Origin: Marivita sp. GX14005
GTDB taxonomy: Bacteria; Pseudomonadota; Alphaproteobacteria; Rhodobacterales; Rhodobacteraceae
Length of the DNA stretch: 64,000 nucleotides
Assembly (NCBI RefSeq): GCF_023370775.1
Contig: NZ_JAMCCQ010000003.1
Coordinates: 186,001 to 250,000 of the forward strand
Reading direction: 5' to 3'
The notes below the pieces were generated by a model, which worked only from the letters and a program-made list of their open reading frames with translations, ran no database searches and was not told the DNA's origin. The position numbers and the translations under genes were made by a program. Positions within the stretch are counted from its first letter, which is position 1; every line of letters starts with the position of its first letter. This document shows positions 1 to 64,000 of this stretch, one piece after another.

Positions 1-167
1 AAGTGCGCTGCCATGAGGCGCCGTTTGTTCTGGAGCATGGCCAGATCGTCGGACGGCTGGTCTATGAGCAGATGGACGAAGCCCCGAGCCAGCTATACGG
101 CGCGGGAATCGCGTCGAATTATCAGGGACAGGGGCTCAAGCTGTCCAAGCATTTCGCCAGCGCCTAA
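1..167 (+). CDS. dcd: dCTP deaminase, 3' end only
   Basis: The reading frame enters the window at base 3 and runs 54 codons to a TAA at 165-167. The visible tail contains GRLVYEQM, SNYQGQGLKLSKHF and ends FASA. From memory this matches the C-terminus of the long (about 360 residue) alphaproteobacterial 2'-deoxycytidine 5'-triphosphate deaminase, which makes dUTP from dCTP for thymidylate synthesis. The catalytic part lies outside the window, so the call rests on the C-terminal signature alone. It converges on the small gene downstream, and the two stop codons overlap. Confidence 0.7.
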   Translation, partial: VRCHEAPFVLEHGQIVGRLVYEQMDEAPSQLYGAGIASNYQGQGLKLSKHFASA

Positions 168-313
168 CGGCGGGGCGCATCCTTTGGCGGCGCGGGCTTG
201 CGGCGCTTGGTGATGGCCTTGTGCCCGGCGTTCATTCCGGCGTTGATCCCCGAATTGACGACCCGGCGCATCACCGTGCGCAGAACCATGTTGATGATCT
301 GGTTGACGTTCAT
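164..313 (-). CDS. small basic conserved protein, 49 aa
   Basis: This is a 49-residue ORF starting MNVNQIINMVLRTVMRRVVN and ending in a lysine/arginine/proline-rich tail (KRRKPAPPKDAPRR). A strong ribosome site (GGAGG, seven bases before the ATG) supports the start. The first 30 residues can form an amphipathic helix, and the tail is strongly basic, so binding to membrane or nucleic acid is possible but not shown. Similar very short proteins are common in Rhodobacteraceae, with no function known to me. The gene converges with dcd, sharing 4 bases at the stop codons. Confidence 0.6.
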   Translation of the reverse strand: MNVNQIINMVLRTVMRRVVNSGINAGMNAGHKAITKRRKPAPPKDAPRR

Positions 314-392
314 CGCGTCCTCCTGCCTGTCCTGACTGCTTTCTTTTTAGCTTATCGGACAATTAAGACGATTTTCTGACATTGTGCGCGCT

Positions 393-436
393 TTCGATGC
401 ATCGATGCATCGAAGGCTTTCCGTCAACGGAAAGCC
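393..436. repeat. double-hairpin intergenic repeat, copy A
   Basis: A perfect 22-nt palindrome (393-414, core CGATGCATCGATGCATCG) is followed directly by a second perfect hairpin (415-436, arms GGCTTTCCGT/ACGGAAAGCC). It sits 5 bp beyond the scpB stop. Copies B (16122), C (18849) and D (37468) have the same two-hairpin plan in the same orientation. It may act as a terminator or a REP-type element. Confidence 0.75.
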
Positions 437-441
437 TCGCG

Positions 442-1101
442 TCAGTCTTCGAAAAGTTCCGATTGCCCGGTATCCGGTGCCTCCTGCGCGTCGACATCCC
501 CCTCACCCGGCTGAGGCAAGGTTCCCGGCGGTGGTCGATTTTCGAGCAGACCGGCAGAGCGCAATTCCTTCAGTCCCGGCAGGTCGCGCGCCGATTCGAG
601 TCCGAAATGATCGAGGAAATCCTGCGTCACCACGAATGTCACAGGCCGCCCCGGCGTCATCCGCCGCCGGCCGAAACGCACCCATTCCATCTCCAGGAGC
701 TGATCCACCGTGCCGCGGCTCACCGACACGCCGCGGATCTCCTCGATCTCGGCGCGGGTGACGGGCTGGTGATAGGCGATGATCGCCAGCGTTTCGATCG
801 CCGCACGGCTCAGCTTGCGGGTCTCGACGGTTTCCTTTTGCATCAGGAAACCCAGATCGGCCGCCGTGCGGATCGCCCAGGCATCGCCGACCCGCACGAC
901 GTTGACGCCGCGCCCCGCATAGCGGTTGCGCAGATGCCGCAGCGCCTCGGCGGCATCGCTGCCATGCGGCAGGCGCGCGTTCAGCTCGGCCACGCTGACC
1001 GGCTCGGCGGTGGCGAAGAGGATGGCCTCGACCATCCGCTCCTGTTCGCTGAGCGGTGGAGCCTCGAAAAGGCTCTTTTCGGTCGCATCGTCCTTACTCA
1101 C
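442..1101 (-). CDS. scpB: segregation and condensation protein B
   Basis: This is ScpB (219 aa), the kite-type subunit that dimerises and binds ScpA to form the regulatory part of the SMC condensin complex acting on the nucleoid. The two winged-helix regions are recognisable: EQERMVEAILFATAEPVSV near the N-terminus, and the stretch through SRAAIETLAIIAYHQPVTRA and EIRGVSVSRGTVDQLLE. The C-terminal 40 residues are acidic and proline-rich, as is usual for a disordered tail. The start overlaps the end of scpA by 8 bp, which implies translational coupling. The length is normal for the family. Confidence 0.95.
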   Translation of the reverse strand: MSKDDATEKSLFEAPPLSEQERMVEAILFATAEPVSVAELNARLPHGSDAAEALRHLRNRYAGRGVNVVRVGDAWAIRTAADLGFLMQKETVETRKLSRAAIETLAIIAYHQPVTRAEIEEIRGVSVSRGTVDQLLEMEWVRFGRRRMTPGRPVTFVVTQDFLDHFGLESARDLPGLKELRSAGLLENRPPPGTLPQPGEGDVDAQEAPDTGQSELFED

Positions 1102-1888
1102 CTCGCGGCTCCCTCCGGCGCAGCTCGATCGGGGCGAAAGTGTCTGTCTGGCGCAGTTCGACCTTGCCCTCCTTCGCCAGTTCGAGAGAGGCGGCGAAGG
1201 TCGACGCCGTGGCCGAGCGCCAGCGCGCCGGATCGGCGGTCCAGCCCTCGGGCATGTAGGTCGCGATATCGGTCCAGGTGCCGGCGAACCCGATCAACCC
1301 GCGCATCCGCTCCAGCGCCTCTTCCATCGTGAAGACCGCATCGCGATCCATCACGAAGGGGCGGAATTCATCGCGCGTGCGGATGCGCGCATAGCCCTGC
1401 ATCAGATCGAGCAGCGTGGCGGTGTATCGCACCTTGCGCACGCGCTCCACCTGTTCGGGCAGGCCGCGCGCGAAGAAATCGCGCCCCAGCCGGTCGCGCG
1501 CCATCAGCCGCGCCGCCACATCGCGCATGGCCTGGAGCCGTTCGAGTTGAAAGGCGAGATGCGCGGCCAATTCCTCGCCGGACGGTCCGTCTTCTTCGGG
1601 ATCGGGCGGCAGGAGCAAGCGCGATTTGAGAAAGGCGAGCCAAGCCGCCATGACAAGGTAATCGGCGGCCAGCTCGATCCGAAGTTCCTTGGCCTTTTCG
1701 ACGAAGCTGAGATACTGGCGTGCCAGTTGCAGCACCGAGATCTTGCGCAGATCGACCTTCTGCGTGCGGCTCAGGCTCAAAAGCAGGTCGAGCGGGCCTT
1801 CGAACCCGTCAACATCGACGATCAGCGCCTCGGCGGCAAGCCGTTCGGCCACCGCGTTCCCGATTGTCTCCACGCTCCCGCCGGTCAT
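1094..1888 (-). CDS. scpA: segregation and condensation protein A
   Basis: ScpA (264 aa) is the kleisin that bridges the SMC heads in bacterial condensin. The signature FEGPLDLLLSLSRTQKVDL lies near residues 29-47, followed by the usual helical region. The C-terminal 80 residues form the predicted winged helix that binds SMC. It sits between nagZ (4 bp overlap) and scpB (8 bp overlap) on the same strand, so nagZ-scpA-scpB look co-transcribed. This linkage of a murein-recycling enzyme to condensin genes is common in alphaproteobacteria. Confidence 0.95.
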   Translation of the reverse strand: MTGGSVETIGNAVAERLAAEALIVDVDGFEGPLDLLLSLSRTQKVDLRKISVLQLARQYLSFVEKAKELRIELAADYLVMAAWLAFLKSRLLLPPDPEEDGPSGEELAAHLAFQLERLQAMRDVAARLMARDRLGRDFFARGLPEQVERVRKVRYTATLLDLMQGYARIRTRDEFRPFVMDRDAVFTMEEALERMRGLIGFAGTWTDIATYMPEGWTADPARWRSATASTFAASLELAKEGKVELRQTDTFAPIELRRREPRGE

Positions 1889-2898
1889 GCGCGCGGCTCC
1901 TGTTCCAGTGCTGCCAGCTTGGCGGCGCAGGCGCTGATGTCAACCTGAGCGGGCTGCGGGCGTGCGCGCAAAGCCGCCTCGGCGCGGATCTGGCCCGCCT
2001 CGCTCATGGAGCCGATCCGCGCCATCAGTGCCACCCGCTCTGCCAGATCGCCGTTGCAATGCAGCACCAGATCGCAGCCCGCCGCGAGCGCCGCCGCGCC
2101 GCGTTCGGGGATCGTGCCGGTGAGCGCCTGCATGGAGATATCGTCTGTCATCAAAAGCCCGCCGAAACCCAGATCGCGGCGGATGCGGGCGATCATCGAA
2201 GGCGAGGTCGTGGCCGGTTCGGTTTCCCCCAACGCGCTGTAGACCAAATGTGCGGTCATGCCCATCGTCAGGTCGGCGAAGGGGCGAAATGCGGCGAAAT
2301 CGGTGGAGGCCAGAACCTCTGCCGGCGCGTCGATCCGGGGCAGGTCGAGATGGCTGTCCATCTGCGCGCGCCCGTGGCCGGGCAGGTGTTTGAGCACGGG
2401 CGCCGCACCGCCCGCCAGCAGCCCGTCCGCGACGGCGCGGCCGATCCTGATGACGGTGTCCACATCCGAGCCGTAGCAGCGGTTGCGCAGGAACGGATGC
2501 GTTTCAGGCCGCGCGACATCCAGCATCGGGGCGCAGTTCACATCGATGCCGAGCGCGCGAAGCTCGGCGGCGATGATCGTATAGCGTAGCGCCATGCCCT
2601 CGGCGGCGTTCGGGCCAAGTCGTTCGACATGATCCAGCGGCGGCAGCCAATCGCGCGCGAGCGGCGGGCGCAGGCGTTGCACCCGCCCGCCCTCCTGATC
2701 GATGAGGATCGGCGCATCGCGCCCCAGAGCCGCGCGCAGATCTGAGGTCAGCGCGCGGATCTGATCCGGCGTTTCGAGGTTCCGGTCGAAGAGAATGAAG
2801 CCGAACGGGTTCGCATCCGCGAAAAACGCGCGCTCGTCCGGGGACAGGCGCGCGCCATCGCAGCCGAAGATCGCGGCTCCGAAAGACCGGTGGCTCAC
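1885..2898 (-). CDS. nagZ: beta-N-acetylhexosaminidase (glycoside hydrolase family 3)
   Basis: NagZ releases N-acetylglucosamine from anhydromuropeptides in the cytoplasm during peptidoglycan recycling. Visible family signatures are ILIDQEGGRVQRL, the substrate-binding KHLPGHGRAQMDSH (near residue 170, with the catalytic-loop histidine), and MTDDISM containing the nucleophile aspartate. I chose the GTG at 2898 because it overlaps the TGA of the upstream gene (GTGA) and leaves the usual short N-terminus before FGAAIFGCDG. An in-frame ATG at 2919 would add seven unlikely residues. It is in an operon with the SPOR gene, scpA and scpB. Confidence 0.92.
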   Translation of the reverse strand: MSHRSFGAAIFGCDGARLSPDERAFFADANPFGFILFDRNLETPDQIRALTSDLRAALGRDAPILIDQEGGRVQRLRPPLARDWLPPLDHVERLGPNAAEGMALRYTIIAAELRALGIDVNCAPMLDVARPETHPFLRNRCYGSDVDTVIRIGRAVADGLLAGGAAPVLKHLPGHGRAQMDSHLDLPRIDAPAEVLASTDFAAFRPFADLTMGMTAHLVYSALGETEPATTSPSMIARIRRDLGFGGLLMTDDISMQALTGTIPERGAAALAAGCDLVLHCNGDLAERVALMARIGSMSEAGQIRAEAALRARPQPAQVDISACAAKLAALEQEPRA

Positions 2899-3866
2899 CG
2901 GCTGACCACGGGGATACAATCGGCCCCTTCCGCCAGCAGCGCGGCGCAGAAGCGGCGCGAGTCGCTCAGATCGGCAAAGCCATGCGCCCGCAGCCGGTAG
3001 AACACGCGCCCGCCGGAGCTGGCCTTTTCGATCACGCGGCTTTTCTCATCGAGATATTCGTCGAAGCGGGCATCGAGCTTGGCCCATTGCTCGCGCGCGA
3101 TCTCCGCGCTGTCATAGGCGCCGAACTGGACCAGCCGCGTGCCGGCGGGAATGTTGTCCGGCGAAAGCTCCGCCGCTGCGGATGGGGCGGGCTCGGGGGC
3201 CGAAAGCGCAGCTTGGCGCAATCCGCTCGGGCGCAGGGAGGGGCGCAGCGAACGCGCTACACCGGGAACGGAGGCCGGAATGAGCGCGGCGACCTCTATA
3301 CCTTCGGAGAAACCGCCAGATGCCGCGTCAATCTCGCCCAAAGGTTCGGCCTTCGCGGCGATCTGATCGGCCAGTGCCTTGATCGGGTCCTCGGCATTGG
3401 CGATATCGGCCTCTGCCAGCGGCATCGGATCGCCTGCGGCATCCTGCTGGAAGGACGCGAGCGCGACCTGTTCGGTATCCTCGAGATCGATCCCGGCAGC
3501 CTCGCGCGCGGCGGCCAGCTGCGCGACCGGCACATCCTCGTCGGTGATATCGAGCGGTTGCGGTGCGAGGACCAGTTGATCGGGCGGCGGCGCGGAGGTG
3601 CTGGTTCCGGCGATATCGTTCACCGCCAGCCCATTATGCCGCGCGATCTTGCCGCCCGGATCGTCGGGTGCCACGCGCATCGGCCCTTCGATGGCGCGCA
3701 CCACCGGCACGCCCGAGACGTCGCGCATGATGAGCCTGTATCCCCAGACCGCAACGCCGACGATCAGCGCCAGCGACATCGCCGCGCCAAGCCAATTGGC
3801 CGCCGATGCCAGATTTCGGGGCGCCCCGCCGGCATGGACGGGGCCCGTCATGTGAATGTCTGCCAT
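2895..3866 (-). CDS. SPOR-domain cell-envelope protein
   Basis: A 323-residue protein with a short cytoplasmic N-terminus and one membrane helix near residues 25-47 (LGAAMSLALIVGVAVWGYRL). A long low-complexity acidic and alanine/proline-rich linker leads to a C-terminal SPOR domain from about residue 240 (RLVQFGAYDSAEIAREQW ... VFYRLRAHGFADLSDSRRFC). SPOR domains bind denuded glycan strands at the division septum, so a periplasmic septal role is likely. The architecture resembles FtsN or DedD without identifying an orthologue. It lies between argS and nagZ, a conserved order in Rhodobacterales. Confidence 0.88.
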   Translation of the reverse strand: MADIHMTGPVHAGGAPRNLASAANWLGAAMSLALIVGVAVWGYRLIMRDVSGVPVVRAIEGPMRVAPDDPGGKIARHNGLAVNDIAGTSTSAPPPDQLVLAPQPLDITDEDVPVAQLAAAREAAGIDLEDTEQVALASFQQDAAGDPMPLAEADIANAEDPIKALADQIAAKAEPLGEIDAASGGFSEGIEVAALIPASVPGVARSLRPSLRPSGLRQAALSAPEPAPSAAAELSPDNIPAGTRLVQFGAYDSAEIAREQWAKLDARFDEYLDEKSRVIEKASSGGRVFYRLRAHGFADLSDSRRFCAALLAEGADCIPVVSR

Positions 3867-3941
3867 GTCTGCCTCACTGCCCGGTGCGTTTGCGTACCGG
3901 TCGTTTCTTGCCTTTGCCTCGGCCAGCCACGGCGCTTTTGA

Positions 3942-5687
3942 TCAGCGCATTTCTTCGGCTGGCGTGACACCCAAAATACCAAGACCGGCGGAAATAACAA
4001 CCGACACAGCCTTAGCGAGGGCGATTTTCGCCTGCGACGCTTCTGTGTTGCCTTCCTGCAAAAACCGCAACTCGGGCACGTCATTGCCCTTGTTCCAGAG
4101 CGCATGCAGCTCGGAGGCCAGTTCGTAGAGGTAGAAAGCGATCCGGTGCGGCTCGTTGCTGCGCGCCGCGATCTCCACCAGGCGCGGCCATTCGGCGAGT
4201 TTCCGCGCGACCGCCAGTTCGCTCTCATGCGTCATGCCGGACAGATCGGCACCCTTTAGCGCGGCGTCGCTCACATCCATACCGGCCTCGTGCGCCTTGC
4301 GCAGCACCGAGTTCACCCGCGCATTGGCGTATTGCACGTAGAAAACGGGGTTGTCCTTGGATTGCTCCAGCACCTTGTCGAAATCGAAATCGAGCGGCGC
4401 GTCGTTCTTGCGCGTCAGCATGACGAAGCGCGTCACGTCCGGGCCGACCTGTTCGACCACGTCCGACAGGGTCACGAATGTCCCTGCCCGCTTGGACATC
4501 TTGTAGGGCTCACCGTTCTTGTAGAGCTTGACCAGCTGCGTCAGCTTGATGTCGAGCGGTGTCTTGCCGTCCGACAGTGCCGAAACGGCGGCCTTCATGC
4601 GTTTGACGTAGCCGCCGTGATCGGCGCCGAAAACGTCGATCAGCAGGTCATAGCCGCGCTGGATCTTGTCGTAGTGATAGGCGATGTCGGGGGCGAAATA
4701 AGTCCAGCTTCCGTCGGATTTCTTGATCGGCCGGTCCACGTCATCGCCGTGCGCGGTCGACTTGAACAGCGTCTGCTCGCGCGGCTCCCAGTCCTCGGGG
4801 GTCTTGCCCTTGGGCGGCTCCAGCACGCCGGTATAGATCAGGCCCTTGTCATCGAGCGCCTGAATCGCGGCTTCGATCTTGCCGGTGCCGTAGAGCGATT
4901 TTTCGCTGAAGTAATTGTCCATCTCGACGCCCAGAAGCCCGAGATCGACCTTTATGAGCATCATCATCGCGTCGGTCGCGTAGTCGCGCACCTCTTCGAG
5001 CCAGACCTCTTCGGGCTGTCCGATATACGCATCCCCGACGCGATCCTTGAGCGCCTCCCCGACCTCGATGAGATAGTCGCCGGGATAGGTGCCCTCCTCG
5101 AACGCAACTTCCTGCCCGTGCGCTTCGAGATAGCGCAGATACACCGACCGCGCGAGCACATCGACCTGCGCGCCGCCGTCGTTGATGTAATATTCCCGCG
5201 TGACCTCGTAGCCCGCGTATTGGAGCAGCGATGCCAGCGAATCCCCGAAAACCGCGCCCCGAGTATGCCCGACATGGATCGGCCCTGTCGGGTTGGTGCT
5301 GACGAACTCGACATTGACGCGCTTGCCCTGCCCGATGACGGAGCGGCCGAAGTCGGCACCGTTGGACAGGATCGTTGCGGGCAATCCCTGCCAAACGCTG
5401 TTTTCCAGCCGCAGGTTCAGAAACCCCGGTCCGGCCACCTCGGCGCTTGCCACGCGCGGATCGGCGGTCAACCGGCCCGCCAGAGCCTCCGCAATCTCGC
5501 GTGGTTTGCAGCCGGATGGCTTGGCCAGCACCATCGCGGCGTTGGTTGCCATGTCGCCATGCAGCGGATCGCGCGGCGGCTCGACCGTCACGTTCTCGAA
5601 GCCAAGCCCGTCCGGCAGATCGCCATCCGCAACCATCGCGTTCAAACTGTCGATCACCAGCGCCCGAATGTCGGAAAAGAGGTTCAT
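3942..5687 (-). CDS. argS: arginyl-tRNA synthetase
   Basis: A class I aminoacyl-tRNA synthetase of 581 residues that charges tRNA-Arg. The HIGH-type motif is HVGH at residues 138-141 within [13 protein letters not shown]. The second signature is [15 protein letters not shown] near residue 400. The N-terminal additional domain precedes it, and the helical DALR anticodon-binding domain occupies the C-terminus. The length is normal. A gap of 75 bp separates it from the SPOR gene downstream, which may be on the same transcript. Confidence 0.97.
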
Positions 5688-5747
5688 GTCATGCGTCCTT
5701 TGTCTCGCATGTCCTCTATCATTCTGGCGCGCGGCGTCAAACGCTGC

Positions 5748-7577
5748 TCAGGCCTGCCCCTCGGCCCGCGCCCGCTTCTCGCGCATCGGCACCATGGCGA
5801 TGATCCTCGTGCCGTCCTCGTCCTTCGGTTCGCTTTCAGGGCCGAGGATGCGCAGCGTGCCTTTCGGTCCGATATCGGCCAGCAAGATGCCCTTGGGGTT
5901 CTTCTCGCGCCAATCGTCTATGGTGAACTCCTCCGACAGCGTGGTCGCGCGGATTTCCCAGTTGTCCCACATGCGGTTCTGCACCTCGAGGAAGGTCTCG
6001 CCCGCGCCGATGGGACGCCCGCCCAGCTTGGGCGGCAAGGCATAGCGTTCGCTGTCCGAGGTCTCGCGGGTGATCTGAAACACGTTCTCGCGCCCGAATT
6101 CGGGGGCCAGATCGGTCGCGACGAGCGTGTTATAGGCATCGTTCCCGGTTGCGGCGATCACCGTTTGATAGGCCATAAGATCGAGCCTGTGTTCGGCCCC
6201 TTCCGAAAGAATATCGCCCGTATAGACGCGCAGCCCCGCCTTGCGCGCGTCGCGCAGATGGCGGTGGTTGGGATCGGAGATCATCACCGGGAACTCCAGC
6301 TTGTCGAGGATCTTGCCGAACTCGACGCTCCAGCGGTTGCCGCCCACGATCAGCACGCCCGGAGAGGACGCCGCCGTCAATCCGAAATAGCTGGCCAGCG
6401 GTTTGAGCGTGAAGCCGTGAAGCACCACCGTTCCGGCGACCAGCGCAAAGGCAAGCGGCGCGATACCGGCGGCATCCTCGATCCCCGCCTGCACAAGACG
6501 GTCGCCGAAAAGCCCCGCCACCGCGACGAGCACGACCCCGCGCGGGCCGGTGAAGGCGATGAGCAGGCGTTCGGAGTAAGGCACGTTCGAGAACGCGAGG
6601 GAGGCGACCACCGTGACCGGACGCGCGATGACGATCACCGCCAGCACCGTCGCCACCGTTTGCCAGTTCAGGCTGGCCAGCGTCTCGCGGCTCAGGTTCG
6701 AGGCGAGCAGGATGAACACGCCCGAGACGAGAAGGATCGTCGCATGTTCCTTGAAACGGTGCATTTCGGCATGGCTCGGCAGGTTCGCGTTGGCGATCCA
6801 GACGCCCATGATCGTCACCGCCAAAAGCCCGCTTTCGTGCAAGACCGCATCCGTTGCGGCGAAGGTGCCCAATACGGTCACGAAAAGCACCGGAACCTTC
6901 ATGTATTCCGGCACCCATCCCTGTTTGAAGGATTGCGCCAGCCCCCAACCCGCGAGAACCCCAACGATCACCGCCACGACGAGGCCGACACCGAGATCGA
7001 AGGCCGCCTCGCCGAGCGTTTCGGAGGCTTGCCAGACCAGAACCACCTCGAAGGCGAACACCGCCGCAAGCGCGCCGAGCGGATCGTTGACGATCGCCTC
7101 CCACTGCAAGAGCGCCGCCGGCCGCCGTTTCAGCCGTGCCTGGCGCAGGAGCGGCGAGATCACCGTCGGTCCGGTCACGATCATGATGCCGCCGAACACC
7201 GCCGATGTGGCCCAGCTCAGCCCGCCGATGAAGTGCAGCACCAGGGTCGAGACCAGCCAGCCCATCGGCGCGCCGACATAGACGAGCCGCCGCACTCCGA
7301 CCGCCGCATCGGCAAGGCGCCTGAAGTTCAGCGTGAGCCCGCCCTCGAAGAGAATGATCGCCACGGCGATCGCGATGATGGGTTGCAGCAGATCGCCGAG
7401 CGCCGCGGAGGGATCGAGGATTCCGAGCACCGGGCCGACCACCAGACCGGCCCCCAGCATCAGCACGATGGCCGGCAGGTTCAGCCGCCAGGCGAGCCAC
7501 TGCGCGCCCACGCCAAGAACGCCGACAAGAGCGAAAGCGGTCACCGGGCTCAGGCCGGCCTCTGCGGGTGTTGCCAT
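5748..7577 (-). CDS. cation:proton antiporter with C-terminal TrkA-N (RCK) domain
   Basis: A 609-residue inner-membrane protein. Residues 10-400 hold about twelve hydrophobic helices with CPA1 (NhaP/KefB-like) features, including ILFEGGLTL and EAIVNDPLGALAAV with the conserved Asn-Asp. From about residue 405 a Rossmann-like TrkA-N domain follows (PGVLIVGGNRWSVEFGKIL), and then a ligand-binding tail. Such proteins exchange Na+ or K+ for protons, and the RCK part gates by nucleotide. The glycine motif is GGNRWS rather than GxGxxG, so nucleotide binding may be atypical. The transported ion cannot be told from sequence alone. Confidence 0.9.
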   Translation of the reverse strand: MATPAEAGLSPVTAFALVGVLGVGAQWLAWRLNLPAIVLMLGAGLVVGPVLGILDPSAALGDLLQPIIAIAVAIILFEGGLTLNFRRLADAAVGVRRLVYVGAPMGWLVSTLVLHFIGGLSWATSAVFGGIMIVTGPTVISPLLRQARLKRRPAALLQWEAIVNDPLGALAAVFAFEVVLVWQASETLGEAAFDLGVGLVVAVIVGVLAGWGLAQSFKQGWVPEYMKVPVLFVTVLGTFAATDAVLHESGLLAVTIMGVWIANANLPSHAEMHRFKEHATILLVSGVFILLASNLSRETLASLNWQTVATVLAVIVIARPVTVVASLAFSNVPYSERLLIAFTGPRGVVLVAVAGLFGDRLVQAGIEDAAGIAPLAFALVAGTVVLHGFTLKPLASYFGLTAASSPGVLIVGGNRWSVEFGKILDKLEFPVMISDPNHRHLRDARKAGLRVYTGDILSEGAEHRLDLMAYQTVIAATGNDAYNTLVATDLAPEFGRENVFQITRETSDSERYALPPKLGGRPIGAGETFLEVQNRMWDNWEIRATTLSEEFTIDDWREKNPKGILLADIGPKGTLRILGPESEPKDEDGTRIIAMVPMREKRARAEGQA

Positions 7578-7590
7578 GTATCTCTTTCCT

Positions 7591-8751
7591 TCAGGGTCGG
7601 TTCATCAGCACATCCGATCCTGTCAGGCGTGCATGTTCCTGCAGGGCGAACCTGTCGGTCATCCCGGCGATGTAATCCGCGACGATGCGCGCAAGTTCCG
7701 TGTCCGAGCGAATTTCGGCGACATCCTTGCGCCATTGTTTCGGCAGAAGCGCCGGATCGGCCATGTAGAGCGGGAAAAGCGTCTCGATCACCTGCGTGAC
7801 CTGCGCGCGCATCTCGACGACATCCGGCGCGCGATACATCCGATGAAAGAGGAAGCTGCGGATCGTTTGCAGATCGGACCAGAGCGCGGGCGAGAATTGC
7901 ACCATCATGCGCCCCGCGCGGCGCACATCGCCGGGGCTTTGCGGTTCGAGTTCGGCAAGATTGCCGTGCGTGACGGCGATCACGTCAGAGACCAGTATGC
8001 CGAAGAACCGCCGCAATGCCTCGTGCCGGCGCCGGTAATAATTGAGGTCGGGATAGAGGCGATCCACCTCCGCAAAGCAGTCCGCGACAATGGGAAGCCC
8101 GGCCAGCTCGTCCGTTGAGAACAACTCGGCCCGCAACCCGTCATGCAGATCGTGATGATTATAGGCGATGTCATCGGCCAGGGCCGCCACCTGTGCCTCG
8201 GCACTGGCATGGGTGGAAAGCTCCAGATCGTGCCGCGCGTTGTAATCGGCGAGAGCATAGGGCACCGGATCCCCGACAGGCCCGTTATGCTTGGCGATCC
8301 CCTCCAGCGTTTCCCAGGTCAGGTTCAGACCGTCGAAATCGGCGTAATGGCGTTCCAGCGAGGTGACGATGCGAATGGCCTGCGCGTTGTGATCGAAACC
8401 GCCATAGGGCTGCATGAGTGCATTGAGCGCGTCCTCGCCGGTATGGCCAAAGGGCGTGTGGCCGAGATCATGCGCCAGCGCGACCGCCTCTGTCAGTTCC
8501 AGATCGAGGCCAAGCACCTTGGCGATGGTGCGCGCCACCTGTCCGACCTCGATGGAATGGGTCAGCCGGGTGCGGAAGTAATCGCCCTCGTGTTCGATGA
8601 AGACCTGTGTCTTGTGTTTCAGCCGCCGGAAGGCCGAAGCGTGGATGATCCGATCCCGGTCGCGTTGAAAGCAGGAGCGGAAGGCGCTTTCCTCCTCAGG
8701 ATGGAGCCTGCCTCGTGATCCGCCCGGATCGCACGCAAATCGCGCTGTCAT
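7591..8751 (-). CDS. deoxyguanosinetriphosphate triphosphohydrolase-like HD protein
   Basis: A 386-residue HD-superfamily dNTPase that cleaves dNTPs to deoxynucleoside and triphosphate. Metal-binding residues are His65 (TRLTHSIEV), His94-Asp95 (ALAHDLGHTPFGHTG) and a later Asp in ALADDIAYNHHDLHDG. The N-terminal RDRDRIIHASAFRRLKHKTQV is the usual dGTPase signature. It belongs to the type-2, Dgt-like subgroup widespread in alphaproteobacteria, where substrate range is broader than dGTP. It is transcribed divergently from the Fe-S gene, with an 84 bp shared promoter region. Confidence 0.93.
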   Translation of the reverse strand: MTARFACDPGGSRGRLHPEEESAFRSCFQRDRDRIIHASAFRRLKHKTQVFIEHEGDYFRTRLTHSIEVGQVARTIAKVLGLDLELTEAVALAHDLGHTPFGHTGEDALNALMQPYGGFDHNAQAIRIVTSLERHYADFDGLNLTWETLEGIAKHNGPVGDPVPYALADYNARHDLELSTHASAEAQVAALADDIAYNHHDLHDGLRAELFSTDELAGLPIVADCFAEVDRLYPDLNYYRRRHEALRRFFGILVSDVIAVTHGNLAELEPQSPGDVRRAGRMMVQFSPALWSDLQTIRSFLFHRMYRAPDVVEMRAQVTQVIETLFPLYMADPALLPKQWRKDVAEIRSDTELARIVADYIAGMTDRFALQEHARLTGSDVLMNRP

Positions 8752-8835
8752 CGCAGCCCCGCCTGTTCTTGTCGCCTGTCCCGACTGCCCTTATATTCGG
8801 GGTTGGACGCGAATTAAAGCAAACCCGAGGACAAG

Positions 8836-9159
8836 ATGCAGTTGCCGCCCAAAGTCACCGACCGCGCCTTCGAACGGCTTTCCGAAATCGGCGCCAGCGC
8901 CGAGGGCAAGGCCCTGCGCGTCGCCGTCGAAGGGGGCGGGTGTTCGGGGTTTCAATACGAGATCAAGCTCGATGCGCCGGCGGAGGACGATCTGGTTCTC
9001 GAAGGGCGCGGCGAAAAGGTGGTGGTGGATTCGGTATCCCTGCCCTTCCTGGCCGATGCGGTGATCGATTTCTCCGAAGAGATCATCGGCGCGCGTTTCG
9101 TGATCGAGAACCCGAACGCCGCGTCCTCCTGCGGCTGCGGCACCAGTTTCTCGATGTAG
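8836..9159 (+). CDS. erpA: A-type iron-sulfur cluster carrier (ErpA/IscA family)
   Basis: A 107-residue HesB/IscA-type protein that hands Fe-S clusters to apo-enzymes. The three ligand cysteines are present: Cys36 in GGGCSGFQYE, and Cys99 and Cys101 in SSCGCGTSFSM. Spacing and length are typical. GAGGACAAG before the ATG gives a good ribosome site. The gene is isolated from any isc/suf operon in this window, as is common for erpA. ErpA is preferred over IscA because of the stand-alone setting, but the two are hard to separate by eye. Confidence 0.88.
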   Translation: MQLPPKVTDRAFERLSEIGASAEGKALRVAVEGGGCSGFQYEIKLDAPAEDDLVLEGRGEKVVVDSVSLPFLADAVIDFSEEIIGARFVIENPNAASSCGCGTSFSM

Positions 9160-9161
9160 GG

Positions 9162-9226
9162 AAAAAGGGGGGCGCTGCCCCCCGGCGCGATGCGCCTCCC
9201 CCCGAGATATTTTTGAAACAGAGAAG
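9162..9226. repeat. CTCTGTTTC/ATATCTCGGGG intergenic repeat, copy R1
   Basis: It contains the hairpin GGGGGGC-GCT-GCCCCCC (9167-9183), then GGCGC-GAT-GCGCC (9184-9196), then CCGAGATATTTTTGAAACAG. On the minus strand it reads CTCTGTTTCAAAAATATCTC, followed by G-rich hairpins. It fills the gap between two convergent genes and is flanked by an A5 tract, so it probably works as a bidirectional terminator here. Copies R2 (27735) and R3 (35955) match it. Confidence 0.75.
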
Positions 9227-9232
9227 CCGGGA

Positions 9233-10291
9233 TCAGGTGCCGCGGGCGAAACCGTGGAAGAAATCCTCGAAATGACGCGATGAGAGTTCGGCCTGCGCCA
9301 GAACGTCCATGGCCTGCGGGGAAAGCGCGTCTTCCATATAGGGCCGCATCGACAACCAGTCGCCGCTGCGCCCTTCGTCGAGATTGAACATCGCCTCGGA
9401 CATCTCGCGCATGGGCGTGGCGCGGGCGTCACTGCGGTCAAAGCGCATCCGGCCTTGCGTGAAGCCCTTGGCGAAGGCGGCATCGCCTGCGGTGGCCTGG
9501 TGCCAGTTGCAGACCAGGAATTCGTGGTAGTCGTCCTGGATGCTCACGTCTTCCCCCGGCGTGACCGCAAAGAGCGCGGTTTCGCGTTTCAGCCAATCGG
9601 TCCACATCGGCGGCGGCGTATCGCCGGCGTGGCGCAGCGCGATGCAGATTTCCGACAGAAGATCGGCATTCTGCTCGATGAAGGCCAGAAGCCCGGCGAA
9701 ATGCAGGCTGCGCTTCGCCGCTTCGTCGAGTTGCGGATCGCGGCGGCCGTATTCGCTGAGATAGAAGACGATATGTGTCAGCTCATAGGCCGCCTTCTTG
9801 TTCGGCAGCGCGAATGTGTCGGAACGCGCCATGAACTCGCGCACGCGGCTGTGCAGCGCCGGAATGTCGCCCCTGGGCGTGATGCCGCGCCGCGCCATCA
9901 GGCGCACCGCTTCAAGCCGCTGCAGATCGGAAAGCTCCGCCTGCGGAAGGTTTTGCGCCTCCGTCCAGCGCACCAGCGCCTCCGCCGTGTCCCCGGCCAT
10001 GCCGAGATCTTCCAGATCGAGCGCGATGGACAGGAAGAAGCGGTAATATTGCGGGAAAAAGCGCATCCGCTTTTCGATGCTGCGGTAGAATTCGACATAG
10101 GGCGCGAGCGCAGCCTCGCCCGGTGCGGCCCCCGTGCATTCCAGGATATTCAGGATCTCGGCGTTTTCCTTGAGCCAGAACACATCGTCGCCAAAGCGCC
10201 GGTGATCGGCAAAGCAGCCCAGAAGCGCGCCGAGACGCGCTTCGGGAGTGTCGATCCGGGACGGGGGGGTAAGTTGAATGACATTAGTCAT
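9233..10291 (-). CDS. uncharacterised helical protein, partner of the repeat peptide gene
   Basis: A 352-residue protein that I cannot assign to a characterised family. It has no signal peptide, membrane segment, nucleotide-binding loop or cysteine cluster, and it looks mostly alpha-helical and soluble. Stretches such as FFPQYYRFFLSIALDLEDLG, KKAAYELTHIVFYLSEYGRRD and EFLVCNWHQATAGDAAF look like conserved-core sequence. It lies 56 bp downstream of the tandem-repeat gene on the same strand, with an R1 repeat at its 3' end, so the two probably form a bicistronic unit. It may be one of the Rhodobacteraceae DUF families (DUF6902 comes to mind, unchecked). A role in processing or moving the repeat protein is inference only. 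Confidence 0.8.
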   Translation of the reverse strand: MTNVIQLTPPSRIDTPEARLGALLGCFADHRRFGDDVFWLKENAEILNILECTGAAPGEAALAPYVEFYRSIEKRMRFFPQYYRFFLSIALDLEDLGMAGDTAEALVRWTEAQNLPQAELSDLQRLEAVRLMARRGITPRGDIPALHSRVREFMARSDTFALPNKKAAYELTHIVFYLSEYGRRDPQLDEAAKRSLHFAGLLAFIEQNADLLSEICIALRHAGDTPPPMWTDWLKRETALFAVTPGEDVSIQDDYHEFLVCNWHQATAGDAAFAKGFTQGRMRFDRSDARATPMREMSEAMFNLDEGRSGDWLSMRPYMEDALSPQAMDVLAQAELSSRHFEDFFHGFARGT

Positions 10292-10347
10292 ATCCGTGCC
10301 TCCATTTGGGTCGAAGGACGGGCCGCCCCGTCCCGGGTCGGTTCCGA

Positions 10348-10830
10348 TCAGGACGCCGAGGTGAAGAGCGCGCAGCCTTCGCCCTGATGCGTCTTCTCGA
10401 GCGTGACCGGACCGGACGCCGAAGTGAACGCTTCGACCGCGTTGCCGGTGCTGGCGCCGGAGGTCGTCGGCATGGACGCGGAGGTGAACGCTTCGACCGC
10501 GTTGCCGGTGCTGGCGTCGGAGGTCGTTGGCATGGACGCGGAGGTGAAGGCCTCGACAGCGTCGCCGGTGCTGGCGCCGGAGGTCGTCGGCATGGACGCG
10601 GAGGTGAACGCTTCGACCGCGTTGCCGGTGCTGGCGACGGAGGTCGTCGGCATGGACGCGGAGGTGAACGCCTCTACGGCGCTGCCCAGGAACGCGCAGC
10701 TGCCGAGCGGGCCCGAGGCCGAGGTGTAGAGCGCGGTCGCATCGCCCTCGTGAATATCGCTGTGGCCGGCAATATTGCGCTGATCCTGCACGAAGAATTC
10801 GGTAGTCTGGATTTTACGAACTGCGGTCAT
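10348..10830 (-). CDS. small protein with four 20-residue tandem repeats (xTSAS motif)
   Basis: A 160-residue protein starting MTAVRKIQTTEFFVQDQRN. The ATG at 10830 is preceded by AAAGGAGG at ideal spacing; a longer frame to 10932 lacks this. After a 30-residue leader-like region come four contiguous 20-residue units (AVEAFTSASMPTTSxASTGN), flanked by degenerate ones. The motif [FY]TSAS occurs seven times, and the protein ends exactly at FTSAS. The body has almost no lysine or arginine and is rich in Ser, Thr and Ala, without a signal peptide. Candidate readings are a multi-core precursor peptide, a low-complexity surface or storage protein, or a scaffold. A DUF6749-like family is possible (memory, unchecked). 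Function unknown. Confidence 0.8.
   Translation of the reverse strand: MTAVRKIQTTEFFVQDQRNIAGHSDIHEGDATALYTSASGPLGSCAFLGSAVEAFTSASMPTTSVASTGNAVEAFTSASMPTTSGASTGDAVEAFTSASMPTTSDASTGNAVEAFTSASMPTTSGASTGNAVEAFTSASGPVTLEKTHQGEGCALFTSAS
10441..10680. repeat. four tandem 60-bp coding repeats
   Basis: Four head-to-tail copies of exactly 60 bp (10441, 10501, 10561, 10621) differ from each other at only a few positions. Each encodes one 20-residue unit of the gene on the minus strand. The near-identity at DNA level, including third positions, indicates recent duplication or gene conversion. There are no spacers, so this is not a CRISPR array. Confidence 0.95.
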
Positions 10831-10924
10831 TGGTGCCTCCTTTGGCGTGGTTGATGGAGACAGGCTGGCACGCAAAAATTGAAGTTGAGAAGATAAATTC
10901 TTGCTTAGGATGTGTTGCCGCAGG

Positions 10925-11008
10925 TTATCCACATGAACACTCTCCTATAGGTTGTTTTGACGTCAGGTGAGTTTTGGTTATCCACATGAGCGAAAAAACT
11001 GGGGATAA
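10925..11008. promoter_or_regulatory. DnaA-box cluster upstream of the repeat gene
   Basis: Two perfect TTATCCACA boxes lie in direct orientation at 10925-10933 and 10978-10986. A one-mismatch box TTATCCCCA lies on the other strand (11000-11008). The surrounding 10831-11174 interval has no credible gene and is AT-rich for this genome (runs such as TTGTTTTGACG and GAAAAAACT). It separates the divergent repeat gene and xth. DnaA-regulated transcription or a DnaA-titration site fits better than an origin, since no origin-linked genes are nearby. Confidence 0.6.
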
Positions 11009-11174
11009 GTTTTCGGTGCCCTAACAACCCACAGGCGAGCCGTGAAAAGCGGTATCACTTTCGGGCTGATCCGCCTCGCGAGGCCCGGAATCACCGCCCC
11101 TCGATTCGCGGCTTTGCGCCTTGCAGGCGGGCTGGCCAGTTGGGATAGAGAGGCAAAAGCCCCGGAGATGCCCG

Positions 11175-11957
11175 ATGAAGATCGCGACGTTCAATATCAA
11201 CGGAATCAAGGCCCGCCTGCCCGCCCTGATCGATTGGCTGCAGGGTAGCGCGCCCGACGTGGTGCTTTTGCAGGAGATCAAGTCGGTCGATGAAGGCTTC
11301 CCGCGCGAGGCGATCGAGGATCTGGGCTACCGGGTCGAAACCCACGGGCAGAAGGGCTTCAACGGGGTCGCGATCCTGTCGAAGCTGCCGCTCGAGGATA
11401 TCGTGCGCGGCTTGCCCGGCGATTCCAGCGACGAACAGGCGCGCTGGATCGAGGCGACGGTGATCGGAGACAAGGACGCGGTGCGGCTCTGCGGGCTCTA
11501 CCTGCCCAATGGCAACCCGGCGCCGGGGCCGAAATACGACTACAAGCTGGCCTGGATGGCGCGGCTGAAGGCGCGGGCCGAGGCGCTGCTGGCCGATGAG
11601 ATGCCGGCGCTGATGGCAGGCGATTACAATGTCATCCCGCAGCCCGAGGATGCCGCGCATCCTGAAAGATGGGTGGATGACGCGCTCTTTCTGCCGCAAA
11701 CGCGCGCGGCGTTCCGCGAGATCCTCAACCTTGGATTCACCGAAGCCTTCCGCGCCCGCACCCAGGGCGGCGGGCATTACTCCTTCTGGGATTACCAGGC
11801 CGGCGCATGGGAGCGGAACAACGGGATCCGCATCGATCATTTTCTGCTCACGCCGGGCTGCGCCGACATGATGACCGATTGCTGGATCGAGAAAGAGGTT
11901 CGCGCCGGTGAGAAACCGTCGGATCACGTGCCGGTCTGGGTGACGCTCGACGCCTGA
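11175..11957 (+). CDS. xth: exodeoxyribonuclease III
   Basis: A 260-residue EEP-superfamily nuclease for base-excision repair (AP endonuclease and 3'-5' exonuclease). Family residues are visible: the N-terminal MKIATFNINGIKARLPAL, LLQEIKS with the metal-binding Glu, AGDYNVIP with Asp-Asn, RIDHFLLTP, and the C-terminal SDHVPVWV with the catalytic Asp-His. The start was set at the ATG giving MKIATFN, because the longer frame adds 18 residues foreign to the family. The gene is divergent from the repeat-peptide unit. Confidence 0.95.
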   Translation: MKIATFNINGIKARLPALIDWLQGSAPDVVLLQEIKSVDEGFPREAIEDLGYRVETHGQKGFNGVAILSKLPLEDIVRGLPGDSSDEQARWIEATVIGDKDAVRLCGLYLPNGNPAPGPKYDYKLAWMARLKARAEALLADEMPALMAGDYNVIPQPEDAAHPERWVDDALFLPQTRAAFREILNLGFTEAFRARTQGGGHYSFWDYQAGAWERNNGIRIDHFLLTPGCADMMTDCWIEKEVRAGEKPSDHVPVWVTLDA

Positions 11958-12029
11958 CCTCGCGCCGCCTTGCGCTACATGGCGCGGCGGCATACATGCA
12001 TTTGCAATACCAATAACGGAGGGCGCCAC

Positions 12030-12272
12030 ATGGCCATGCAAGCGCAGGAGATCGAGGATCTGATCCGCGCCGAGTTTCCCGACGCGAAGATCACCATCAC
12101 CGATCTTGCCGGAGACGGGAACCACTATGCCGCCGAGGTCGTGGACGAGAGCTTTCGCGGCAAGAACCGGGTGCAGCAGCAGCGCGCGGTCTATGCGGCG
12201 CTCAAGGGCAAGATGGACGGCTCGCAGGGCGAGCTGCACGCGCTTGCGCTGACCACGAAGGCGCCGGAGTGA
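12030..12272 (+). CDS. bolA: BolA family protein
   Basis: An 80-residue BolA-like protein (MAMQAQEIEDLIRAEFPDAKITITDLAG...). It has the conserved GDGNHYAAEVV and RVQQQRAVYAALKGKM segments of the class II KH-like fold. A GGAGG ribosome site precedes the ATG. BolA proteins pair with CGFS monothiol glutaredoxins through a shared 2Fe-2S cluster, and grxD lies 143 bp downstream on the same strand. The pair probably works in iron sensing or Fe-S trafficking. Confidence 0.93.
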   Translation: MAMQAQEIEDLIRAEFPDAKITITDLAGDGNHYAAEVVDESFRGKNRVQQQRAVYAALKGKMDGSQGELHALALTTKAPE

Positions 12273-12276
12273 TCCG

Positions 12277-12423
12277 TTGGACCGGGTGCTGAGCATCCTC
12301 GCCAACAGCTGGCCGGTTCTTGCCGCGCTGGCGATCGTGGGGGTGATTACCTTTGGGGCGACGATGCCCTACATTCGGCGTGATCGGAAACGCCGCGAAG
12401 AGATGGAGCAAGACAATGACTGA
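12277..12423 (+). CDS. small single-pass membrane protein between bolA and grxD
   Basis: A 48-codon frame starting with TTG (12277; a GTG at 12286 is an alternative) encodes [21 protein letters not shown] and on to a basic/acidic tail [15 protein letters not shown]. It has one membrane helix (about residues 9-30) and an N-out/C-in charge pattern. It starts 4 bp after the bolA stop, and its TGA overlaps the grxD ATG by 8 bp, a spacing typical of a genuine operon member. Function unknown. The start codon is the weakest point. Confidence 0.55.
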
Positions 12424-12778
12424 CGCCAAACAGCAGATCGAGGACACCGTCAAAGCGAACGATGTGGTGCTGTATATGAAGGGCACAAAGGCGATGCCGC
12501 AATGCGGGTTCTCGAGCCGCGTGGCCGGGGTGCTCAACTACATGGCCATCGACTACAAGGATGTGAACGTGCTCGAGGACGAGGCGATCCGGCAGGGCAT
12601 CAAGGACTATTCGGACTGGCCGACCATTCCGCAGCTTTACGTCAAGGGCGAGTTCGTCGGCGGGTGCGACATCATCACAGAAATGACGCTCTCGGGCGAG
12701 CTCGACAAACTGTTCGAGGAAAACGGCGTGGCCTATGACAAGGACGCCGCCGAGAAAATCCGCGAAGCGAACGCCTGA
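12416..12778 (+). CDS. grxD: monothiol glutaredoxin (Grx4 type)
   Basis: A 120-residue monothiol glutaredoxin with the CGFS active site (Cys30 in PQCGFSSR), [19 protein letters not shown] for glutathione binding, and the C-terminal GELDKLF. CGFS glutaredoxins carry 2Fe-2S clusters and work with BolA, which is encoded just upstream. The start overlaps the end of the small membrane ORF. A clear terminator follows the stop. Confidence 0.95.
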
Positions 12779-12801
12779 ACGGACCGCTCCCCGAAACGAC
12801 G

Positions 12802-12829
12802 AACGGCGCCCAACGAGGCGCCGTTTTTT
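12802..12829 (+). terminator. rho-independent terminator after grxD
   Basis: Stem AACGGCGCC (12802-12810), loop CAACGA, and stem GGCGCCGTT (12817-12825) run into a T tract (TTTTTT in total). It lies 24 bp after the grxD stop and is also followed closely by the convergent zapA end. Confidence 0.88.
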
Positions 12830-12856
12830 GTATCTGAGCCCTCGCGGGTCTGTGGA

Positions 12857-13261
12857 TCAGGACGGCTCCTGCCCGGCCTTCTCCTCGACATCGCGGGCAA
12901 GCGCCTCGGTCCGAGCGGCGATCTCCTGCAGGGTCTCGGTGACTTCGGTGGGCACCACGGGCACCTCGATGCGATCCGGCTCGGGCGGCGGCGCGTCCTT
13001 CAGACTTCGCAGCTCGGCCTGATAGGCGGCGGCGCGGTCTTCCAGTTCGCGCAATTTGTCCTCCAGCCCGGCGGTCTTGTCGGCAAGCATGAGCCCGGCC
13101 ATCAAGAGCATCCGCGATTCCGGGATGCGCCCGACCTGCTGGCCCAGCACCTGCGCCTCGATATCCAGCATCCGCGCGGCAGAGAGCAGATATTGTTCCT
13201 CGCCTTCCTGGCAGGCCACGTCGAAATTGCGGCCGCCGATGGTGATCTCGATCTCCGGCAT
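12857..13261 (-). CDS. zapA: cell division protein ZapA
   Basis: A 134-residue ZapA-like protein. The N-terminal MPEIEITIGGRNFDVACQEGEEQYL followed by ARMLDIEAQVL is the ZapA head domain, and the rest is coiled coil with an acidic tail. ZapA cross-links FtsZ filaments at the Z-ring. The ATG at 13261 overlaps the upstream TGA; a GTG one codon earlier is also possible. It forms a tight two-gene unit with the coiled-coil protein upstream. Confidence 0.88.
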   Translation of the reverse strand: MPEIEITIGGRNFDVACQEGEEQYLLSAARMLDIEAQVLGQQVGRIPESRMLLMAGLMLADKTAGLEDKLRELEDRAAAYQAELRSLKDAPPPEPDRIEVPVVPTEVTETLQEIAARTEALARDVEEKAGQEPS

Positions 13262-13809
13262 CACGTCGCCTCCTGTTCAATTGCCGCCTCTTCGAGCAAC
13301 GGCGCGAGCGAGGCAAGGACCGCTTGCGTCTCGGCCGCCTCGACCGCGCGCTCGGCGCGCAGCCCTTCGAGCTCGGCCAGCATCGCCTTGTTGATCAGAT
13401 GCGGCTCGCCGACATTCTCGGCCAGCGCGCTGCGCAATTCCTCATTCGTGGCGCGCAGCATCTCGTTGGCCTTGCGCAACCGCTGCATTTCCTGATCGAG
13501 CGCCGCGATGTCCATTGCCGGCGCCGCTTCGCTCGAAGGCTGAGGTGCGGCCTCGGCCCGCGCCGCGTCGAGTTCCTGCCGATGCGTCTCGCGCAGCTTG
13601 CGCACCCGTTCCTCGAGCTGCGCATTGGCAAGCTTCTCTTCCTCGAGCGCCTCGCGCAGCCGTGACACCTCCTCGGCATCCGGCTCCGATGCCTGCCCGG
13701 CCGGGGCGGGAGACGCTTCGGCCGCGCGCGCCTCGATCCGTGCGACGCCTTGCGCCACACGGTCCAGCGCCGCGGTGATGCGGTGTTGCAAATCGTCGAT
13801 CTGGGTCAT
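13261..13809 (-). CDS. coiled-coil protein upstream of zapA
   Basis: A 182-residue acidic protein starting MTQIDDLQHRITAALDRVAQG. It is almost entirely heptad-like, with long Glu/Arg/Leu-rich coiled coils (SRLREALEEEKLANAQLEER, MQRLRKANEMLRATNEELRS), and there is no membrane segment. The longer ORF extending to 14187 is rejected because the extra N-terminus is compositionally unlike the rest. Overlap with zapA suggests a joint role at the divisome, but this is inferred from position only. Confidence 0.8.
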   Translation of the reverse strand: MTQIDDLQHRITAALDRVAQGVARIEARAAEASPAPAGQASEPDAEEVSRLREALEEEKLANAQLEERVRKLRETHRQELDAARAEAAPQPSSEAAPAMDIAALDQEMQRLRKANEMLRATNEELRSALAENVGEPHLINKAMLAELEGLRAERAVEAAETQAVLASLAPLLEEAAIEQEAT

Positions 13810-14047
13810 CTGCCTGATCCCTGCTTTTCCGGCGCGCCGCCGCGGTCTGGCGCGGCAATCCGGGATTTTTTCCGTTCTTCCGAAACGAATCGCTCGGTTC
13901 TCTTGATGTGAAAGTTTAACAACCCGGCGGCAGAAATGCGCCCCCCTTCGCGCGCCATGCGCGGGGCTGCGCCTTGAACTCTGCCGCGACGCTGCTATTG
14001 AGCGCCGTGACTGACCTTCCTCTCCTGACGACAAGGACGTATGGCAC

Positions 14048-16093
14048 GTGGATATCGAGACCCTCAAAGCGCAGAACCCTGACCACTGGACCAAGGCCGC
14101 CGCGATCCGCGCCCTTACGCTGGATGCCGTGGCCGAAGCAAATTCGGGCCATTCCGGAATGCCGATCGGCATGGCCGATGTTGCCACCGTTCTTTACCAG
14201 AACCACCTGAAATTCGACGCCGCCCATCCCGATTGGCACGACCGCGACCGGTTCATCCTTTCGGCGGGCCACGGCTCGATGCTGCTGTATTCCCTGCTTT
14301 ACCTGACGGGCGATCCGGAGATCACGCTGGAGGAAATCAGGAACTTCCGCCAATGGGGCGCGAAAACCGCCGGGCACCCCGAGAATTTCCTCGCCCGCGC
14401 CATCGAGACGACGACCGGCCCGCTCGGTCAGGGCATCGCAAATTCCGTCGGCTTCGCGATGGCCGAAGAAGCCCTGCGCGCGCGGTTCGGCAAGAAGCTG
14501 GTCGATCACCATACCTATGTGATCGCAGGTGACGGTTGCCTGATGGAAGGTATCAGCCACGAGGCCATCGGCATCGCCGGACGGCAGAAACTCTCGCGGC
14601 TGATCGTCTTCTGGGACAACAACAACATCACCATCGACGGCAAGGTCGATCTGTCCGATTGCACCGATCAGGTGACGCGGTTCGAAGCCTCCGGCTGGCA
14701 TGTCCAGGAGATCGACGGGCATGACCCCGCCGCCATCGACGCTGCGATCACGGCGGCCAAAAAGGACGATCGCCCCTCGATGATCGCTTGCAAGACGCAT
14801 ATCGCGCTCGGCCATGCGGCGCAGGACACCTCTAAGGGCCACGGCGCGCTTACCGATGCCGACCAGAACGCCGCCGCAAAGGCCGAATGGGGCTGGACCA
14901 CCGGCCCGTTCGAAGTGCCCTCGGAGATCAAATCCGCCTGGGAAGAGATTGGCCGCCGCGGCGCGGACGCGCGCAAGGCGTGGCAGGAACGGCTGGAGGG
15001 CATGTCTTCCTCGAAACAGGCGGAATTCGCCCGCACGATGGCCGGCGACGCGCCGAAAAAGCTGTCCTCGACAATCAAGGCACTGAAAAAGCAGGTCAGC
15101 GAAACGGCGCCCAAGGTGGCAACGCGCAAGTCCTCGGAAATGGTGCTGGAGGTCGTCAACCCGATCCTGCCGGAAACCTTCGGCGGCTCGGCCGATCTGA
15201 CCGGCTCGAACAACACGAAAACCGGCGATCTGGATGTGTTCGATGTGGGCAACCGCAAGGGCCGCTACATGTATTGGGGCATCCGCGAACATGGCATGGC
15301 CTCGGCGATGAACGGCATGGCGCTGCATGGCGGCATCCGGCCCTATGGCGGCACGTTCATGTGCTTTACCGACTACGCCCGCCCCGCAATGCGCCTTGCC
15401 GCGCTGATGAAGGTGCCGACGGTCTTCGTGATGACCCATGACAGCATCGGCCTTGGCGAGGACGGCCCGACGCACCAGCCGGTCGAGCATCTGGCGATCA
15501 GCCGCGCGACGCCGAACACGCTTGTCTTCCGCCCCGCCGACACGGTGGAAACGGCGGAGGCCTGGGAAATCGCGCTGACGCAGAAGGCCACGCCTTCGGT
15601 GCTGTCGCTCACCCGGCAGGGGCTGTCGACGGTGCGGACCGAGCACAAGACCAAGAATCTCACCGCGCAGGGCGCCTATGTTCTGGCCGATGCGGAGGGC
15701 AAGCGGCAGGCGATCCTGATGGCGACAGGCTCCGAGGTCGAGATCGCGATGGCCGCGCGGGACATTCTGCAGGATGAAGGGATCGGCACGCGCGTGGTCT
15801 CGATGCCGTGCTGGGAGCTCTTCGAGGAACAGGACGAGAAGTATCGCAAGCGCGTGCTGCCCGGCGGCCCGGTTCGCGTGGCCATCGAGGCCGGCATGCG
15901 CTTCGGCTGGGATCGCTGGCTCTTCGGCGAGCGCGGCAAGCGCGAGAAATCGGGCTTCGTCGGGATGCACGGCTTCGGTGCCTCGGCCCCGGCGGACAAG
16001 CTCTATGAAGAGTTCGGGATCACGGCGGACGCTGTCGCTCAAAAAGTGCGCGACCTCGTCGCCGGACATTGGCAACCCGATCCGCGCGTTTGA
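14048..16093 (+). CDS. tkt: transketolase
   Basis: A 681-residue thiamine-diphosphate enzyme moving two-carbon units between sugar phosphates in the pentose phosphate and related pathways. Landmarks are [15 protein letters not shown] near the N-terminus, [15 protein letters not shown], the ThDP motif [18 protein letters not shown] with [10 protein letters not shown] (about residues 160-195), and the central [18 protein letters not shown]. The start is GTG, with AAGGA about 10 bases upstream. An ATG seven bases earlier is out of frame and opens only a 13-codon ORF. Confidence 0.96.
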
Positions 16094-16121
16094 CTTCGGG
16101 CGCCGCGATGGGCCCAGGGTG

Positions 16122-16164
16122 TCGATGCGTCAACGCATCGAAGAAAATGCGTCGCCGCATTTTT
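16122..16164. repeat. double-hairpin intergenic repeat, copy B
   Basis: First hairpin CGATGCGT-CA-ACGCATCG (16123-16140), then AAAATGCG-TCGC-CGCATTTT (16144-16163) ending in a T run. It lies 28 bp after the tkt stop, so it also looks like the tkt terminator. The second hairpin differs in sequence from copies A and D but keeps position and shape. Confidence 0.7.
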
Positions 16165-16252
16165 GCGCTTGCTTCGCCGAAGCGCTGACCGTGACCCGCT
16201 CGCATGTCGCGCGGGATGCGGAAGCGCAATTCGGTCTGGCCCGCCTTGCCGC

Positions 16253-16561
16253 TCAGCGGTGAGGCGCGGCGCCCTCCGGCGCGGCCCGCCGGAAGACCGG
16301 CCGCGCCCGTTCCGACAGTGGCGGAGGGTCACGGTCCACGATCAGGCGCACGGGATCGCGGTTGCAGAAGATGACGAATTGATCGCCGTTTTCGACAAGT
16401 GTGAAGCCGCGTTTGAGCACTTCCTGAGCGAACGCCTCGCGCCCGACATAGCGTTCCACATCGCGCACCGCGCGATGCAGGACGCCGCCCCGGCCCACCG
16501 CCTTGGCGGAGAAGACGTTGCGGACCCAGTTTTCCGATTCGAGATAAGCAGGTATGGTCAT
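16253..16561 (-). CDS. conserved protein of unknown function, 102 aa
   Basis: A 102-residue soluble protein (MTIPAYLESENWVRNVFSAKA...). The middle, GGVLHRAVRDVERYVGREAF ... RGFTLVENGDQFVIFCNRDPV, resembles a Rhodobacteraceae family. From memory, members of that family are sometimes labelled N-(5'-phosphoribosyl)anthranilate isomerase in databases. That label looks wrong because the protein is too short for a TIM barrel and has no TrpF motif. It lies downstream of the YedI-like gene (46 bp gap) and may be co-transcribed. Confidence 0.75.
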   Translation of the reverse strand: MTIPAYLESENWVRNVFSAKAVGRGGVLHRAVRDVERYVGREAFAQEVLKRGFTLVENGDQFVIFCNRDPVRLIVDRDPPPLSERARPVFRRAAPEGAAPHR

Positions 16562-16607
16562 GACGCGATCTAACCGCGCGAAGATTTAGGATCGGTTAAT
16601 GCGCGTT

Positions 16608-17567
16608 CTAGATCCCCGAGGGCATGATCGCGCGCCAGATCGGGGCGACCAACTTCGTGCCGATGGGGATGAGCACAAGCCCCAGCGCCAGCCCCAGAAC
16701 GCCGTCCATCGCCGCGATCGCCGCCCATTGGCCGAACCCGCCGCCGCCGCCCGAAATCGCGACCGCGATGTCGTGGATGACGTGCTCCGGCGCGGCCCAG
16801 CCCAGTTCGGCCAGACCGTGCACGATGATATTGCCGCCCACCCAGAGCATTGCCGCCGTGCCGATCACCGTCAGCGCCTTGAGCAGTTTCGGCATCGCGC
16901 GCACGACCCCCCGGCCGAACCCGCGCGTCGCGCCGAGCCGTCCGTTCTGCGCCAGCCAAAGCCCGATATCGTCGAGTTTCACGATCAAGGCGACGCTGCC
17001 ATAGACCGCCAGCGTGATCATCACCGCCACCGCGGCAAGTGTCGCGGCCTCCATCCAGAACGTGCTTTGCGGGATGGCCGACAGCGCGATGGTCATGATC
17101 TCGGCCGACAGGATGAAATCGGTCTTGATCGCGCCCTTGATCTTCTGTTCCTCCAGATGGGCCGGATCTCCGATGGCGTGGCTGCCATCCGGCCCCGGAT
17201 CGTGACCGCCGCTGGAGAAAAGCGCATGCGCGATCTTCTCCGCGCCTTCGAAACAAAGATACGCCCCGCCGAGCATCAGCAGCGGCGGAATGGCCCAGGG
17301 CGCGAAGTTGGAAAGCGCGAGCCCCACCGGCAAAAGAAACACCAGCTTGTTGATGATCGACCCGCGCCCGATGCGCCAGATGATCGGCAGCTCGCGGCTC
17401 GCCTCGAAGCCCGAGACATATTTCGGCGTCACCGCGGCATCGTCGATCACCGCGCCGGCGGCCTTCGATCCGGCCTTCATCGCCTGCCCCATCACATCGT
17501 CCACCGAGGCCGCCGCGATCTTCGCGATCCCGGCCACATCGTCCAAAAGGGCAAGCAATCCGCTCAT
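16608..17567 (-). CDS. DUF808 (YedI-like) inner-membrane protein
   Basis: A 319-residue membrane protein starting MSGLLALLDDVAGIAKIAAAS. A good GGGAGA ribosome site and the family-typical N-terminus set the start at 17567; the ORF continues upstream without support. The family signature includes AAVTPKYVSGFEASRELPIIW, the hydrophobic hairpin LPPLLMLGGAYLCFEGAEKI (here with IPPLLM), and a later glycine-rich GGGGGFGQW loop. Four to six membrane helices are evident. The function of the family is unknown. Confidence 0.9.
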   Translation of the reverse strand: MSGLLALLDDVAGIAKIAAASVDDVMGQAMKAGSKAAGAVIDDAAVTPKYVSGFEASRELPIIWRIGRGSIINKLVFLLPVGLALSNFAPWAIPPLLMLGGAYLCFEGAEKIAHALFSSGGHDPGPDGSHAIGDPAHLEEQKIKGAIKTDFILSAEIMTIALSAIPQSTFWMEAATLAAVAVMITLAVYGSVALIVKLDDIGLWLAQNGRLGATRGFGRGVVRAMPKLLKALTVIGTAAMLWVGGNIIVHGLAELGWAAPEHVIHDIAVAISGGGGGFGQWAAIAAMDGVLGLALGLVLIPIGTKLVAPIWRAIMPSGI

Positions 17568-17684
17568 CTTCGTCTCCCGTCCATGCGCCTCAAAGCCTAA
17601 CGTCTCGGCGCGCGCGCCGCCAGCGTGCAGCATCCTGCACCCAACGCCGGACGTGCCGATCCGTTTCCGCAGATCACGCGCGCG

Positions 17685-17698
17685 TGTTAGCGCAAGCA
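17685..17698. promoter_or_regulatory. LacI-type operator-like site 1 before gap1
   Basis: TGTTAGCGCAAGCA agrees at 12 of 14 positions with the palindrome TGTTAGCGCTAACA found almost intact before edd. It lies about 115 bp upstream of gap1. Confidence 0.5.
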
Positions 17699-17714
17699 GG
17701 CGCCGGCGCGCGAC

Positions 17715-17728
17715 GTTTATCGCTAACA
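17715..17728. promoter_or_regulatory. LacI-type operator-like site 2 before gap1
   Basis: GTTTATCGCTAACA has the perfect right half (CGCTAACA) of the same palindrome and a degenerate left half. It is centred 30 bp from site 1, close to three helical turns, about 85 bp before the gap1 start. Confidence 0.5.
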
Positions 17729-17811
17729 TCCTGTAGAAAAACGGTTTTTGCCTTTCGCCACCCAATCTCCGACGCTATAGCGGGCGGAGAATCTTGCAGG
17801 AGAGATGGGTC

Positions 17812-18816
17812 ATGACAGTCACACTTGGGATCAACGGGTTCGGGCGGATCGGCCGCTCCACGCTGGCACATATCGCCGAAAGCTCGCGCAATGACGTTCA
17901 GGTGGTGAAGATCAACGCCACCGGCCCGATCGAGACCAACGCCCATCTTTTGCGCTATGACAGCGTGCATGGCCGGTTCGGCGGCGACGTGAAGGTGAGC
18001 GGCGACACGATGGATCTCGGGCGCGGCCCGATGAAGGTGTTCTCGACCTACGATCCGTCCGAGCTCGACTGGTCCGGCTGCGACGTGGTGCTGGAATGCA
18101 CGGGCAAGTTCAACGATGGCGACAAGGCCGGCATCCATATGGAGCGCGGCGCGAAATCGGTTCTGATCTCGGCACCTGCGAAAAACGTGCAGAAAACCGT
18201 TGTCTACGGCGTCAACCACCGCGATCTTGCGGCGGGGGACGTGATGATCTCGAACGGCTCCTGCACGACGAATTGCCTTGCACCGCTGGCCAAGGTGCTG
18301 GACGAGGCCATCGGCATCGAGAGCGGCGTCATGACGACGATCCATTCCTATACCGGCGATCAGCCGACGCTGGACCGGCGTCACAAGGATCTCTACCGCG
18401 CCCGCGCCGCTGCGATGGCGATGATTCCGACCTCGACCGGCGCGGCAAAGGCGCTTGGCGAAGTGCTGCCGAACCTCAGGGGCAAGCTCGACGGTTCCGC
18501 CATGCGTGTGCCGACGCCGAATGTCTCGGCGGTCGATCTGACCTTCTATGCAGGCAAGGACGTGACCGTCGAGAACGTCAACGAGGTGGTTCGCGAGGCT
18601 GCGGCGACGCATATGGGCACGGTGCTGTCCTATGATCCCGAACCCAAGGTCTCGATCGATTTCAACCACACCACGCACAGCTCGATCTTCGCGCCGGACC
18701 AGACCAAGGTCGTCGGCAAGCGCATGGTGCGCGTGCTGGCCTGGTATGACAACGAATGGGGCTTCTCGGCGCGCATGGCCGATGTCGCCGGTGCAATGGG
18801 TCGGCTTCTGCACTGA
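17812..18816 (+). CDS. gap: glyceraldehyde-3-phosphate dehydrogenase, probable NADP-preferring paralogue
   Basis: A 334-residue GAPDH (Gap1 here). It has the nucleotide-binding [10 protein letters not shown] (residues 7-16) and catalytic Cys151 in [13 protein letters not shown]. The residue after Asn35 that is Asp in NAD-dependent enzymes is Ala36 (KINATGPIE). The segment that is LP in Bacillus enzymes is Arg189-Arg190 (TLDRRHKD). Loss of the ribose-binding Asp plus added positive charge is the pattern expected for NADP use, as in gluconeogenic or Calvin-cycle GAPDHs; this is inference. The start follows GGAGAG by eight bases. Two operator-like sites lie upstream and a double-hairpin repeat lies downstream. 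Confidence 0.95.
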   Translation: MTVTLGINGFGRIGRSTLAHIAESSRNDVQVVKINATGPIETNAHLLRYDSVHGRFGGDVKVSGDTMDLGRGPMKVFSTYDPSELDWSGCDVVLECTGKFNDGDKAGIHMERGAKSVLISAPAKNVQKTVVYGVNHRDLAAGDVMISNGSCTTNCLAPLAKVLDEAIGIESGVMTTIHSYTGDQPTLDRRHKDLYRARAAAMAMIPTSTGAAKALGEVLPNLRGKLDGSAMRVPTPNVSAVDLTFYAGKDVTVENVNEVVREAAATHMGTVLSYDPEPKVSIDFNHTTHSSIFAPDQTKVVGKRMVRVLAWYDNEWGFSARMADVAGAMGRLLH

Positions 18817-18848
18817 CTCTGTCCAAACCGAGCCACGGTGATCGCGGG

Positions 18849-18894
18849 CCCGGATGCGTCGACGCATCCGGGTCTTTTCTTTGAAGAAAAGACC
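18849..18894. repeat. double-hairpin intergenic repeat, copy C
   Basis: A perfect 24-nt palindrome (18849-18872, core CGGATGCGTCGACGCATCCG) shares two bases with a second perfect hairpin of ten-base arms (GGTCTTTTCT/AGAAAAGACC, 18871-18894). It lies 32 bp after the gap1 stop. Confidence 0.8.
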
Positions 18895-18973
18895 CTGCGC
18901 AGCGGCCCGGATCGGGCGTGACAATACGGCGGCGCTCTGTCAGGATCGTGCCAAACGCAGGACCGAGGGCTTC

Positions 18974-19117
18974 ATGACCAACAGTATCGCGATCGGGCTG
19001 GGAACGCTGATCCTTGCGGGCATCGCGGTCGATCTTGCCGTCAGCGGCGGCGATGGCGCGCTGTTTCTTGCGGCCAAGGGTCTCGATCTGCTCGATTGGG
19101 TGGCGTTCTGGCGCTAG
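18974..19117 (+). CDS. small membrane protein between the two GAPDH genes
   Basis: A 47-residue protein starting MTNSIAIGLGTLILAGIAVD and ending DLLDWVAFWR. It has one hydrophobic helix (residues 4-22) and a second amphipathic region ending in an aromatic tail. Its position between gap1 and gap2 and its clean reading frame argue that it is real. The ribosome site is poor (GAGGGCTTC). No function is known to me. A membrane anchor or regulator of a neighbour is possible but unsupported. Confidence 0.6.
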   Translation: MTNSIAIGLGTLILAGIAVDLAVSGGDGALFLAAKGLDLLDWVAFWR

Positions 19118-19155
19118 GCCGGATCCGGTCTTGACTTGCATGCGCCGCGCGCGAT

Positions 19156-19169
19156 TGTTAGCGGTAACG
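19156..19169. promoter_or_regulatory. LacI-type operator-like site before gap2
   Basis: TGTTAGCGGTAACG is a 12 of 14 match to TGTTAGCGCTAACA, with both half-sites recognisable. It lies 39 bp before the gap2 start, where a repressor would block transcription. Confidence 0.55.
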
Positions 19170-19207
19170 CAACCGGCGGCTCCGCCGATCAAGCGAGGAA
19201 AGAGGAT

Positions 19208-20209
19208 ATGACCACGAAAGTTGCCATCAACGGATTTGGCCGCATCGGCCGCAACATCCTGCGCGCGATCATCGAATCCGGCCGCACGGATATCGAGGTG
19301 GTCGCGATCAACGATCTCGGCCCCGTCGAGACGAATGCCCATCTGCTGCAATTCGACAGCGTTCACGGCCGGTTTCCCGCCGAGGTCAAAACCTCGGAAG
19401 ACAGCATCGATGTGGGGCGCGGCCCGATCAAGGTCACGGCAGAGCGCAATCCCGCCGATCTGCCTTGGTCCGACGTGGATGTGGTGCTGGAATGCACCGG
19501 CATCTTCACCTCGAAAGACGCGGCGCAGGCGCATCTGGAAAACGGCGCCAGTCGCGTTTTGATTTCGGCTCCGGGCAAGGATGCGGACAAGACCATTGTC
19601 TATGGCGTCAACCACGAGACGCTGACCGCCGATGACCATATCGTCTCGAACGCCTCCTGCACGACCAATTGCCTCGCGCCGGTGGCTTATGTCCTGAACG
19701 AGGCCATCGGGATCGAGCGCGGCTTCATGACGACGATCCATTCCTATACCGGCGACCAGCCGACGCTCGACACGATGCACAAGGATCTCTACCGCGCCCG
19801 CGCCGCCGCGCTCAGCATGATCCCGACTTCCACCGGCGCGGCCAAGGCGGTGGGGCTTGTCCTGCCCGAGTTGAACGGCAAGCTCGACGGCGTGGCGATC
19901 CGCGTGCCGACGCCGAATGTCTCGGTCGTCGATCTGACCTTCACCGCGTCGCGCGACACCAGCCTGGATGAGATCAACGACGCGATCCGCAGCGCGGCGG
20001 ATGGCAAGCTCAAGGGCATTCTCGGCTATACCGACCGCAAGCTGGTCTCCTCGGATTTCAACCACGATCCCCATTCCTCGATCTTCGCCACCGATCAGAC
20101 CAAGGTGATGGACGGCACGATGGTGCGAATCCTGACCTGGTATGACAATGAATGGGGCTTCTCCAATCGCATGGCCGATACCGCCGTGGCGATGGGCAAG
20201 CTCATCTGA
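19208..20209 (+). CDS. gap: glyceraldehyde-3-phosphate dehydrogenase, NAD-type paralogue
   Basis: A 333-residue GAPDH (Gap2 here), about the same length as Gap1 and clearly homologous throughout. Catalytic Cys151 is in [13 protein letters not shown]. Asp36 (AINDLGPVE) is retained, as expected for an NAD-dependent catabolic enzyme, and residues 189-190 are Thr-Met instead of Arg-Arg. A purine-rich AGGAAAGAGG precedes the ATG. The strong conservation of the NAHLL...DSVHGRF and TGDQPTLD segments shows the pair arose by duplication. Confidence 0.96.
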
Positions 20210-20216
20210 TCCGGGC

Positions 20217-20239
20217 AGGGGCGGTTTCGCGCCGCCCCT
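20217..20239 (+). terminator. stem-loop after gap2
   Basis: Stem AGGGGCGG (20217-20224), loop TTTCGCG, and stem CCGCCCCT (20232-20239) lie 7 bp after the gap2 stop. There is no long T tract, so it may only stabilise the 3' end. Confidence 0.45.
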
Positions 20240-20323
20240 CCTGACCCTTGCATCAATTGCAACCCGCCTATTCGGTCCGGGCGCTTGTGCTGCGCCGCAG
20301 CATGGTTATCTGTCTCGCGTGTT

Positions 20324-20337
20324 CGTTAGCGCGAACA
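20324..20337. promoter_or_regulatory. LacI-type operator-like site after gap2
   Basis: CGTTAGCGCGAACA matches the palindrome at 12 of 14 positions. It lies 29 bp before the start of the 54-residue gene, close to where its promoter should be. Confidence 0.45.
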
Positions 20338-20366
20338 TATGACGCCAGAGCAAGAAAGGACTGACG

Positions 20367-20531
20367 ATGGCCCAATTCATGTCTTCCCTGCGCGCCCGGC
20401 TGAACAAGCGGGCCGCCTATAACCGCACGGTTCGCGAGATCCGGGCGATGCCCCGCGATGTCGCGCTCGATCTGGACATCTATCCGGGCGATGCGGAAAA
20501 AATCGCGCGCAAGGCTGTTTACGGGATCTGA
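20367..20531 (+). CDS. small DUF1127-like protein, 54 aa
   Basis: A 54-residue protein starting MAQFMSSLRARLNKRAAYNR and ending in KIARKAVYGI. The arginine-rich helical segment RAAYNRTVREIRAMPRDVAL resembles the short DUF1127/YjiS-type proteins of alphaproteobacteria, some of which affect RNA or phosphate physiology. The DIYPGDAEKIARKAVYG tail is characteristic of the Rhodobacteraceae variant as I remember it. AAAGGA lies eight bases before the ATG. It has an operator-like site upstream and a good terminator downstream, so it is a separate transcription unit. Confidence 0.75.
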   Translation: MAQFMSSLRARLNKRAAYNRTVREIRAMPRDVALDLDIYPGDAEKIARKAVYGI

Positions 20532-20558
20532 CCCAAGCGGCCTCGCCGACGCCACCCT

Positions 20559-20583
20559 GCCGCGCGTCTTCGCGCGGCTTTGT
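20559..20583 (+). terminator. rho-independent terminator after the 54-aa gene
   Basis: Stem GCCGCGCG (20559-20566), loop TCTT, and stem CGCGCGGC (20571-20578) are followed by TTTG. It lies between the small gene and the convergent coaD end. Confidence 0.7.
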
Positions 20584-20600
20584 CGTTCAAGACGCCCGGT

Positions 20601-21095
20601 TCAGGTTCCGAACTTCCCCGCCAACGCATCTTGCACGGGTTTCGTGACGAACTTGCTGACATCGCCGCCCAGTCGCGCGATTTCCTTGACTAGTTTCGAG
20701 GCGATCGCCTGGTGCCGCGCTTCGGCCATGAGAAAGACGGTTTCGATATCGTCGTCCAGTGCACGGTTCATGCCGACCATCTGGAACTCGTATTCGAAAT
20801 CCGAGACCGCCCTCAGCCCGCGCACGATCAGCGTCGCGTTCACGTCATTGGCGCAATCGATCAGCAGGTTCTCGAACGGATGCACGACAAGCTCGATCCC
20901 GGTCTGCCCGGACAGGGTCCGGCATTCGGCCTCGATCATCTCGACCCGCTCTTCGAGATCGAAGAGCGGACCCTTGTCACGGTTGATCGCAACGCCGATC
21001 ACAAGGCGATCCACCAGAACGCTGGCGCGGCGGATGATATCCACATGGCCCAGGGTGATCGGATCGAACGTTCCGGGATAAAGACCGATGCGCAT
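20601..21095 (-). CDS. coaD: phosphopantetheine adenylyltransferase
   Basis: A 164-residue enzyme of coenzyme A synthesis that adenylates 4'-phosphopantetheine. The nucleotidyltransferase signature YPGTFDPITLGHVDIIRRA is at the N-terminus with the TxGH motif. RGLRAVSDFEYEFQMVGMNR and the C-terminal SKLVKEIARLGGDVSKFV are also typical. It appears to be monocistronic. Confidence 0.97.
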   Translation of the reverse strand: MRIGLYPGTFDPITLGHVDIIRRASVLVDRLVIGVAINRDKGPLFDLEERVEMIEAECRTLSGQTGIELVVHPFENLLIDCANDVNATLIVRGLRAVSDFEYEFQMVGMNRALDDDIETVFLMAEARHQAIASKLVKEIARLGGDVSKFVTKPVQDALAGKFGT

Positions 21096-21146
21096 GGGCG
21101 CCCTCCGAATAGTGCCGTCTCGCGCCTGAATGGCACCGGAGCGGGC

Positions 21147-21167
21147 GGCGGATCAAGCCGATCCGCC
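21147..21167. other. inverted repeat between coaD and the CBS gene
   Basis: Perfect arms GGCGGATC (21147-21154) and GATCCGCC (21160-21167) flank a 5-base loop. The adjacent A5 tract is on the side that would not give a T tail for the minus-strand gene, so it is not a textbook terminator. Confidence 0.45.
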
Positions 21168-21178
21168 GAAAAACCCGT

Positions 21179-21613
21179 TCAATGGCCCATGATCATGCCT
21201 TCGAGGGCACTCTTTTCCATCGCGAGTTCCGTTAGCCGCGCCTTGACCACGTCGCCGATGGTGATGAGCCCGACCATCTTGCCCTCCTCGACCACCGGCA
21301 TATGGCGAAAGCGGCCTTCGGTCATCTGCGCGAGGATGTGGTCTGCGTCGTCATTGCGTGCGCAGGTCACAAGTTCCGATGTCATATAGGCCTTCGCCGG
21401 TTCGGAAAGGCACCCCGCGCCCTGCCGCGAAAGCTCGCGCACGATATCGCGCTCCGAGAGGATGCCGAGCGCCTTTTCGCCATCATCGGAGATCACCACC
21501 GTGCCGATACGCTTTTCAGCGAGGATCTTCGCTACCTCCGCGATGGCGGTGTCGGACTTGACCGAAACGACCGCATCCGTGGCCTTGCTTTTGAGAATGT
21601 GGTGCACTTGCAT
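21179..21613 (-). CDS. protein with two CBS domains
   Basis: A 144-residue protein made only of a CBS pair: MQVHHILKSKATDAVVSVKS ... GILSERDIVREL (first), and PAKAYMTSELVTCARNDDA ... VGLITIGDVVKARL (second). Such stand-alone Bateman modules bind adenine nucleotides and can regulate partner proteins. GGAGG upstream supports the ATG at 21613; a longer frame extends 90 residues further without support. It is separated from the LysR gene by about 55 bp. Confidence 0.9.
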   Translation of the reverse strand: MQVHHILKSKATDAVVSVKSDTAIAEVAKILAEKRIGTVVISDDGEKALGILSERDIVRELSRQGAGCLSEPAKAYMTSELVTCARNDDADHILAQMTEGRFRHMPVVEEGKMVGLITIGDVVKARLTELAMEKSALEGMIMGH

Positions 21614-21668
21614 TGTGGTGGTCCTCCGATCCCGTGTCACCCCAGCGTTCCCAGAGCGCGGGAGCATG

Positions 21669-22571
21669 TCAAGTGTTTCCAGCCAGAGCCTCAAGCCGCG
21701 ACACCTCGCTGCGGACCGCCTGCACCAATGCGCGCGCGAAGCGGCTGATCCGGTCGAGCCGCCGATCCTCGGCATGGCGCACCAGATAGAAGCTGCGCTT
21801 GAAGGAGACTTCACCGGCAAGAACCCGCTCGACCCCCGGCGCGAAGGGCAGCGCGAAATCATGCGCGACCCCGATGCCGCCATGCCGGCGCAGCAGGTTC
21901 AATTGCACCGAGGCGGAGTTCGACGCGAGCGCCACGCGGTCCAGCCCCAGATCGCTGAGATAGTCGAGCTCCTTGTCGAAGATCATGTCGGGGATGTAGC
22001 CGACGATGCGATGCGCGCGCAGATCGGCCGGCGCCTTCAGGGGCGGCGCACCGGAGAGATAAGTCCGGCTGGCGGCGAGGTGCAGGTGGTAATCGGAGAT
22101 CCGCTGGAAGGACAGCCGCGCGGCGGCGGGCGGGCTGACGGTGATCGCCATATCCGCTTCGCGTCGTGACAGGTTGACCACACGCGGCAGGGCGACGATC
22201 TGCAAATCCAGCCCCCTATGCGCCTGCCCCAGATCGGCCAGCACCCTCGGCAGGACGAAATTCGCACAGCCATCCGGCGCGCCGATGCGGATCTGGCCCG
22301 AAAGCGTTTCCGCATCACCGTCCAGCGCGGAAGCCGCGCCCTGCATCGCGCGCTCGGCATCCTCGGCAGGGGCGACGAGCCGCGTTCCTGCATCCGTCAG
22401 CGCATAGCCGCGCGGGCTTTTGACGAAAAGCGCCTGCCCTACTCTCTCTTCAAGCCGGGCGATGCGCCGCCCCACCGTCGCGGCATCCATCCGCAAGGCG
22501 CGCCCCGCGCCCGAGAGCGTTTCGCTCCGCAGAACCGCGAGGAAAATGCGCAGATCGTCCCAGCTTTCCAT
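21669..22571 (-). CDS. LysR-family transcriptional regulator, divergent from mmsA
   Basis: A 300-residue LysR regulator. The N-terminal winged helix-turn-helix (MESWDDLRIFLAVLRSETLS, GAGRALRMDAATVGRRIARL, EERVGQALF) is followed by the periplasmic-binding-like effector domain. The helix-turn-helix is variant, with MDAATVGRRI where most members have QPAVSRQI, as in the subgroup related to VcaL/ArgP-like regulators. The start at 22571 follows AAAGG; an ATG two codons earlier is possible. The divergent layout with mmsA suggests that it controls valine or methylmalonate-semialdehyde catabolism. Its ligand is unknown. Confidence 0.9.
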   Translation of the reverse strand: MESWDDLRIFLAVLRSETLSGAGRALRMDAATVGRRIARLEERVGQALFVKSPRGYALTDAGTRLVAPAEDAERAMQGAASALDGDAETLSGQIRIGAPDGCANFVLPRVLADLGQAHRGLDLQIVALPRVVNLSRREADMAITVSPPAAARLSFQRISDYHLHLAASRTYLSGAPPLKAPADLRAHRIVGYIPDMIFDKELDYLSDLGLDRVALASNSASVQLNLLRRHGGIGVAHDFALPFAPGVERVLAGEVSFKRSFYLVRHAEDRRLDRISRFARALVQAVRSEVSRLEALAGNT

Positions 22572-22579
22572 CGGCATCC

Positions 22580-22595
22580 TTTGCAAAAACGCAAA
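22580..22595. promoter_or_regulatory. inverted repeat in the lysR-mmsA intergenic region
   Basis: TTTGC-AAAAAC-GCAAA forms a perfect dyad in the 101-bp divergent region, and a related half-site TTTTTGCAAG recurs near 22628. A LysR regulator would be expected to bind such a dyad and autoregulate, but this is inference. Confidence 0.4.
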
Positions 22596-22672
22596 ACCTC
22601 TTTGGAAGATTGCCCCTTTTCCCCGCATTTTTGCAAGACTAACCTGCGCCCGAAGCCCCAAAGGAGGATCCC

Positions 22673-24172
22673 ATGCATGAGTTGACCCATTACATCGACG
22701 GCGCCCATGTCGAAGGCACATCAGGCCGCACATCGGACGTCTTCAATCCGGCGACGGGCGAGGTGCAGGCCAAATGCCCCCTCGCCTCGAAGGACGAAGT
22801 CGCAAAGGCGGTCGAGATCGCCGCCGCCGCGCAGCCTGCCTGGGCCGCCACCAACCCACAGCGCCGCGCGCGTGTGATGATGGAGTTCGTTCGCCTGCTC
22901 AACCGCGACATGGACAAGCTCGCCGAGGCGCTGAGCCGCGAGCATGGCAAGACCCTGCCCGATGCCAAGGGCGATGTGCAGCGCGGGCTGGAAGTTGTGG
23001 AATACTGCATCGGCGCGCCGCAGATGCTGAAGGGCGAGTATACCGACAGCGCCGGGCCTGGCATCGATATGTATTCGATGAAACAGCCCCTGGGCGTTAC
23101 CGCCGGCATCACGCCCTTCAACTTCCCCGCCATGATCCCGATGTGGATGTTCGCGCCCGCCATCGTCTGCGGCAATGCCTTCATCCTCAAACCCTCCGAG
23201 CGCGATCCCTCGGTGCCGCTGATGCTGGCCGAGCTGATGGAGGAAGCCGGCCTGCCCAAGGGCATTCTACAAGTTGTCAATGGCGACAAGGAAGCGGTCG
23301 ATGCGCTGCTCGATCACCCGGTGGTGCAAAGCATCGGTTTCGTCGGCTCGACCCCGATCGCCGAATATATCTACGGCAAGGGCTGTTCCAACGGCAAGCG
23401 CGTGCAGTGCTTCGGCGGTGCCAAGAACCACATGATCATCATGCCCGACGCCGATATGGACCAGGCCGCCGACGCGCTGGTCGGTGCCGGTTACGGCGCG
23501 GCGGGCGAGCGTTGCATGGCGATCTCGGTCGCGGTCCCGGTGGGCGAGGAAACCGCCGACAAGCTGATCGAAAAGCTGGTGCCGCGCATCGAGAAGCTGA
23601 AGGTCGGCCCCTACACGGCGGGCGACGACGTAGATTACGGCCCGGTCGTCACCGCCGCCGCCAAGCAGAACATCCTGGGCCTGATCCAGTCCGGTGTCGA
23701 TCAGGGCGCGGAACTGGTGGTCGATGGGCGCGATTTCAGCCTGCAAGGCTATGAAGACGGGTTTTTCCTCGGCCCGCACCTCTTTGACCGCGTCACGCCC
23801 GATATGGACATCTACCGCAAGGAAATCTTCGGCCCCGTCCTGTCGACCGTGCGCGCAGGCTCGTACGAAGAGGCCATCCAACTGGCCATGGATCACGAAT
23901 ACGGCAACGGCACAGCGATCTTCACCCGCGACGGCGATGCGGCCCGCGATTTCGCCAACCGCATCAACATCGGCATGGTCGGTGTGAATGTGCCCATCCC
24001 GGTGCCGCTGGCCTATCACACCTTCGGCGGTTGGAAGAAATCCATGTTCGGTGACCTGAACCAGCACGGGCCGGATGCCTTCAAGTTCTACACCCGGACC
24101 AAGACCGTCACCTCGCGCTGGCCCTCCGGCATCAAGGAAGGCGGAGAGTTCAACTTCAAGGCAATGGACTGA
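22673..24172 (+). CDS. mmsA: CoA-acylating methylmalonate-semialdehyde dehydrogenase
   Basis: A 499-residue aldehyde dehydrogenase-fold enzyme that converts methylmalonate semialdehyde (from valine or thymine) or malonate semialdehyde to propionyl-CoA or acetyl-CoA with NAD. The N-terminus is typical (HYIDGAHVEGTSGRTSDVFN), followed by PLGVTAGITPFNFPAMIPMW, and the active-site Cys is in GAAGERCMAIS. The CoA-dependent members lack the usual general-base Glu, and no such motif is seen here. GGAGG precedes the ATG. Together with the acyl-CoA dehydrogenase, hydrolase and mmsB genes 2.4-7 kb downstream it completes distal valine breakdown. Confidence 0.95.
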   Translation: MHELTHYIDGAHVEGTSGRTSDVFNPATGEVQAKCPLASKDEVAKAVEIAAAAQPAWAATNPQRRARVMMEFVRLLNRDMDKLAEALSREHGKTLPDAKGDVQRGLEVVEYCIGAPQMLKGEYTDSAGPGIDMYSMKQPLGVTAGITPFNFPAMIPMWMFAPAIVCGNAFILKPSERDPSVPLMLAELMEEAGLPKGILQVVNGDKEAVDALLDHPVVQSIGFVGSTPIAEYIYGKGCSNGKRVQCFGGAKNHMIIMPDADMDQAADALVGAGYGAAGERCMAISVAVPVGEETADKLIEKLVPRIEKLKVGPYTAGDDVDYGPVVTAAAKQNILGLIQSGVDQGAELVVDGRDFSLQGYEDGFFLGPHLFDRVTPDMDIYRKEIFGPVLSTVRAGSYEEAIQLAMDHEYGNGTAIFTRDGDAARDFANRINIGMVGVNVPIPVPLAYHTFGGWKKSMFGDLNQHGPDAFKFYTRTKTVTSRWPSGIKEGGEFNFKAMD

Positions 24173-24180
24173 TCTGCGAG

Positions 24181-24204
24181 GGATCGGCGCGATAGCGCCG
24201 ATCC
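24181..24204 (+). terminator. stem-loop after mmsA
   Basis: A perfect ten-base stem, GGATCGGCGC (24181-24190) with GCGCCGATCC (24195-24204), encloses a four-base loop 8 bp after the mmsA stop. There is no T tract. Confidence 0.5.
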
Positions 24205-24283
24205 TGCCCGTACCGGCGCCAAGGCTCCGGGAAATGGGTCGTTACGTGGTATGATAGGCTCCTTCAATCAAGGATTTCATATC

Positions 24284-24733
24284 ATGGTCTTTTCAAATCA
24301 TTTCCGGGCAGCCGCCCTCGCTGCAGTCAGCCTTTTCGCTTTCGGCCCTGCTGCCGACGCACAATCGGCAGATACCGGCGCCTCCCTGCTCTCCAGACTC
24401 GACACGCTCGCCGCCAAGACCACCGAAGAGGATCTTGCCCTGTCGGATTATCTTTCGCGCATCCGGCACTGGGCCGCTTTGGCGGAGCGGGGGGACGACA
24501 TGCAACCGGCAGAGCGCAGCCTGCTCACCGCCGTGACATCTCCGATCAACACCGCCCCAGCGGCGTTCGCCATAGAACCGAACCTTCCCAAAAGTTGCAC
24601 CAACGATTGCTACAAGGAGCTTCAGGACAACGACGCGGAAAGCTGCGGTGACGATGCGGGTATTTTCGATTCCTGCCATACCGGCCCGAATATCGTATTC
24701 GCGGCCTGTCTGGCCGATTGCATCCTGGATTAA
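24284..24733 (+). CDS. secreted cysteine-containing protein of unknown function
   Basis: A 149-residue protein with a clear signal peptide (MVFSNHFRAAALAAVSLFAF, cleavage probably after ADA at about residue 27). The mature part is acidic and helical. It ends in a compact region with five or six cysteines (SCTNDCYKEL, ESCGDDAG, DSCHTG, FAACLADCILD), which could form disulfides in the periplasm. AAGGA precedes the ATG at suitable spacing. No family is recognised. It is a single-gene unit bounded by the mmsA stem-loop and a strong terminator. Confidence 0.75.
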   Translation: MVFSNHFRAAALAAVSLFAFGPAADAQSADTGASLLSRLDTLAAKTTEEDLALSDYLSRIRHWAALAERGDDMQPAERSLLTAVTSPINTAPAAFAIEPNLPKSCTNDCYKELQDNDAESCGDDAGIFDSCHTGPNIVFAACLADCILD

Positions 24734-24847
24734 GCCTATCTGAACCGCTGGCCGGGCATAGCGGGCGCGGAATACTGGCGTGTAAATAGGATCGAGGACG
24801 CGTCGCCCGACGCACTCGATTGATTGCCATGCGAATTTCGTAAAGAC

Positions 24848-24876
24848 TGGGCGGGTTTCGACCTGCCCATTTTTTT
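24848..24876 (+). terminator. rho-independent terminator with UUCG-type loop
   Basis: Stem TGGGCGGGT (24848-24856), loop TTCG, and stem ACCTGCCCA (24861-24869) are followed by seven Ts. One G-T pair occurs in the stem. It ends only 10 bp before the start codon of the next gene. Confidence 0.9.
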
Positions 24877-24886
24877 CGTGAGATTT

Positions 24887-25327
24887 ATGCCTGTCAGCTT
24901 CCAGATCCTGCCCCTGTTCAACCTCGTTTACACCCGGTATTCCGTTACGATGAAGGTTTCCGAAAGCCTCGTTTCGTTTCGCGAATACATGGATCACCCC
25001 CACATGCGACCCGGCCAGCGGCATGTGATCGATCTGCGCGGGATCGTCGAGATGGATCCCGATCTCGCTGCCGTCATGGCGCTCGAGGCGAACAAGGCCG
25101 AAAATCTTGTCCTGCAGGAAGCCGACACGATGGTCATCTACCTCGCCGATTGTCCGCTGTCGCGCCGGGCGGCGTCCCTTGCCTGTAATGCGTGGGAAGC
25201 GGAGCATTACGTGACTGCCGTCATCCTTGAGACGGAAGAGGCCGCACTCAACGTCCTCGGGCTTCCGCACCGCGCGCTTTGCGAGATTTTCCCGAATGCC
25301 AGCTCGCCGACGTCGCAGCACGGGTGA
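24887..25327 (+). CDS. STAS-like protein of unknown function
   Basis: A 146-residue soluble protein starting MPVSFQILPLFNLVYTRYSV. The pattern of short strands and helices, with HPHMRPGQRHVIDLRGIVEM in the middle and a C-terminal helix, resembles a group of Rhodobacteraceae proteins with a STAS/SpoIIAA-like fold. This is a structural impression, not a motif match. The start lies directly behind a strong terminator with only a weak ribosome site (GTGAGA), so an alternative start at 24950 is possible. It is followed at 50 bp by the YbdK-type ligase. Confidence 0.65.
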   Translation: MPVSFQILPLFNLVYTRYSVTMKVSESLVSFREYMDHPHMRPGQRHVIDLRGIVEMDPDLAAVMALEANKAENLVLQEADTMVIYLADCPLSRRAASLACNAWEAEHYVTAVILETEEAALNVLGLPHRALCEIFPNASSPTSQHG

Positions 25328-25377
25328 CAGGCATCACGAAACGGCTAAACTGCGAACATCCAGCCTGAGGAGAGAAG

Positions 25378-26505
25378 ATGCAGGAGCCGGAATTCAGCCT
25401 TGGAATCGAAGAGGAATACCTGCTTGTCGATCTCGACAGTTTCGAGCTGGCGGAAGCTCCAGAGGAGTTGATGCGCGCCTGCACGGCGGAACTCGAAGAT
25501 CAGGTCAGCCCCGAATTCCTGCAATGCCAGATCGAGATCGGCACCAAGGTCTGCGCCGATATCGATGCGGCTCGCGACGATCTCAAGCGCCTGCGCAGCA
25601 CGGTCGCCCGCTGCGCCGCCCAGCATAACCTCGCCCCGATCGCCGCCTCATGCCATCCGTTCGGCGACTGGAAAACCCAGGCCCGCACCGAGAAGGACCG
25701 CTACGAGGATCTCGACAATTCGCTTGCCGGGGTGGTGCGACGCATGCTGATCTGCGGCATGCATGTGCATGTCGGGCTTGGCGACGATGCGCTGCGTGCC
25801 GATCTGATGGGGCAACTGGCCTATTTCCTGCCGCACCTGCTGGCACTGTCCACCTCCTCGCCCTTCTGGCAGGGGCAGGATAGCGGGCTCGCCTCCTACC
25901 GCATTTCGGTCTTCGACAACCTGCCCCGCACCGGCCTGCCGCCGCAATTCGACAATTGGGCGGATTTCGAACGCTCGGTCTCCGCACTGGTCGATCTGGG
26001 GCTGATCGAGGACGCCTCGAAAATCTGGTGGGATCTGCGCCCCTCTTGCCGCTTCCCGACGCTGGAGACGCGCATCATGGATGTGCAGCCCCGGCTCGAG
26101 GATACGTTGACGCTCGCCGCGCTGAACCAGTGCCTGCTGCGGATGCTTTGGCGGCTGCGCATCCGCAACCAGCGCTGGCGGCGCTACGACCCGTTCCTGA
26201 TCGACGAAAACCGCTGGCGCGCGCAACGCTATGGGGTCACCGACGGGCTGATCGATTTCGGCCGCGGCGCCATCGTCCCGATGGACGAGTTGGTAGGTGA
26301 AATCATCGCCTTGGTCGAAGAGGATGCCGGTATCCTCGGCTGCGCCCGCGAGATCGAACGGGCGCGCGATCTCGTCCGGAAGGGCAATGCCAGCATCCAT
26401 CAGCGCGCGGCCCATGCCCGCGCGAAAGAGGCCGGCGCCGATGCGGCGGGGCAGATGCAGGCGGTGGTGCGCCACCTTGTGGAAGCCTTTCACGAGGGGC
26501 TGTGA
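25378..26505 (+). CDS. carboxylate-amine ligase, YbdK/GCS2 family
   Basis: A 375-residue protein of the glutamate-cysteine ligase 2 family. [11 protein letters not shown] at residues 9-19 is the metal/ATP-binding hallmark, followed by [24 protein letters not shown] (active-site histidines) and a C-terminal [17 protein letters not shown]. YbdK enzymes have weak glutamate-cysteine ligase activity and the natural substrate is unsettled. GAGGAGAG before the ATG is a good ribosome site. It is placed in the middle of valine-catabolic genes without an obvious metabolic link. Confidence 0.92.
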
Positions 26506-26583
26506 AAGCCGCTTGCAAATCTTCTGCAACAATTGAAAATTAAACAGGCGTTCAATTCACCACATCCAGAGGGGAGCGCCGCG

Positions 26584-27723
26584 ATGGATTTCGCCCTGAC
26601 CGAGGAACAATCCGCGATCTTCGACATGGCCCACGCCTTCGGGCAGGAGCACATCGCGCCCCATGCGCGCGACTGGGAGGCGCAGGGCACCATCCCCAAG
26701 AAGCTTTGGCCGAAGGTGGGCGAGTTGGGACTTGCCGGCATCTATGTCTCCGAAGACAGCGGCGGCACCGGGCTCTCGCGGCTCGACGCCACGCTGGTTT
26801 TCGAGGCGCTCAGCATGGCCTGCCCGTCGGTCGCGGCTTTCCTGTCGATCCACAACATGTGCGCCAGGATGATCGACGCCTATGGCTCGGATGAGATGAA
26901 GGCTCGCGTCCTTCCGAAGGCACTGACGATGGAAACGGTGCTCGGCTATTGCCTGACCGAACCCGGCAGCGGATCGGACGCCGCCGCGCTGAAAACCCGC
27001 GCGGATCGCACCAATGAAGGCTACACGCTGAACGGCACCAAGGCGTTCATCTCGGGCGGCGGCTATTCGGATGCCTATATCGTCATGGCCCGCACCGGCG
27101 AGGACGGCCCGCGCGGCATCTCGGCCCTGCTGGTCGAGGACGGCGCGCCGGGGCTGAGTTTTGGCGGGCTGGAAGACAAGATGGGCTGGCGGTCACAGCC
27201 GACGCGGCAGGTGCAGTTCGACGATTGCCGCGTCGCATCAGCCAACCTGCTGGGCGAGGAAGGGCGCGGCTTCAAATACGCGATGGCGGGGCTCGATGGC
27301 GGGCGGCTCAACATCGCCGCCTGTTCGCTGGGCGCGGCGCAAGCTGGGCTGGATGCCACCCTGGCCTACATGGCCGAACGCCGCGCCTTCGGCAAATCTA
27401 TCGACCAGTTCCAGGCGCTGCAATTCCGCCTTGCCGACATGGAGATCGAATTGCAGGCCGCACGCACCTTTCTGCGCCAGGCCGCCTGGAAGCTCGACAA
27501 CGCCGCACCGGACGCGACGAAGTTCTGCGCCATGGCCAAGAAATTCGTCACCGAAACCGGCAGCCGCGTTGTCGATCAATGCCTGCAACTGCATGGCGGC
27601 TACGGCTATCTCGCGGATTACGGCATTGAGAAACTCGTCCGCGACCTGCGTGTTCACCAGATCCTCGAAGGCACGAACGAGATCATGCGCCTGATCGTCG
27701 CGCGCGAGATGCTTGCGACCTAG
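26584..27723 (+). CDS. acyl-CoA dehydrogenase, probable isobutyryl-CoA dehydrogenase
   Basis: A 379-residue flavoenzyme. The N-terminal helical domain (FALTEEQSAIFDMAHAFG), YCLTEPGSGSDAAALKTRA, the middle strand domain and the C-terminal QLHGGYGYLADYGIEKLVRD are classic. The base is the Glu in ILEGTNEIMRL. It is followed by a 3-hydroxyisobutyryl-CoA hydrolase-like gene and mmsB, so oxidation of isobutyryl-CoA to methacrylyl-CoA in valine breakdown is the most likely role. Substrate specificity is inferred from context. GGGAG lies before the ATG. Confidence 0.92.
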   Translation: MDFALTEEQSAIFDMAHAFGQEHIAPHARDWEAQGTIPKKLWPKVGELGLAGIYVSEDSGGTGLSRLDATLVFEALSMACPSVAAFLSIHNMCARMIDAYGSDEMKARVLPKALTMETVLGYCLTEPGSGSDAAALKTRADRTNEGYTLNGTKAFISGGGYSDAYIVMARTGEDGPRGISALLVEDGAPGLSFGGLEDKMGWRSQPTRQVQFDDCRVASANLLGEEGRGFKYAMAGLDGGRLNIAACSLGAAQAGLDATLAYMAERRAFGKSIDQFQALQFRLADMEIELQAARTFLRQAAWKLDNAAPDATKFCAMAKKFVTETGSRVVDQCLQLHGGYGYLADYGIEKLVRDLRVHQILEGTNEIMRLIVAREMLAT

Positions 27724-27734
27724 CCGTTCGCGCG

Positions 27735-27802
27735 CTTCTCTGTTTCAAAAATATCTCGGGGGAGTCGCGCTTGCGCGACGGGGGCAGCGCCCCCCGCCCC
27801 GC
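27735..27802. repeat. CTCTGTTTC/ATATCTCGGGG intergenic repeat, copy R2
   Basis: CTTCTCTGTTTCAAAAATAT leads into CTCGGGGG, then a hairpin with arms GTCGCGC/GCGCGAC and a GGGGGCAGCGCCCCCC-type hairpin. It fills the gap between the acyl-CoA dehydrogenase and hydratase genes, where it could weaken read-through. Confidence 0.75.
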
Positions 27803-27821
27803 TCAATACAGGCAAAGGCAT

Positions 27822-28865
27822 ATGACAGATATCGATATCCGCCAGGACGGCCATGCCGGTCGTATCACGCTGAACCGCCCCAAGGCTCTGAACGCGCTCA
27901 CGCATGAAATGTGCCTGTCCATCGAAAGCGCGCTCTGGGACTGGCGGGCCGATCCCCGGATCAAGCTCGTGCTGATCGATGCCGCCGGCGACAAGGCGTT
28001 CTGCGCGGGTGGCGATATCGCCGAGATGTATGCCACCGGCATGGCCGGCGATTACGCCTATGGCCGCAGCTTCTGGCGCGACGAATACCGCATGAACGCC
28101 CTCATCGCCGAATATCCCAAGCCCGTGGTCAGCTTTTTGCAGGGCTACACGATGGGCGGCGGGGTCGGGATCGGCTGTCACGGCTCGCATCGCGTCGTCG
28201 GCGAAAGCGCGCGGATCGCCATGCCGGAATGTGGCATCGGGCTCATCCCGGATGTGGGAGGCTCGCTGCTACTGGCGAACGCGCCGGGGCGGATCGGCGA
28301 CTATCTCGCCCTGACCGCCGAGCGGATGGGGCCGGCGGATGCGATCCATGCCGGTTTTGCCGATCTCTTCATTCCCGAGGCGGATTGGAACGGGATCAAG
28401 GCGCGGCTTTGCGTCTCCGGCGAGGTCGCCGGACTGGCCCGCGCCGCCGCCGAGCCGCCCGCTTCCCAATTGCGCGAAAAGCGCGCGCAGGTCGACAGGC
28501 TCTTCAAAGCCGGCACCTATGCGGACCTCATCCGAACCTTGCGCACCAGCGACGCGGACGGCGCGGGCGAGATCCACGGCGCGCTCTCGCGCAATTCGCC
28601 GCTTTCGATGGCCTGCGCGCTCGCGATCCTCAGCCGCCTGCGCCGCGAGGGGGCCGGGATGCGCCGGGCGCTGGAATTGGAATATCGCTTCACCTCGCGC
28701 GCGATGGAACATGGCGATTTCCTCGAAGGCATCCGCGCCGCGATCATCGACAAGGACAAATCGCCGAAATGGCGGCATGATCCGGGCGATGTACCGCAAG
28801 GCGACATTGCGGCGATGCTGGCCCCGGTGGAGGGCACGCCGCTGACATTCGAACGACAGGAGTAA
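27822..28865 (+). CDS. 3-hydroxyisobutyryl-CoA hydrolase / enoyl-CoA hydratase family
   Basis: A 347-residue crotonase-fold protein. The oxyanion-hole segments are DKAFCAGGDIAEMY (about residues 58-71) and YTMGGGVGIGCHGSHRVV, and the hydrolase-type acidic residues lie in MPECGIGLIPDVGGS. The extra C-terminal 100 residues (to ...MLAPVEGTPLTFER) fit the 3-hydroxyisobutyryl-CoA hydrolase subgroup rather than short hydratases. It removes CoA before the MmsB step. AAAGG lies close to the ATG, and mmsB starts 4 bp after the stop. Confidence 0.9.
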   Translation: MTDIDIRQDGHAGRITLNRPKALNALTHEMCLSIESALWDWRADPRIKLVLIDAAGDKAFCAGGDIAEMYATGMAGDYAYGRSFWRDEYRMNALIAEYPKPVVSFLQGYTMGGGVGIGCHGSHRVVGESARIAMPECGIGLIPDVGGSLLLANAPGRIGDYLALTAERMGPADAIHAGFADLFIPEADWNGIKARLCVSGEVAGLARAAAEPPASQLREKRAQVDRLFKAGTYADLIRTLRTSDADGAGEIHGALSRNSPLSMACALAILSRLRREGAGMRRALELEYRFTSRAMEHGDFLEGIRAAIIDKDKSPKWRHDPGDVPQGDIAAMLAPVEGTPLTFERQE

Positions 28866-28869
28866 GGCC

Positions 28870-29742
28870 ATGAAGATCGGGTTTATCGGGCTGGGAAACA
28901 TGGGCGCGCCGATGGCGGCCAATCTGGCGCTGGCGGGTCACGAGGTCACGGGGTTCGACACCGCCGGGATCGCGGTCGACGGCGTGCACCTCGCCGGCAG
29001 CGCCGCCGAGGCGGCCCGCGATGCAGCAATCGTCGTGACCATGCTGCCCAATGGCGAGATCCTGCGCGATGTGGCCGCGCAGGTGATCCCCGAAATGCAG
29101 CGCGGCGCCGTGTTGCTCGATTGCTCGACGGTCGATGTGCAAAGCGCGCGCGCGGTCGCGCAGGAGGCGGAAAAGGCCGGGCTGCTGTCGCTCGACGCGC
29201 CGGTTTCGGGCGGGATCGGCGGCGCGCAGGCCGGCAGCCTGACCTTCATGGTGGGCGGGCCGGCGGACGCCTATCGCACCGCCCTGCCCCTGTTCGAGAT
29301 CATGGGACAAAAATCGGTCCATTGCGGCGCTTCAGGCAACGGGCAGGCGGCGAAGATCTGCAACAACATGATCCTTGGCGCGACGATGATCGTGACCTGC
29401 GAAGCCTTCGCGCTGGCCGACAAGCTGGGTCTGGATCGGCAGGCGATGTTCGACGTAGTGAGCACGTCCTCGGGCTATAGCTGGTCGTTGAACGCCTATT
29501 GCCCTGCGCCCGGTATCGGCCCGCAGAGCCCTGCCGACAACGACTACAGGCCGGGCTTTGCTGCGGAACTGATGCTCAAGGATCTGCGCCTGAGCCAGCA
29601 GGCCGCCGAAAGCGCGGATGCCGACACGCCGATCGGTGCGGCGGCGACCGATCTCTATGCCCGGTTCGTCGAGGAAGAAGGCGGCAAGGGCCGCGATTTT
29701 TCCGCCATGCTTCCGCGCTTCGAAACCCGCCGCAGGGGCTGA
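28870..29742 (+). CDS. mmsB: 3-hydroxyisobutyrate dehydrogenase
   Basis: A 290-residue NAD-dependent enzyme that makes methylmalonate semialdehyde. GFIGLGNMGAPMAANLAL at the N-terminus is the dinucleotide-binding loop plus signature. DAPVSGGIGGAQAGSL is the substrate loop, and the catalytic Lys is in GNGQAAKICNN. The product feeds MmsA, encoded 4.7 kb upstream. It is tightly coupled (4 bp gap) to the hydrolase gene. Confidence 0.95.
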   Translation: MKIGFIGLGNMGAPMAANLALAGHEVTGFDTAGIAVDGVHLAGSAAEAARDAAIVVTMLPNGEILRDVAAQVIPEMQRGAVLLDCSTVDVQSARAVAQEAEKAGLLSLDAPVSGGIGGAQAGSLTFMVGGPADAYRTALPLFEIMGQKSVHCGASGNGQAAKICNNMILGATMIVTCEAFALADKLGLDRQAMFDVVSTSSGYSWSLNAYCPAPGIGPQSPADNDYRPGFAAELMLKDLRLSQQAAESADADTPIGAAATDLYARFVEEEGGKGRDFSAMLPRFETRRRG

Positions 29743-29749
29743 AGGCGAG

Positions 29750-29763
29750 TTGATCCAGATCAT
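29750..29763. promoter_or_regulatory. FNR/CRP-type site before the DUF2892 gene
   Basis: TTGATCCAGATCAT matches the FNR consensus TTGAT-N4-ATCAA except for the final base. It lies 59-72 bp before the next start codon, a fitting position for FnrL-dependent activation under low oxygen. The motif is short, so a chance match is possible. Confidence 0.5.
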
Positions 29764-29821
29764 ATGCCGTTTTTCGAAGATGTCATAACCTGAACGAGAT
29801 CACATGATTCAGGAGTTTGAC

Positions 29822-30025
29822 ATGCTGAAGAAAAACATGGGCACGACCGATCGCGTGTTGCGCGTCATCGTCGGGCTGGCGCTGCTTCTGGCCTTCTTCA
29901 TGGGCGTGGGCGGCGATCTGAACTGGCTTTTCTTGATCGGGATCATCCCGGTCCTCACCGGGCTGGTGGGCTCTTGCCCGGCCTATACGCTGTTCGGGAT
30001 CAACTCCTGCCCCAGATCGCGATGA
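29822..30025 (+). CDS. small DUF2892 membrane protein
   Basis: A 67-residue membrane protein (MLKKNMGTTDRVLRVIVGLA) with two hydrophobic helices. The GSCPAYTLFGINSC tail has the two conserved cysteines of this family (YgaP-like inner-membrane domain). AGGAG precedes the ATG. The family is often linked to sulfur or rhodanese functions, and an FNR-like site upstream suggests an oxygen-responsive role. No partner gene is adjacent. Confidence 0.85.
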   Translation: MLKKNMGTTDRVLRVIVGLALLLAFFMGVGGDLNWLFLIGIIPVLTGLVGSCPAYTLFGINSCPRSR

Positions 30026-30093
30026 AATTGTGGCGGCGCAGGAAACAGTCGCCGCCCGACTTGCTAAAATTAACCTAAATTTCAGCGCATTAA

Positions 30094-30147
30094 GGCCGTC
30101 TTGCCCGGCGATACCGAGGTAAATCCTTGGTTAACGGCAAGACGGTC
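30094..30147 (+). promoter_or_regulatory. long stem-loop just before the Hint-domain gene
   Basis: Arms CCGTCTTGCC (30096-30105) and GGCAAGACGG (30136-30145) are perfect, with a G-T and a G-C pair extending them. The structure ends 5 bp before the ATG and leaves no room for a normal ribosome site, so it may control translation of the following gene or terminate an upstream leader. Confidence 0.5.
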
Positions 30148-30152
30148 CCATC

Positions 30153-31733
30153 ATGCCCATCGCGCAAGAACTGCCGATCAATACCTCCGCCAGCGCGCTC
30201 GACATGGCGAACACGATCTTCGGCGCGGGCATCACGGTCAACAGCGCCAGCTATACGGGCGATTCGCGCTCATCGGGCGTCTACACCAACGGCGACAGCG
30301 TTTCGCCCGATCTGACCCCCGGCGATACCGGTGTGATCCTGTCGACGGGCCGCGCGGAGGACGTGACGAACGACCCGCGCTGGTGGCAGCCGTCGAACAC
30401 GAATTTCAGAGGAAACACCTCCACCAACACCTCCGGCACCGGCGACAGCGATTTCACCGCGATTGCGGGCGCCAGCACCTTCGATGCCTCGTTCCTCGAA
30501 GTCACCTTCACGCCGAACGGCAACACGCTGACGCTCGATTTCGTCATCGCGTCCGAGGAATATCCCGAATATATCAGCTCGCAATTTCTTGACGTGGTCG
30601 GCATCTGGGTCAATGGCACGCAGGCGACGGTGAATGTCGGATCGGGGCAGGTGTCGGTCGGGAATATCAACGGCAACACCGCCAACAACCTGTATCGCGA
30701 CAATACGAACGATCAATACAACACCGAAATGGACGGTTTCACCGTCACATTGAGCGTCGTCGCGCCGGTCAATGCAGGGGTTCAGAACACGATCAAGATC
30801 GGCATCGCCGATGTGCAGGACAGCAACTACGATTCCAACCTTCTCATTGCCGGCGGCTCGGCGCAATCGAGCCTCGTGGCGGATGACGACACGCTCAATA
30901 TCGGGCTGAACAGCACCAAGATTGTCGACGTTCTGGCCAATGACAGCACCACCGCCGGGACGATGACGATCACCCAGATCAACGGCATTGCGGTTGTCGC
31001 GGGCGATTCGGTCACCCTCACCTCCGGGCAAGTGGTGACGCTCAATCCCGATGGCACGCTGAGCGTGCAATCCGATGGCGATACCGAAACCGCGTATTTC
31101 AATTACACGGTCGAGAACGGGCTGGGCAATTCCGACACGGGCGTTGTGCAGGTCACGCAGATGCCCTGCTTCGTCGCTGGAACGCTGATCGACACGCCGC
31201 GCGGGCCGGTGGCGGTGGAAACGCTCCGCCCCGGCGATCTGGTGTTGACGCTCGACGATGGCGCGATGCCCGTTCGCTGGGCGGGGGCCCGCGAAACGGT
31301 GGCGGAGGGGCGGTTCGCCCCGATCCTCATCAGCGCCGGAAGCTTTGGCGCAGAGCGCGACGTTCTGCTTTCGCCGCAGCACCGCGTGCTGATCCGCGAC
31401 ATTTGGGCTGAATTGCTTTTTGGCGAGGCGGAGGTGCTCATCAAGGCGCGCGATCTGGTCAATGGCTGCACCGTGCGGCAGGTGACGACAGGCGCGCCGG
31501 TGACCTATGTTCACCTGCTCTTCGACCGGCATGAAATCCTGACATCCTCGGGGCTTGCCTCGGAAAGCTATCTTCCCGGCCCGATGATGGCACAGAGTTT
31601 CGACGCCGAAGCCCAGGCCGAGATCATCACGCTCTTCCCGGAGCTTGCCGATCACGCTGCGCGCAACTGGACTGCCGCACGACCGATCCTGAAAAGCCAC
31701 GAGGCGCGCGCCTTGCAAGCCCGCGCTGCCTGA
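30153..31733 (+). CDS. choice-of-anchor L / Hint-domain secreted protein
   Basis: A 526-residue acidic protein. Residues 1-240 fit a choice-of-anchor L domain (PINTSASALDMANTIFGAGI, ASEEYPEYISSQFLDVVGIW). A cadherin-like middle part follows (DDDTLNIGLNSTKIVDVLAN). A Hint domain starts near residue 338 (PCFVAGTLIDTPRGPVAVET, RPGDLVLTLDDG, LSPQHRVLIRD) and has the Cys and late-histidine pattern of the intein/Hedgehog fold. There is no N-terminal signal peptide, so type I-like secretion is probable. These proteins are common in Roseobacters and may self-process. Adhesion or surface attachment is a plausible role. Confidence 0.85.
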   Translation: MPIAQELPINTSASALDMANTIFGAGITVNSASYTGDSRSSGVYTNGDSVSPDLTPGDTGVILSTGRAEDVTNDPRWWQPSNTNFRGNTSTNTSGTGDSDFTAIAGASTFDASFLEVTFTPNGNTLTLDFVIASEEYPEYISSQFLDVVGIWVNGTQATVNVGSGQVSVGNINGNTANNLYRDNTNDQYNTEMDGFTVTLSVVAPVNAGVQNTIKIGIADVQDSNYDSNLLIAGGSAQSSLVADDDTLNIGLNSTKIVDVLANDSTTAGTMTITQINGIAVVAGDSVTLTSGQVVTLNPDGTLSVQSDGDTETAYFNYTVENGLGNSDTGVVQVTQMPCFVAGTLIDTPRGPVAVETLRPGDLVLTLDDGAMPVRWAGARETVAEGRFAPILISAGSFGAERDVLLSPQHRVLIRDIWAELLFGEAEVLIKARDLVNGCTVRQVTTGAPVTYVHLLFDRHEILTSSGLASESYLPGPMMAQSFDAEAQAEIITLFPELADHAARNWTAARPILKSHEARALQARAA

Positions 31734-31736
31734 TCC

Positions 31737-34598
31737 CTATTCCGCCGCCATCGGTTTTTTCGCCTCCAGCATCGGCTTGAGGTAGCGGCCGGTATGGCTC
31801 TCGACCACCTCGGCAACCTGCTCCGGCGTGCCGGTCGCCACAATCCGCCCGCCGCCGTCGCCGCCTTCGGGGCCGATATCGATGAGCCAATCGGCTGTCT
31901 TGATGACGTCGAGGTTATGTTCGATCACCACGACCGAATTGCCCTGCTCGACGAGTTCATGCAGCACTTCAAGAAGCTTGCGCACATCCTCGAAATGCAA
32001 GCCGGTTGTCGGCTCGTCCAGGATATAAAGCGTCCGCCCGGTGGACCGTTTCGCCAGTTCCTTCGACAGCTTGACGCGCTGCGCTTCGCCGCCTGAAAGC
32101 GTTGTCGCCTGCTGACCGACCTTGATATAGCCAAGACCCACGCGGCATAGCGCGTCCATCTTCTCGCGAATGGACGGCACCGCCTTGAAGAACTCCTGCG
32201 CATCTTCAACCGTCATATCAAGAACGTCGGCTATGCTCTTGCCTTTGAACTTGATTTCCAATGTCTCACGGTTGTAGCGCGCGCCCTTGCAGGTCTCGCA
32301 GGTGACGTAAACGTCGGGCAAAAAATGCATCTCGATCTTGATGACACCATCACCCTGACACGCCTCACAGCGCCCGCCCTTTACGTTGAAGCTGAACCGC
32401 CCCGGCTTATAGCCGCGCGCCTTGGCCTCGGGCAGCCCCGCGAACCAGTCGCGGATCGGGGTGAAGGCACCGGTATAGGTCGCCGGGTTCGAGCGCGGCG
32501 TGCGCCCGATAGGCCGCTGATCGATGTCGATCACCTTGTCCAGATGCTCCAGCCCCTTGATCGTCTCGCAGGGCGCGGGCGTCTGCCGCGCACCATTGAG
32601 CCGCATCGAGGCGGTCTTGAACAATGTCTCGATGGTCAGCGTCGACTTGCCCCCGCCCGACACACCCGTCACGCAAACGAACTTGCCGAGCGGAAATTCG
32701 GCAGTCACGTTCTGCAAATTGTTGCCTGTCGCCTTCACGACCTTGAGCGCCTTCCGGTTCCCCTTGCGGCGCTTCGCCGGCACCGCGATCTTGCGCGCGC
32801 CGCTCAGATATTGCCCAGTCAGCGAGGCCGGATCGTCCGCGACCTCCTGCGGTGTGCCCTTGGAGACGACCTGCCCGCCATGCACCCCCGCGCCGGGGCC
32901 GATATCGAAAACGTAATCGGCCTCGCGGATCGCTTCCTCGTCATGTTCGACCACGATCACCGTATTGCCCTGATCGCGCAGGTTCTTGAGCGTTCCGAGC
33001 AAACGGTCATTGTCGCGCTGGTGCAGCCCGATGGACGGCTCGTCGAGCACGTAAAGCACGCCGGTCAAGCCGCTGCCGATCTGGCTGGCGAGCCGGATCC
33101 GCTGACTCTCGCCGCCCGACAGCGTGCCGGCATTGCGCGACAGGGTCAGGTATTCGAGCCCGACATTGTTCAGAAATCCAAGCCTCTCGCGGATCTCCTT
33201 GAGGATCGCCACGGCAATCTCGTTCTTCTGCTGGCTCAGATGATCGGGCACGGTCTTGCACCAGTCGAACGCCTCGCGGATCGACATCTGCACAACCTGG
33301 CCGACATGCAGACCCGCGATCTTGACCGCCAGCGCCTCCTGCCGCAGACGGTAGCCGTCGCAAGTGCCGCAAGGGCGGTTGTTCTGGTAGCGCTCGAATT
33401 CCTCGCGAATCCAGCTTGAATCCGTTTCGCGGTAGCGGCGTTCCATATTGGGAATCACGCCCTCGAATGTCCGCGTGACGTTGTAGATGCGGCCCCCTTC
33501 GTCATAGCGGAAGGGGATCTCCTCATCGCCCGATCCGTAAAGGAAGACCTGCTGCACATGCGCATCCAGATCCTTCCAGCGCGCATTCTTGTTGAACTCG
33601 TAATGCCGCGCGATGGCATCGATGGTCTGCAGGAAATACGGTGATTTCCCCTTGCGCCACGGTGCCAGCGCGCCATCGGAGATCTTGAGCGTCGTGTCGG
33701 GAACAACGAGGTTGGGATCGAAGAAGAGCTCAACCCCAAGCCCATCGCATTCCGGGCAAGCTCCGAACGGCGCGTTGAAGGAAAAGAGGCGCGGTTCGAT
33801 TTCGGGGATGGTGAATCCGCTGACCGGGCAGGCGAATTTCTCGGAGAACGTATGCCGTTCCGGCTCGCCTTCACTCGGCGCGGTTTCAAGGATCGCAATG
33901 CCGTCAGCCAGATCGAGCGCGGTGCGGAAACTGTCCGCGAGTCGTGTCTCAATTCCCTCTTTCACGACAAGACGGTCCACCACCACATCAATGTCATGGC
34001 GGAACTTCTTGTCGAGCGTCGGGGGCTCGTCCAACTCGTAGAACTGCCCGTCCACCTTGACCCGCTGGAACCCCTGCTTGCGCAGCTCCAAGAACTCCTT
34101 GCGATACTCGCCCTTGCGGTCGCGCACGATGGGCGCGAGCAGGTAGGCGCGCGTGCCCTCCTCCATCGCCATGACACGGTCGACCATATCCTGCACCTGC
34201 TGCGCCTCGATGGGCAGACCGGTGGCGGGGCTGTAGGGGGTGCCGACGCGCGCGAAGAGCAGCCGCATGTAATCGTAGATCTCCGTCACCGTGCCGACGG
34301 TCGAGCGCGGGTTCTTGGAGGTCGTCTTCTGTTCGATGGAGATCGCGGGAGACAGCCCGGTGATGTGATCCACATCCGGCTTTTCCATCATGTCGAGGAA
34401 CTGCCGCGCATAGGCCGACAGCGATTCGACATAGCGGCGCTGTCCCTCGGCATAGATCGTATCGAAAGCGAGGCTCGACTTGCCCGAGCCACTGAGCCCG
34501 GTGATGACCACAAGCTGGTCGCGCGGAATATCCACGTCGATATTCTTGAGGTTATGCTCGCGCGCGCCGCGCACTTCGATGTTCTTCAATTCGGCCAT
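31737..34598 (-). CDS. uvrA: excinuclease ABC subunit A
   Basis: A 953-residue UvrA, the damage-sensing ATPase of nucleotide excision repair. Walker A loops are [20 protein letters not shown] (residues 34-53) and [10 protein letters not shown] (near 646). The zinc fingers are CPVSG...CPECDGLG and CEACQGDG...CETCKG. The ABC signatures [16 protein letters not shown] and [16 protein letters not shown] are intact. The ATG at 34598 gives the normal [19 protein letters not shown] start; the frame extends 10 codons further. A LexA box lies upstream. It ends 3 bp from the convergent Hint gene. Confidence 0.97.
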
Positions 34599-34665
34599 TC
34601 TGCCCCCCGGCTCTTGCAAGGGTAACACATAGGGGGTCCGGCCGGTTTCGCCAATGGCTAAATGA

Positions 34666-34680
34666 GAACGAAGATGGAAC
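34666..34680 (-). promoter_or_regulatory. LexA (SOS) box upstream of uvrA
   Basis: The plus strand reads GAACGAAGATGGAAC, that is GTTC-N7-GTTC on the uvrA strand, an exact alphaproteobacterial LexA consensus. It lies about 70-80 bp before the uvrA start. A further GAAC follows at 34682. Uvr genes are standard SOS regulon members. Confidence 0.8.
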
Positions 34681-34697
34681 AGAACCGCAAGCTCAAG

Positions 34698-34748
34698 AAA
34701 ACGGGAACGAACCCCGCAACGAACAGGGCCGCAAGGTTCCGGACTTTC
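34698..34748 (-). terminator. large stem-loop after the ATP-grasp gene
   Basis: Outer arms ACGGGAA and TTCCCGT enclose about 35 bases with internal pairing, and on the minus strand the structure is followed by TTTTCTT. It lies directly after the ATP-grasp stop. Its size and bulges make it less certain than a simple hairpin. Confidence 0.5.
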
Positions 34749-34752
34749 CCGT

Positions 34753-35865
34753 TTACTTCAAGGCGACGCCGCAGCTGCGGAAAAAGGCCAGGATTTCATC
34801 CGTGAGGAATCCTTCTCCTGTTGCCATCTGGATCAACTCGAAGGCGCAGCCGTTATTCACCTCGACGATCACGGGGCCGTCATCCGTCAGGGCGATATCG
34901 GTCGATCCGAACCGATTCGCACCATGTATCAGGGCGACAGTCTCGTTCATCGCGCGCAGCGCCTCCCAATGCGGCAGCGTTTCGCCCAGCAGCTTGCGAT
35001 CCGAACCGGGCAGACCGTCCAGTTCCGTCAGGTCGCCATCATGGTTCGCAACGATCCGCAACACCTTTCCGCTTTCGGGATCGAGCAGACAAAGCAGATT
35101 GCCCTTGCGCCAGAAATTGTCGGCGATATTCCCGGCCATCGGCAGCTTGAGCAGCGTGAACGGAGTTTGCAGACCCTCATCGCCGATGAGATTGAGGCAG
35201 CGCACCGTCGCGACCGAGTCGGTGATACCATCGAAGAACCGATGCGGCCGAACGCAATGCTGGATGAGATAGCTGCGATCGGAAAAAATGTCGCTCGCCA
35301 ACTCGTCGAACGTGACCGGCGCGCGGCCATCGATGAGAACATGCGTATCCGTGCAGCCCGAAAGCCGAACCGCGCCCGCGCTCCACATGCCATTAAGGTT
35401 CTTCGCGAAAAGCGGAAACGCATCGCAACGCGTCAGGAAGTCCCTGAGCGCTGCGGCATCATGCAGCTTCGGCACGTCCGGATAAAGCCTCGGCCCCGCA
35501 TCATAAACCGCAGCATTGCGCGGCTGCGCGATGCCATGCGCCGCCAGGATCGAGGACGAGAGCCATTTGTCTTCCGTTACCGACCACCATTGCGGATCGT
35601 TACAGGGCGCGATCGTCGGCCAATGAACATGCGCGGAAATGAAACGCGACCGATCGTCGTCGGAAAACCTGTCCCGGTCATAAAGGCCATACATCAGGTA
35701 TTCGTAAAAGCGCAGCCGGCCGCGGGTCTTGCGCAGCTTGAAAAAATCGAAAGCGATCGACAAAGGGCTGCGCCCGCTGGCTTTGGCCGCAGCCGCCAAC
35801 CGGCCGGCGATATTCCCGCCGGCTTTTCCTTCGATAAGCGCGATATCTTCAACGTATACCGACAT
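34753..35865 (-). CDS. sugar-transfer-associated ATP-grasp protein
   Basis: A 370-residue protein. The C-terminal half has ATP-grasp features: [20 protein letters not shown] for the P-loop-like strand pair, [13 protein letters not shown], and [20 protein letters not shown] with the metal-binding Glu-Asn. This pattern fits the sugar-transfer-associated ATP-grasp family found near polysaccharide genes. No such genes are adjacent here, so the substrate is unknown. The start was set at [13 protein letters not shown]; an ATG four codons upstream is an alternative. The long open frame upstream runs into bioY antisense and is rejected. Confidence 0.82.
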
Positions 35866-35954
35866 GCCCGATCCCATCCGCTTGTTTCCGATCACGCTAC
35901 TCGGCCTTGGTGATGACAATATGGCAAAGGCGGATCGTTTTGCGGGCGTCCGAA

Positions 35955-36016
35955 TTCTCTGTTTCGAAAATATCTCGGGGGGCGGCGCGCAGCGCCGGGG
36001 GGGGGGCTGGCCCCCC
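35955..36016. repeat. CTCTGTTTC/ATATCTCGGGG intergenic repeat, copy R3
   Basis: TTCTCTGTTTCGAAAATATC leads into CTCGGGGGG, then arms GGCGC/GCGCC and a G10 run facing CCCCCC. It lies between bioY and the ATP-grasp gene, both on the minus strand, so here it is upstream of a gene rather than between convergent ends. Confidence 0.75.
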
Positions 36017-36032
36017 TGGCCCGGCGGGCAAG

Positions 36033-36064
36033 AAAAACCCCCGCAGCGGAGCGCTACGGGGGGG
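36033..36064 (-). terminator. rho-independent terminator after bioY
   Basis: On the minus strand CCCCCGTAGCG, loop CTC, CGCTGCGGGGG is followed by TTTTTC. The stem has one or two mismatches. It ends 22 bp past the bioY stop. Confidence 0.8.
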
Positions 36065-36086
36065 ATGTCATCGGATTGTGAAAGGC

Positions 36087-36677
36087 TCAGCCGCGCCGCG
36101 ACGCCAGTGCGCGCCATGCGCCTGTGACGATCAACGCCGCAAGAACCGATTTGACCGCATCGCCGATGACGAAAGGTGCAACGAAATGGGTCCAGTAGAA
36201 CCCGATCTCCTGACCGGCCCAACCGGCGTCGATCCCGGCCAGTTGCGAGAGCGCCATTGGCCAGACGGTGCCGGGAACGTAAAGCAACGCCGAAACGCCG
36301 AGGGCAACGGCTGCCGCCGGCACGACGCCACGTGTCCAGCCTCGATCGGCCGCCAACCCGGCAAGACCGGCCATCAGCACGAAACCGAACAAAAAGCCCG
36401 CGGTCGGCCCGGCGAAGGCCAGCCCGTTCATGCCGCCGGCAAAGACGGGCAGGCCCATCGCGCCATAGCCCAGATAGGTCAGCAGCGTCGCCGTGCCGAG
36501 CCGCGCGCCGAAACCGAGCCCGACGATCAGGATCGCCATTGTCTGCAGCGTCATGGGCACGGGGAAAAACGGCACGGAGACCTGCGTGGCAAGCGCGATG
36601 AAGGCCGCACCGCCAAGCGCCAGCAGCGTCTGACCGAAAAGCGTCGTTTTGCCGAAAGCGGCTTGGGATAGCGTCAT
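36087..36677 (-). CDS. bioY: biotin transporter BioY
   Basis: A 196-residue substrate-binding (S) component of an energy-coupling-factor biotin transporter, with six membrane helices. Typical segments are QVSVPFFPVPMTLQTMAILI with the conserved PVPMTLQT, LGARLGTATLLTYL (here FGARLG), and GGMNGLAFAGPTAGFLFGF. No bioM/bioN genes are adjacent, so BioY may work alone or with ECF modules elsewhere. No clear BioR box is seen upstream. Confidence 0.95.
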   Translation of the reverse strand: MTLSQAAFGKTTLFGQTLLALGGAAFIALATQVSVPFFPVPMTLQTMAILIVGLGFGARLGTATLLTYLGYGAMGLPVFAGGMNGLAFAGPTAGFLFGFVLMAGLAGLAADRGWTRGVVPAAAVALGVSALLYVPGTVWPMALSQLAGIDAGWAGQEIGFYWTHFVAPFVIGDAVKSVLAALIVTGAWRALASRRG

Positions 36678-36791
36678 GGGGATATGTCCTTCGACTGTCG
36701 CGATTTGTCACAGCCGTTAAACCGGCAAATACGGGGCCAAGTCAAGCGCCGCCCCTTGCGGCAGAGCCCGCAAGAAGGCATGTCACGCGCC

Positions 36792-37460
36792 ATGACAGAT
36801 CATCCCGGCTCCGCCCCCCGCCCCATTGCCCTCGTGACAGGCGCTTCGCGCGGCCTCGGCTTTGCCTTGGCCGAGGCGCTCGCCGACACGCATCACATCG
36901 TCGCCGTCGCCCGCACCGTCGGCGGGCTGGAAGAGCTTGACGACCGCATTCAGGCGAAGGGCGGCAGCGCGACGCTCGCGCCGATGGACATCACCAAGGC
37001 GGACGCAATGGCGCAGCTCTGCCGGTCGGTGCATGAGCGTTGGGGACAGATCGCGCTCTGGGTGCATACGGCGATCCATGCCGGACCGCTGACGCCGGCG
37101 CATCACATCGACGCCAAGGACTGGGATCGTTCCGTCTCGATCAACCTCGCCGCGATGGGGCATCTCGTTCCCTATATCGGTGCGCTTTTGGCCCGGGACG
37201 GGCGCGCAATCTTCTTCGAGGACGACCACGCGGGGGAAAAGTTCTACGGCCATTACGGCACCACCAAATCGGCGCAGATCGCTCTGGCGCGCAGCTGGCA
37301 GGCCGAAACCGTCTCCACCGGCCCCAACGTCAGGATACTGGCGCCACATCCCATGGCAACTGCGGTGCGGGCGCGGTTTCACCCCGGAGAGGATCGCGGC
37401 GCGCTGGCCAGCCCCGCCGATGAGGCCGCACGGCTTGTGCCGGACATCCTGAACGGCTGA
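36792..37460 (+). CDS. short-chain dehydrogenase/reductase
   Basis: A 222-residue SDR. The cofactor loop is VTGASRGLGFALAEAL (from about residue 15), followed by VAVARTVGGLEELDDRI with an Arg that points to NADP. The active-site residues differ: the serine position falls in a stretch reading IFFEDDHAGEKFYGHYGTTK, which keeps the YGTTK (YxxxK-like) pair but has no clear catalytic Ser. The start at 36792 is preceded by AAGG; an ATG at 36780 is possible. The substrate is unknown. The 3' end carries double-hairpin repeat D. Confidence 0.85.
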   Translation: MTDHPGSAPRPIALVTGASRGLGFALAEALADTHHIVAVARTVGGLEELDDRIQAKGGSATLAPMDITKADAMAQLCRSVHERWGQIALWVHTAIHAGPLTPAHHIDAKDWDRSVSINLAAMGHLVPYIGALLARDGRAIFFEDDHAGEKFYGHYGTTKSAQIALARSWQAETVSTGPNVRILAPHPMATAVRARFHPGEDRGALASPADEAARLVPDILNG

Positions 37461-37467
37461 CAAGGAT

Positions 37468-37511
37468 CCGGATGCGTCGACGCATCCGGGATTTTCCGTC
37501 AACGGAAAATC
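37468..37511. repeat. double-hairpin intergenic repeat, copy D
   Basis: A perfect 22-nt palindrome (37468-37489, core CGGATGCGTCGACGCATCCG) is followed directly by GATTTTCCGT-CA-ACGGAAAATC (37490-37511). It lies 7 bp after the SDR stop. Confidence 0.8.
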
Positions 37512-37586
37512 GCGCTGCACCGGCGCGGCGCGGACTTGCTGCATGTTGGGGCTTGGCCTATTCAGGGGCAAAGCAAGGCAGGGCGG

Positions 37587-38372
37587 ATGCGCATACTCAT
37601 CACCAATGACGACGGAATCAACGCTCCGGGGCTGGAGGTTCTGCTCGAAATCGCGACCGAGCTTGCCGGGCGGCGCGGCGAGGTCTGGACGGTCGCGCCG
37701 GCCTTCGAGCAATCGGGCGTCGGCCATTGCATCAGCTACACCCATCCGATGATGATCTCCAAGATGGGCGAGCGCCGCTACGCTGCGGAGGGAAGCCCCG
37801 CGGATTGCGTGCTGGCCGGCCTGCACGACATGCTGCGCGGCGCGCCGCCTGATCTGGTGCTTTCGGGCGTCAATCGGGGCAACAATTCGGCCGAGAACGC
37901 GCTTTATTCCGGCACGCTGGGCGGCGCGATGGAAGCGGCGCTTCAGGGCATCCCGGCCATCGCGCTGTCGCAATATTACGGCCCCGCCAATGCGCAGGTG
38001 GATGACCCGTTCGAGGCTGCGCGCGTTCACGGCTGCGAGGTGATCCGCCGCATCGTGGATCACGATCCGGGCGGACAATCGGGCTACCGGCTGTTCTACA
38101 ACGTCAATTTCCCGCCCGTCCCGGCAGAGGCGGTCAAGGGTACGCGTATCACCCCGCAGGGCATTCGCGAAGGCACCGGCTTTTCGGTGGAGCCGCACAG
38201 CTCGCCCTCGGGGCGGCGTTTCCTCTGGATCAAGGGCGGCGATCAGCGCGCGCCCACCGCGCCGGGCAGCGATGCGGCGCTCAATCTCGAAGGCTATATC
38301 AGCGTCACGCCGATGCGCGCGGATCTGACCGCGTCCGATCATCTCGACGCGATGCGGGATGCGTTTTCCTGA
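37587..38372 (+). CDS. surE: 5'/3'-nucleotidase SurE
   Basis: A 261-residue metal-dependent phosphatase of nucleoside monophosphates and short polyphosphates. The N-terminal [19 protein letters not shown] has the Asp-Asp metal ligands. [31 protein letters not shown] and the C-terminal beta-hairpin region are typical. The TGA overlaps the ATG of pcm (TGATG), the classic surE-pcm coupling. Confidence 0.96.
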
Positions 38373-39013
38373 TGGTCGATCCGGAGCTCAAGATGCAGTT
38401 CCTCTACGCGCTGCGCTCGCGCGGCGTGACAAACGCCGCCGTTCTGGGCGCGATGGAAAAGATCGACCGCGGGCCCTTCATTCGCGGCTATTTCGCCGAG
38501 CGTGCCTATGAGGATACGCCACTGCCCATCGCCTGCGGACAGACGATCAGCCAGCCTTCGGTCGTAGGGCTGATGACGCAGGCGCTCGATATCAGCCCGC
38601 GCGACACCGTTCTGGAGGTCGGCACCGGGTCGGGCTACCAGGCCGCGATCCTGAGCCAGCTGGCGCGGCGCGTCTATACCGTGGACCGCCATGCGCGGCT
38701 CGTCCGAGAGGCGCGCGCGGTGTTCGACGATCTCGGCCTGACCAACATCACCGCCTTTACCGCCGATGGCAGTTTCGGCCTGCCCGATCAGGCGCCCTTC
38801 GATCGTATCCTCGTGACCGCGGCCGCCGAAGACCCTCCGGGGCCGCTGCTCGGGCAGCTCAAGGTAGGCGGGATCATGGTTTTGCCTGTCGGGCAGTCGG
38901 ACGCCGTGCAGCATCTCATTCGGGTGCGGCGCACGCCGGAGGGGCTCGACTATGACGAATTGCGCGCAGTGCGCTTCGTGCCTTTGGTCGAAGGGCTGGC
39001 CCGTGAGGGGTAA
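38372..39013 (+). CDS. pcm: protein-L-isoaspartate O-methyltransferase
   Basis: A 213-residue repair methyltransferase that methylates isoaspartyl residues in aged proteins using SAM. Markers are [18 protein letters not shown], the SAM loop [25 protein letters not shown], and [19 protein letters not shown]. It is translated in overlap with surE and followed by the LysM/M23 lipoprotein gene, the Rhodobacterales counterpart of the enterobacterial surE-pcm-nlpD order. Confidence 0.95.
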
Positions 39014-39074
39014 ACGGGGCATACTGCATGACGTGACGCCGGGCCGATAACAGGCGCATATTGAGGATATCGAC

Positions 39075-40277
39075 ATGACGACCGCTCCATTTCCGAACCG
39101 TTCCGCCGCCGGGCTTTTCGCCGGTCTTTCCACGCTCGCGCTGCTCGGCGCCTGTTCGGAGCCGCTCGATCTCGATCTGCGCGGGATGATGAATGGCGGC
39201 TTCAACACCGCCGACGCCGCGCGCGCCGCCACCGCGCCCCGGCCCGATCCGGACGATCGCGGCGTGATTTCCTATCCCAATTATCAGGTCGCCGTCGCGC
39301 GGCGCGGCGATACGCTGGGCAGTCTGGCACGCCGCATCGGTCTGCCGCCCGAAGAGCTGGCCAGCTATAACGGTATCCAGACCGGCGACACGCTCCGCGC
39401 CGGGGAGATCGTTGCCCTGCCCCGCCGCGTGGCAGAACCGTCACCGGCCACCGGGGCCATCGCCACCGGCCCGATCCGGCCCGCTTCGGATATCGACATC
39501 ACCACCCTGGCGAGCGATGCCATCGACCGCTCTGCCCCGACGCCGCGCAGCGCGCCCGCGCCGCAGCCGCAGACCGGCGCGGAGCCCGTGCGCCACCGGG
39601 TCGAGCGCGGAGAGACCGCCTTCACCATCGCGCGGCTCTACGATGTCTCGGTGCGCTCGTTGGCCGAATGGAACAGCCTCGACGCGAATTTCACCCTGCG
39701 CGAGGGGCAGTTCCTGCTGATCCCCGTCGCGACACAGGCCCCGCCCGCCCGCGAGGTCGCCGCGACCCAGCCACCGGGGCGCGGATCGCCGACGCCCGAG
39801 CCGCCGTCGGCCTCCAAACCCTTGCCGGCAGCCGTGCCGAAACCCGCTGCCGCTCCGGCCGCCGAGCCGGAAAAGAAGGCCGAGCCGGTCGCTGATGTCG
39901 GCAAGCAGACCGAAGCCAGCGCATCTGGCGCGGCGATGATCTTTCCCGTGCAGGGCAATATCATCCGCGAATACGCCAAGGGCCGCAATGACGGCATCGA
40001 TATCGGCGCTTCGGTCGGAACGCCGGTCAAGGCCGCGGCAAGCGGACAGGTCGCCGCGATCACCACCAACACGGACGGGATCAACATTCTCGTTGTGCGG
40101 CACCCCGACAACCTGCTGACGGTCTATACCCATGTCGATCAGATCACCGTCGCGAAAGGCGACGCGGTCAGCCGGGGGCAGGCCATTGCCAAGATCGCAA
40201 AGGCCGATCCTCCGCGCGTCCATTTTGAAGTGCGCAAGGGGTTCGAGAGCGTCGATCCGATGCAATATCTGCGCTAG
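39075..40277 (+). CDS. nlpD: LysM/LytM (M23) lipoprotein, NlpD/EnvC-like
   Basis: A 400-residue envelope protein. The lipobox LLGAC ends at Cys27. Two LysM domains follow (about residues 75-120: QVAVARRGDTLGSLARRIGL, and about 175-220: RHRVERGETAFTIARLYDVS). After a proline/alanine-rich linker comes a C-terminal M23 domain (NDGIDIGASVGTPVKAAASG ... VHFEVRKGFESVDPMQYL). The first zinc histidine is replaced by Asn in NDGIDIG, as in non-catalytic NlpD-type activators of murein amidases. Position after surE-pcm supports the NlpD assignment. Confidence 0.9.
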   Translation: MTTAPFPNRSAAGLFAGLSTLALLGACSEPLDLDLRGMMNGGFNTADAARAATAPRPDPDDRGVISYPNYQVAVARRGDTLGSLARRIGLPPEELASYNGIQTGDTLRAGEIVALPRRVAEPSPATGAIATGPIRPASDIDITTLASDAIDRSAPTPRSAPAPQPQTGAEPVRHRVERGETAFTIARLYDVSVRSLAEWNSLDANFTLREGQFLLIPVATQAPPAREVAATQPPGRGSPTPEPPSASKPLPAAVPKPAAAPAAEPEKKAEPVADVGKQTEASASGAAMIFPVQGNIIREYAKGRNDGIDIGASVGTPVKAAASGQVAAITTNTDGINILVVRHPDNLLTVYTHVDQITVAKGDAVSRGQAIAKIAKADPPRVHFEVRKGFESVDPMQYLR

Positions 40278-40816
40278 GCGGTCAGCGCCTTTCCCAGTCT
40301 CGGGAGCCGCGCTTTCTTGAGCAGCCTGCGCAACTCCCAAGTTTCGCCGGACAGCCGTTCGGCCTCAGCATGCACGGCGCGAACCGCCTCCTCTATCGGG
40401 TCGGGTGCGCTGGCGTAAAGGCCGATCATGAAGCTGTCGGGATCGGCACGCGACAGACCTTCCTCGGCCAGTATCCCGCGCGGGAAATCCTTGGCATTCA
40501 TCGTCAGGATCACATCCGCATGGCCCGCGATGGCGGCGGCGAGAACGTGAATGTCGTTCGGATCGGGGAGCCAGAGCCGATCCTCCAGTGCCGCACCCCA
40601 GGTGACGGAGGCTTTGGGCCACGCCGCTGAGACCATCGCGATTTCGCCCGCCGCCTGCGCCTCGCCCGCTGGCCCCAGCTTGGCGGCAGCGCGTGCCCAT
40701 TCATTGAGGATCCGCTCGGACCAGAGCGGCGTGAACAGGCCCCGCCCCGCGATTTCCAGCAGGATCTGCCGCATCACCGTTGGATAGATGACGCAAGTGT
40801 CGAGCAGGACCTTCAC
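40274..40816 (-). CDS. PIN-domain protein
   Basis: A 180-residue PIN-fold putative ribonuclease. Conserved acidic residues are Asp6 (VLLDTCVIYP), a Glu in the SERILNEW helix, and Asp residues in WLPDPNDIHVLAAAIAGHAD plus MNAKDFP. No antitoxin gene is adjacent. It is preceded by rlmI with a 4-bp overlap and converges on the M23 gene with a 4-bp overlap. It may be a stand-alone RNase or an orphan toxin. Confidence 0.85.
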   Translation of the reverse strand: MKVLLDTCVIYPTVMRQILLEIAGRGLFTPLWSERILNEWARAAAKLGPAGEAQAAGEIAMVSAAWPKASVTWGAALEDRLWLPDPNDIHVLAAAIAGHADVILTMNAKDFPRGILAEEGLSRADPDSFMIGLYASAPDPIEEAVRAVHAEAERLSGETWELRRLLKKARLPRLGKALTA

Positions 40817-42009
40817 AGCCGGAAGAACAGCGCCTTGAGATAGCCCGATTCCGCCAGTTGAGGCAGCAGCGGATGGTCCGGGCCGGCCTGCCCTGTATGG
40901 ATAAGCTGCGCGCGCCGCCCCGCACGGCCGATGCCACGCAGGCAGGCGCCGGTGAAGGCGCTCAGATCGGCGGCGTGGGAGCAGGAGCAGAGCACAAGAT
41001 AGCCTCCTGGTGCCACCAGCGGCGCGGAAAGCCGCGCGATGCGCTCATAGGCGCGCAGTCCGGCCTCCTTCGCCTTGTTCGACGGGGCGAAAGCGGGCGG
41101 ATCGCAGATGACGAGATCGAAGCTCTGTCCCGCCTCGCCCAGTTCGGTCAGCTGCGCGAAAGCGTCGCCCCGCGACGTGCGCAGCCGGTCCAGCGCGCCC
41201 ATGCGCGCCGCGCCTTCCTCGGCCAGCGTCAGCGCCGCCTCGGAGCCATCGACGCAAAGCGCGCTCTGCGCATCACCCGCGAGCGCCGCTAGGCCGAAAC
41301 CGCCCACATGGGAGAACACATCGAGCACGTTCGCGCCCTGCGCCAGCCGCGCGGCGAAGGCGTGGTTCGGGCGTTGGTCGAAGAAGAGCCCGGTTTTCTG
41401 TCCGCCCGTGAGATCGGCCATGTAAGTCGCGCCGTTCATCGTCACCGGCACCGGCGCAGTTGGCGCATCGCCCAGCAGAACCGCGTCCTGATCATCCAGC
41501 CCTTCGAGCGCCCGCCCCCGCCCGCCGGCATTCTTGAGGATCGTGCGCACACCCGTCACCTCCGCCAGCGCGTCAGCCAGTTCGGGAAGCAGCGCATCGG
41601 CCCAGGCGGCGTTTGGCTGGATCACCGCGATATCGCCGAAACGGTCGATGATGACGCCGGGGAGCCCGTCGGCCTCCGCATGGACCAGCCTATAGAAGGG
41701 CGCATCGAAAAGCCGCTCGCGCAGCGCCAGCGCGCGGGTCAGGCGGGCGGCGAACCAGCCCCGATCCGGCGCGGCGGCATCCGGCGCATCCAGAACACGC
41801 CCGATGATCTTGGAGTTGGGGTTCACGCCCACCAGCGCGAGCGGCTGGCGCTCGGCGTCTTCGAGAACCGCGATCGCCCCCGGAGTGATCGCACGGGTGC
41901 GGCGGTCGGTGACGACCTCGTTGGCATAAACCCAAGGGTAGCCGCGGCGGATGGCCTGCGGCTTGGTCTTGGGCTTGAGGCGAAGGACGGGCAAGGAAGT
42001 CGGTGTCAT
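40813..42009 (-). CDS. rlmI: class I SAM-dependent rRNA methyltransferase (RlmI type)
   Basis: A 398-residue methyltransferase of the RlmI (YccW) family that modifies a 23S rRNA cytosine at C5. The N-terminal PUA-like domain (VLRLKPKTKPQAIRRGYPWV) and the middle EEHD-type domain precede the Rossmann fold with VLDVFSHVGGFGLAALAG. The DPPAFAPSNKAKEAG motif and the catalytic-Cys region LVLCSCSHAADLS are present. It lies upstream of the PIN gene in a probable operon. Confidence 0.9.
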   Translation of the reverse strand: MTPTSLPVLRLKPKTKPQAIRRGYPWVYANEVVTDRRTRAITPGAIAVLEDAERQPLALVGVNPNSKIIGRVLDAPDAAAPDRGWFAARLTRALALRERLFDAPFYRLVHAEADGLPGVIIDRFGDIAVIQPNAAWADALLPELADALAEVTGVRTILKNAGGRGRALEGLDDQDAVLLGDAPTAPVPVTMNGATYMADLTGGQKTGLFFDQRPNHAFAARLAQGANVLDVFSHVGGFGLAALAGDAQSALCVDGSEAALTLAEEGAARMGALDRLRTSRGDAFAQLTELGEAGQSFDLVICDPPAFAPSNKAKEAGLRAYERIARLSAPLVAPGGYLVLCSCSHAADLSAFTGACLRGIGRAGRRAQLIHTGQAGPDHPLLPQLAESGYLKALFFRL

Positions 42010-42047
42010 GCCGCTCCCCTTACGCGCCCTTCACGTCTTGCGAAAGA

Positions 42048-42683
42048 TCAAAGCTCGTTGATCGCCTGCAAAAGCCCCAGTCTTGCGTTTTCGTGACCGC
42101 CCGGAACCGTCAGTTCCTCGGCGATGACACGCGCCAGATGCGCTGTGATGCGGGCCTTTTGCGTGCGGCCCTGCGCATCGGCGGCCATCGCCGCCTGACC
42201 CGAGAGCGCTTCGAGATCGGCCTTGACATGACGCATCTCGCCGATCTGCGCCCCTGTCGCGGTGTCGATCAGGCGATAGCGGAAATCGATATCGTGCACG
42301 CCGCCCACGCTGTAGCGCGCCTTTTCGGACAGGCCGTGAAAGCGCGTGACCTGGATATCCATCCGCACCGGACGCGTGCCCGCGATTTGCGGCGCGGCGC
42401 GGCGCAGGCTTTCCTCGAAGATCGCCTTCACCTGCGCATGGCGGTCGCCATAGGGATCGCCCCGCCAGACGATATCGCCGCGCGGGTAATAGGTGTTGCG
42501 CTCGTTCACGCTGAGCGATCGGGGCACGGAGACGGTGAAGCTGGCAAGGGCCATGCCCGGCCGCGCCATTCCGGGCAGCCCGGCGTCCGGCATCGCGGCG
42601 CGGCTGGCGGTCTGCGGCGCGGCGCAGGCGCTTACGCCAAGGGCCAGCGCAAACGCCATGCAGGCTTTGAAAAACGGTTTCAT
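42048..42683 (-). CDS. lipoprotein of unknown function
   Basis: A 211-residue protein with a lipoprotein signal (MKPFFKACMAFALALGVSAC, acylated Cys20). The mature part contains FTVSVPRSLSVNERNTYYP and RMDIQVTRFHGLSEKARYSV. It resembles a Rhodobacteraceae lipoprotein family of unknown function, possibly the one catalogued as DUF6778 (memory, unchecked). It probably sits in the periplasm on the inner or outer membrane. It is 38 bp upstream of rlmI on the same strand. Confidence 0.82.
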   Translation of the reverse strand: MKPFFKACMAFALALGVSACAAPQTASRAAMPDAGLPGMARPGMALASFTVSVPRSLSVNERNTYYPRGDIVWRGDPYGDRHAQVKAIFEESLRRAAPQIAGTRPVRMDIQVTRFHGLSEKARYSVGGVHDIDFRYRLIDTATGAQIGEMRHVKADLEALSGQAAMAADAQGRTQKARITAHLARVIAEELTVPGGHENARLGLLQAINEL

Positions 42684-42814
42684 TATGGGTATCCTCTGCG
42701 CGAATTGATCTTGATCCTCGGGCCGTGCCTATTCGCGCAACTTGGCCGGAACGCGGCGCAAAGCTGACAATTCGGGGAAACCGGCACGACGTTCCCGGGG
42801 CGACGCCCCTTTAC

Positions 42815-42828
42815 TGTTAGCGCTAACC
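42815..42828. promoter_or_regulatory. LacI-type operator-like site before edd
   Basis: TGTTAGCGCTAACC is a 13 of 14 match to the perfect palindrome TGTTAGCGCTAACA and is the best copy in the window. It lies 48 bp before the edd start codon. Confidence 0.65.
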
Positions 42829-42875
42829 TAGCTACATGATCCACATACCGACGGCTGAAATCGCGCGGAGGCATT

Positions 42876-44687
42876 ATGGCACAGGCTCTCAACGACATCA
42901 TCAAACGCGTCACCGAACGGGTGCAGGAACGCTCCGAAGCGTCACGCGGCACCTATATGGAGCGGATGCGCATGGCCGCCGAAGACGGACCGCGCCGCGC
43001 CCATCTGACCTGCGGCAACCAGGCCCACGCCTATGCCGCCGCCGGCGAGGATCAGCACAAACTCGCGACCGAGCGCGCGCCGAATATCGGCATCGTCACG
43101 GCCTATAACGATATGCTCTCCGCCCATCAGCCTTTCGAGCGCTTCCCCGATATCATCCGCGACGCCGCCCGCGCGGCAGGTGGCACCGCGCAGGTGGCAG
43201 GCGGCGTTCCGGCGATGTGCGACGGGGTCACGCAAGGCCAAGTCGGCATGGAGCTTTCGCTTTTCTCGCGCGATGTGATCGCGCTGGCGACGGGCATCGC
43301 GCTGAGCCACAACACCTACGATTCCGCGCTCTATCTCGGCGTATGCGACAAGATCGTGCCGGGGCTGGTGATCGCCGCAGGCACGTTCGGCTATATCCCC
43401 GGCATCTTCCTGCCTGCCGGGCCGATGCCCTCGGGCCTGCCGAACGACGAAAAGGCCAAGGTGCGCCAGCAATTCGCTGCCGGGGAGGTGGACCGCGCCG
43501 CGCTCATGCAGGCCGAGATGGCATCGTATCATAGCCCCGGCACCTGCACCTTCTATGGCACGGCGAACAGCAACCAGATGCTGATGGAGTTCATGGGCCT
43601 GCACCTGCCTGGCGCGTCCTTCGTCAATCCGAACACGCCGATGCGCGACGCGTTGACCGTCGCGGGCACCGAACGCGCGCTTGAGATCACGCAGCTGGGC
43701 AATGATTATCGCCCGGTCTGCGACATCCTCGACGAACGCGCCTTCGTGAACGGCATCGTCGGGCTGATGGCGACGGGCGGCTCGACCAATCTGGTGCTTC
43801 ACCTGCCCGCGATGGCCCGCGCCGCGGGGGTCGAGTTGCGGCTGGAGGATTTCGACGAGATTTCGTCCGTCACGCCGCTTATGGCGAAGGTTTATCCGAA
43901 CGGTCTGGCGGACGTGAACCATTTCCACGCCGCGGGCGGGCTCGGCTTCATGATCGGAGAGTTGCTTAAGGCCGGTCTGTTGCACGAGGAGGTCAAGACG
44001 GTGGCCGGCGACGGCCTCTCGCTTTACACGCAGGAACCGAAACTGGAGGACGGCCGTGTCGTCTACCATCCCGGCGCGGGAGAAACGCAGAACGACAAGA
44101 TCCTGCGCCCGGCTGCCGATCCGTTCCAGAAAACCGGCGGGCTGAAGCAACTGGCGGGCAATTTGGGGCGCGGCATGATGAAAACCTCCGCCGTCGCGCC
44201 CGAGCGGCATGTAATCGAGGCGAAAGCCCGGATCTTCAACGATCAGGCGGATGTCAAAACCGCGTTCAAGAATGGCGAGTTCACCGAGGATACGGTCGTC
44301 GTCGTGCGCTTTCAGGGGCCAAGCTCGAACGGGATGCCGGAGCTTCATTCGCTCACCCCGACGCTTGCGGTCTTGCAGGATCGCGGGTTGAAGGTCGCGC
44401 TCGTCACCGACGGGCGCATGTCGGGCGCGTCGGGCAAGGTGCCCTCGGCGATCCATGTCAGCCCGGAAGCGGCCAAGGGCGGCCCGCTGGCGAAACTGCG
44501 TGACGGCGATCTGGTGCGGGTCGATGCGGTTCAGGGCACGCTCGATTGCCTTGAGGAGGAGTTCGACAGCCGCGCGGCGGTCGAGCCCGATCTGGCGCAG
44601 AACGGCCACGGCGTCGGGCGCGAGCTCTTCGCCGCGTTCCGCGCCAATGTCGGGCTGGCCGAGACCGGCGCCGGCGTCGTTGTCTGA
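42876..44687 (+). CDS. edd: 6-phosphogluconate dehydratase
   Basis: A 603-residue Fe-S dehydratase of the IlvD/Edd family that makes 2-keto-3-deoxy-6-phosphogluconate, the first committed Entner-Doudoroff step. Cluster cysteines lie in [25 protein letters not shown] and [31 protein letters not shown] and [20 protein letters not shown] are typical of the family. GGAGG precedes the ATG. It is followed after 12 bp by eda. Confidence 0.96.
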
Positions 44688-44699
44688 GGAATTCCCGCG

Positions 44700-45341
44700 A
44701 TGACCCCTGAAAAGATGAGCGAAAAGACCGAAGAGCTCTGCCGGCTCGCGCCGATCATACCGGTTCTGGTGGTGGATGATGCGCGCCATGCCCGGCCTCT
44801 GGCCGAAGCGCTGGTGGCTGGCGGCTTGCCCGTCCTCGAAGTGACGCTTCGCACACCCGCCGCACTCGACGCGATCCGCGAGATGGCGGGCGTTGACGGC
44901 GGCGTGGTCGGTGCCGGCACGTTGCTCACGCCGGAGGATGTCCGGGCGGCCAAGGAGGCCGGCGCGCGGTTCGGTGTCTCCCCCGGCGCGACGGACAGGC
45001 TGTTGACGGCCTGCGAAAACGCCGATCTGCCGCTCTTGCCGGGCGCGGCGACGGCGAGCGAGGCCTTGGCGCTGCTGGAGCGCGGCTATCGCGTGCAGAA
45101 GTTCTTCCCCGCCGAGGCCAGTGGCGGCGCGCCCGCACTCAAGGCCATCGGCGCGCCGATCCCGCAGGTGCGCTTTTGCCCGACGGGCGGCGTTTCATTG
45201 GCGAATGCGTCGGACTACCTGTCCCTGCCGAACGTGCTGTGCGCCGGCGGCAGCTGGGTCGCGCCAAAAGATCTGGTGCAGCGCGGCGACTGGTCGGGCA
45301 TCGAAGCGCTCGCCAAGGAGGCAAGCGCCCTGTCGCGCTGA
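44700..45341 (+). CDS. eda: 2-keto-3-deoxy-6-phosphogluconate aldolase
   Basis: A 213-residue class I aldolase that splits KDPG into pyruvate and glyceraldehyde 3-phosphate. It has PIIPVLVVDDARHARPLAEA, EVTLRTPAALDAIREMAG with the base Glu, and the Schiff-base Lys in RVQKFFPAEASGG. FCPTGGVSLANASDYLSL binds phosphate. Its product is the substrate of the GAPDH genes at 17.8 and 19.2 kb, which share an operator motif with edd. Confidence 0.96.
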   Translation: MTPEKMSEKTEELCRLAPIIPVLVVDDARHARPLAEALVAGGLPVLEVTLRTPAALDAIREMAGVDGGVVGAGTLLTPEDVRAAKEAGARFGVSPGATDRLLTACENADLPLLPGAATASEALALLERGYRVQKFFPAEASGGAPALKAIGAPIPQVRFCPTGGVSLANASDYLSLPNVLCAGGSWVAPKDLVQRGDWSGIEALAKEASALSR

Positions 45342-45412
45342 GCGGAACGCCCTGCCCCGTCATGCTAGGGCTTGGCCGGAGACGCTACAAACGGCACCGC
45401 GTCCGCGAGACC

Positions 45413-45769
45413 CTAGAGCACCCCCTGGAGCGCGGAGAGCAGTTCCACGTCCTGTATCGGCTTGGAGAGGCGGCGGACATCTCGCAGATCGTCGGGAAAG
45501 CCGCCGGTCTCCGCCGAATAGCCGGTCAGGAACACCACCGGCACATTCAGTTCTCGCAGCCTGCGCGCCAGAGGCAGGCTGGTCTCGCCGCGCCCGAGGT
45601 TGACATCGAGCAAAGCGAGCGATGGTCGGTCTTGGCCGAGCGCCTCTTCGGCGGCATCGCTGGTCAGGAACGGGCCGATGACGGAATATCCGTTCTCTTC
45701 CAGCGTCATCTGCAAATCCAATCCGATCAGGGCTTCGTCTTCGAGCAGGAGAATGGACCGCGCCGTCAT
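45413..45769 (-). CDS. single-domain response regulator
   Basis: A 118-residue receiver-only protein. It has the acidic pocket in ILLLEDEALIGLDLQ, the phosphorylated Asp in LALLDVNLGRGE, a Thr in VVFLTGYSAE and Lys in RLSKPI. There is no output domain. Its ATG overlaps the stop of the CheB/CheR/HWE kinase upstream (ATGA), so it is likely the direct phosphate acceptor of that kinase, as in EsiA/PhyR-type and light-sensing alphaproteobacterial systems. Confidence 0.93.
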   Translation of the reverse strand: MTARSILLLEDEALIGLDLQMTLEENGYSVIGPFLTSDAAEEALGQDRPSLALLDVNLGRGETSLPLARRLRELNVPVVFLTGYSAETGGFPDDLRDVRRLSKPIQDVELLSALQGVL

Positions 45770-48700
45770 TCATGCCTCCTTGGAAATGTCAAAACGAACC
45801 TCAAACCTTCCTCAGCGTAATGGACCTGCGCATCTCCATCAAGATCGCTTGCGACCACCTGGTTGAGAACCACGCTGCCGAAGCCGCGCCGTTCGGGCGG
45901 CGCTTCGATTTTCGGGCCGCCCGTTTCGATCCATTCGATCCGCACCGTTTCGCCCGTTTCGGAGACCTTCAGCACGATCCGGCCTTCGGAGTCGGACAGC
46001 GCTCCGTATTTGGCCGAATTGGTCGCAAGTTCATGAAACGCCATGCCCAGCGATTGCGCCTGCGAGGCGGCGATCGGAACATCCGGCCCGTCGATCGTGA
46101 ATGCGGCACCTCCCTCGGGGCGATAGGGGCTGAGTTCGGCTTCGACGAGCGCCGACAGCGGAACGGTGCGCCATTCCTGCGCCGTCAGCAGATCATGCGT
46201 CCGGGCCAGAGCGTTGAGCCGGGACGCAAGACGCTTCTGGTAATCCTCGGGCGAGCTGGCGGTGCGCAGCAGGAGTTTGGAGACCGCATTGATCGTCGCC
46301 AGCGTGTTCTTGACGCGGTGCTGCAACTCGCGCAGCAGGATGGTCTGACGTTCGGATTGCGCCTCGATGCGGTCTATCAGCCGTTTCTGTTCGGTCACTT
46401 CGCGCACACAGGTGCCGACTGCGAAGACCTCGCCATTCGATCGGATCGGATAGAAATCGCATAGCCAATGCCGCTCGACGCCCGGCTGGCTTGCGGTTTC
46501 GCCGCTGATCGGTGTGTCCAGGATCGCCTCGCCCGTGTCAAAGACGTGGCGGTATTTCGGCTCGAGCGTATCGGCGAGATCGGGCAGAAGCTCGCGCAAC
46601 GTCTTGCCTTCGTAATGTTCGGCGGTGATGCCGTTGATTTCAGCCAGATGAGCGTTGATCCTCAACCATCGCAGGTCACGCGACATGAGCGACAGGCCAA
46701 CCGGCGTGGTATCGTAGAGGTTTTCGAGCTCGGCATATTGCCGGGCCATCTGTTCCTCGTGCGCGATAAGCTGGTTTTCACTGCGCTTCCGGTTGGTGAT
46801 ATCGATGAAGGACAGCACGTACCCGTCGATCTGGTTCTGAACGGTGCGATACGGCTTGATGCGCAGAAGAAAGGTCTCGTCCGTCGCCGCGATGTTCAAC
46901 TCCCGTTCGAGCGATTGCAGGGTTTCATCGACGCGCTGCGCATCCTCCTTCAAGCCCGGATAGTCGAAACGCGAGGACAGATCGAAGATCGGGCGCCCGA
47001 TATCGCGTTCGCGGATGCCGAAGATCTCGGTCGTGGCCGGGGTGTAGCTGCGCACGCAAAAGGCGCGATCGAGAAACAACACCGCGATATCGGTCGAATC
47101 GAAAAGGTTCTTGAGATCGGAATTCGCGCGGTGCAGCTGGCGATTGTTTTCCTGCAGCTCGGCATTGACCGTTTCCAGCTCCTCATTGATCGATTGCAGC
47201 TCCTCGCGGCTGGTTTCGAGCTCTTCGTTGGAGCTTTGCAGCTCCTCGTTCATCGACAGCAATTCCTCGTTGGAGCTTTTCAACTCCTGCCCTGATGTCT
47301 CGAACTCCTGCAGGGCGGCAGCCAGCTGTCGGCGCAGGTTGAAATTCTCGACCTCCAGCATGTCGCGATCGATGTCCTGGCGCGCGGTGATCGCCACATC
47401 CACCGATGAGGTATCGACGGCATTCACCTCGTTCAGCGTCAGCAGGAACTGATCGCCATCATGCAAGGTCGGTGCAAGCCGGATGTCGAAGAAGCGCACG
47501 ATCCCGTCATCCTCGACGAGCACGCTGTCGCTGCGCACATTCGCGCCGCTGTCCTTGGCCTCCTTCAACGCCGCGCGGACGGGAACGCGCAACTCGCGTG
47601 CGAGATAGGCATCGATGTCCGTGGACGGCGTTCCGTGCGAGGGCTTGATGAACCGCGCCATCTTTTCGCTGAGATAGATCACCTCGCCATCGCCGGAAAT
47701 CAGCGCGAACGGGGCGGCGTGCTGCCTGAGGAATTCCCGCTCCGCGCTGGCCTCGCGTGAATATTCCGGTGCCGCAATCTGCGCCGAGGCGATCCGCCCG
47801 CCGGTCCATGGGCGCGCGCTGACCCCCTTCTGGGGCAACGGATCGCGCAGCGCCGAATAGCGCGTCTCGGCATCGGGGTTCTTGACAAAGATGCGATGTG
47901 TCTTGTCCAGTGTCCTGAACAGATCGTCCCCTCCCGAAATCCCTTCGGATGGGCCGAGGAACAAGACGCCCTCCGGCTTGAGCGAGAAATGCAGTCTTGG
48001 CATCACGCGGGCCTGCAGATCGCTCGTCATGTAGATCAGCAGATTTCGGCAGGAAATCAGATCGAGACGTGAAAAGGGCGGATCCTGAACGAGGTTATGC
48101 GGCGCGAAAACGCAACATTCGCGCAATGACGGAACGGCGCGGAACTGGCCGTTTTCGGGGGTGAAATACTTGTCGCGCAGATCGCGCGGAATCCGCTCCA
48201 GCGCGGCCGAGGTATAAAGCCCCCCTCGCGCCGCCATGAGCGCGGGCGAGTCGATATCGGTGCCGAAGAGCTGCAGAACCTGCCGGCCCTCGGCACGCTC
48301 CAATTCCTCGTTGAGCAGGATCGCCAGGGAATAGACCTCTTCCCCGGTGGAGCAGCCGGGCACCCAGACGCGGATATTGCGCTGATCGCGCGCGACGATC
48401 TGGCAAAGCACCTTCTCGCGCAACGCTTCGAAGCTGGCGGGATCGCGGAAGAACTGGGTGACGCCGATCAGAAATTCCTGAGCGAGGATGCGGGCCTGCG
48501 CTTCGTCCTCGTCCAGAAGCGCGAGAAACCTGTCGAGATCCGCGATCCGAAGCAACGCCATCCGCCGCTCAATTCGCCGGACCAGCGTTCCGGGCTTGTA
48601 GTCGGAAAAATCGTTGCCCGACACGGCGGCCAGCCGTTCCGTGATGCGTTCGATATTGTTCTTGATCGCGTCTTGAAGCCGGTCGCGCGCAGTGTCGCCC

Positions 48701-49293
48701 TGCAGGGCCGCGCGGTGAGACATGATCTCTTGCAGCCGTTCCACGATCCGTTCGGCCGGCAGGACGAAATCGACAAGCCCGGTGGCGACCGCGCTGTCGG
48801 GCATCCCCGGAAACCGCGCCGAGGCGCTTTCCTGCACCAGCGCGAAGCCGCCCGCCGATTTGACGGCCCGCAAGCCTTCCGCTCCGTCAGAGCCGGAGCC
48901 CGAGAGGACGACGCAATAGGCGTCGCGGCCCCGCGCGTCAGCGAGCGAGGCGAAGAAACTGTCGATGGGTCGGTGCAGATGGCCATCGCCCTCGCGCGGG
49001 GTCAGACGGAAGCGGTCATGCTCGACCGTCAGGGTCATCCCCGGCGGCACCACGTAAACCCTCCCTGCGCGCACATGGTCGCCATCCTCGATCTGCGCCA
49101 CCGGGATATCCGTCTCGGCTTGCAGAAGCTGATCCATCACCGATTTCTGGTCGGGCGCGAAATGCTGCATCACCACATAGCACGCCCCCGAATGACGCGG
49201 GATCGCGGCAGTCAGCGCGCGCAGTGCCTCCAGACCTCCGGCAGAGGCTCCGATACCGACAATGGGAATGACGCTATCCGCCGAATCTCTCAT
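45766..49293 (-). CDS. CheB-CheR-PAS-HWE hybrid histidine kinase
   Basis: A 1175-residue cytoplasmic sensor. The order is a CheB methylesterase domain (residues 8-190; Ser in GASAGG, His in MQHFAP, Asp in GSGSDGAEG), a CheR methyltransferase domain (about 205-470; VWVPGCSTGEEVYSLAILL), and a coiled coil of NEEL repeats (about 644-728). PAS modules follow (FDSTDIAVLFLDRAFCVRSY and later), and then an HWE kinase (from about 985; ELQHRVKNTLATINAVSKLL, FHELATNSAKYGALS). The ATG at 49293 has AAGGA upstream and starts right before CheB; longer starts lack support. It is coupled to a receiver-only regulator. No flagellar genes are nearby. Confidence 0.9.
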   Translation of the reverse strand: MRDSADSVIPIVGIGASAGGLEALRALTAAIPRHSGACYVVMQHFAPDQKSVMDQLLQAETDIPVAQIEDGDHVRAGRVYVVPPGMTLTVEHDRFRLTPREGDGHLHRPIDSFFASLADARGRDAYCVVLSGSGSDGAEGLRAVKSAGGFALVQESASARFPGMPDSAVATGLVDFVLPAERIVERLQEIMSHRAALQGDTARDRLQDAIKNNIERITERLAAVSGNDFSDYKPGTLVRRIERRMALLRIADLDRFLALLDEDEAQARILAQEFLIGVTQFFRDPASFEALREKVLCQIVARDQRNIRVWVPGCSTGEEVYSLAILLNEELERAEGRQVLQLFGTDIDSPALMAARGGLYTSAALERIPRDLRDKYFTPENGQFRAVPSLRECCVFAPHNLVQDPPFSRLDLISCRNLLIYMTSDLQARVMPRLHFSLKPEGVLFLGPSEGISGGDDLFRTLDKTHRIFVKNPDAETRYSALRDPLPQKGVSARPWTGGRIASAQIAAPEYSREASAEREFLRQHAAPFALISGDGEVIYLSEKMARFIKPSHGTPSTDIDAYLARELRVPVRAALKEAKDSGANVRSDSVLVEDDGIVRFFDIRLAPTLHDGDQFLLTLNEVNAVDTSSVDVAITARQDIDRDMLEVENFNLRRQLAAALQEFETSGQELKSSNEELLSMNEELQSSNEELETSREELQSINEELETVNAELQENNRQLHRANSDLKNLFDSTDIAVLFLDRAFCVRSYTPATTEIFGIRERDIGRPIFDLSSRFDYPGLKEDAQRVDETLQSLERELNIAATDETFLLRIKPYRTVQNQIDGYVLSFIDITNRKRSENQLIAHEEQMARQYAELENLYDTTPVGLSLMSRDLRWLRINAHLAEINGITAEHYEGKTLRELLPDLADTLEPKYRHVFDTGEAILDTPISGETASQPGVERHWLCDFYPIRSNGEVFAVGTCVREVTEQKRLIDRIEAQSERQTILLRELQHRVKNTLATINAVSKLLLRTASSPEDYQKRLASRLNALARTHDLLTAQEWRTVPLSALVEAELSPYRPEGGAAFTIDGPDVPIAASQAQSLGMAFHELATNSAKYGALSDSEGRIVLKVSETGETVRIEWIETGGPKIEAPPERRGFGSVVLNQVVASDLDGDAQVHYAEEGLRFVLTFPRRHE

Positions 49294-49373
49294 CACATCG
49301 GTGTCCTTGTTCAACAGCCTGTGCAGCCGGAATGTCATGGCAGTGACGTAGAATCTATATCCACTTGCGCGGT

Positions 49374-50423
49374 TCAGTCGATAAGGAATTCGCCTTTTGC
49401 GGGCGGACCGCTGGATTGCCGGATGATGAGTTCCGGCGCGCAATCGATGCCCGGGACAGGCTCCGCACCGGGAGCGGTGATCATCGCGGCAAGCAGCTGC
49501 CCGGCCTTGCGGCCGATGCGACGAGCCGGCAACCGAACCGTTGTCAGCGCGGGTTCGATCTCGGACGCGCCTTTGAAATCGCCGATTCCGACGATGGAAA
49601 TATCGCCCGGAACGTCCAGCCCGCTGGCCTGCGCGGCATAGAGCGCGCCCATCGCGAGAATGTCATTGCCGCAGATCAACACGGTTGGTCTTTGGGTGCC
49701 GGCGAAAAGGCGCGTGGCGTCCTCTTTCGACTCGGAAATGCTGTAAACGGTCGTCAGCTGCCAGGGTTCGGGAACGGCGATACCGGCCGCCGCCAGAGTC
49801 GCGTAGACGATATCGCGCCGCGCAAGCGCGCGGTCGTTGCCGTCGGTCGGGGGAAACATGCACGCCACACGCGCATGACCGAGCGCGATCACATGCTCCG
49901 CAATCATCCGTCCGGCCTCTTCGTTATCAGCGCCGATGGACGGGTAGCGCGCGCCTGCGGCGTAGTTCCACATCAACACACACGGGATTTGCTGGCTGTC
50001 GATCAACTGGAACACCGCCGCGTCATGGTCGAGCCCGGTCAGCACCACGCCATCGACCCGGTGTTCGAGGAACTTGCGCAGGATCGCGTATTCGCGCTCC
50101 AGATCATAGCCATGCGAGGCCAGAAGGATGGTGAACCCCTGCTCGGCCACCGTATCCGAGAAGGCCTGCACGACCTCGGCGAAGATCGCATGATCGAGCG
50201 TCGGGATCAGAACGCCGATGGTCGCAGAGCGAATCCCATGGATCGTCTGCGCGGCGCGATTGCGGATATAGCCGGTCTTCCGAACCGCCGACTCGATGCG
50301 CTTGCGGGTCGCGGGTTTGAGCAATTCGGGATGGTTGAAATAGCGAGATACAGTCGATGCAGAAACGCGCGCTGCCTTTGCAACAGCGATGATATCGGCT
50401 TTTTTCGACTTGAATTCAGGCAT
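49374..50423 (-). CDS. sauR: LacI-family regulator, probable SauR
   Basis: A 349-residue LacI/GalR-type repressor. The N-terminal helix-turn-helix (ADIIAVAKAARVSASTVSRY, FNHPELLKPATRKRIESAVR) is followed by a periplasmic-binding-like ligand domain (IGVLIPTLDHAIFAEVVQAF ... CGNDILAMGALYAAQASGLD). It is divergent from a transporter-dehydrogenase-ligase cluster. In Cupriavidus necator the sulfoacetate cluster is headed by a LacI-type SauR, so the same role is proposed here. This name rests on context. Confidence 0.8.
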   Translation of the reverse strand: MPEFKSKKADIIAVAKAARVSASTVSRYFNHPELLKPATRKRIESAVRKTGYIRNRAAQTIHGIRSATIGVLIPTLDHAIFAEVVQAFSDTVAEQGFTILLASHGYDLEREYAILRKFLEHRVDGVVLTGLDHDAAVFQLIDSQQIPCVLMWNYAAGARYPSIGADNEEAGRMIAEHVIALGHARVACMFPPTDGNDRALARRDIVYATLAAAGIAVPEPWQLTTVYSISESKEDATRLFAGTQRPTVLICGNDILAMGALYAAQASGLDVPGDISIVGIGDFKGASEIEPALTTVRLPARRIGRKAGQLLAAMITAPGAEPVPGIDCAPELIIRQSSGPPAKGEFLID

Positions 50424-50447
50424 TTGGAACCCGTTTCGACAAAATTT

Positions 50448-50475
50448 ATGAAAACATTTGCAATACTATTTTCAT
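50448..50475. promoter_or_regulatory. dyad in the regulator-transporter divergent promoter
   Basis: ATGAAAA (50448-50454) and TTTTCAT (50469-50475) form a spaced dyad in the AT-rich 98-bp gap between the LacI gene and tctA. It is a candidate operator, but the 14-base spacer is longer than usual for LacI proteins. Confidence 0.35.
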
Positions 50476-50521
50476 GACTTAGCGTAACTGTTCAAGCCTG
50501 AGTTCGGGAGGCATGGGCGAG

Positions 50522-52051
50522 ATGGATTTTCTGTTCTACATGGGCGACGTCTTCAGCCCGATCAATTTCGGGCTCTTGATGCTGGGAACGATCGGCGGCC
50601 TGATCCTCGGGGCGACACCCGGTCTTTCGCCGACGATGGCGGTGGCGCTGCTCATTCCGTTCACGTTCCAACTCGAGCCGCAGCAAGGCCTGATCCTGCT
50701 CGGCGCGGCCTATACCTCGACCGTCGCGGGCGGCGCGGTCAGTGCGATCCTGCTCAAGATTCCCGGCGCGCCGGCAAATATCGCCACGACGCTCGACGGC
50801 CATACGATGGCGCTGAAGGGCGAAGGCGCAAAGGCGCTGCAACTGTCCTTCCTCGCTTCGGCCATCGGCGGGGTGTTCGGCGTGCTGCTGCTGATCTTCC
50901 TCACCCCGGTGCTGGCGCAATGGGCGCTGGCCTTCGGGCCGTCGCATCTGTTCTGGCTCGCGATCCTCGGGGTGACGGTGATCGGCACGCTCGATTCCAG
51001 CTCGGTCGTGAAGGGTCTGCTTTCGGGCTGTATCGGACTCTGGCTCGCGACCATCGGCTTTGACGACATCATGGGAGCGCAGCGGTTCATCTTTCACCCG
51101 GCGGTCAGCGGCGGGATCAACGTCATTCCCGCGCTGATCGGGCTTTTCGCCATTCCACAGGTCATCACGATGTTCACCAAGGGCCGCTCCAGCGACGATG
51201 CGGAGGTGATCGGCGTCAAGAAACATCCCATCCGCCTTGCCGTTCTCGAAGTGCTCAAGCGCCGCACGGCGCTGGCGATCGGAACGATCACCGGCTCCGT
51301 CATCGGCCTGATCCCCGGCGTCGGCGGGCAGATCGCGGGGCTTGTCGCCTATGACCAGTCGCGCAAGGCCAGCCGCGAAAGCGCGAAATTCGGCACCGGG
51401 CACAGCGAAGGCGTGATCGCGGCGGAAAGCGCCAATAACGCGATGGTCGGGCCGTCGCTGGTGCCGCTTCTGACGCTCTCGATCCCCGGCTCGCCGACGG
51501 CGGCGGTGCTGCTGGGCGGGCTGCTGATCCACGGCATCTTCCCCGGCCCCGATCTGTTCATGAACTATCCGCAGGTCGCCTGGACTTTCATCGACTCGAT
51601 GCTGATCGGGCAAATTCTGATGTGCATCTTCGGGCTCTATGTCGCCGGCCTTGCCGCCAGCGTCGCGCGGGTGCCGCATGGCGTGATGGCGGCGGTCGTG
51701 CTGGGCCTTGCGGTCTTCGGCAGCTACTCGGTGCAGAACTCGATGGGCGATGTCTATGTCATGGCCTCGCTCGGCCTTGCGATGTATTTCCTCGAACGCT
51801 TCGGCTTCTCGGCAGCCCCGCTCGTGCTCGGCCTGATCCTAGGCCCGATCGCGGAAGCGAACTTCATCCAGGGTTCGATGATCGCCGACGCCACCATCGG
51901 AAAGACGGCCTATTTCTTCACCGGATGGCTCAACTGGCTGCTGATCGGGATCGTTCTGGCCTCTGTGGGCTACTCCATCTGGATGGAGTTGATGCACCGC
52001 CGCTACACCACGAAGGACGACGCCGTCGCCAAGGAGGAAGCCCTGTCATGA
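50522..52051 (+). CDS. tctA: tripartite tricarboxylate-type transporter, large membrane subunit
   Basis: A 509-residue TctA-family permease with about eleven or twelve membrane helices. The family motif GLILGATPGLSPTMAVALLI lies in the first 45 residues, with PGAPANIATTLDGHTMA and SIPGSPTAAVLLGGLLIHG further on. The ATG at 50522 has GGGAGG at about ten bases; an ATG three codons earlier is too close to it. In other bacteria sulfoacetate uptake uses an MFS protein (SauU) or a three-part transporter, and this cluster would be of the latter type. Confidence 0.92.
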   Translation: MDFLFYMGDVFSPINFGLLMLGTIGGLILGATPGLSPTMAVALLIPFTFQLEPQQGLILLGAAYTSTVAGGAVSAILLKIPGAPANIATTLDGHTMALKGEGAKALQLSFLASAIGGVFGVLLLIFLTPVLAQWALAFGPSHLFWLAILGVTVIGTLDSSSVVKGLLSGCIGLWLATIGFDDIMGAQRFIFHPAVSGGINVIPALIGLFAIPQVITMFTKGRSSDDAEVIGVKKHPIRLAVLEVLKRRTALAIGTITGSVIGLIPGVGGQIAGLVAYDQSRKASRESAKFGTGHSEGVIAAESANNAMVGPSLVPLLTLSIPGSPTAAVLLGGLLIHGIFPGPDLFMNYPQVAWTFIDSMLIGQILMCIFGLYVAGLAASVARVPHGVMAAVVLGLAVFGSYSVQNSMGDVYVMASLGLAMYFLERFGFSAAPLVLGLILGPIAEANFIQGSMIADATIGKTAYFFTGWLNWLLIGIVLASVGYSIWMELMHRRYTTKDDAVAKEEALS

Positions 52052-52512
52052 CCGACCTGCCGCGCAGCCAGCATATCGTCGCCTCGGGCCTCGTTGCCGC
52101 CATCGGCATCGCCATCGCCTGGGTCAGCTTCACCCAGGAACCCGCGCAGGCTTTCGTCTTTCCGCGCCTCATATCCTCGATTTTCGCCGTGCTCGCGGTC
52201 TGGACCTTCGGCAAGGCACTGATGGGCAAGACGAAGGTCGGCAACGGGATCAGCGCGGCGTCGATGCGCAAGATGCTGCCGGGGCTGATCGTGGCCATCG
52301 TCTATGTCTTCTGGGCGGCGAAGTTCCTCGGCTTCTACACCGCCACGGCAATTGCTTTTTTCGTACTGCTATCGCTCTATGATCCGGCGCCGCATACGGC
52401 GGCGAAAAGCTGGATCAAGCGCATCGCCATCACCGCCGGGTTCATGGCGGTGATGTATGGTCTCTTCGCGCTTTTGCTGAACGTGTTCACACCGCGAGAG
52501 ATCCTTTTCTGA
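52048..52512 (+). CDS. tctB: tripartite tricarboxylate-type transporter, small membrane subunit
   Basis: A 154-residue TctB-family protein with four membrane helices (IVASGLVAAIGIAIAWVSF, FPRLISSIFAVLAVWTFG, MLPGLIVAIVYVFWAAKFLG, AGFMAVMYGLFALLLNVFTP). Its ATG overlaps the tctA stop (ATGA). Small TctB subunits are divergent, so the call is based mainly on the A-B-C order and topology. Confidence 0.85.
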   Translation: MTDLPRSQHIVASGLVAAIGIAIAWVSFTQEPAQAFVFPRLISSIFAVLAVWTFGKALMGKTKVGNGISAASMRKMLPGLIVAIVYVFWAAKFLGFYTATAIAFFVLLSLYDPAPHTAAKSWIKRIAITAGFMAVMYGLFALLLNVFTPREILF

Positions 52513-52550
52513 ATCGCAACAGCGACAGGCTCAACCCAAGGGAGGACAAG

Positions 52551-53519
52551 ATGAAGACATGGATTGCAGGGGCCGCGATGGCTCTGGCCGCGATGGCCGG
52601 AATGGCGCAGGCGGACGGGCATGGCGATTACCCCGAACGGCCCGTGATGCTGATGGTCAGCTACGGCGCGGGCGGCGCGACCGATTTCCAGGCGCGCATC
52701 GTGACGATGACCGCCGGCAATGAGGATGCGCTCGGCGTTCCCATCGCCATCGTGAACCGCCCCGGTGCCGGAGGCCGCGTCGGCTGGAACTGGCTGGCGA
52801 GCGAAGCGGATGCCGATGGCTACACGCTGGGCGCCTATAACGTGCCGCATTTTATCGCGCAGTCGATCGAAGGCGGCGTGTCCTATTCAACCGACAGTTT
52901 CGAGCCCATCGCCAACTGGGGTGCCGATCCGGCGGTCTTCGTCGTCGGCGCGGACAGCGAGTTCAATTCGATGGAGGACGTGATCGCCTATGCGAAGGAA
53001 AACCCCGGCGGGCTGACCTTTTCGGGCGCGGGGCTCTTTGTCGGGCATCATATCGCAGCGCTCCAGCTTGAAAAGGCCGCCGATGTGAAGATGGCCTATA
53101 TCCCGAACAACGCCGGCGGCGCGGGCGCCATGCGGGCCGTGATCGCGGGCGAAGTGATGGGCGGGGTCAACAACCTGTCCGACGCGTTTCGCGCGCAGAA
53201 CGCGGGCAATGTGAAGATCCTCGGCATCTTCGACACCGAACGCAGCGATTTCCTGCCCGACGTGCCGACGATGCAGGAACAGGGCTACGATATCGACAAC
53301 GCGTCGGTGAATTATCGCGGCGTCATGGTGCCCAAGGGCACGCCGCAGCCGATCATCGACCATCTGGCCGAAACCGTGCCCGCGATGTTCGACAATGACC
53401 GCGTCAAGAGCCGCATGGAGGCGGGCGGATCGCCCATGCGCATCATGTCACGCGACGAGGTGATCGAGATGTGGGCGGCCCGCGAGGAAACGCTCAAGGA
53501 GCTTCTCGCCGGGCTTTGA
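52551..53519 (+). CDS. tctC: tripartite tricarboxylate-type transporter, solute-binding protein
   Basis: A 322-residue TctC/Bug-family periplasmic receptor. The signal peptide is MKTWIAGAAMALAAMAGMAQ with cleavage after AQA. PERPVMLMVSYGAGGATDFQ is the anion-binding loop, and VNRPGAGGRVGWNWLAS is typical. The ligand cannot be read from sequence, but the downstream enzymes suggest sulfoacetate or a related sulfonate. Confidence 0.92.
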   Translation: MKTWIAGAAMALAAMAGMAQADGHGDYPERPVMLMVSYGAGGATDFQARIVTMTAGNEDALGVPIAIVNRPGAGGRVGWNWLASEADADGYTLGAYNVPHFIAQSIEGGVSYSTDSFEPIANWGADPAVFVVGADSEFNSMEDVIAYAKENPGGLTFSGAGLFVGHHIAALQLEKAADVKMAYIPNNAGGAGAMRAVIAGEVMGGVNNLSDAFRAQNAGNVKILGIFDTERSDFLPDVPTMQEQGYDIDNASVNYRGVMVPKGTPQPIIDHLAETVPAMFDNDRVKSRMEAGGSPMRIMSRDEVIEMWAAREETLKELLAGL

Positions 53520-53575
53520 TGCAACAGCGCGGCGCCCAGAGGTGCGCCGCGCGCCATGAACGCAGGACCAAAGAC

Positions 53576-54979
53576 ATGAACACCGTCGATCCCATCACCG
53601 AGGTTGAAGCCATCGTCGCGCGCGCCCGCACCGCGCAGGCCGCGTTCGAACGGGCCGGATCGCAGCGCGCCTATGACCGCGCGGCGCAGGCTGCGGCCTG
53701 GGCGATCATGGAACCGGCGCGCAACCGGCATCTGGCGGAACTCGCGGTCGAGACGACCGGGCTCGGCAATGTGCCGGACAAGATCACCAAGAACCACCGC
53801 AAGACGCTGGGACTGATGCGCGACATACGCGGCGCCAGGACCTATGGCGTGGTCAGGGACGACCCGGCAACCGGCATCACCGAAATCGCCCGCCCGATGG
53901 GCGTGATCGGTGCCGTCGTGCCCTCGACCAATCCCGGCGCGACGCCGGCCAACAACATCATCAACGCGCTGAAATGCGGCAATGCCATCGTCGTATCGCC
54001 CTCGCCAAAGGGCGTGCCGACCTGCGAGGCGCTTCTGCGCTATATCCATGCCGAATTCGACAAGCTGGGAATCGACCGCGATCTGGTGCAGATGATCCCC
54101 GGACGCGGCTCCAAGGAAAAGACGCAAAGGCTGCTTGAGATCTCGGATCTGATCGTGGTCACCGGAAGCCAGAACAACGTCAGGCGCGCCTATACATCCG
54201 GCACCCCGGCGCTCGCCGTCGGCGCAGGCAATGTGACCGTCATCGTCGATGAAACCGCCGATCTGGCCGCCGCCGCCGAGAAGATCCGCGCCTCCAAGAC
54301 CTTCGACAACGCGACCTCCTGTTCATCGGAGAACGCCGTCGTCGTCGTCGATTCCGTCTACGACGCCTTCGTCGCCGAAATGAACGGTCACGGCGGAGCG
54401 CTCGTCTCGGACGAACGGCGCGTGACCTCGCGGCTCTGGGTCAAGGGACATCTCAATCCAGAAGCCATCGCGCAGGATGCCGGAAAACTGATCGATGCGC
54501 TCGGCCTGACCGGCGACGTGCCGGAGGGCACCGAATATATCGCCGTGGAAACGAATGGCATCGGCCCCGACCATCCGCTGTCGGGCGAAAAACTCAGCCG
54601 CGTTCTCGCGCTCTACCGCGCGCGCGATTTCGACGATGCGGTGCGCCGGACGCGCGAGATCCAGCTTCACCAGGGCGCGGGCCATTCCGTCGGGCTGCAC
54701 AGTGCGGACCCGGAGCGCCCGATGACGCTGGCCCACGCGATCCCGACCAGCCGGGTCATCGTCAATCAGGCCCATACCTTCGCCACCGGCGGCGCGTTCA
54801 CCAACGGGATGCCGTTCTCGCTCTCCATGGGTTGTGGCTCGTGGGGCGGCAATTCCATCGACACGAACCTGCATTGGCGCCATTTCATGCAAACCACGAA
54901 GATCGTTCGGGAAATTCCGCCGAACGAGCCGACTGTCGAAGAGATCTTCGCCGATTACTGGAGCGAGGCTGGGAAATGA
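53576..54979 (+). CDS. sauS: CoA-acylating sulfoacetaldehyde dehydrogenase
   Basis: A 467-residue acylating aldehyde dehydrogenase. It has RPMGVIGAVVPSTNPGATPA for cofactor binding and the catalytic Cys in TSCSSENAVVVV. The downstream HQGAGHSVGLHSAD and GCGSWGGNSIDTNLHWRHFM resemble the sulfoacetaldehyde and acetaldehyde (acylating) subfamily. In Cupriavidus necator SauS reduces sulfoacetyl-CoA to sulfoacetaldehyde. It is placed between a transporter and a CoA ligase whose ATG overlaps its stop. AGGA precedes the ATG. Assignment to SauS is by family resemblance plus context. Confidence 0.8.
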   Translation: MNTVDPITEVEAIVARARTAQAAFERAGSQRAYDRAAQAAAWAIMEPARNRHLAELAVETTGLGNVPDKITKNHRKTLGLMRDIRGARTYGVVRDDPATGITEIARPMGVIGAVVPSTNPGATPANNIINALKCGNAIVVSPSPKGVPTCEALLRYIHAEFDKLGIDRDLVQMIPGRGSKEKTQRLLEISDLIVVTGSQNNVRRAYTSGTPALAVGAGNVTVIVDETADLAAAAEKIRASKTFDNATSCSSENAVVVVDSVYDAFVAEMNGHGGALVSDERRVTSRLWVKGHLNPEAIAQDAGKLIDALGLTGDVPEGTEYIAVETNGIGPDHPLSGEKLSRVLALYRARDFDDAVRRTREIQLHQGAGHSVGLHSADPERPMTLAHAIPTSRVIVNQAHTFATGGAFTNGMPFSLSMGCGSWGGNSIDTNLHWRHFMQTTKIVREIPPNEPTVEEIFADYWSEAGK

Positions 54980-56496
54980 TCTTCGACAGGGCGGTGCCAC
55001 CCGAAGGCACGGTAAGGGATTGGCTCGATGCGCGCGCGCAGACCGCTGACACGGCCATCGTCTTCCCGGAAAACGGCGATACCCTGAGCTGGCGCGACTT
55101 GCGTGATGAGGCCCGCACCGTGGCCGAAGGTCTGATCGGGCTTGGCATCGCGCAAGGCGAAAGCGTCGCCATCGTGCATCCGAACGGGCGCGAAGGCGTG
55201 CTGGCGCTCTATGCCGCGCTCTATGGCGGGTTTCGCGCGACGATGATCAACCTTGCAGCCGGGCCGGATGCGATGGGCTTCGCGCTCCATCACAGCGGCG
55301 CGCCCGTGGCCTTCGTTCACGCGTCGCAAACCGATCTGATCCGCTCCATCGCGCCGGACGGGCTGCGCGTGCTGACACCGGAGATGCTGACCGAGCGCCG
55401 GGAAATCCCGCCCTTCGATAGCGGCGCACATGCGCTCTTGATGTATACCTCCGGCACCACCGGTCAGCCCAAGGGCGTCGTTCACAGCCATGCCAGCCTT
55501 CTGGCCGGCGGCTGGACCACCGCCATCGCGCATGAGCTTTCGCCAAGGGATCGCGGATTTTGCGTGCTGCCGATCTATCACATCAACGGGCTTTGCGTGA
55601 CGGTCATGGGCGCTCTGGTTTCCGGCGGATCGCTGGGAATGGTTTCGCGCTTCTCCGCGCGCAACTTCTGGGATCAGGCGGACAGCGCCGGGATCACCTG
55701 GTTCTCGGTCGTGCCGACGATCATCAGCCATCTGCTGCACAGCAACACGGAGCCGAGCGCGGCTGCCCGCACCCGGTTGCGCTTCGGCCGCTCCGCGTCT
55801 TCGGCATTGGCCGTAGAGACGCAATCTGCCTTCGAGGAGCGTTTCGGCGTGCCGATCATCGAAACGATGGGGCTGACGGAAACAGCGGCACAGATCCTGT
55901 CGAACCCGCTGCCGCCCGGCACCCGCAAGATCGGCTCTCCCGGCATCGCTTACGGCAACGAGGTGCGGATCCTGGCTTCCGATTTGACCCCTGCTCCGCC
56001 CCTTCAGGAAGGCGAGATCGCCGTGCGGGGGCCGAATGTAATGCTCGAATACCTGGACAATCCCGAGGCGACGGCAAAGACCTTTGCAGGAGACTGGCTG
56101 CGCACCGGCGATCTGGGCCATATCGATGAGGACGGCTATGTGTTCGTGACAGGCCGGCTCAAGGAATTGATCATCAAGGGCGGCGAAAACATCGCCCCGC
56201 GCGAGATCGACGAGGTGCTCTATTCCCAGCCGGACATCATCGAGGCCGCCGCCTTTGGCCGCCCCTGCGCGAGCTATGGCGAAACCATCGAAGCCGCAGT
56301 CGCCGTGCGCCCCGGATCGAGCCTGTCCGAAACCGCGCTGATCGAGCTTTGCGGACAACGGCTCGGCAAGTTCAAGGCGCCCGACTGCATTCATTTCCTC
56401 GACGAGTTGCCCAAGGGACCATCGGGCAAGATCCAGCGTCTGAAACTGGCGGGCATGATCGAACCGCGTATCGTCAACCAACGCTCCAGCGCTTGA
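54976..56496 (+). CDS. sauT: acyl-CoA ligase, probable sulfoacetate-CoA ligase
   Basis: A 506-residue adenylate-forming enzyme. The ATP motif YTSGTTGQPKGVVHSH lies at about residues 157-172, with MGLTETAAQILSNPLPPG, WLRTGDLGHIDEDGYVFVTG and the C-terminal LKELIIKGGENIAPREID, PKGPSGKIQRLKL. It would activate sulfoacetate to sulfoacetyl-CoA for the upstream dehydrogenase. The start overlaps the sauS stop (ATGA). Other carboxylic acids remain possible as substrates. Confidence 0.82.
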   Translation: MIFDRAVPPEGTVRDWLDARAQTADTAIVFPENGDTLSWRDLRDEARTVAEGLIGLGIAQGESVAIVHPNGREGVLALYAALYGGFRATMINLAAGPDAMGFALHHSGAPVAFVHASQTDLIRSIAPDGLRVLTPEMLTERREIPPFDSGAHALLMYTSGTTGQPKGVVHSHASLLAGGWTTAIAHELSPRDRGFCVLPIYHINGLCVTVMGALVSGGSLGMVSRFSARNFWDQADSAGITWFSVVPTIISHLLHSNTEPSAAARTRLRFGRSASSALAVETQSAFEERFGVPIIETMGLTETAAQILSNPLPPGTRKIGSPGIAYGNEVRILASDLTPAPPLQEGEIAVRGPNVMLEYLDNPEATAKTFAGDWLRTGDLGHIDEDGYVFVTGRLKELIIKGGENIAPREIDEVLYSQPDIIEAAAFGRPCASYGETIEAAVAVRPGSSLSETALIELCGQRLGKFKAPDCIHFLDELPKGPSGKIQRLKLAGMIEPRIVNQRSSA

Positions 56497-56582
56497 AATT
56501 TTGCGCTATCCCACTGTTTCGAGACGAGGATCTTCCTTGCCAACGGAGCACCGGATCAAACCCGAGGAAACACGCAACCGCT

Positions 56583-57167
56583 TTACGCTTCCAACTCCGC
56601 GTCCCAGTAAAGGAAATCCATCCAGCTATCGTGCAGATGGTTGGGCGGGAATTTACGGCCCATGTTCAGAAGCTCCTGCGCACCGGGCCGTCGGGGCGGT
56701 TTGCGCAGGGACAGCCCGGCGCGCCGCAGGCTTTTCGACCCCTTGCGCAGGTTGCAGGGGGCACAGGCAGCGACGACGTTTTCCCAGGAGGTGATCCCGC
56801 CGGAAGCGCGCGGGACGACGTGATCGAAGGTCAGATCGCCCTGCGCGCCGCAATATTGACAGCGAAATTCGTCCCTCAGAAAAAGATTAAAGCGCGTGAA
56901 GGCCACGCGCTTTTGGGGTTTTACGTAATCTTTCAGCACAACGACGCTCGGTATCCTGAGCGTCATCGAGGGGCTTCGCACCACCTCGTCATATTCGGCG
57001 ACGATATCCACCCTGTCGAGGAACGCCGCCTTGACTGCATCCTGCCAAGGCCAGAGCGACAGCGGATAATACGACAAGGGCCTGTAATCCGCGTTCAGCA
57101 CCAACGCCGGGTGGTGCCGCAGCGCACCTGGCTCACGCACGAATGCCGTTCTGAAATTGCCGTCCAT
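56583..57167 (-). CDS. HNH endonuclease
   Basis: A 194-residue protein with an N-terminal helical/strand region (HHPALVLNADYRPLSYYPLS) and a central HNH fold. The zinc cysteines are in CQYCGAQG and CAPCNLRKGSK, and LTFDHVVPRASGGITSWEN holds the catalytic His and Asn. This single-domain form is widespread in alphaproteobacteria and is not tied to restriction or phage genes. Its target is unknown. The region between it and the next gene (57168-57323) shows no further feature. Confidence 0.92.
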   Translation of the reverse strand: MDGNFRTAFVREPGALRHHPALVLNADYRPLSYYPLSLWPWQDAVKAAFLDRVDIVAEYDEVVRSPSMTLRIPSVVVLKDYVKPQKRVAFTRFNLFLRDEFRCQYCGAQGDLTFDHVVPRASGGITSWENVVAACAPCNLRKGSKSLRRAGLSLRKPPRRPGAQELLNMGRKFPPNHLHDSWMDFLYWDAELEA

Positions 57168-57323
57168 CGAACGCCCTGTCTCCCGATCGTCTGTCCTTTG
57201 GAGGCATCAGGGCGAGCGCGTCACCCCGCTACCGTAAACCGACTATATATCGCGGAGGGCATCCGGCAACCCTCTAAATGTGCATAAACCGCCCGCGGCT
57301 CACACCCGATTTTGCGCGACGGC

Positions 57324-58427
57324 TCATTCCGGGATCGAGAACACCTGTCCGGGATAAATCAGATCGGGATCGCGGATGCGGTCCCGATTGGCTTCAAACA
57401 CTTTTACATAGGCCGGTCCTGCGCCGTATCGGTCGCGCGCAATGGCCCAGAGCGTGTTTCCCGGCTGCACCGTGACTGCCTGCACCGGCAGCCCCGCGGG
57501 TTCGACGGCGGCCAGGATCTCCGGGTCGGCCCGCTGGAACGGGCTTTCGACGCGGGATGTCACTTCGCCCGTGTCATCCACCGCATCGACGCGCAGTGTA
57601 TAGGTGCCGCTATCGACCTGCGGCAGGTCGGCGCGCCAATGCCCGTCCGTGCCGATTTGGGCCGTGCCGACGGATCGATTGTCGAGATAGATCCGCGCGA
57701 ACCCGTTGGCATCGCCGCGACCGCTCAGTGTGACCGTCGCCGCGTCCTCGTAGCTGATCGCATCGAGCGCGATCTGGCCCGAAGCGGGCAGCGCGCCGGG
57801 GCTCTGCAGCACGTCGATCCCCTCCTTGCTCGACAGGATCACGGCCGGCACGGGCGGCTCCGCCTCCTCGGCATTCAGCGCACTGTCGGTTTCGATCTCA
57901 TGCGCGGGCGTTCCGATCAATCCCTCAATATCAACCACCTCGGCAGGCGCCGCGCCGACCTCCGGCAACTCGGGCGCGGCGCCGGACGGAGCAAGTATCA
58001 CGCGGTCGCGGCTTTCCCATCGCGATTCCCGCTTTAGCGAAACAAGGCTGATCTCGCGGGGCGCGGAGGCGAAGGGCAGATCGAGGAAGGCGACGAACTT
58101 GCCCGTTCCGTCCACCGAGGCCGATCCCGCCTCCAGACCATCGACCATGATGAGAACATCGCTCGCTCCGGGCGCCGATCCCGCGATCACGGTTTGTCCA
58201 TCCGGTGCGGCGCGCACCACGTCAAAGCCCGGAGCGACCTGCTGCGCTGATGCTGGCGGCGCTGGGGTGGGCTGCGGCGTGGCAGCCGGTTCCGGCGCAA
58301 CGGCAACGGCTTCCCGATCCGGCATCGGGACCGGCACGATACGCCCGGTGAGATAAAGCAATACGGCAACGCCGAGCGCGACGGCCATGCCGCCCAGCAT
58401 CCACCCTGTTTTGCCTCGTGCCGCCAC
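57324..58427 (-). CDS. membrane-anchored LysM protein
   Basis: A 367-residue envelope protein with one membrane helix near residues 9-27 (WMLGGMAVALGVAVLLYLTG), a proline-rich linker, two bacterial-Ig-like stretches (about residues 65-130 and 220-290), and a C-terminal LysM domain (QAVTVQPGNTLWAIARDRYG ... DLIYPGQVFSIPE). It likely stays in the inner membrane with the LysM domain touching peptidoglycan. This architecture is common in Rhodobacterales, with unknown role. Confidence 0.88.
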   Translation of the reverse strand: MAARGKTGWMLGGMAVALGVAVLLYLTGRIVPVPMPDREAVAVAPEPAATPQPTPAPPASAQQVAPGFDVVRAAPDGQTVIAGSAPGASDVLIMVDGLEAGSASVDGTGKFVAFLDLPFASAPREISLVSLKRESRWESRDRVILAPSGAAPELPEVGAAPAEVVDIEGLIGTPAHEIETDSALNAEEAEPPVPAVILSSKEGIDVLQSPGALPASGQIALDAISYEDAATVTLSGRGDANGFARIYLDNRSVGTAQIGTDGHWRADLPQVDSGTYTLRVDAVDDTGEVTSRVESPFQRADPEILAAVEPAGLPVQAVTVQPGNTLWAIARDRYGAGPAYVKVFEANRDRIRDPDLIYPGQVFSIPE

Positions 58428-58545
58428 GTCCGCATTACACTCCGAAAATTTCCGTCAGGGCGAGTATACACCATGAGCGGTTGAGAGAGGGTAACAACGC
58501 GGATATGAGGTGACAATTCCCACGCTCTTCTCAGGACGACGCCTC

Positions 58546-59097
58546 ATGTCATTGAAATCCATATGTGTCTATTGCGGCTCACGTTCCGGAGCGAACCCCG
58601 CCTTCGCCCGCGAGGCCGAGGCTTTGGGGCGCGGTATCGCCGGCGAGGATTGGCGGCTCGTCTACGGCGCGGGCGATATAGGGTTGATGGGTCTGGTTGC
58701 GCGCGCGGCGCAGACCGCCGGGGCCGATACGTTCGGTGTGATCCCGACCCATTTGCTCGATCGCGAAGTCGGCAAGAGGGATTTGAGCCGCTTTGTCGTG
58801 ACCGAGACGATGCACGAGCGCAAGAAGGTCATGCTGATGAATGCCGATGCCATTGTCATGTTGCCCGGCGGGGCCGGATCGCTCGACGAATTCTTCGAGG
58901 CGTTGACATGGCGGCAGTTGGGACTGCATGCGAAGCCGATCGTCCTGATGAGCGTCGATGGCTATTGGGACAAGCTGCTGGAGCTTGTGCGGCAGGTCGT
59001 CGATCAGGGCTTCGCCGATGCCTCGCTGCTCGATTTCGTCGAAACGACGATTTCGGCTTCCGACACCATCCGCGCCCTGCGCCGTGCCTTGTCCTGA
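58546..59097 (+). CDS. LOG-family protein (cytokinin-type nucleoside 5'-monophosphate phosphoribohydrolase)
   Basis: A 183-residue Rossmann-fold protein of the LOG family. It has SICVYCGSRSGANPAF, VYGAGDIGLMGLVARAA and the catalytic signature MLPGGAGSLDEFFEALTWRQ (PGGxGTxxE type). These enzymes release the base from nucleoside monophosphates. The 3' end overlaps the convergent rarD gene by 94 bp. The ATG at 58546 was preferred because the family begins at this MSLKSICVYCG point. Confidence 0.93.
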   Translation: MSLKSICVYCGSRSGANPAFAREAEALGRGIAGEDWRLVYGAGDIGLMGLVARAAQTAGADTFGVIPTHLLDREVGKRDLSRFVVTETMHERKKVMLMNADAIVMLPGGAGSLDEFFEALTWRQLGLHAKPIVLMSVDGYWDKLLELVRQVVDQGFADASLLDFVETTISASDTIRALRRALS

Positions 59098-59954
59098 CGG
59101 AACGCGCTGGCCGAATAGAGCGCCAGTGCCGTCCAGATCAGCGCGAATGCGGCGAGGTGGACCGCGCCGAACGGCTCTCCGAAGATCGCCACGGCGACGG
59201 TGAATTGCAGCGTCGGGTTGATATATTGCACCACGCCGACCGTCGCCATCGCCAGCCGCCGCGCGCCATAGGCGAAAAGCATCAGCGGCATGCCCGTCAG
59301 CGGGCCGGAGAACATCAGCATCGCGCTTTGCACCGGATCGGTGCCATAGACCCCGCCGCCGCCCATATGGACCGCGCCCAGCCAGGCAAGCGCAATGGGC
59401 GCAAGCAGGAACACCTCGGCCGTGACGGACACGACCGGGCCGAGATCGAGCCGCTTTTTCAGCACACCGTAGAAGCCGAAGGTCGACGCCAGCACAAGCG
59501 GCACGAAAGGGACGATGCGCAGCCCGAATGTCAGCGTCAGAACGGCGGCCCCGGCAAGCCCGACGGCGACCCATTGAGCGCGTGACAAGCGCTCGGAAAA
59601 GAAGACCCGGCCGAAGAGCACCGCGACGAGCGGGAAGATATAATAGCCCATCGACGCTTCGGTCGCGCGGCCGATCTGGATCGACCAGATGAAGAAGAAC
59701 CAGTTGGTCGAGATCGTCACCGCCGCCAGCGCGATCACGCCCAGCGAAGCGCGGCCGGTCACGGCGGCCCAGAGCGCGGAGAGCCGCCCCTGCACCATCA
59801 GCACGCCGGAGAAGAAGACCAGCGACCAGAGCGTGCGATGGGCCAGAACCTCTGCCGGAGGCACGTCGCTGAGCGCCTTGTAGAAAATCGAGGAAAGGCC
59901 CCAGGTCACACAGGCGGTGACAAGCGCGAGAACGCCCTTCTGAGCCTCCGTCAT
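59004..59954 (-). CDS. rarD: EamA-type transporter RarD
   Basis: A 316-residue inner-membrane protein with about ten helices. The RarD motifs are VTACVTWGLSSIFYKALSDV, EVLAHRTLWSLVFF and FIWSIQIGRATEASMGYYIF. It belongs to the drug/metabolite transporter superfamily. The C-terminal 31 codons run antisense to the end of the LOG gene; both frames are clearly coding, so the overlap is real. The substrate is unknown. Confidence 0.92.
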   Translation of the reverse strand: MTEAQKGVLALVTACVTWGLSSIFYKALSDVPPAEVLAHRTLWSLVFFSGVLMVQGRLSALWAAVTGRASLGVIALAAVTISTNWFFFIWSIQIGRATEASMGYYIFPLVAVLFGRVFFSERLSRAQWVAVGLAGAAVLTLTFGLRIVPFVPLVLASTFGFYGVLKKRLDLGPVVSVTAEVFLLAPIALAWLGAVHMGGGGVYGTDPVQSAMLMFSGPLTGMPLMLFAYGARRLAMATVGVVQYINPTLQFTVAVAIFGEPFGAVHLAAFALIWTALALYSASAFRQDKARRRARMVSEAEIVVSTKSSSEASAKP

Positions 59955-59994
59955 CGCGCGGCTCCCTCAGAACGAACGGCTGGCTGTTTTAAGG

Positions 59995-60900
59995 TCAAAG
60001 CGCGCCAACCCGCTCCAGAACGCGCCGCACCGCCTCCACCTGATCGGAGACGAGCGGGGCTTGCGGGTGGGCCGGATCGCCGCAATCGAAGCCCTGCAGC
60101 TTCAGCCCCGCCTTGACCGCACCGGCAAGGTTGAATTTCGCGAAGACCTGATTGACTGCCCAGAGCTCACGCTGCAGTTCCATCGCCTCGGCCCATCGGC
60201 CCGTCTCGCAAAGATCGAAAAGCCGCACGCTTTGGCGCGGGATCAGGCAGGACGGGCCGGCGAGCCAGCCGCGCCCGCCGATCAGCATGACCGCAGTTGT
60301 GATATGCGACGACGCGGCGAATACACCGATCCGGCCTTCTGTGCGGTTGAGGACCGACAGGAGCCGCCCTGTATTGGTCGAGGCATCTTTCAGAAACAGG
60401 ATGTTGGGGTGATGCGACAGCTGATCGATCGCGTCGAGCGACAGATCGGATCGCTGGAAGTTGGGGTTGGTGTAGAGCGTGACCGGCAGGTCGGTCGCAT
60501 CTGCGATGGCCGTGAAATACGCGACGACGCCCTTTTCGGAAACCGGGAAATACGCTTCCAAGACCGCCAATATGCCGTCGGCCCCCTGCGCCGCCCATGC
60601 CTTGGCCTGCCGCACCGCATCATGCGTCGCAGTAGCCGCGACCCCGGCGATCACCGGCACGCGCCCCGCCGCAGCCTCCACCGTCGCGGCGACGACCCGT
60701 TCCTTGGCCGCAAAATCCAGATAGGCGAATTCCCCGGTCGAGCCGAGCGGCGTCAGCCCGTGAACGCCCGAGGCGATGAGATGCCGCGAAAGGCGCTTCA
60801 ACGCGGCTTCGTCCACGCCGCCGCCTGATGTGAAGGGGGTCGGCAGGTAGGGAACCACGCCGCGAAGGGTGCGAAGATCATGCATCTGGCCCATCTCCAT
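59995..60900 (-). CDS. DapA-family aldolase/lyase
   Basis: A 301-residue TIM-barrel enzyme of the dihydrodipicolinate synthase family. GSTGEFAYL is the GxxGE motif, the active-site Tyr is in TLYTNPNF, and the Schiff-base Lys is in FLKDASTN. It lacks the full DapA set around the diaminopimelate site and is not linked to lysine genes. A related aldolase such as 2-keto-3-deoxy acid or 4-hydroxy-2-oxo acid aldolase is therefore possible. It lies 79 bp downstream of sodB behind a terminator. Confidence 0.85.
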   Translation of the reverse strand: MEMGQMHDLRTLRGVVPYLPTPFTSGGGVDEAALKRLSRHLIASGVHGLTPLGSTGEFAYLDFAAKERVVAATVEAAAGRVPVIAGVAATATHDAVRQAKAWAAQGADGILAVLEAYFPVSEKGVVAYFTAIADATDLPVTLYTNPNFQRSDLSLDAIDQLSHHPNILFLKDASTNTGRLLSVLNRTEGRIGVFAASSHITTAVMLIGGRGWLAGPSCLIPRQSVRLFDLCETGRWAEAMELQRELWAVNQVFAKFNLAGAVKAGLKLQGFDCGDPAHPQAPLVSDQVEAVRRVLERVGAL

Positions 60901-60931
60901 TTGTGCGGATCATGTGCCGATCCCTACACCG

Positions 60932-60959
60932 AAAAAGCCCCGCCGGAACAGCGGGGCTT
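60932..60959 (-). terminator. rho-independent terminator after sodB
   Basis: On the minus strand AAGCCCCGC, a seven-base loop and GCGGGGCTT are followed by TTT. It lies 20 bp after the sodB stop and separates sodB from the aldolase gene. Confidence 0.88.
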
Positions 60960-60978
60960 CTGGTTACGGTCAAGCGGC

Positions 60979-61587
60979 TCAGGCTTTGGACAGCCGCTCC
61001 GCCACGTTTTCCCAATTGACGAGGTTGTCGAGGAAGTTGGTCAGATAGGCCGGACGCTTGTTGCGGAAATCAATGTAGTAGCTGTGCTCCCAGACATCGC
61101 AGCCCAGAAGTGCCGTTTGATCGAAGCAGACCGGGTTCACGCCATTCTCGGTGTTCGTCACCTTGAGCGAGCCGTCCTTGTCCACGACAAGCCATGCCCA
61201 GCCCGAACCGAACTGGCCGCCGCCGGCTGCGGAGAATTTGTTCTTGAACTCATCGACCGACCCGAACGCATCCTTGATGCGACTTTCGAGCTCACCGGGC
61301 ATCTTGTGCTCGTCGGGGCTCATCATCTCCCAGAACTGGTTGTGGTTCCAGAGCTGGCTGATGTTGTTGAAGATACCGCTTTGCGCCACCGCGTTGGGAT
61401 CGTAGGTGCCCTTGATGATCTCTTCGAGCGACTTGCCTTCCCATTCGGTGCCTTCGATGGCTTTGTTGCCATTATCGACATAGGCCTTGTGGTGAATGTC
61501 GTGATGATATTCGAGCGTTTCCTTCGACATGCCCTTGGGCGCAAGCGCATCATGGGCATAGGGAAGGTCGGGAAGTTCGAAAGCCAT
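60979..61587 (-). CDS. sodB: superoxide dismutase, iron type
   Basis: A 202-residue Fe/Mn superoxide dismutase. Metal ligands are in YHHDIHHKAYVDN (His), ISQLWNHNQFWEMM (His) and the C-terminal CDVWEHSYYIDFRNKRPAYL (Asp and His). The Gln in NNISQLWNH is the one used by the iron form, so the iron enzyme is more likely, though a cambialistic one cannot be excluded. The ATG at 61587 gives the usual MAFELPDLPYAHDAL start. Confidence 0.95.
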   Translation of the reverse strand: MAFELPDLPYAHDALAPKGMSKETLEYHHDIHHKAYVDNGNKAIEGTEWEGKSLEEIIKGTYDPNAVAQSGIFNNISQLWNHNQFWEMMSPDEHKMPGELESRIKDAFGSVDEFKNKFSAAGGGQFGSGWAWLVVDKDGSLKVTNTENGVNPVCFDQTALLGCDVWEHSYYIDFRNKRPAYLTNFLDNLVNWENVAERLSKA

Positions 61588-61709
61588 TGGGTGTCCCCCT
61601 TTCAAGGTATGTCACAGTACATGGGGCCATAGGTGGAGCGATGGCGGGGCAAGGTCAAGCTCGCTTTGCCGACTGCCGCCCGTCAGCGGCCCTCTTGAGT
61701 GACAACGCG

Positions 61710-62282
61710 TCAGTTGGCGAAATGGTTCACCGCCGCGTTTTCATCCGCCGCGGAGCTCAGGATGCCGAACATATAGGCCGCGACCGAGCGGAAGCAGACC
61801 ACGCGCGCCGTGCCGGCATCGTCCATCCAGAATGCCGCCGCCACCTGCGCCATCCGGGTGCGCCGCACCTCGCCCGGCTCGAAGGTGCCGGGGCTCATGT
61901 CGACCGGCGCGAGCTTGGCCAGAACCTCGCGCAGCGCGCGGCCCTTGAGGCGGAACACCGACCGTGCATCCGAGGTGTTGACCACCAGCGCGTGAACATC
62001 CGACAGCTTGGCCGCCAGATCATCCGCCAGCTTTTGAGCCTCGTCATAGTCGCAGAGCAAAAGCGCCTCGTCCGGCGACATCCAGAGCGCGCCCTTGCCG
62101 TCTGCGAAGGCGGTGCCGCGCTGGCCCGGCATATCTACGCCGAACACCTCCCGCACTGGGCCGGTAATCGCTGTGTCGCCCAGATCGCCGCGCAGGGTGA
62201 TCATACCCTGCCCGGCCAGTTCCTCGATCTTCACCAGACCGTCGAAGCTCGCGCCGCCAAGCGCCAGTTGCACGTCAGACAT
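61710..62282 (-). CDS. soxG: sarcosine oxidase gamma subunit
   Basis: A 190-residue small subunit of heterotetrameric sarcosine oxidase, which demethylates sarcosine to glycine and gives 5,10-methylene-THF and H2O2. The sequence (MSDVQLALGGASFDGLVKIE ... LWMSPDEALLLCDYDEAQK ... NTSDARSVFRLKGRALREVL) fits the GcvT-like SoxG. It starts 8 bp inside the soxA end. It probably follows soxB-soxD-soxA in an operon that continues beyond the window. Confidence 0.9.
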   Translation of the reverse strand: MSDVQLALGGASFDGLVKIEELAGQGMITLRGDLGDTAITGPVREVFGVDMPGQRGTAFADGKGALWMSPDEALLLCDYDEAQKLADDLAAKLSDVHALVVNTSDARSVFRLKGRALREVLAKLAPVDMSPGTFEPGEVRRTRMAQVAAAFWMDDAGTARVVCFRSVAAYMFGILSSAADENAAVNHFAN

Positions 62283-64000
62283 TCTGCTTTTCTCCTTCGC
62301 GGTCAAAGAACACCGGATCGACGATCTTCGCTTCAACGGTGCCGCCATCGCCCTTGGTGAATTTCAGCACATCGCCCATCCGGTCCGGCCCGTTCAGCAC
62401 CAGACCCATCGCGATACCGCGCCCGAGCGTCGGGCTGTGATAGGTTGAGGTCACACGCCCTTCGGTTGCCGCCTGCCCGTTGGCATTGGTGCCGGGCGCG
62501 ACGGCATAGGCGCCATCGGGCAGAACCGAGCCGTCAAGCGTCTCCAGCCCCACCAGTTTCCAGCGGCGCGGATCGGTCATGTGGCTGCGGGCTTGCGCGC
62601 GTTTGCCAAGGTAATCCTCTTTCTTTTTCGAGATCGCCCAGTTGAGACCCAGATCCTGCGGAATCACCGTGCCGTCGGTTTCGTCGCCGATCATGATGAA
62701 GCCCTTTTCGGCGCGCATGATATGCAACGCCTCGGTGCCGTAGGGGGTGATGTTCCACTCTCCGCCCGCATCCAGCAGCTTGTCCCAGAAGGCGCGGCCG
62801 AGATTGGCGGGCGTTGCGATTTCGAAGCTCAGCTCGCCCGAGAAGGAAATGCGGAAGATGCGCACCGGGAAGCCGCCCAGCGTGCCGTCGGCCCAGCCCA
62901 TGAAGGGCAAAGTCTCTGCGCTGACATCCATGCCGCCCAGCTTTTCAAGCAGCTTGCGCGCGTTCGGGCCGACCACGGCAACCTGCGCGAACTGCTCGGT
63001 CGCGTTGACGGTCCAGACTTTCCAGTCCCACCATTCGGTTTGCAGCCATTCCTCCATATGGGCATGGATACGGTCCGCGCCGCCGGTGGTGGTGTGGCAC
63101 AGGAACGTATCCTCATCGAGCCGCGCGACCACGCCGTCATCGGTGAGAAAGCCGTTCTCGGTGCACATCAGCCCGTAGCGGCATTTGCCGGGTTTCAGGG
63201 TGCTCATCATGTTGGTGTAGAGCATGTCGAGGAACTTGCCCGCATCCGGCCCCTTGACGATGATCTTGCCCAGCGTCGAGGCGTCGAGCAGCCCGAGGCT
63301 CTTGCGCGTCGCGTTCACCTCGCGCTGCACCGCGTCATGCACGCTTTCGCCGTCGTTCGGGAACGCATAGGGGCGGCGCCAATGGCCGACCGGCTCCCAA
63401 TGCGCGCCCTTGGCGTCGATCCAGTCATGTATCGGCGTGCGGCGAAGCGGCTGGAAGATGTCGCCGCGCGCCTCCCCGGCGATGGCACCGAAGGAGATCG
63501 GGGTGAAAGGCGGGCGGAACGTGGTGGTGCCGACCTGTGGAATGTTCTCACCCAAAGCATTCGCCAGCGTCGCCAATCCGTTGATATTGCTGAGCTTGCC
63601 CTGATCCGTCGCCATGCCGAGCGTGGTGTAGCGCTTGGTATGTTCCACCGATTCGAACCCCTCGCGGGCGGCCAGTTGCACGTCGGAGACCTTCACGTCG
63701 TTCTGGTAATCCAGCCAGGCCTTCGAGCGCAGCTTGTAATCGGCCCCCTTCGGCATCATCCAGACCGGGGTGATTGGCGCTTCGTCGGGCGCCTCGCCCT
63801 TCGCGGCCTCGCCAGCCTGTTTTTCGAAGCCGGCACGACCTGCTGCGCTTTGTCCGGCAGCGGCGGCGTTTTCGAGCACCTTTGCGAGAGCCATTTCCCC
63901 ATCGGCGCTGCCTGCGGGGATCACGAATGCCTCGCCATCCGCACCGGTCGGCGCGCGTTTGGCATCGGGGCGGAACGCGGCCTGCGCCTCGTCCCAGGTC
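62275..64000 (-). CDS. soxA: sarcosine oxidase alpha subunit, partial (3' part)
   Basis: The frame stays open from 64000 to the stop at 62275, so the 5' part is outside the window. The visible 574 residues include WDEAQAAFRPDAKR, the MPKGADYKLRSKAWLDYQND region, and the folate-binding GcvT-like domain (PIHDWIDAKGAHWEPVGHWR ... FLCHTTTGGADRIHAHMEEW ... LGKRAQARSHMTDPRRWKLV). SoxA carries the tetrahydrofolate site and NAD-binding N-terminus in this enzyme. A GTG near 63924 is internal, not a start. Confidence 0.93.
   Translation of the reverse strand, partial: TWDEAQAAFRPDAKRAPTGADGEAFVIPAGSADGEMALAKVLENAAAAGQSAAGRAGFEKQAGEAAKGEAPDEAPITPVWMMPKGADYKLRSKAWLDYQNDVKVSDVQLAAREGFESVEHTKRYTTLGMATDQGKLSNINGLATLANALGENIPQVGTTTFRPPFTPISFGAIAGEARGDIFQPLRRTPIHDWIDAKGAHWEPVGHWRRPYAFPNDGESVHDAVQREVNATRKSLGLLDASTLGKIIVKGPDAGKFLDMLYTNMMSTLKPGKCRYGLMCTENGFLTDDGVVARLDEDTFLCHTTTGGADRIHAHMEEWLQTEWWDWKVWTVNATEQFAQVAVVGPNARKLLEKLGGMDVSAETLPFMGWADGTLGGFPVRIFRISFSGELSFEIATPANLGRAFWDKLLDAGGEWNITPYGTEALHIMRAEKGFIMIGDETDGTVIPQDLGLNWAISKKKEDYLGKRAQARSHMTDPRRWKLVGLETLDGSVLPDGAYAVAPGTNANGQAATEGRVTSTYHSPTLGRGIAMGLVLNGPDRMGDVLKFTKGDGGTVEAKIVDPVFFDREGEKQNV

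Follow-up and report, generated by a model that had tools for sequence, protein, structure and literature searches.

A repeat peptide gene linked to a DUF6902 gene in Marivita sp. GX14005 and its relatives: a candidate two-gene RiPP-like pathway

A short gene built mostly of near-identical repeats lies directly ahead of a gene for a 352-residue protein in the genome of Marivita sp. GX14005, which raises the question of what such a pair might produce. We analyzed a window of 64,000 nt (contig NZ_JAMCCQ010000003.1, positions 186,001 to 250,000); all coordinates below refer to this window, in which the pair comprises the following features:

10348..10830 (-): repeat precursor gene, 160 aa (ATG at 10830, stop codon ending at 10348; ORF translation)
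10747..10830 (-): N-terminal residues 1-28, free of repeats and leader-like (84 nt, counted from the ATG up to the G of the first unit)
10414..10686 (-): 60-bp tandem repeat array within the precursor gene (TRF: 4.6 copies, 91% matches)
10836..10843 (-): Shine-Dalgarno-like AAAGGAGG just ahead of the precursor ATG (by eye)
9233..10291 (-): DUF6902 protein, 352 aa, related to DUF6895, predicted all-helical and toroid-like, proposed peptide-modifying enzyme (profile match, alignment, predicted model)

The ORF and TRF output confirmed the first-pass annotation in its description of a 160-residue frame with an unrepeated N-terminus followed by 60-bp repeats, and the seven [FY]TSAS motifs that it had followed to the exact C-terminus were recovered as seven G-x5-[FY]TSAS units (one YTSAS and six FTSAS), the final one abutting the stop codon. 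The partner gene that it had placed 56 bp downstream corresponds to the 352-aa ORF at 9233-10291 (-). Its statement that the body lacks lysine is correct for the repeats, but the leader has one lysine and another lies close to the C-terminus (LEKTHQ). The repeat number, which it thought might vary by strain, ranges from 5 to 11 units across the Marivita genomes compared. A search of the window precursor against family libraries gave nothing above a cut-off (best DUF5978, E 0.005). Library matches of 38 precursors carried unrelated names, most of them with no more than two members; some E-values were low (best 7.2e-10, for a herpesvirus family with one member), but we took the matches as repeat-driven noise. 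The FlmA-family RiPP model (NF052472) was likewise rejected: it matched 2 of 38 precursors with a best E of 0.01, and in a genome search at E 10 none of 61 was over the cut-off, with matches in 8 of 14 control genomes.

Next, we investigated how far the two genes occur together. DUF6902 was found in 27 of 101 genomes, among them our own and every one of the 16 others listed for the genus; in a sample of the order it was present in 107 of 390 genomes (47 of 139 genera). We read 108 loci from 107 genomes (a single gene is split into L178 and L179), which span 54 genus codes by hand count and take in 87 of the 107 DUF6902 genomes of the order sample, the other 20 being left out. In 104 of the 108 loci the DUF6902 gene is preceded by a repeat precursor gene in the same orientation; this number includes a broken locus with a remnant (L161) and two loci with assembly gaps in their repeat genes (L099, L116). 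The other four were assigned by hand on reading the loci: L101 and L178 are cut by contig ends, and L039 and L141, judged at the locus only, are true misses. Among 80 named loci the unit pattern was matched in 78; of the other two, L210 carries FCSAS units (by eye) and L220 is interrupted here by an assembly gap. In L161 the DUF6902 gene appears to be broken up over several frames and is preceded by a short remnant of repeats; we regard this copy of the operon as decaying. The position of the pair is fixed as well. In the window it is flanked by a divergent xthA upstream and a convergent erpA downstream (names by eye), and homologues of xthA, erpA, dgt and argS, also named by eye, are the neighbours across loci, with xthA upstream in 103 of 108 and erpA and dgt downstream in 99 each.

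The partner protein matches the DUF6902 profile (PF21843) over its full length (residues 1-350) with 576.6 bits against a gathering cut-off of 27. It also scores 84.3 bits (cut-off 23.8) with the DUF6895 profile (PF21836), residues 31-229 aligning to profile positions 21-233 of 289. DUF6895 is, by the title of a 2026 paper (ACS Catal., 10.1021/acscatal.5c08590), a family of lasso-peptide epimerases; the remark in the first-pass annotation that the partner shows no known RiPP enzyme motif should be amended to this extent. In the open PMC set no paper mentions DUF6902, and DUF6895 is mentioned by one paper, in its reference list. The closest named relatives of the partner are from Marivita, the best being 81% identical in a scan of named genomes from which its own record may have been left out. 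PDB sequence searches with DUF6902 gave no meaningful match and one with a single DUF6895 protein gave none; an amino-acid racemase match of one DUF6895 protein in the PDB sequences (E 0.26) was not significant. No relative was found in a scan of viral contigs, neither precursor nor partner matched the PADLOC anti-phage defence models at E 0.1, and Rfam gave no match within window positions 9000-12000.

For a closer look at conserved residues we used 103 DUF6902 proteins, excluding five partial or broken loci (L101, L159, L161, L178, L179). Y169 and H173 are kept in 101 of the 103, and both exceptions are the proteins of L039 and L141, the two loci without a precursor; D210 has the same two exceptions. 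The L039 protein, which is very divergent, additionally lacks E214 and H256. The two proteins have separate places on the tree, but two such events are a small number. In five DUF6895 proteins the putative active-site residues H173, D210, E214 and [YF]H256 can be aligned, although this is an alignment of remote relatives, and in L260 and L261 position 169 is Phe, not Tyr. Outside the order, the DUF6895 genes of L043, L044 and L047 adjoin small peptide genes, either duplicated or with two units, which recalls the precursor linkage described here; L264 and L265 have no obvious repeated peptide beside the DUF6895 gene. A further DUF6895 gene (L174, genome G203) lies by eye among an MFS-like transporter, methyltransferase-like and papain-like proteins and a pair of small paralogous peptides, and may belong to a larger peptide cluster.

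The AlphaFold2 model of the partner is all-helical and resembles alpha/alpha toroids. Top fold matches (VIA-align on a Foldseek ranking) are class II terpene cyclases, protein farnesyltransferase beta and complement C3d/C4d, but for helical folds the tool sets a caution level of about 13, and the toroid match stays under it. The eight best rows are all terpene cyclases at 10-13% identity. The likeness to known toroid proteins lies in predicted fold and alternating-helix conservation; function is not transferable. LanC cyclases are alpha/alpha-toroid proteins too. The near-invariant polar residues cluster on alternating helices of the model, as in a toroid with an active site; two 4-residue helices (115-118, 157-160) were dropped for this comparison, and the p value is descriptive as the test was picked after the pattern had been seen. 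The first hint of this fold was LLGLQDKQGSW in L264 and L265, which we take to be a QW-like motif. On the predicted model the partner is probably an alpha/alpha toroid. The DUF6895-like proteins of L264 and L265 also carry an N-terminal hydrophobic segment.

In order to see what is conserved in the repeats, we compared the units across species. The precursors share an 11-residue unit, G-x5-F-x4 or in its fuller form G-[DE]-x4-[FY]-x4, behind a leader-like N-terminus that by eye differs between genera. The second residue after the unit is mostly Pro (465 of 677 units, 73 of the 677 ending the protein), and in 73 of 104 precursors the C-terminus coincides with the end of a unit. We observed 38 different core tetrads (39 modal ones counting one from the broken L161), among them TSAS, TSGS, TSGL, TCGL, MSAS and TTSC in Marivita alone. 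Between species the tetrad changed at least 48 times on a quick tree, on which 43 of 100 inner branches are open, and the modal tetrad is common to 296 of 5356 precursor pairs. Within a precursor it hardly changes: 84 of 101 precursors (648 units) have one tetrad only, and the 17 mixed ones include four apparent false linker matches (VSGR, VAGK and VSGG types). This set was collected by a rule that is blind to P4 and P5 only, with P2 and P3 limited to residue classes; the other unit sets (677 units, modal cores) were picked for their resemblance to the modal core, a choice biased toward identity, so the former set is the one to rely on. Where codons differ between copies, the pairs are synonymous in 98.2% (P2), 95.9% (P3), 94.5% (P4) and 95.6% (P5) of cases and in 20.6% at linker positions +3 to +8, the pairs being drawn from related genomes and hence not independent. 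Because copies that have diverged at silent sites and in their linkers still share one core, duplication alone is no explanation. Judged by this difference in codon divergence between core and linker over 101 related precursors, the repeat feature is more than chance. In six loci (L086, L087, L088, L092, L094, L096) near-adjacent core pairs with three residues between them (as in FTSGLVQMFTSGL) recur within one precursor.

Many relatives encode a third protein at this place. An EamA permease gene directly follows DUF6902 in 42 of 108 loci, commonly with a 4-nt overlap, and in 15 further loci an EamA ORF overlaps the DUF6902 end, which we took for over-called starts; its identity was confirmed by Pfam in two examples. 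The locus in Marivita has no EamA gene, and the closest EamA paralog in the genome studied shows only 33% identity. At L260, whose genome belongs to the same class as G281, a GCYT-type repeat gene is followed about 300 bp on by DUF6902, with EamA overlapping its end.

From the linkage, the joint loss, the core constraint, the DUF6895 kinship and the predicted helical model we consider it likely that the repeat protein is a multi-core substrate and the DUF6902 protein its modifying enzyme. The suggestion of a precursor peptide with an accessory protein, made in the first-pass annotation, is thus well supported by the 104 linked loci, by the loss of the precursor together with conserved residues and by the near-synonymous divergence of the cores. 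The repeat protein would be a precursor with a short leader and several 11-residue units, the last four residues of each (TSAS here) being the functional core. On each core the DUF6902 enzyme, probably a toroid, would act, most likely by Calpha epimerisation through the conserved Tyr169/His173/Asp210/Glu214/His256 set; a protease may then release the modified short peptide, and in many relatives the EamA permease whose gene comes next may export it. For the whole of this two-gene RiPP-like pathway, a multi-core precursor modified by a DUF6895-type enzyme with release and export of the peptide, we have a slight preference, while epimerisation as its chemistry is put forward more tentatively.

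Two other explanations deserve attention. The repeat protein could be a multivalent docking scaffold in which each repeat binds DUF6902 or another partner for regulated assembly, and no peptide is produced. Many identical motifs per chain and their en-bloc change between species fit co-evolution with a binding pocket, a conserved repeated core would be expected here too, and no protease gene was seen in the operon. Against it speak the near-invariant polar residues placed as around the active site of a toroid, the related family titled as epimerases, a precursor with just two units (L038) and the permease gene so commonly downstream, and we regard it as unlikely. Equally unlikely in our view is a RiPP-like precursor on which the enzyme performs other acid/base or transfer chemistry, for example dehydration, cyclisation or prenyltransferase-like transfer on a Ser/Thr/Cys-rich core. 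Of the 104 modal units, 102 have S, T or C at P3, and the top fold matches include terpene cyclases and protein farnesyltransferase beta; against this, the core has no conserved Cys, and DUF6895 with its titled epimerase activity is the sole relative with a reported chemistry. That the repeats are just a neutral minisatellite, recently expanded within an ordinary hypothetical gene, is hardly credible, as only the near-identical repeat DNA of this genome speaks for it, whereas in relatives the cores, unlike the linkers, diverge almost only synonymously and the linkage to DUF6902 is kept. The recent expansion proposed in the first-pass annotation agrees with this repeat DNA; in relatives, however, codon- and linker-diverged copies share one core, for which duplication alone does not account.

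We next compared the proposed pathway of multi-core precursor and DUF6902 enzyme with known systems. Yeast alpha-factor and cyanobactins derive from multi-core precursors with near-identical cores and spacers. Several such cores with spacers in one chain are also described for fungal Kex2-processed repeat proteins (PMC7329392); the system here differs in being bacterial, in having DUF6902 as partner and in showing no secretion signal or Kex2-type site when inspected by eye. MslH, described as the epimerase for the lasso peptide MS-271, carries out on a residue of a ribosomal peptide the reaction that is proposed here; by its title it is metal-dependent and it acts on one C-terminal Trp, and it is set beside DUF6902 by description only. 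DUF6902 and DUF6895 are separate Pfam families, and the former comes with a long multi-core repeat precursor and the xthA, erpA, dgt and argS neighbourhood. We class the pathway as RiPP-like rather than as a lasso system. The small operon of many marine roseobacters seems to produce a short species-specific peptide in many copies and to modify these by an enzyme from a little-studied family and, judged by searches of the open PMC set, appears to be a class of natural-product or signal-peptide genes not yet described. If the reading is right, a new RiPP-like class would be added whose enzyme family occurs in more than a quarter of the genomes sampled from the order, in a group common in the sea, DUF6902 would gain a function, and DUF6895 chemistry would be extended to multi-core substrates. 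The 38 tetrads are a natural series for the tolerance of the enzyme, and the two-gene minimum is directly testable.

Upstream of the precursor gene we observed two further elements:

10925..10933 (-): perfect DnaA box TGTGGATAA, 103 nt ahead of the precursor start codon
10978..10986 (-): second perfect DnaA box in the same orientation, 53 nt further out, 156 nt upstream of the precursor ATG

These are the only exact copies of TTATCCACA/TGTGGATAA in the window (0.08 expected), and a pair spaced 40-70 nt occurs once in the genome. Among the relatives, a perfect box lies at most 450 bp upstream of the first unit in 66 of 104 precursors, with two or more in 30; 38 have no perfect box. In total 96 boxes were counted compared to 0.45 in shuffles, or 2.07 per kb compared to 0.006 in the rest of the loci, in genomes that are related and hence not independent. 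Paired boxes usually share one orientation, with a spacing of 75-77 or 52-54 nt. A box is present in 45 of the 80 named loci and in no Shimia locus; L260 has none either. To see if the boxes belong to the divergent xthA we searched 32 operon-less relatives, and in the 30 given as loci no box was found in the 450 bp ahead of xthA. The DnaA boxes also led us to consider whether the operon region might be oriC. This is unlikely: in five genomes with dnaA in the first 1,400 bases of contig 1 (G179, G831, G507, G640, G653) the operon lies at 0.33-0.62 of the contig, and there is no clear GC-skew switch at the operon in the window. The paired putative boxes raise the question why sites of the replication initiator lie at a peptide operon. 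A widespread roseobacter system of peptide signalling or competition, in which each species makes its own short D-residue peptide in many copies, all copies switch together like pherotypes and DnaA-linked expression ties output to chromosome replication, is a further reading, which we think improbable.

Elsewhere in the window, two tandem glyceraldehyde-3-phosphate-dehydrogenase-like genes were recognized by eye from the ORF list at 17794-20209 (+), and a short 21-bp tandem repeat (2.5 copies, 81% matches) lies at 47153-47205.
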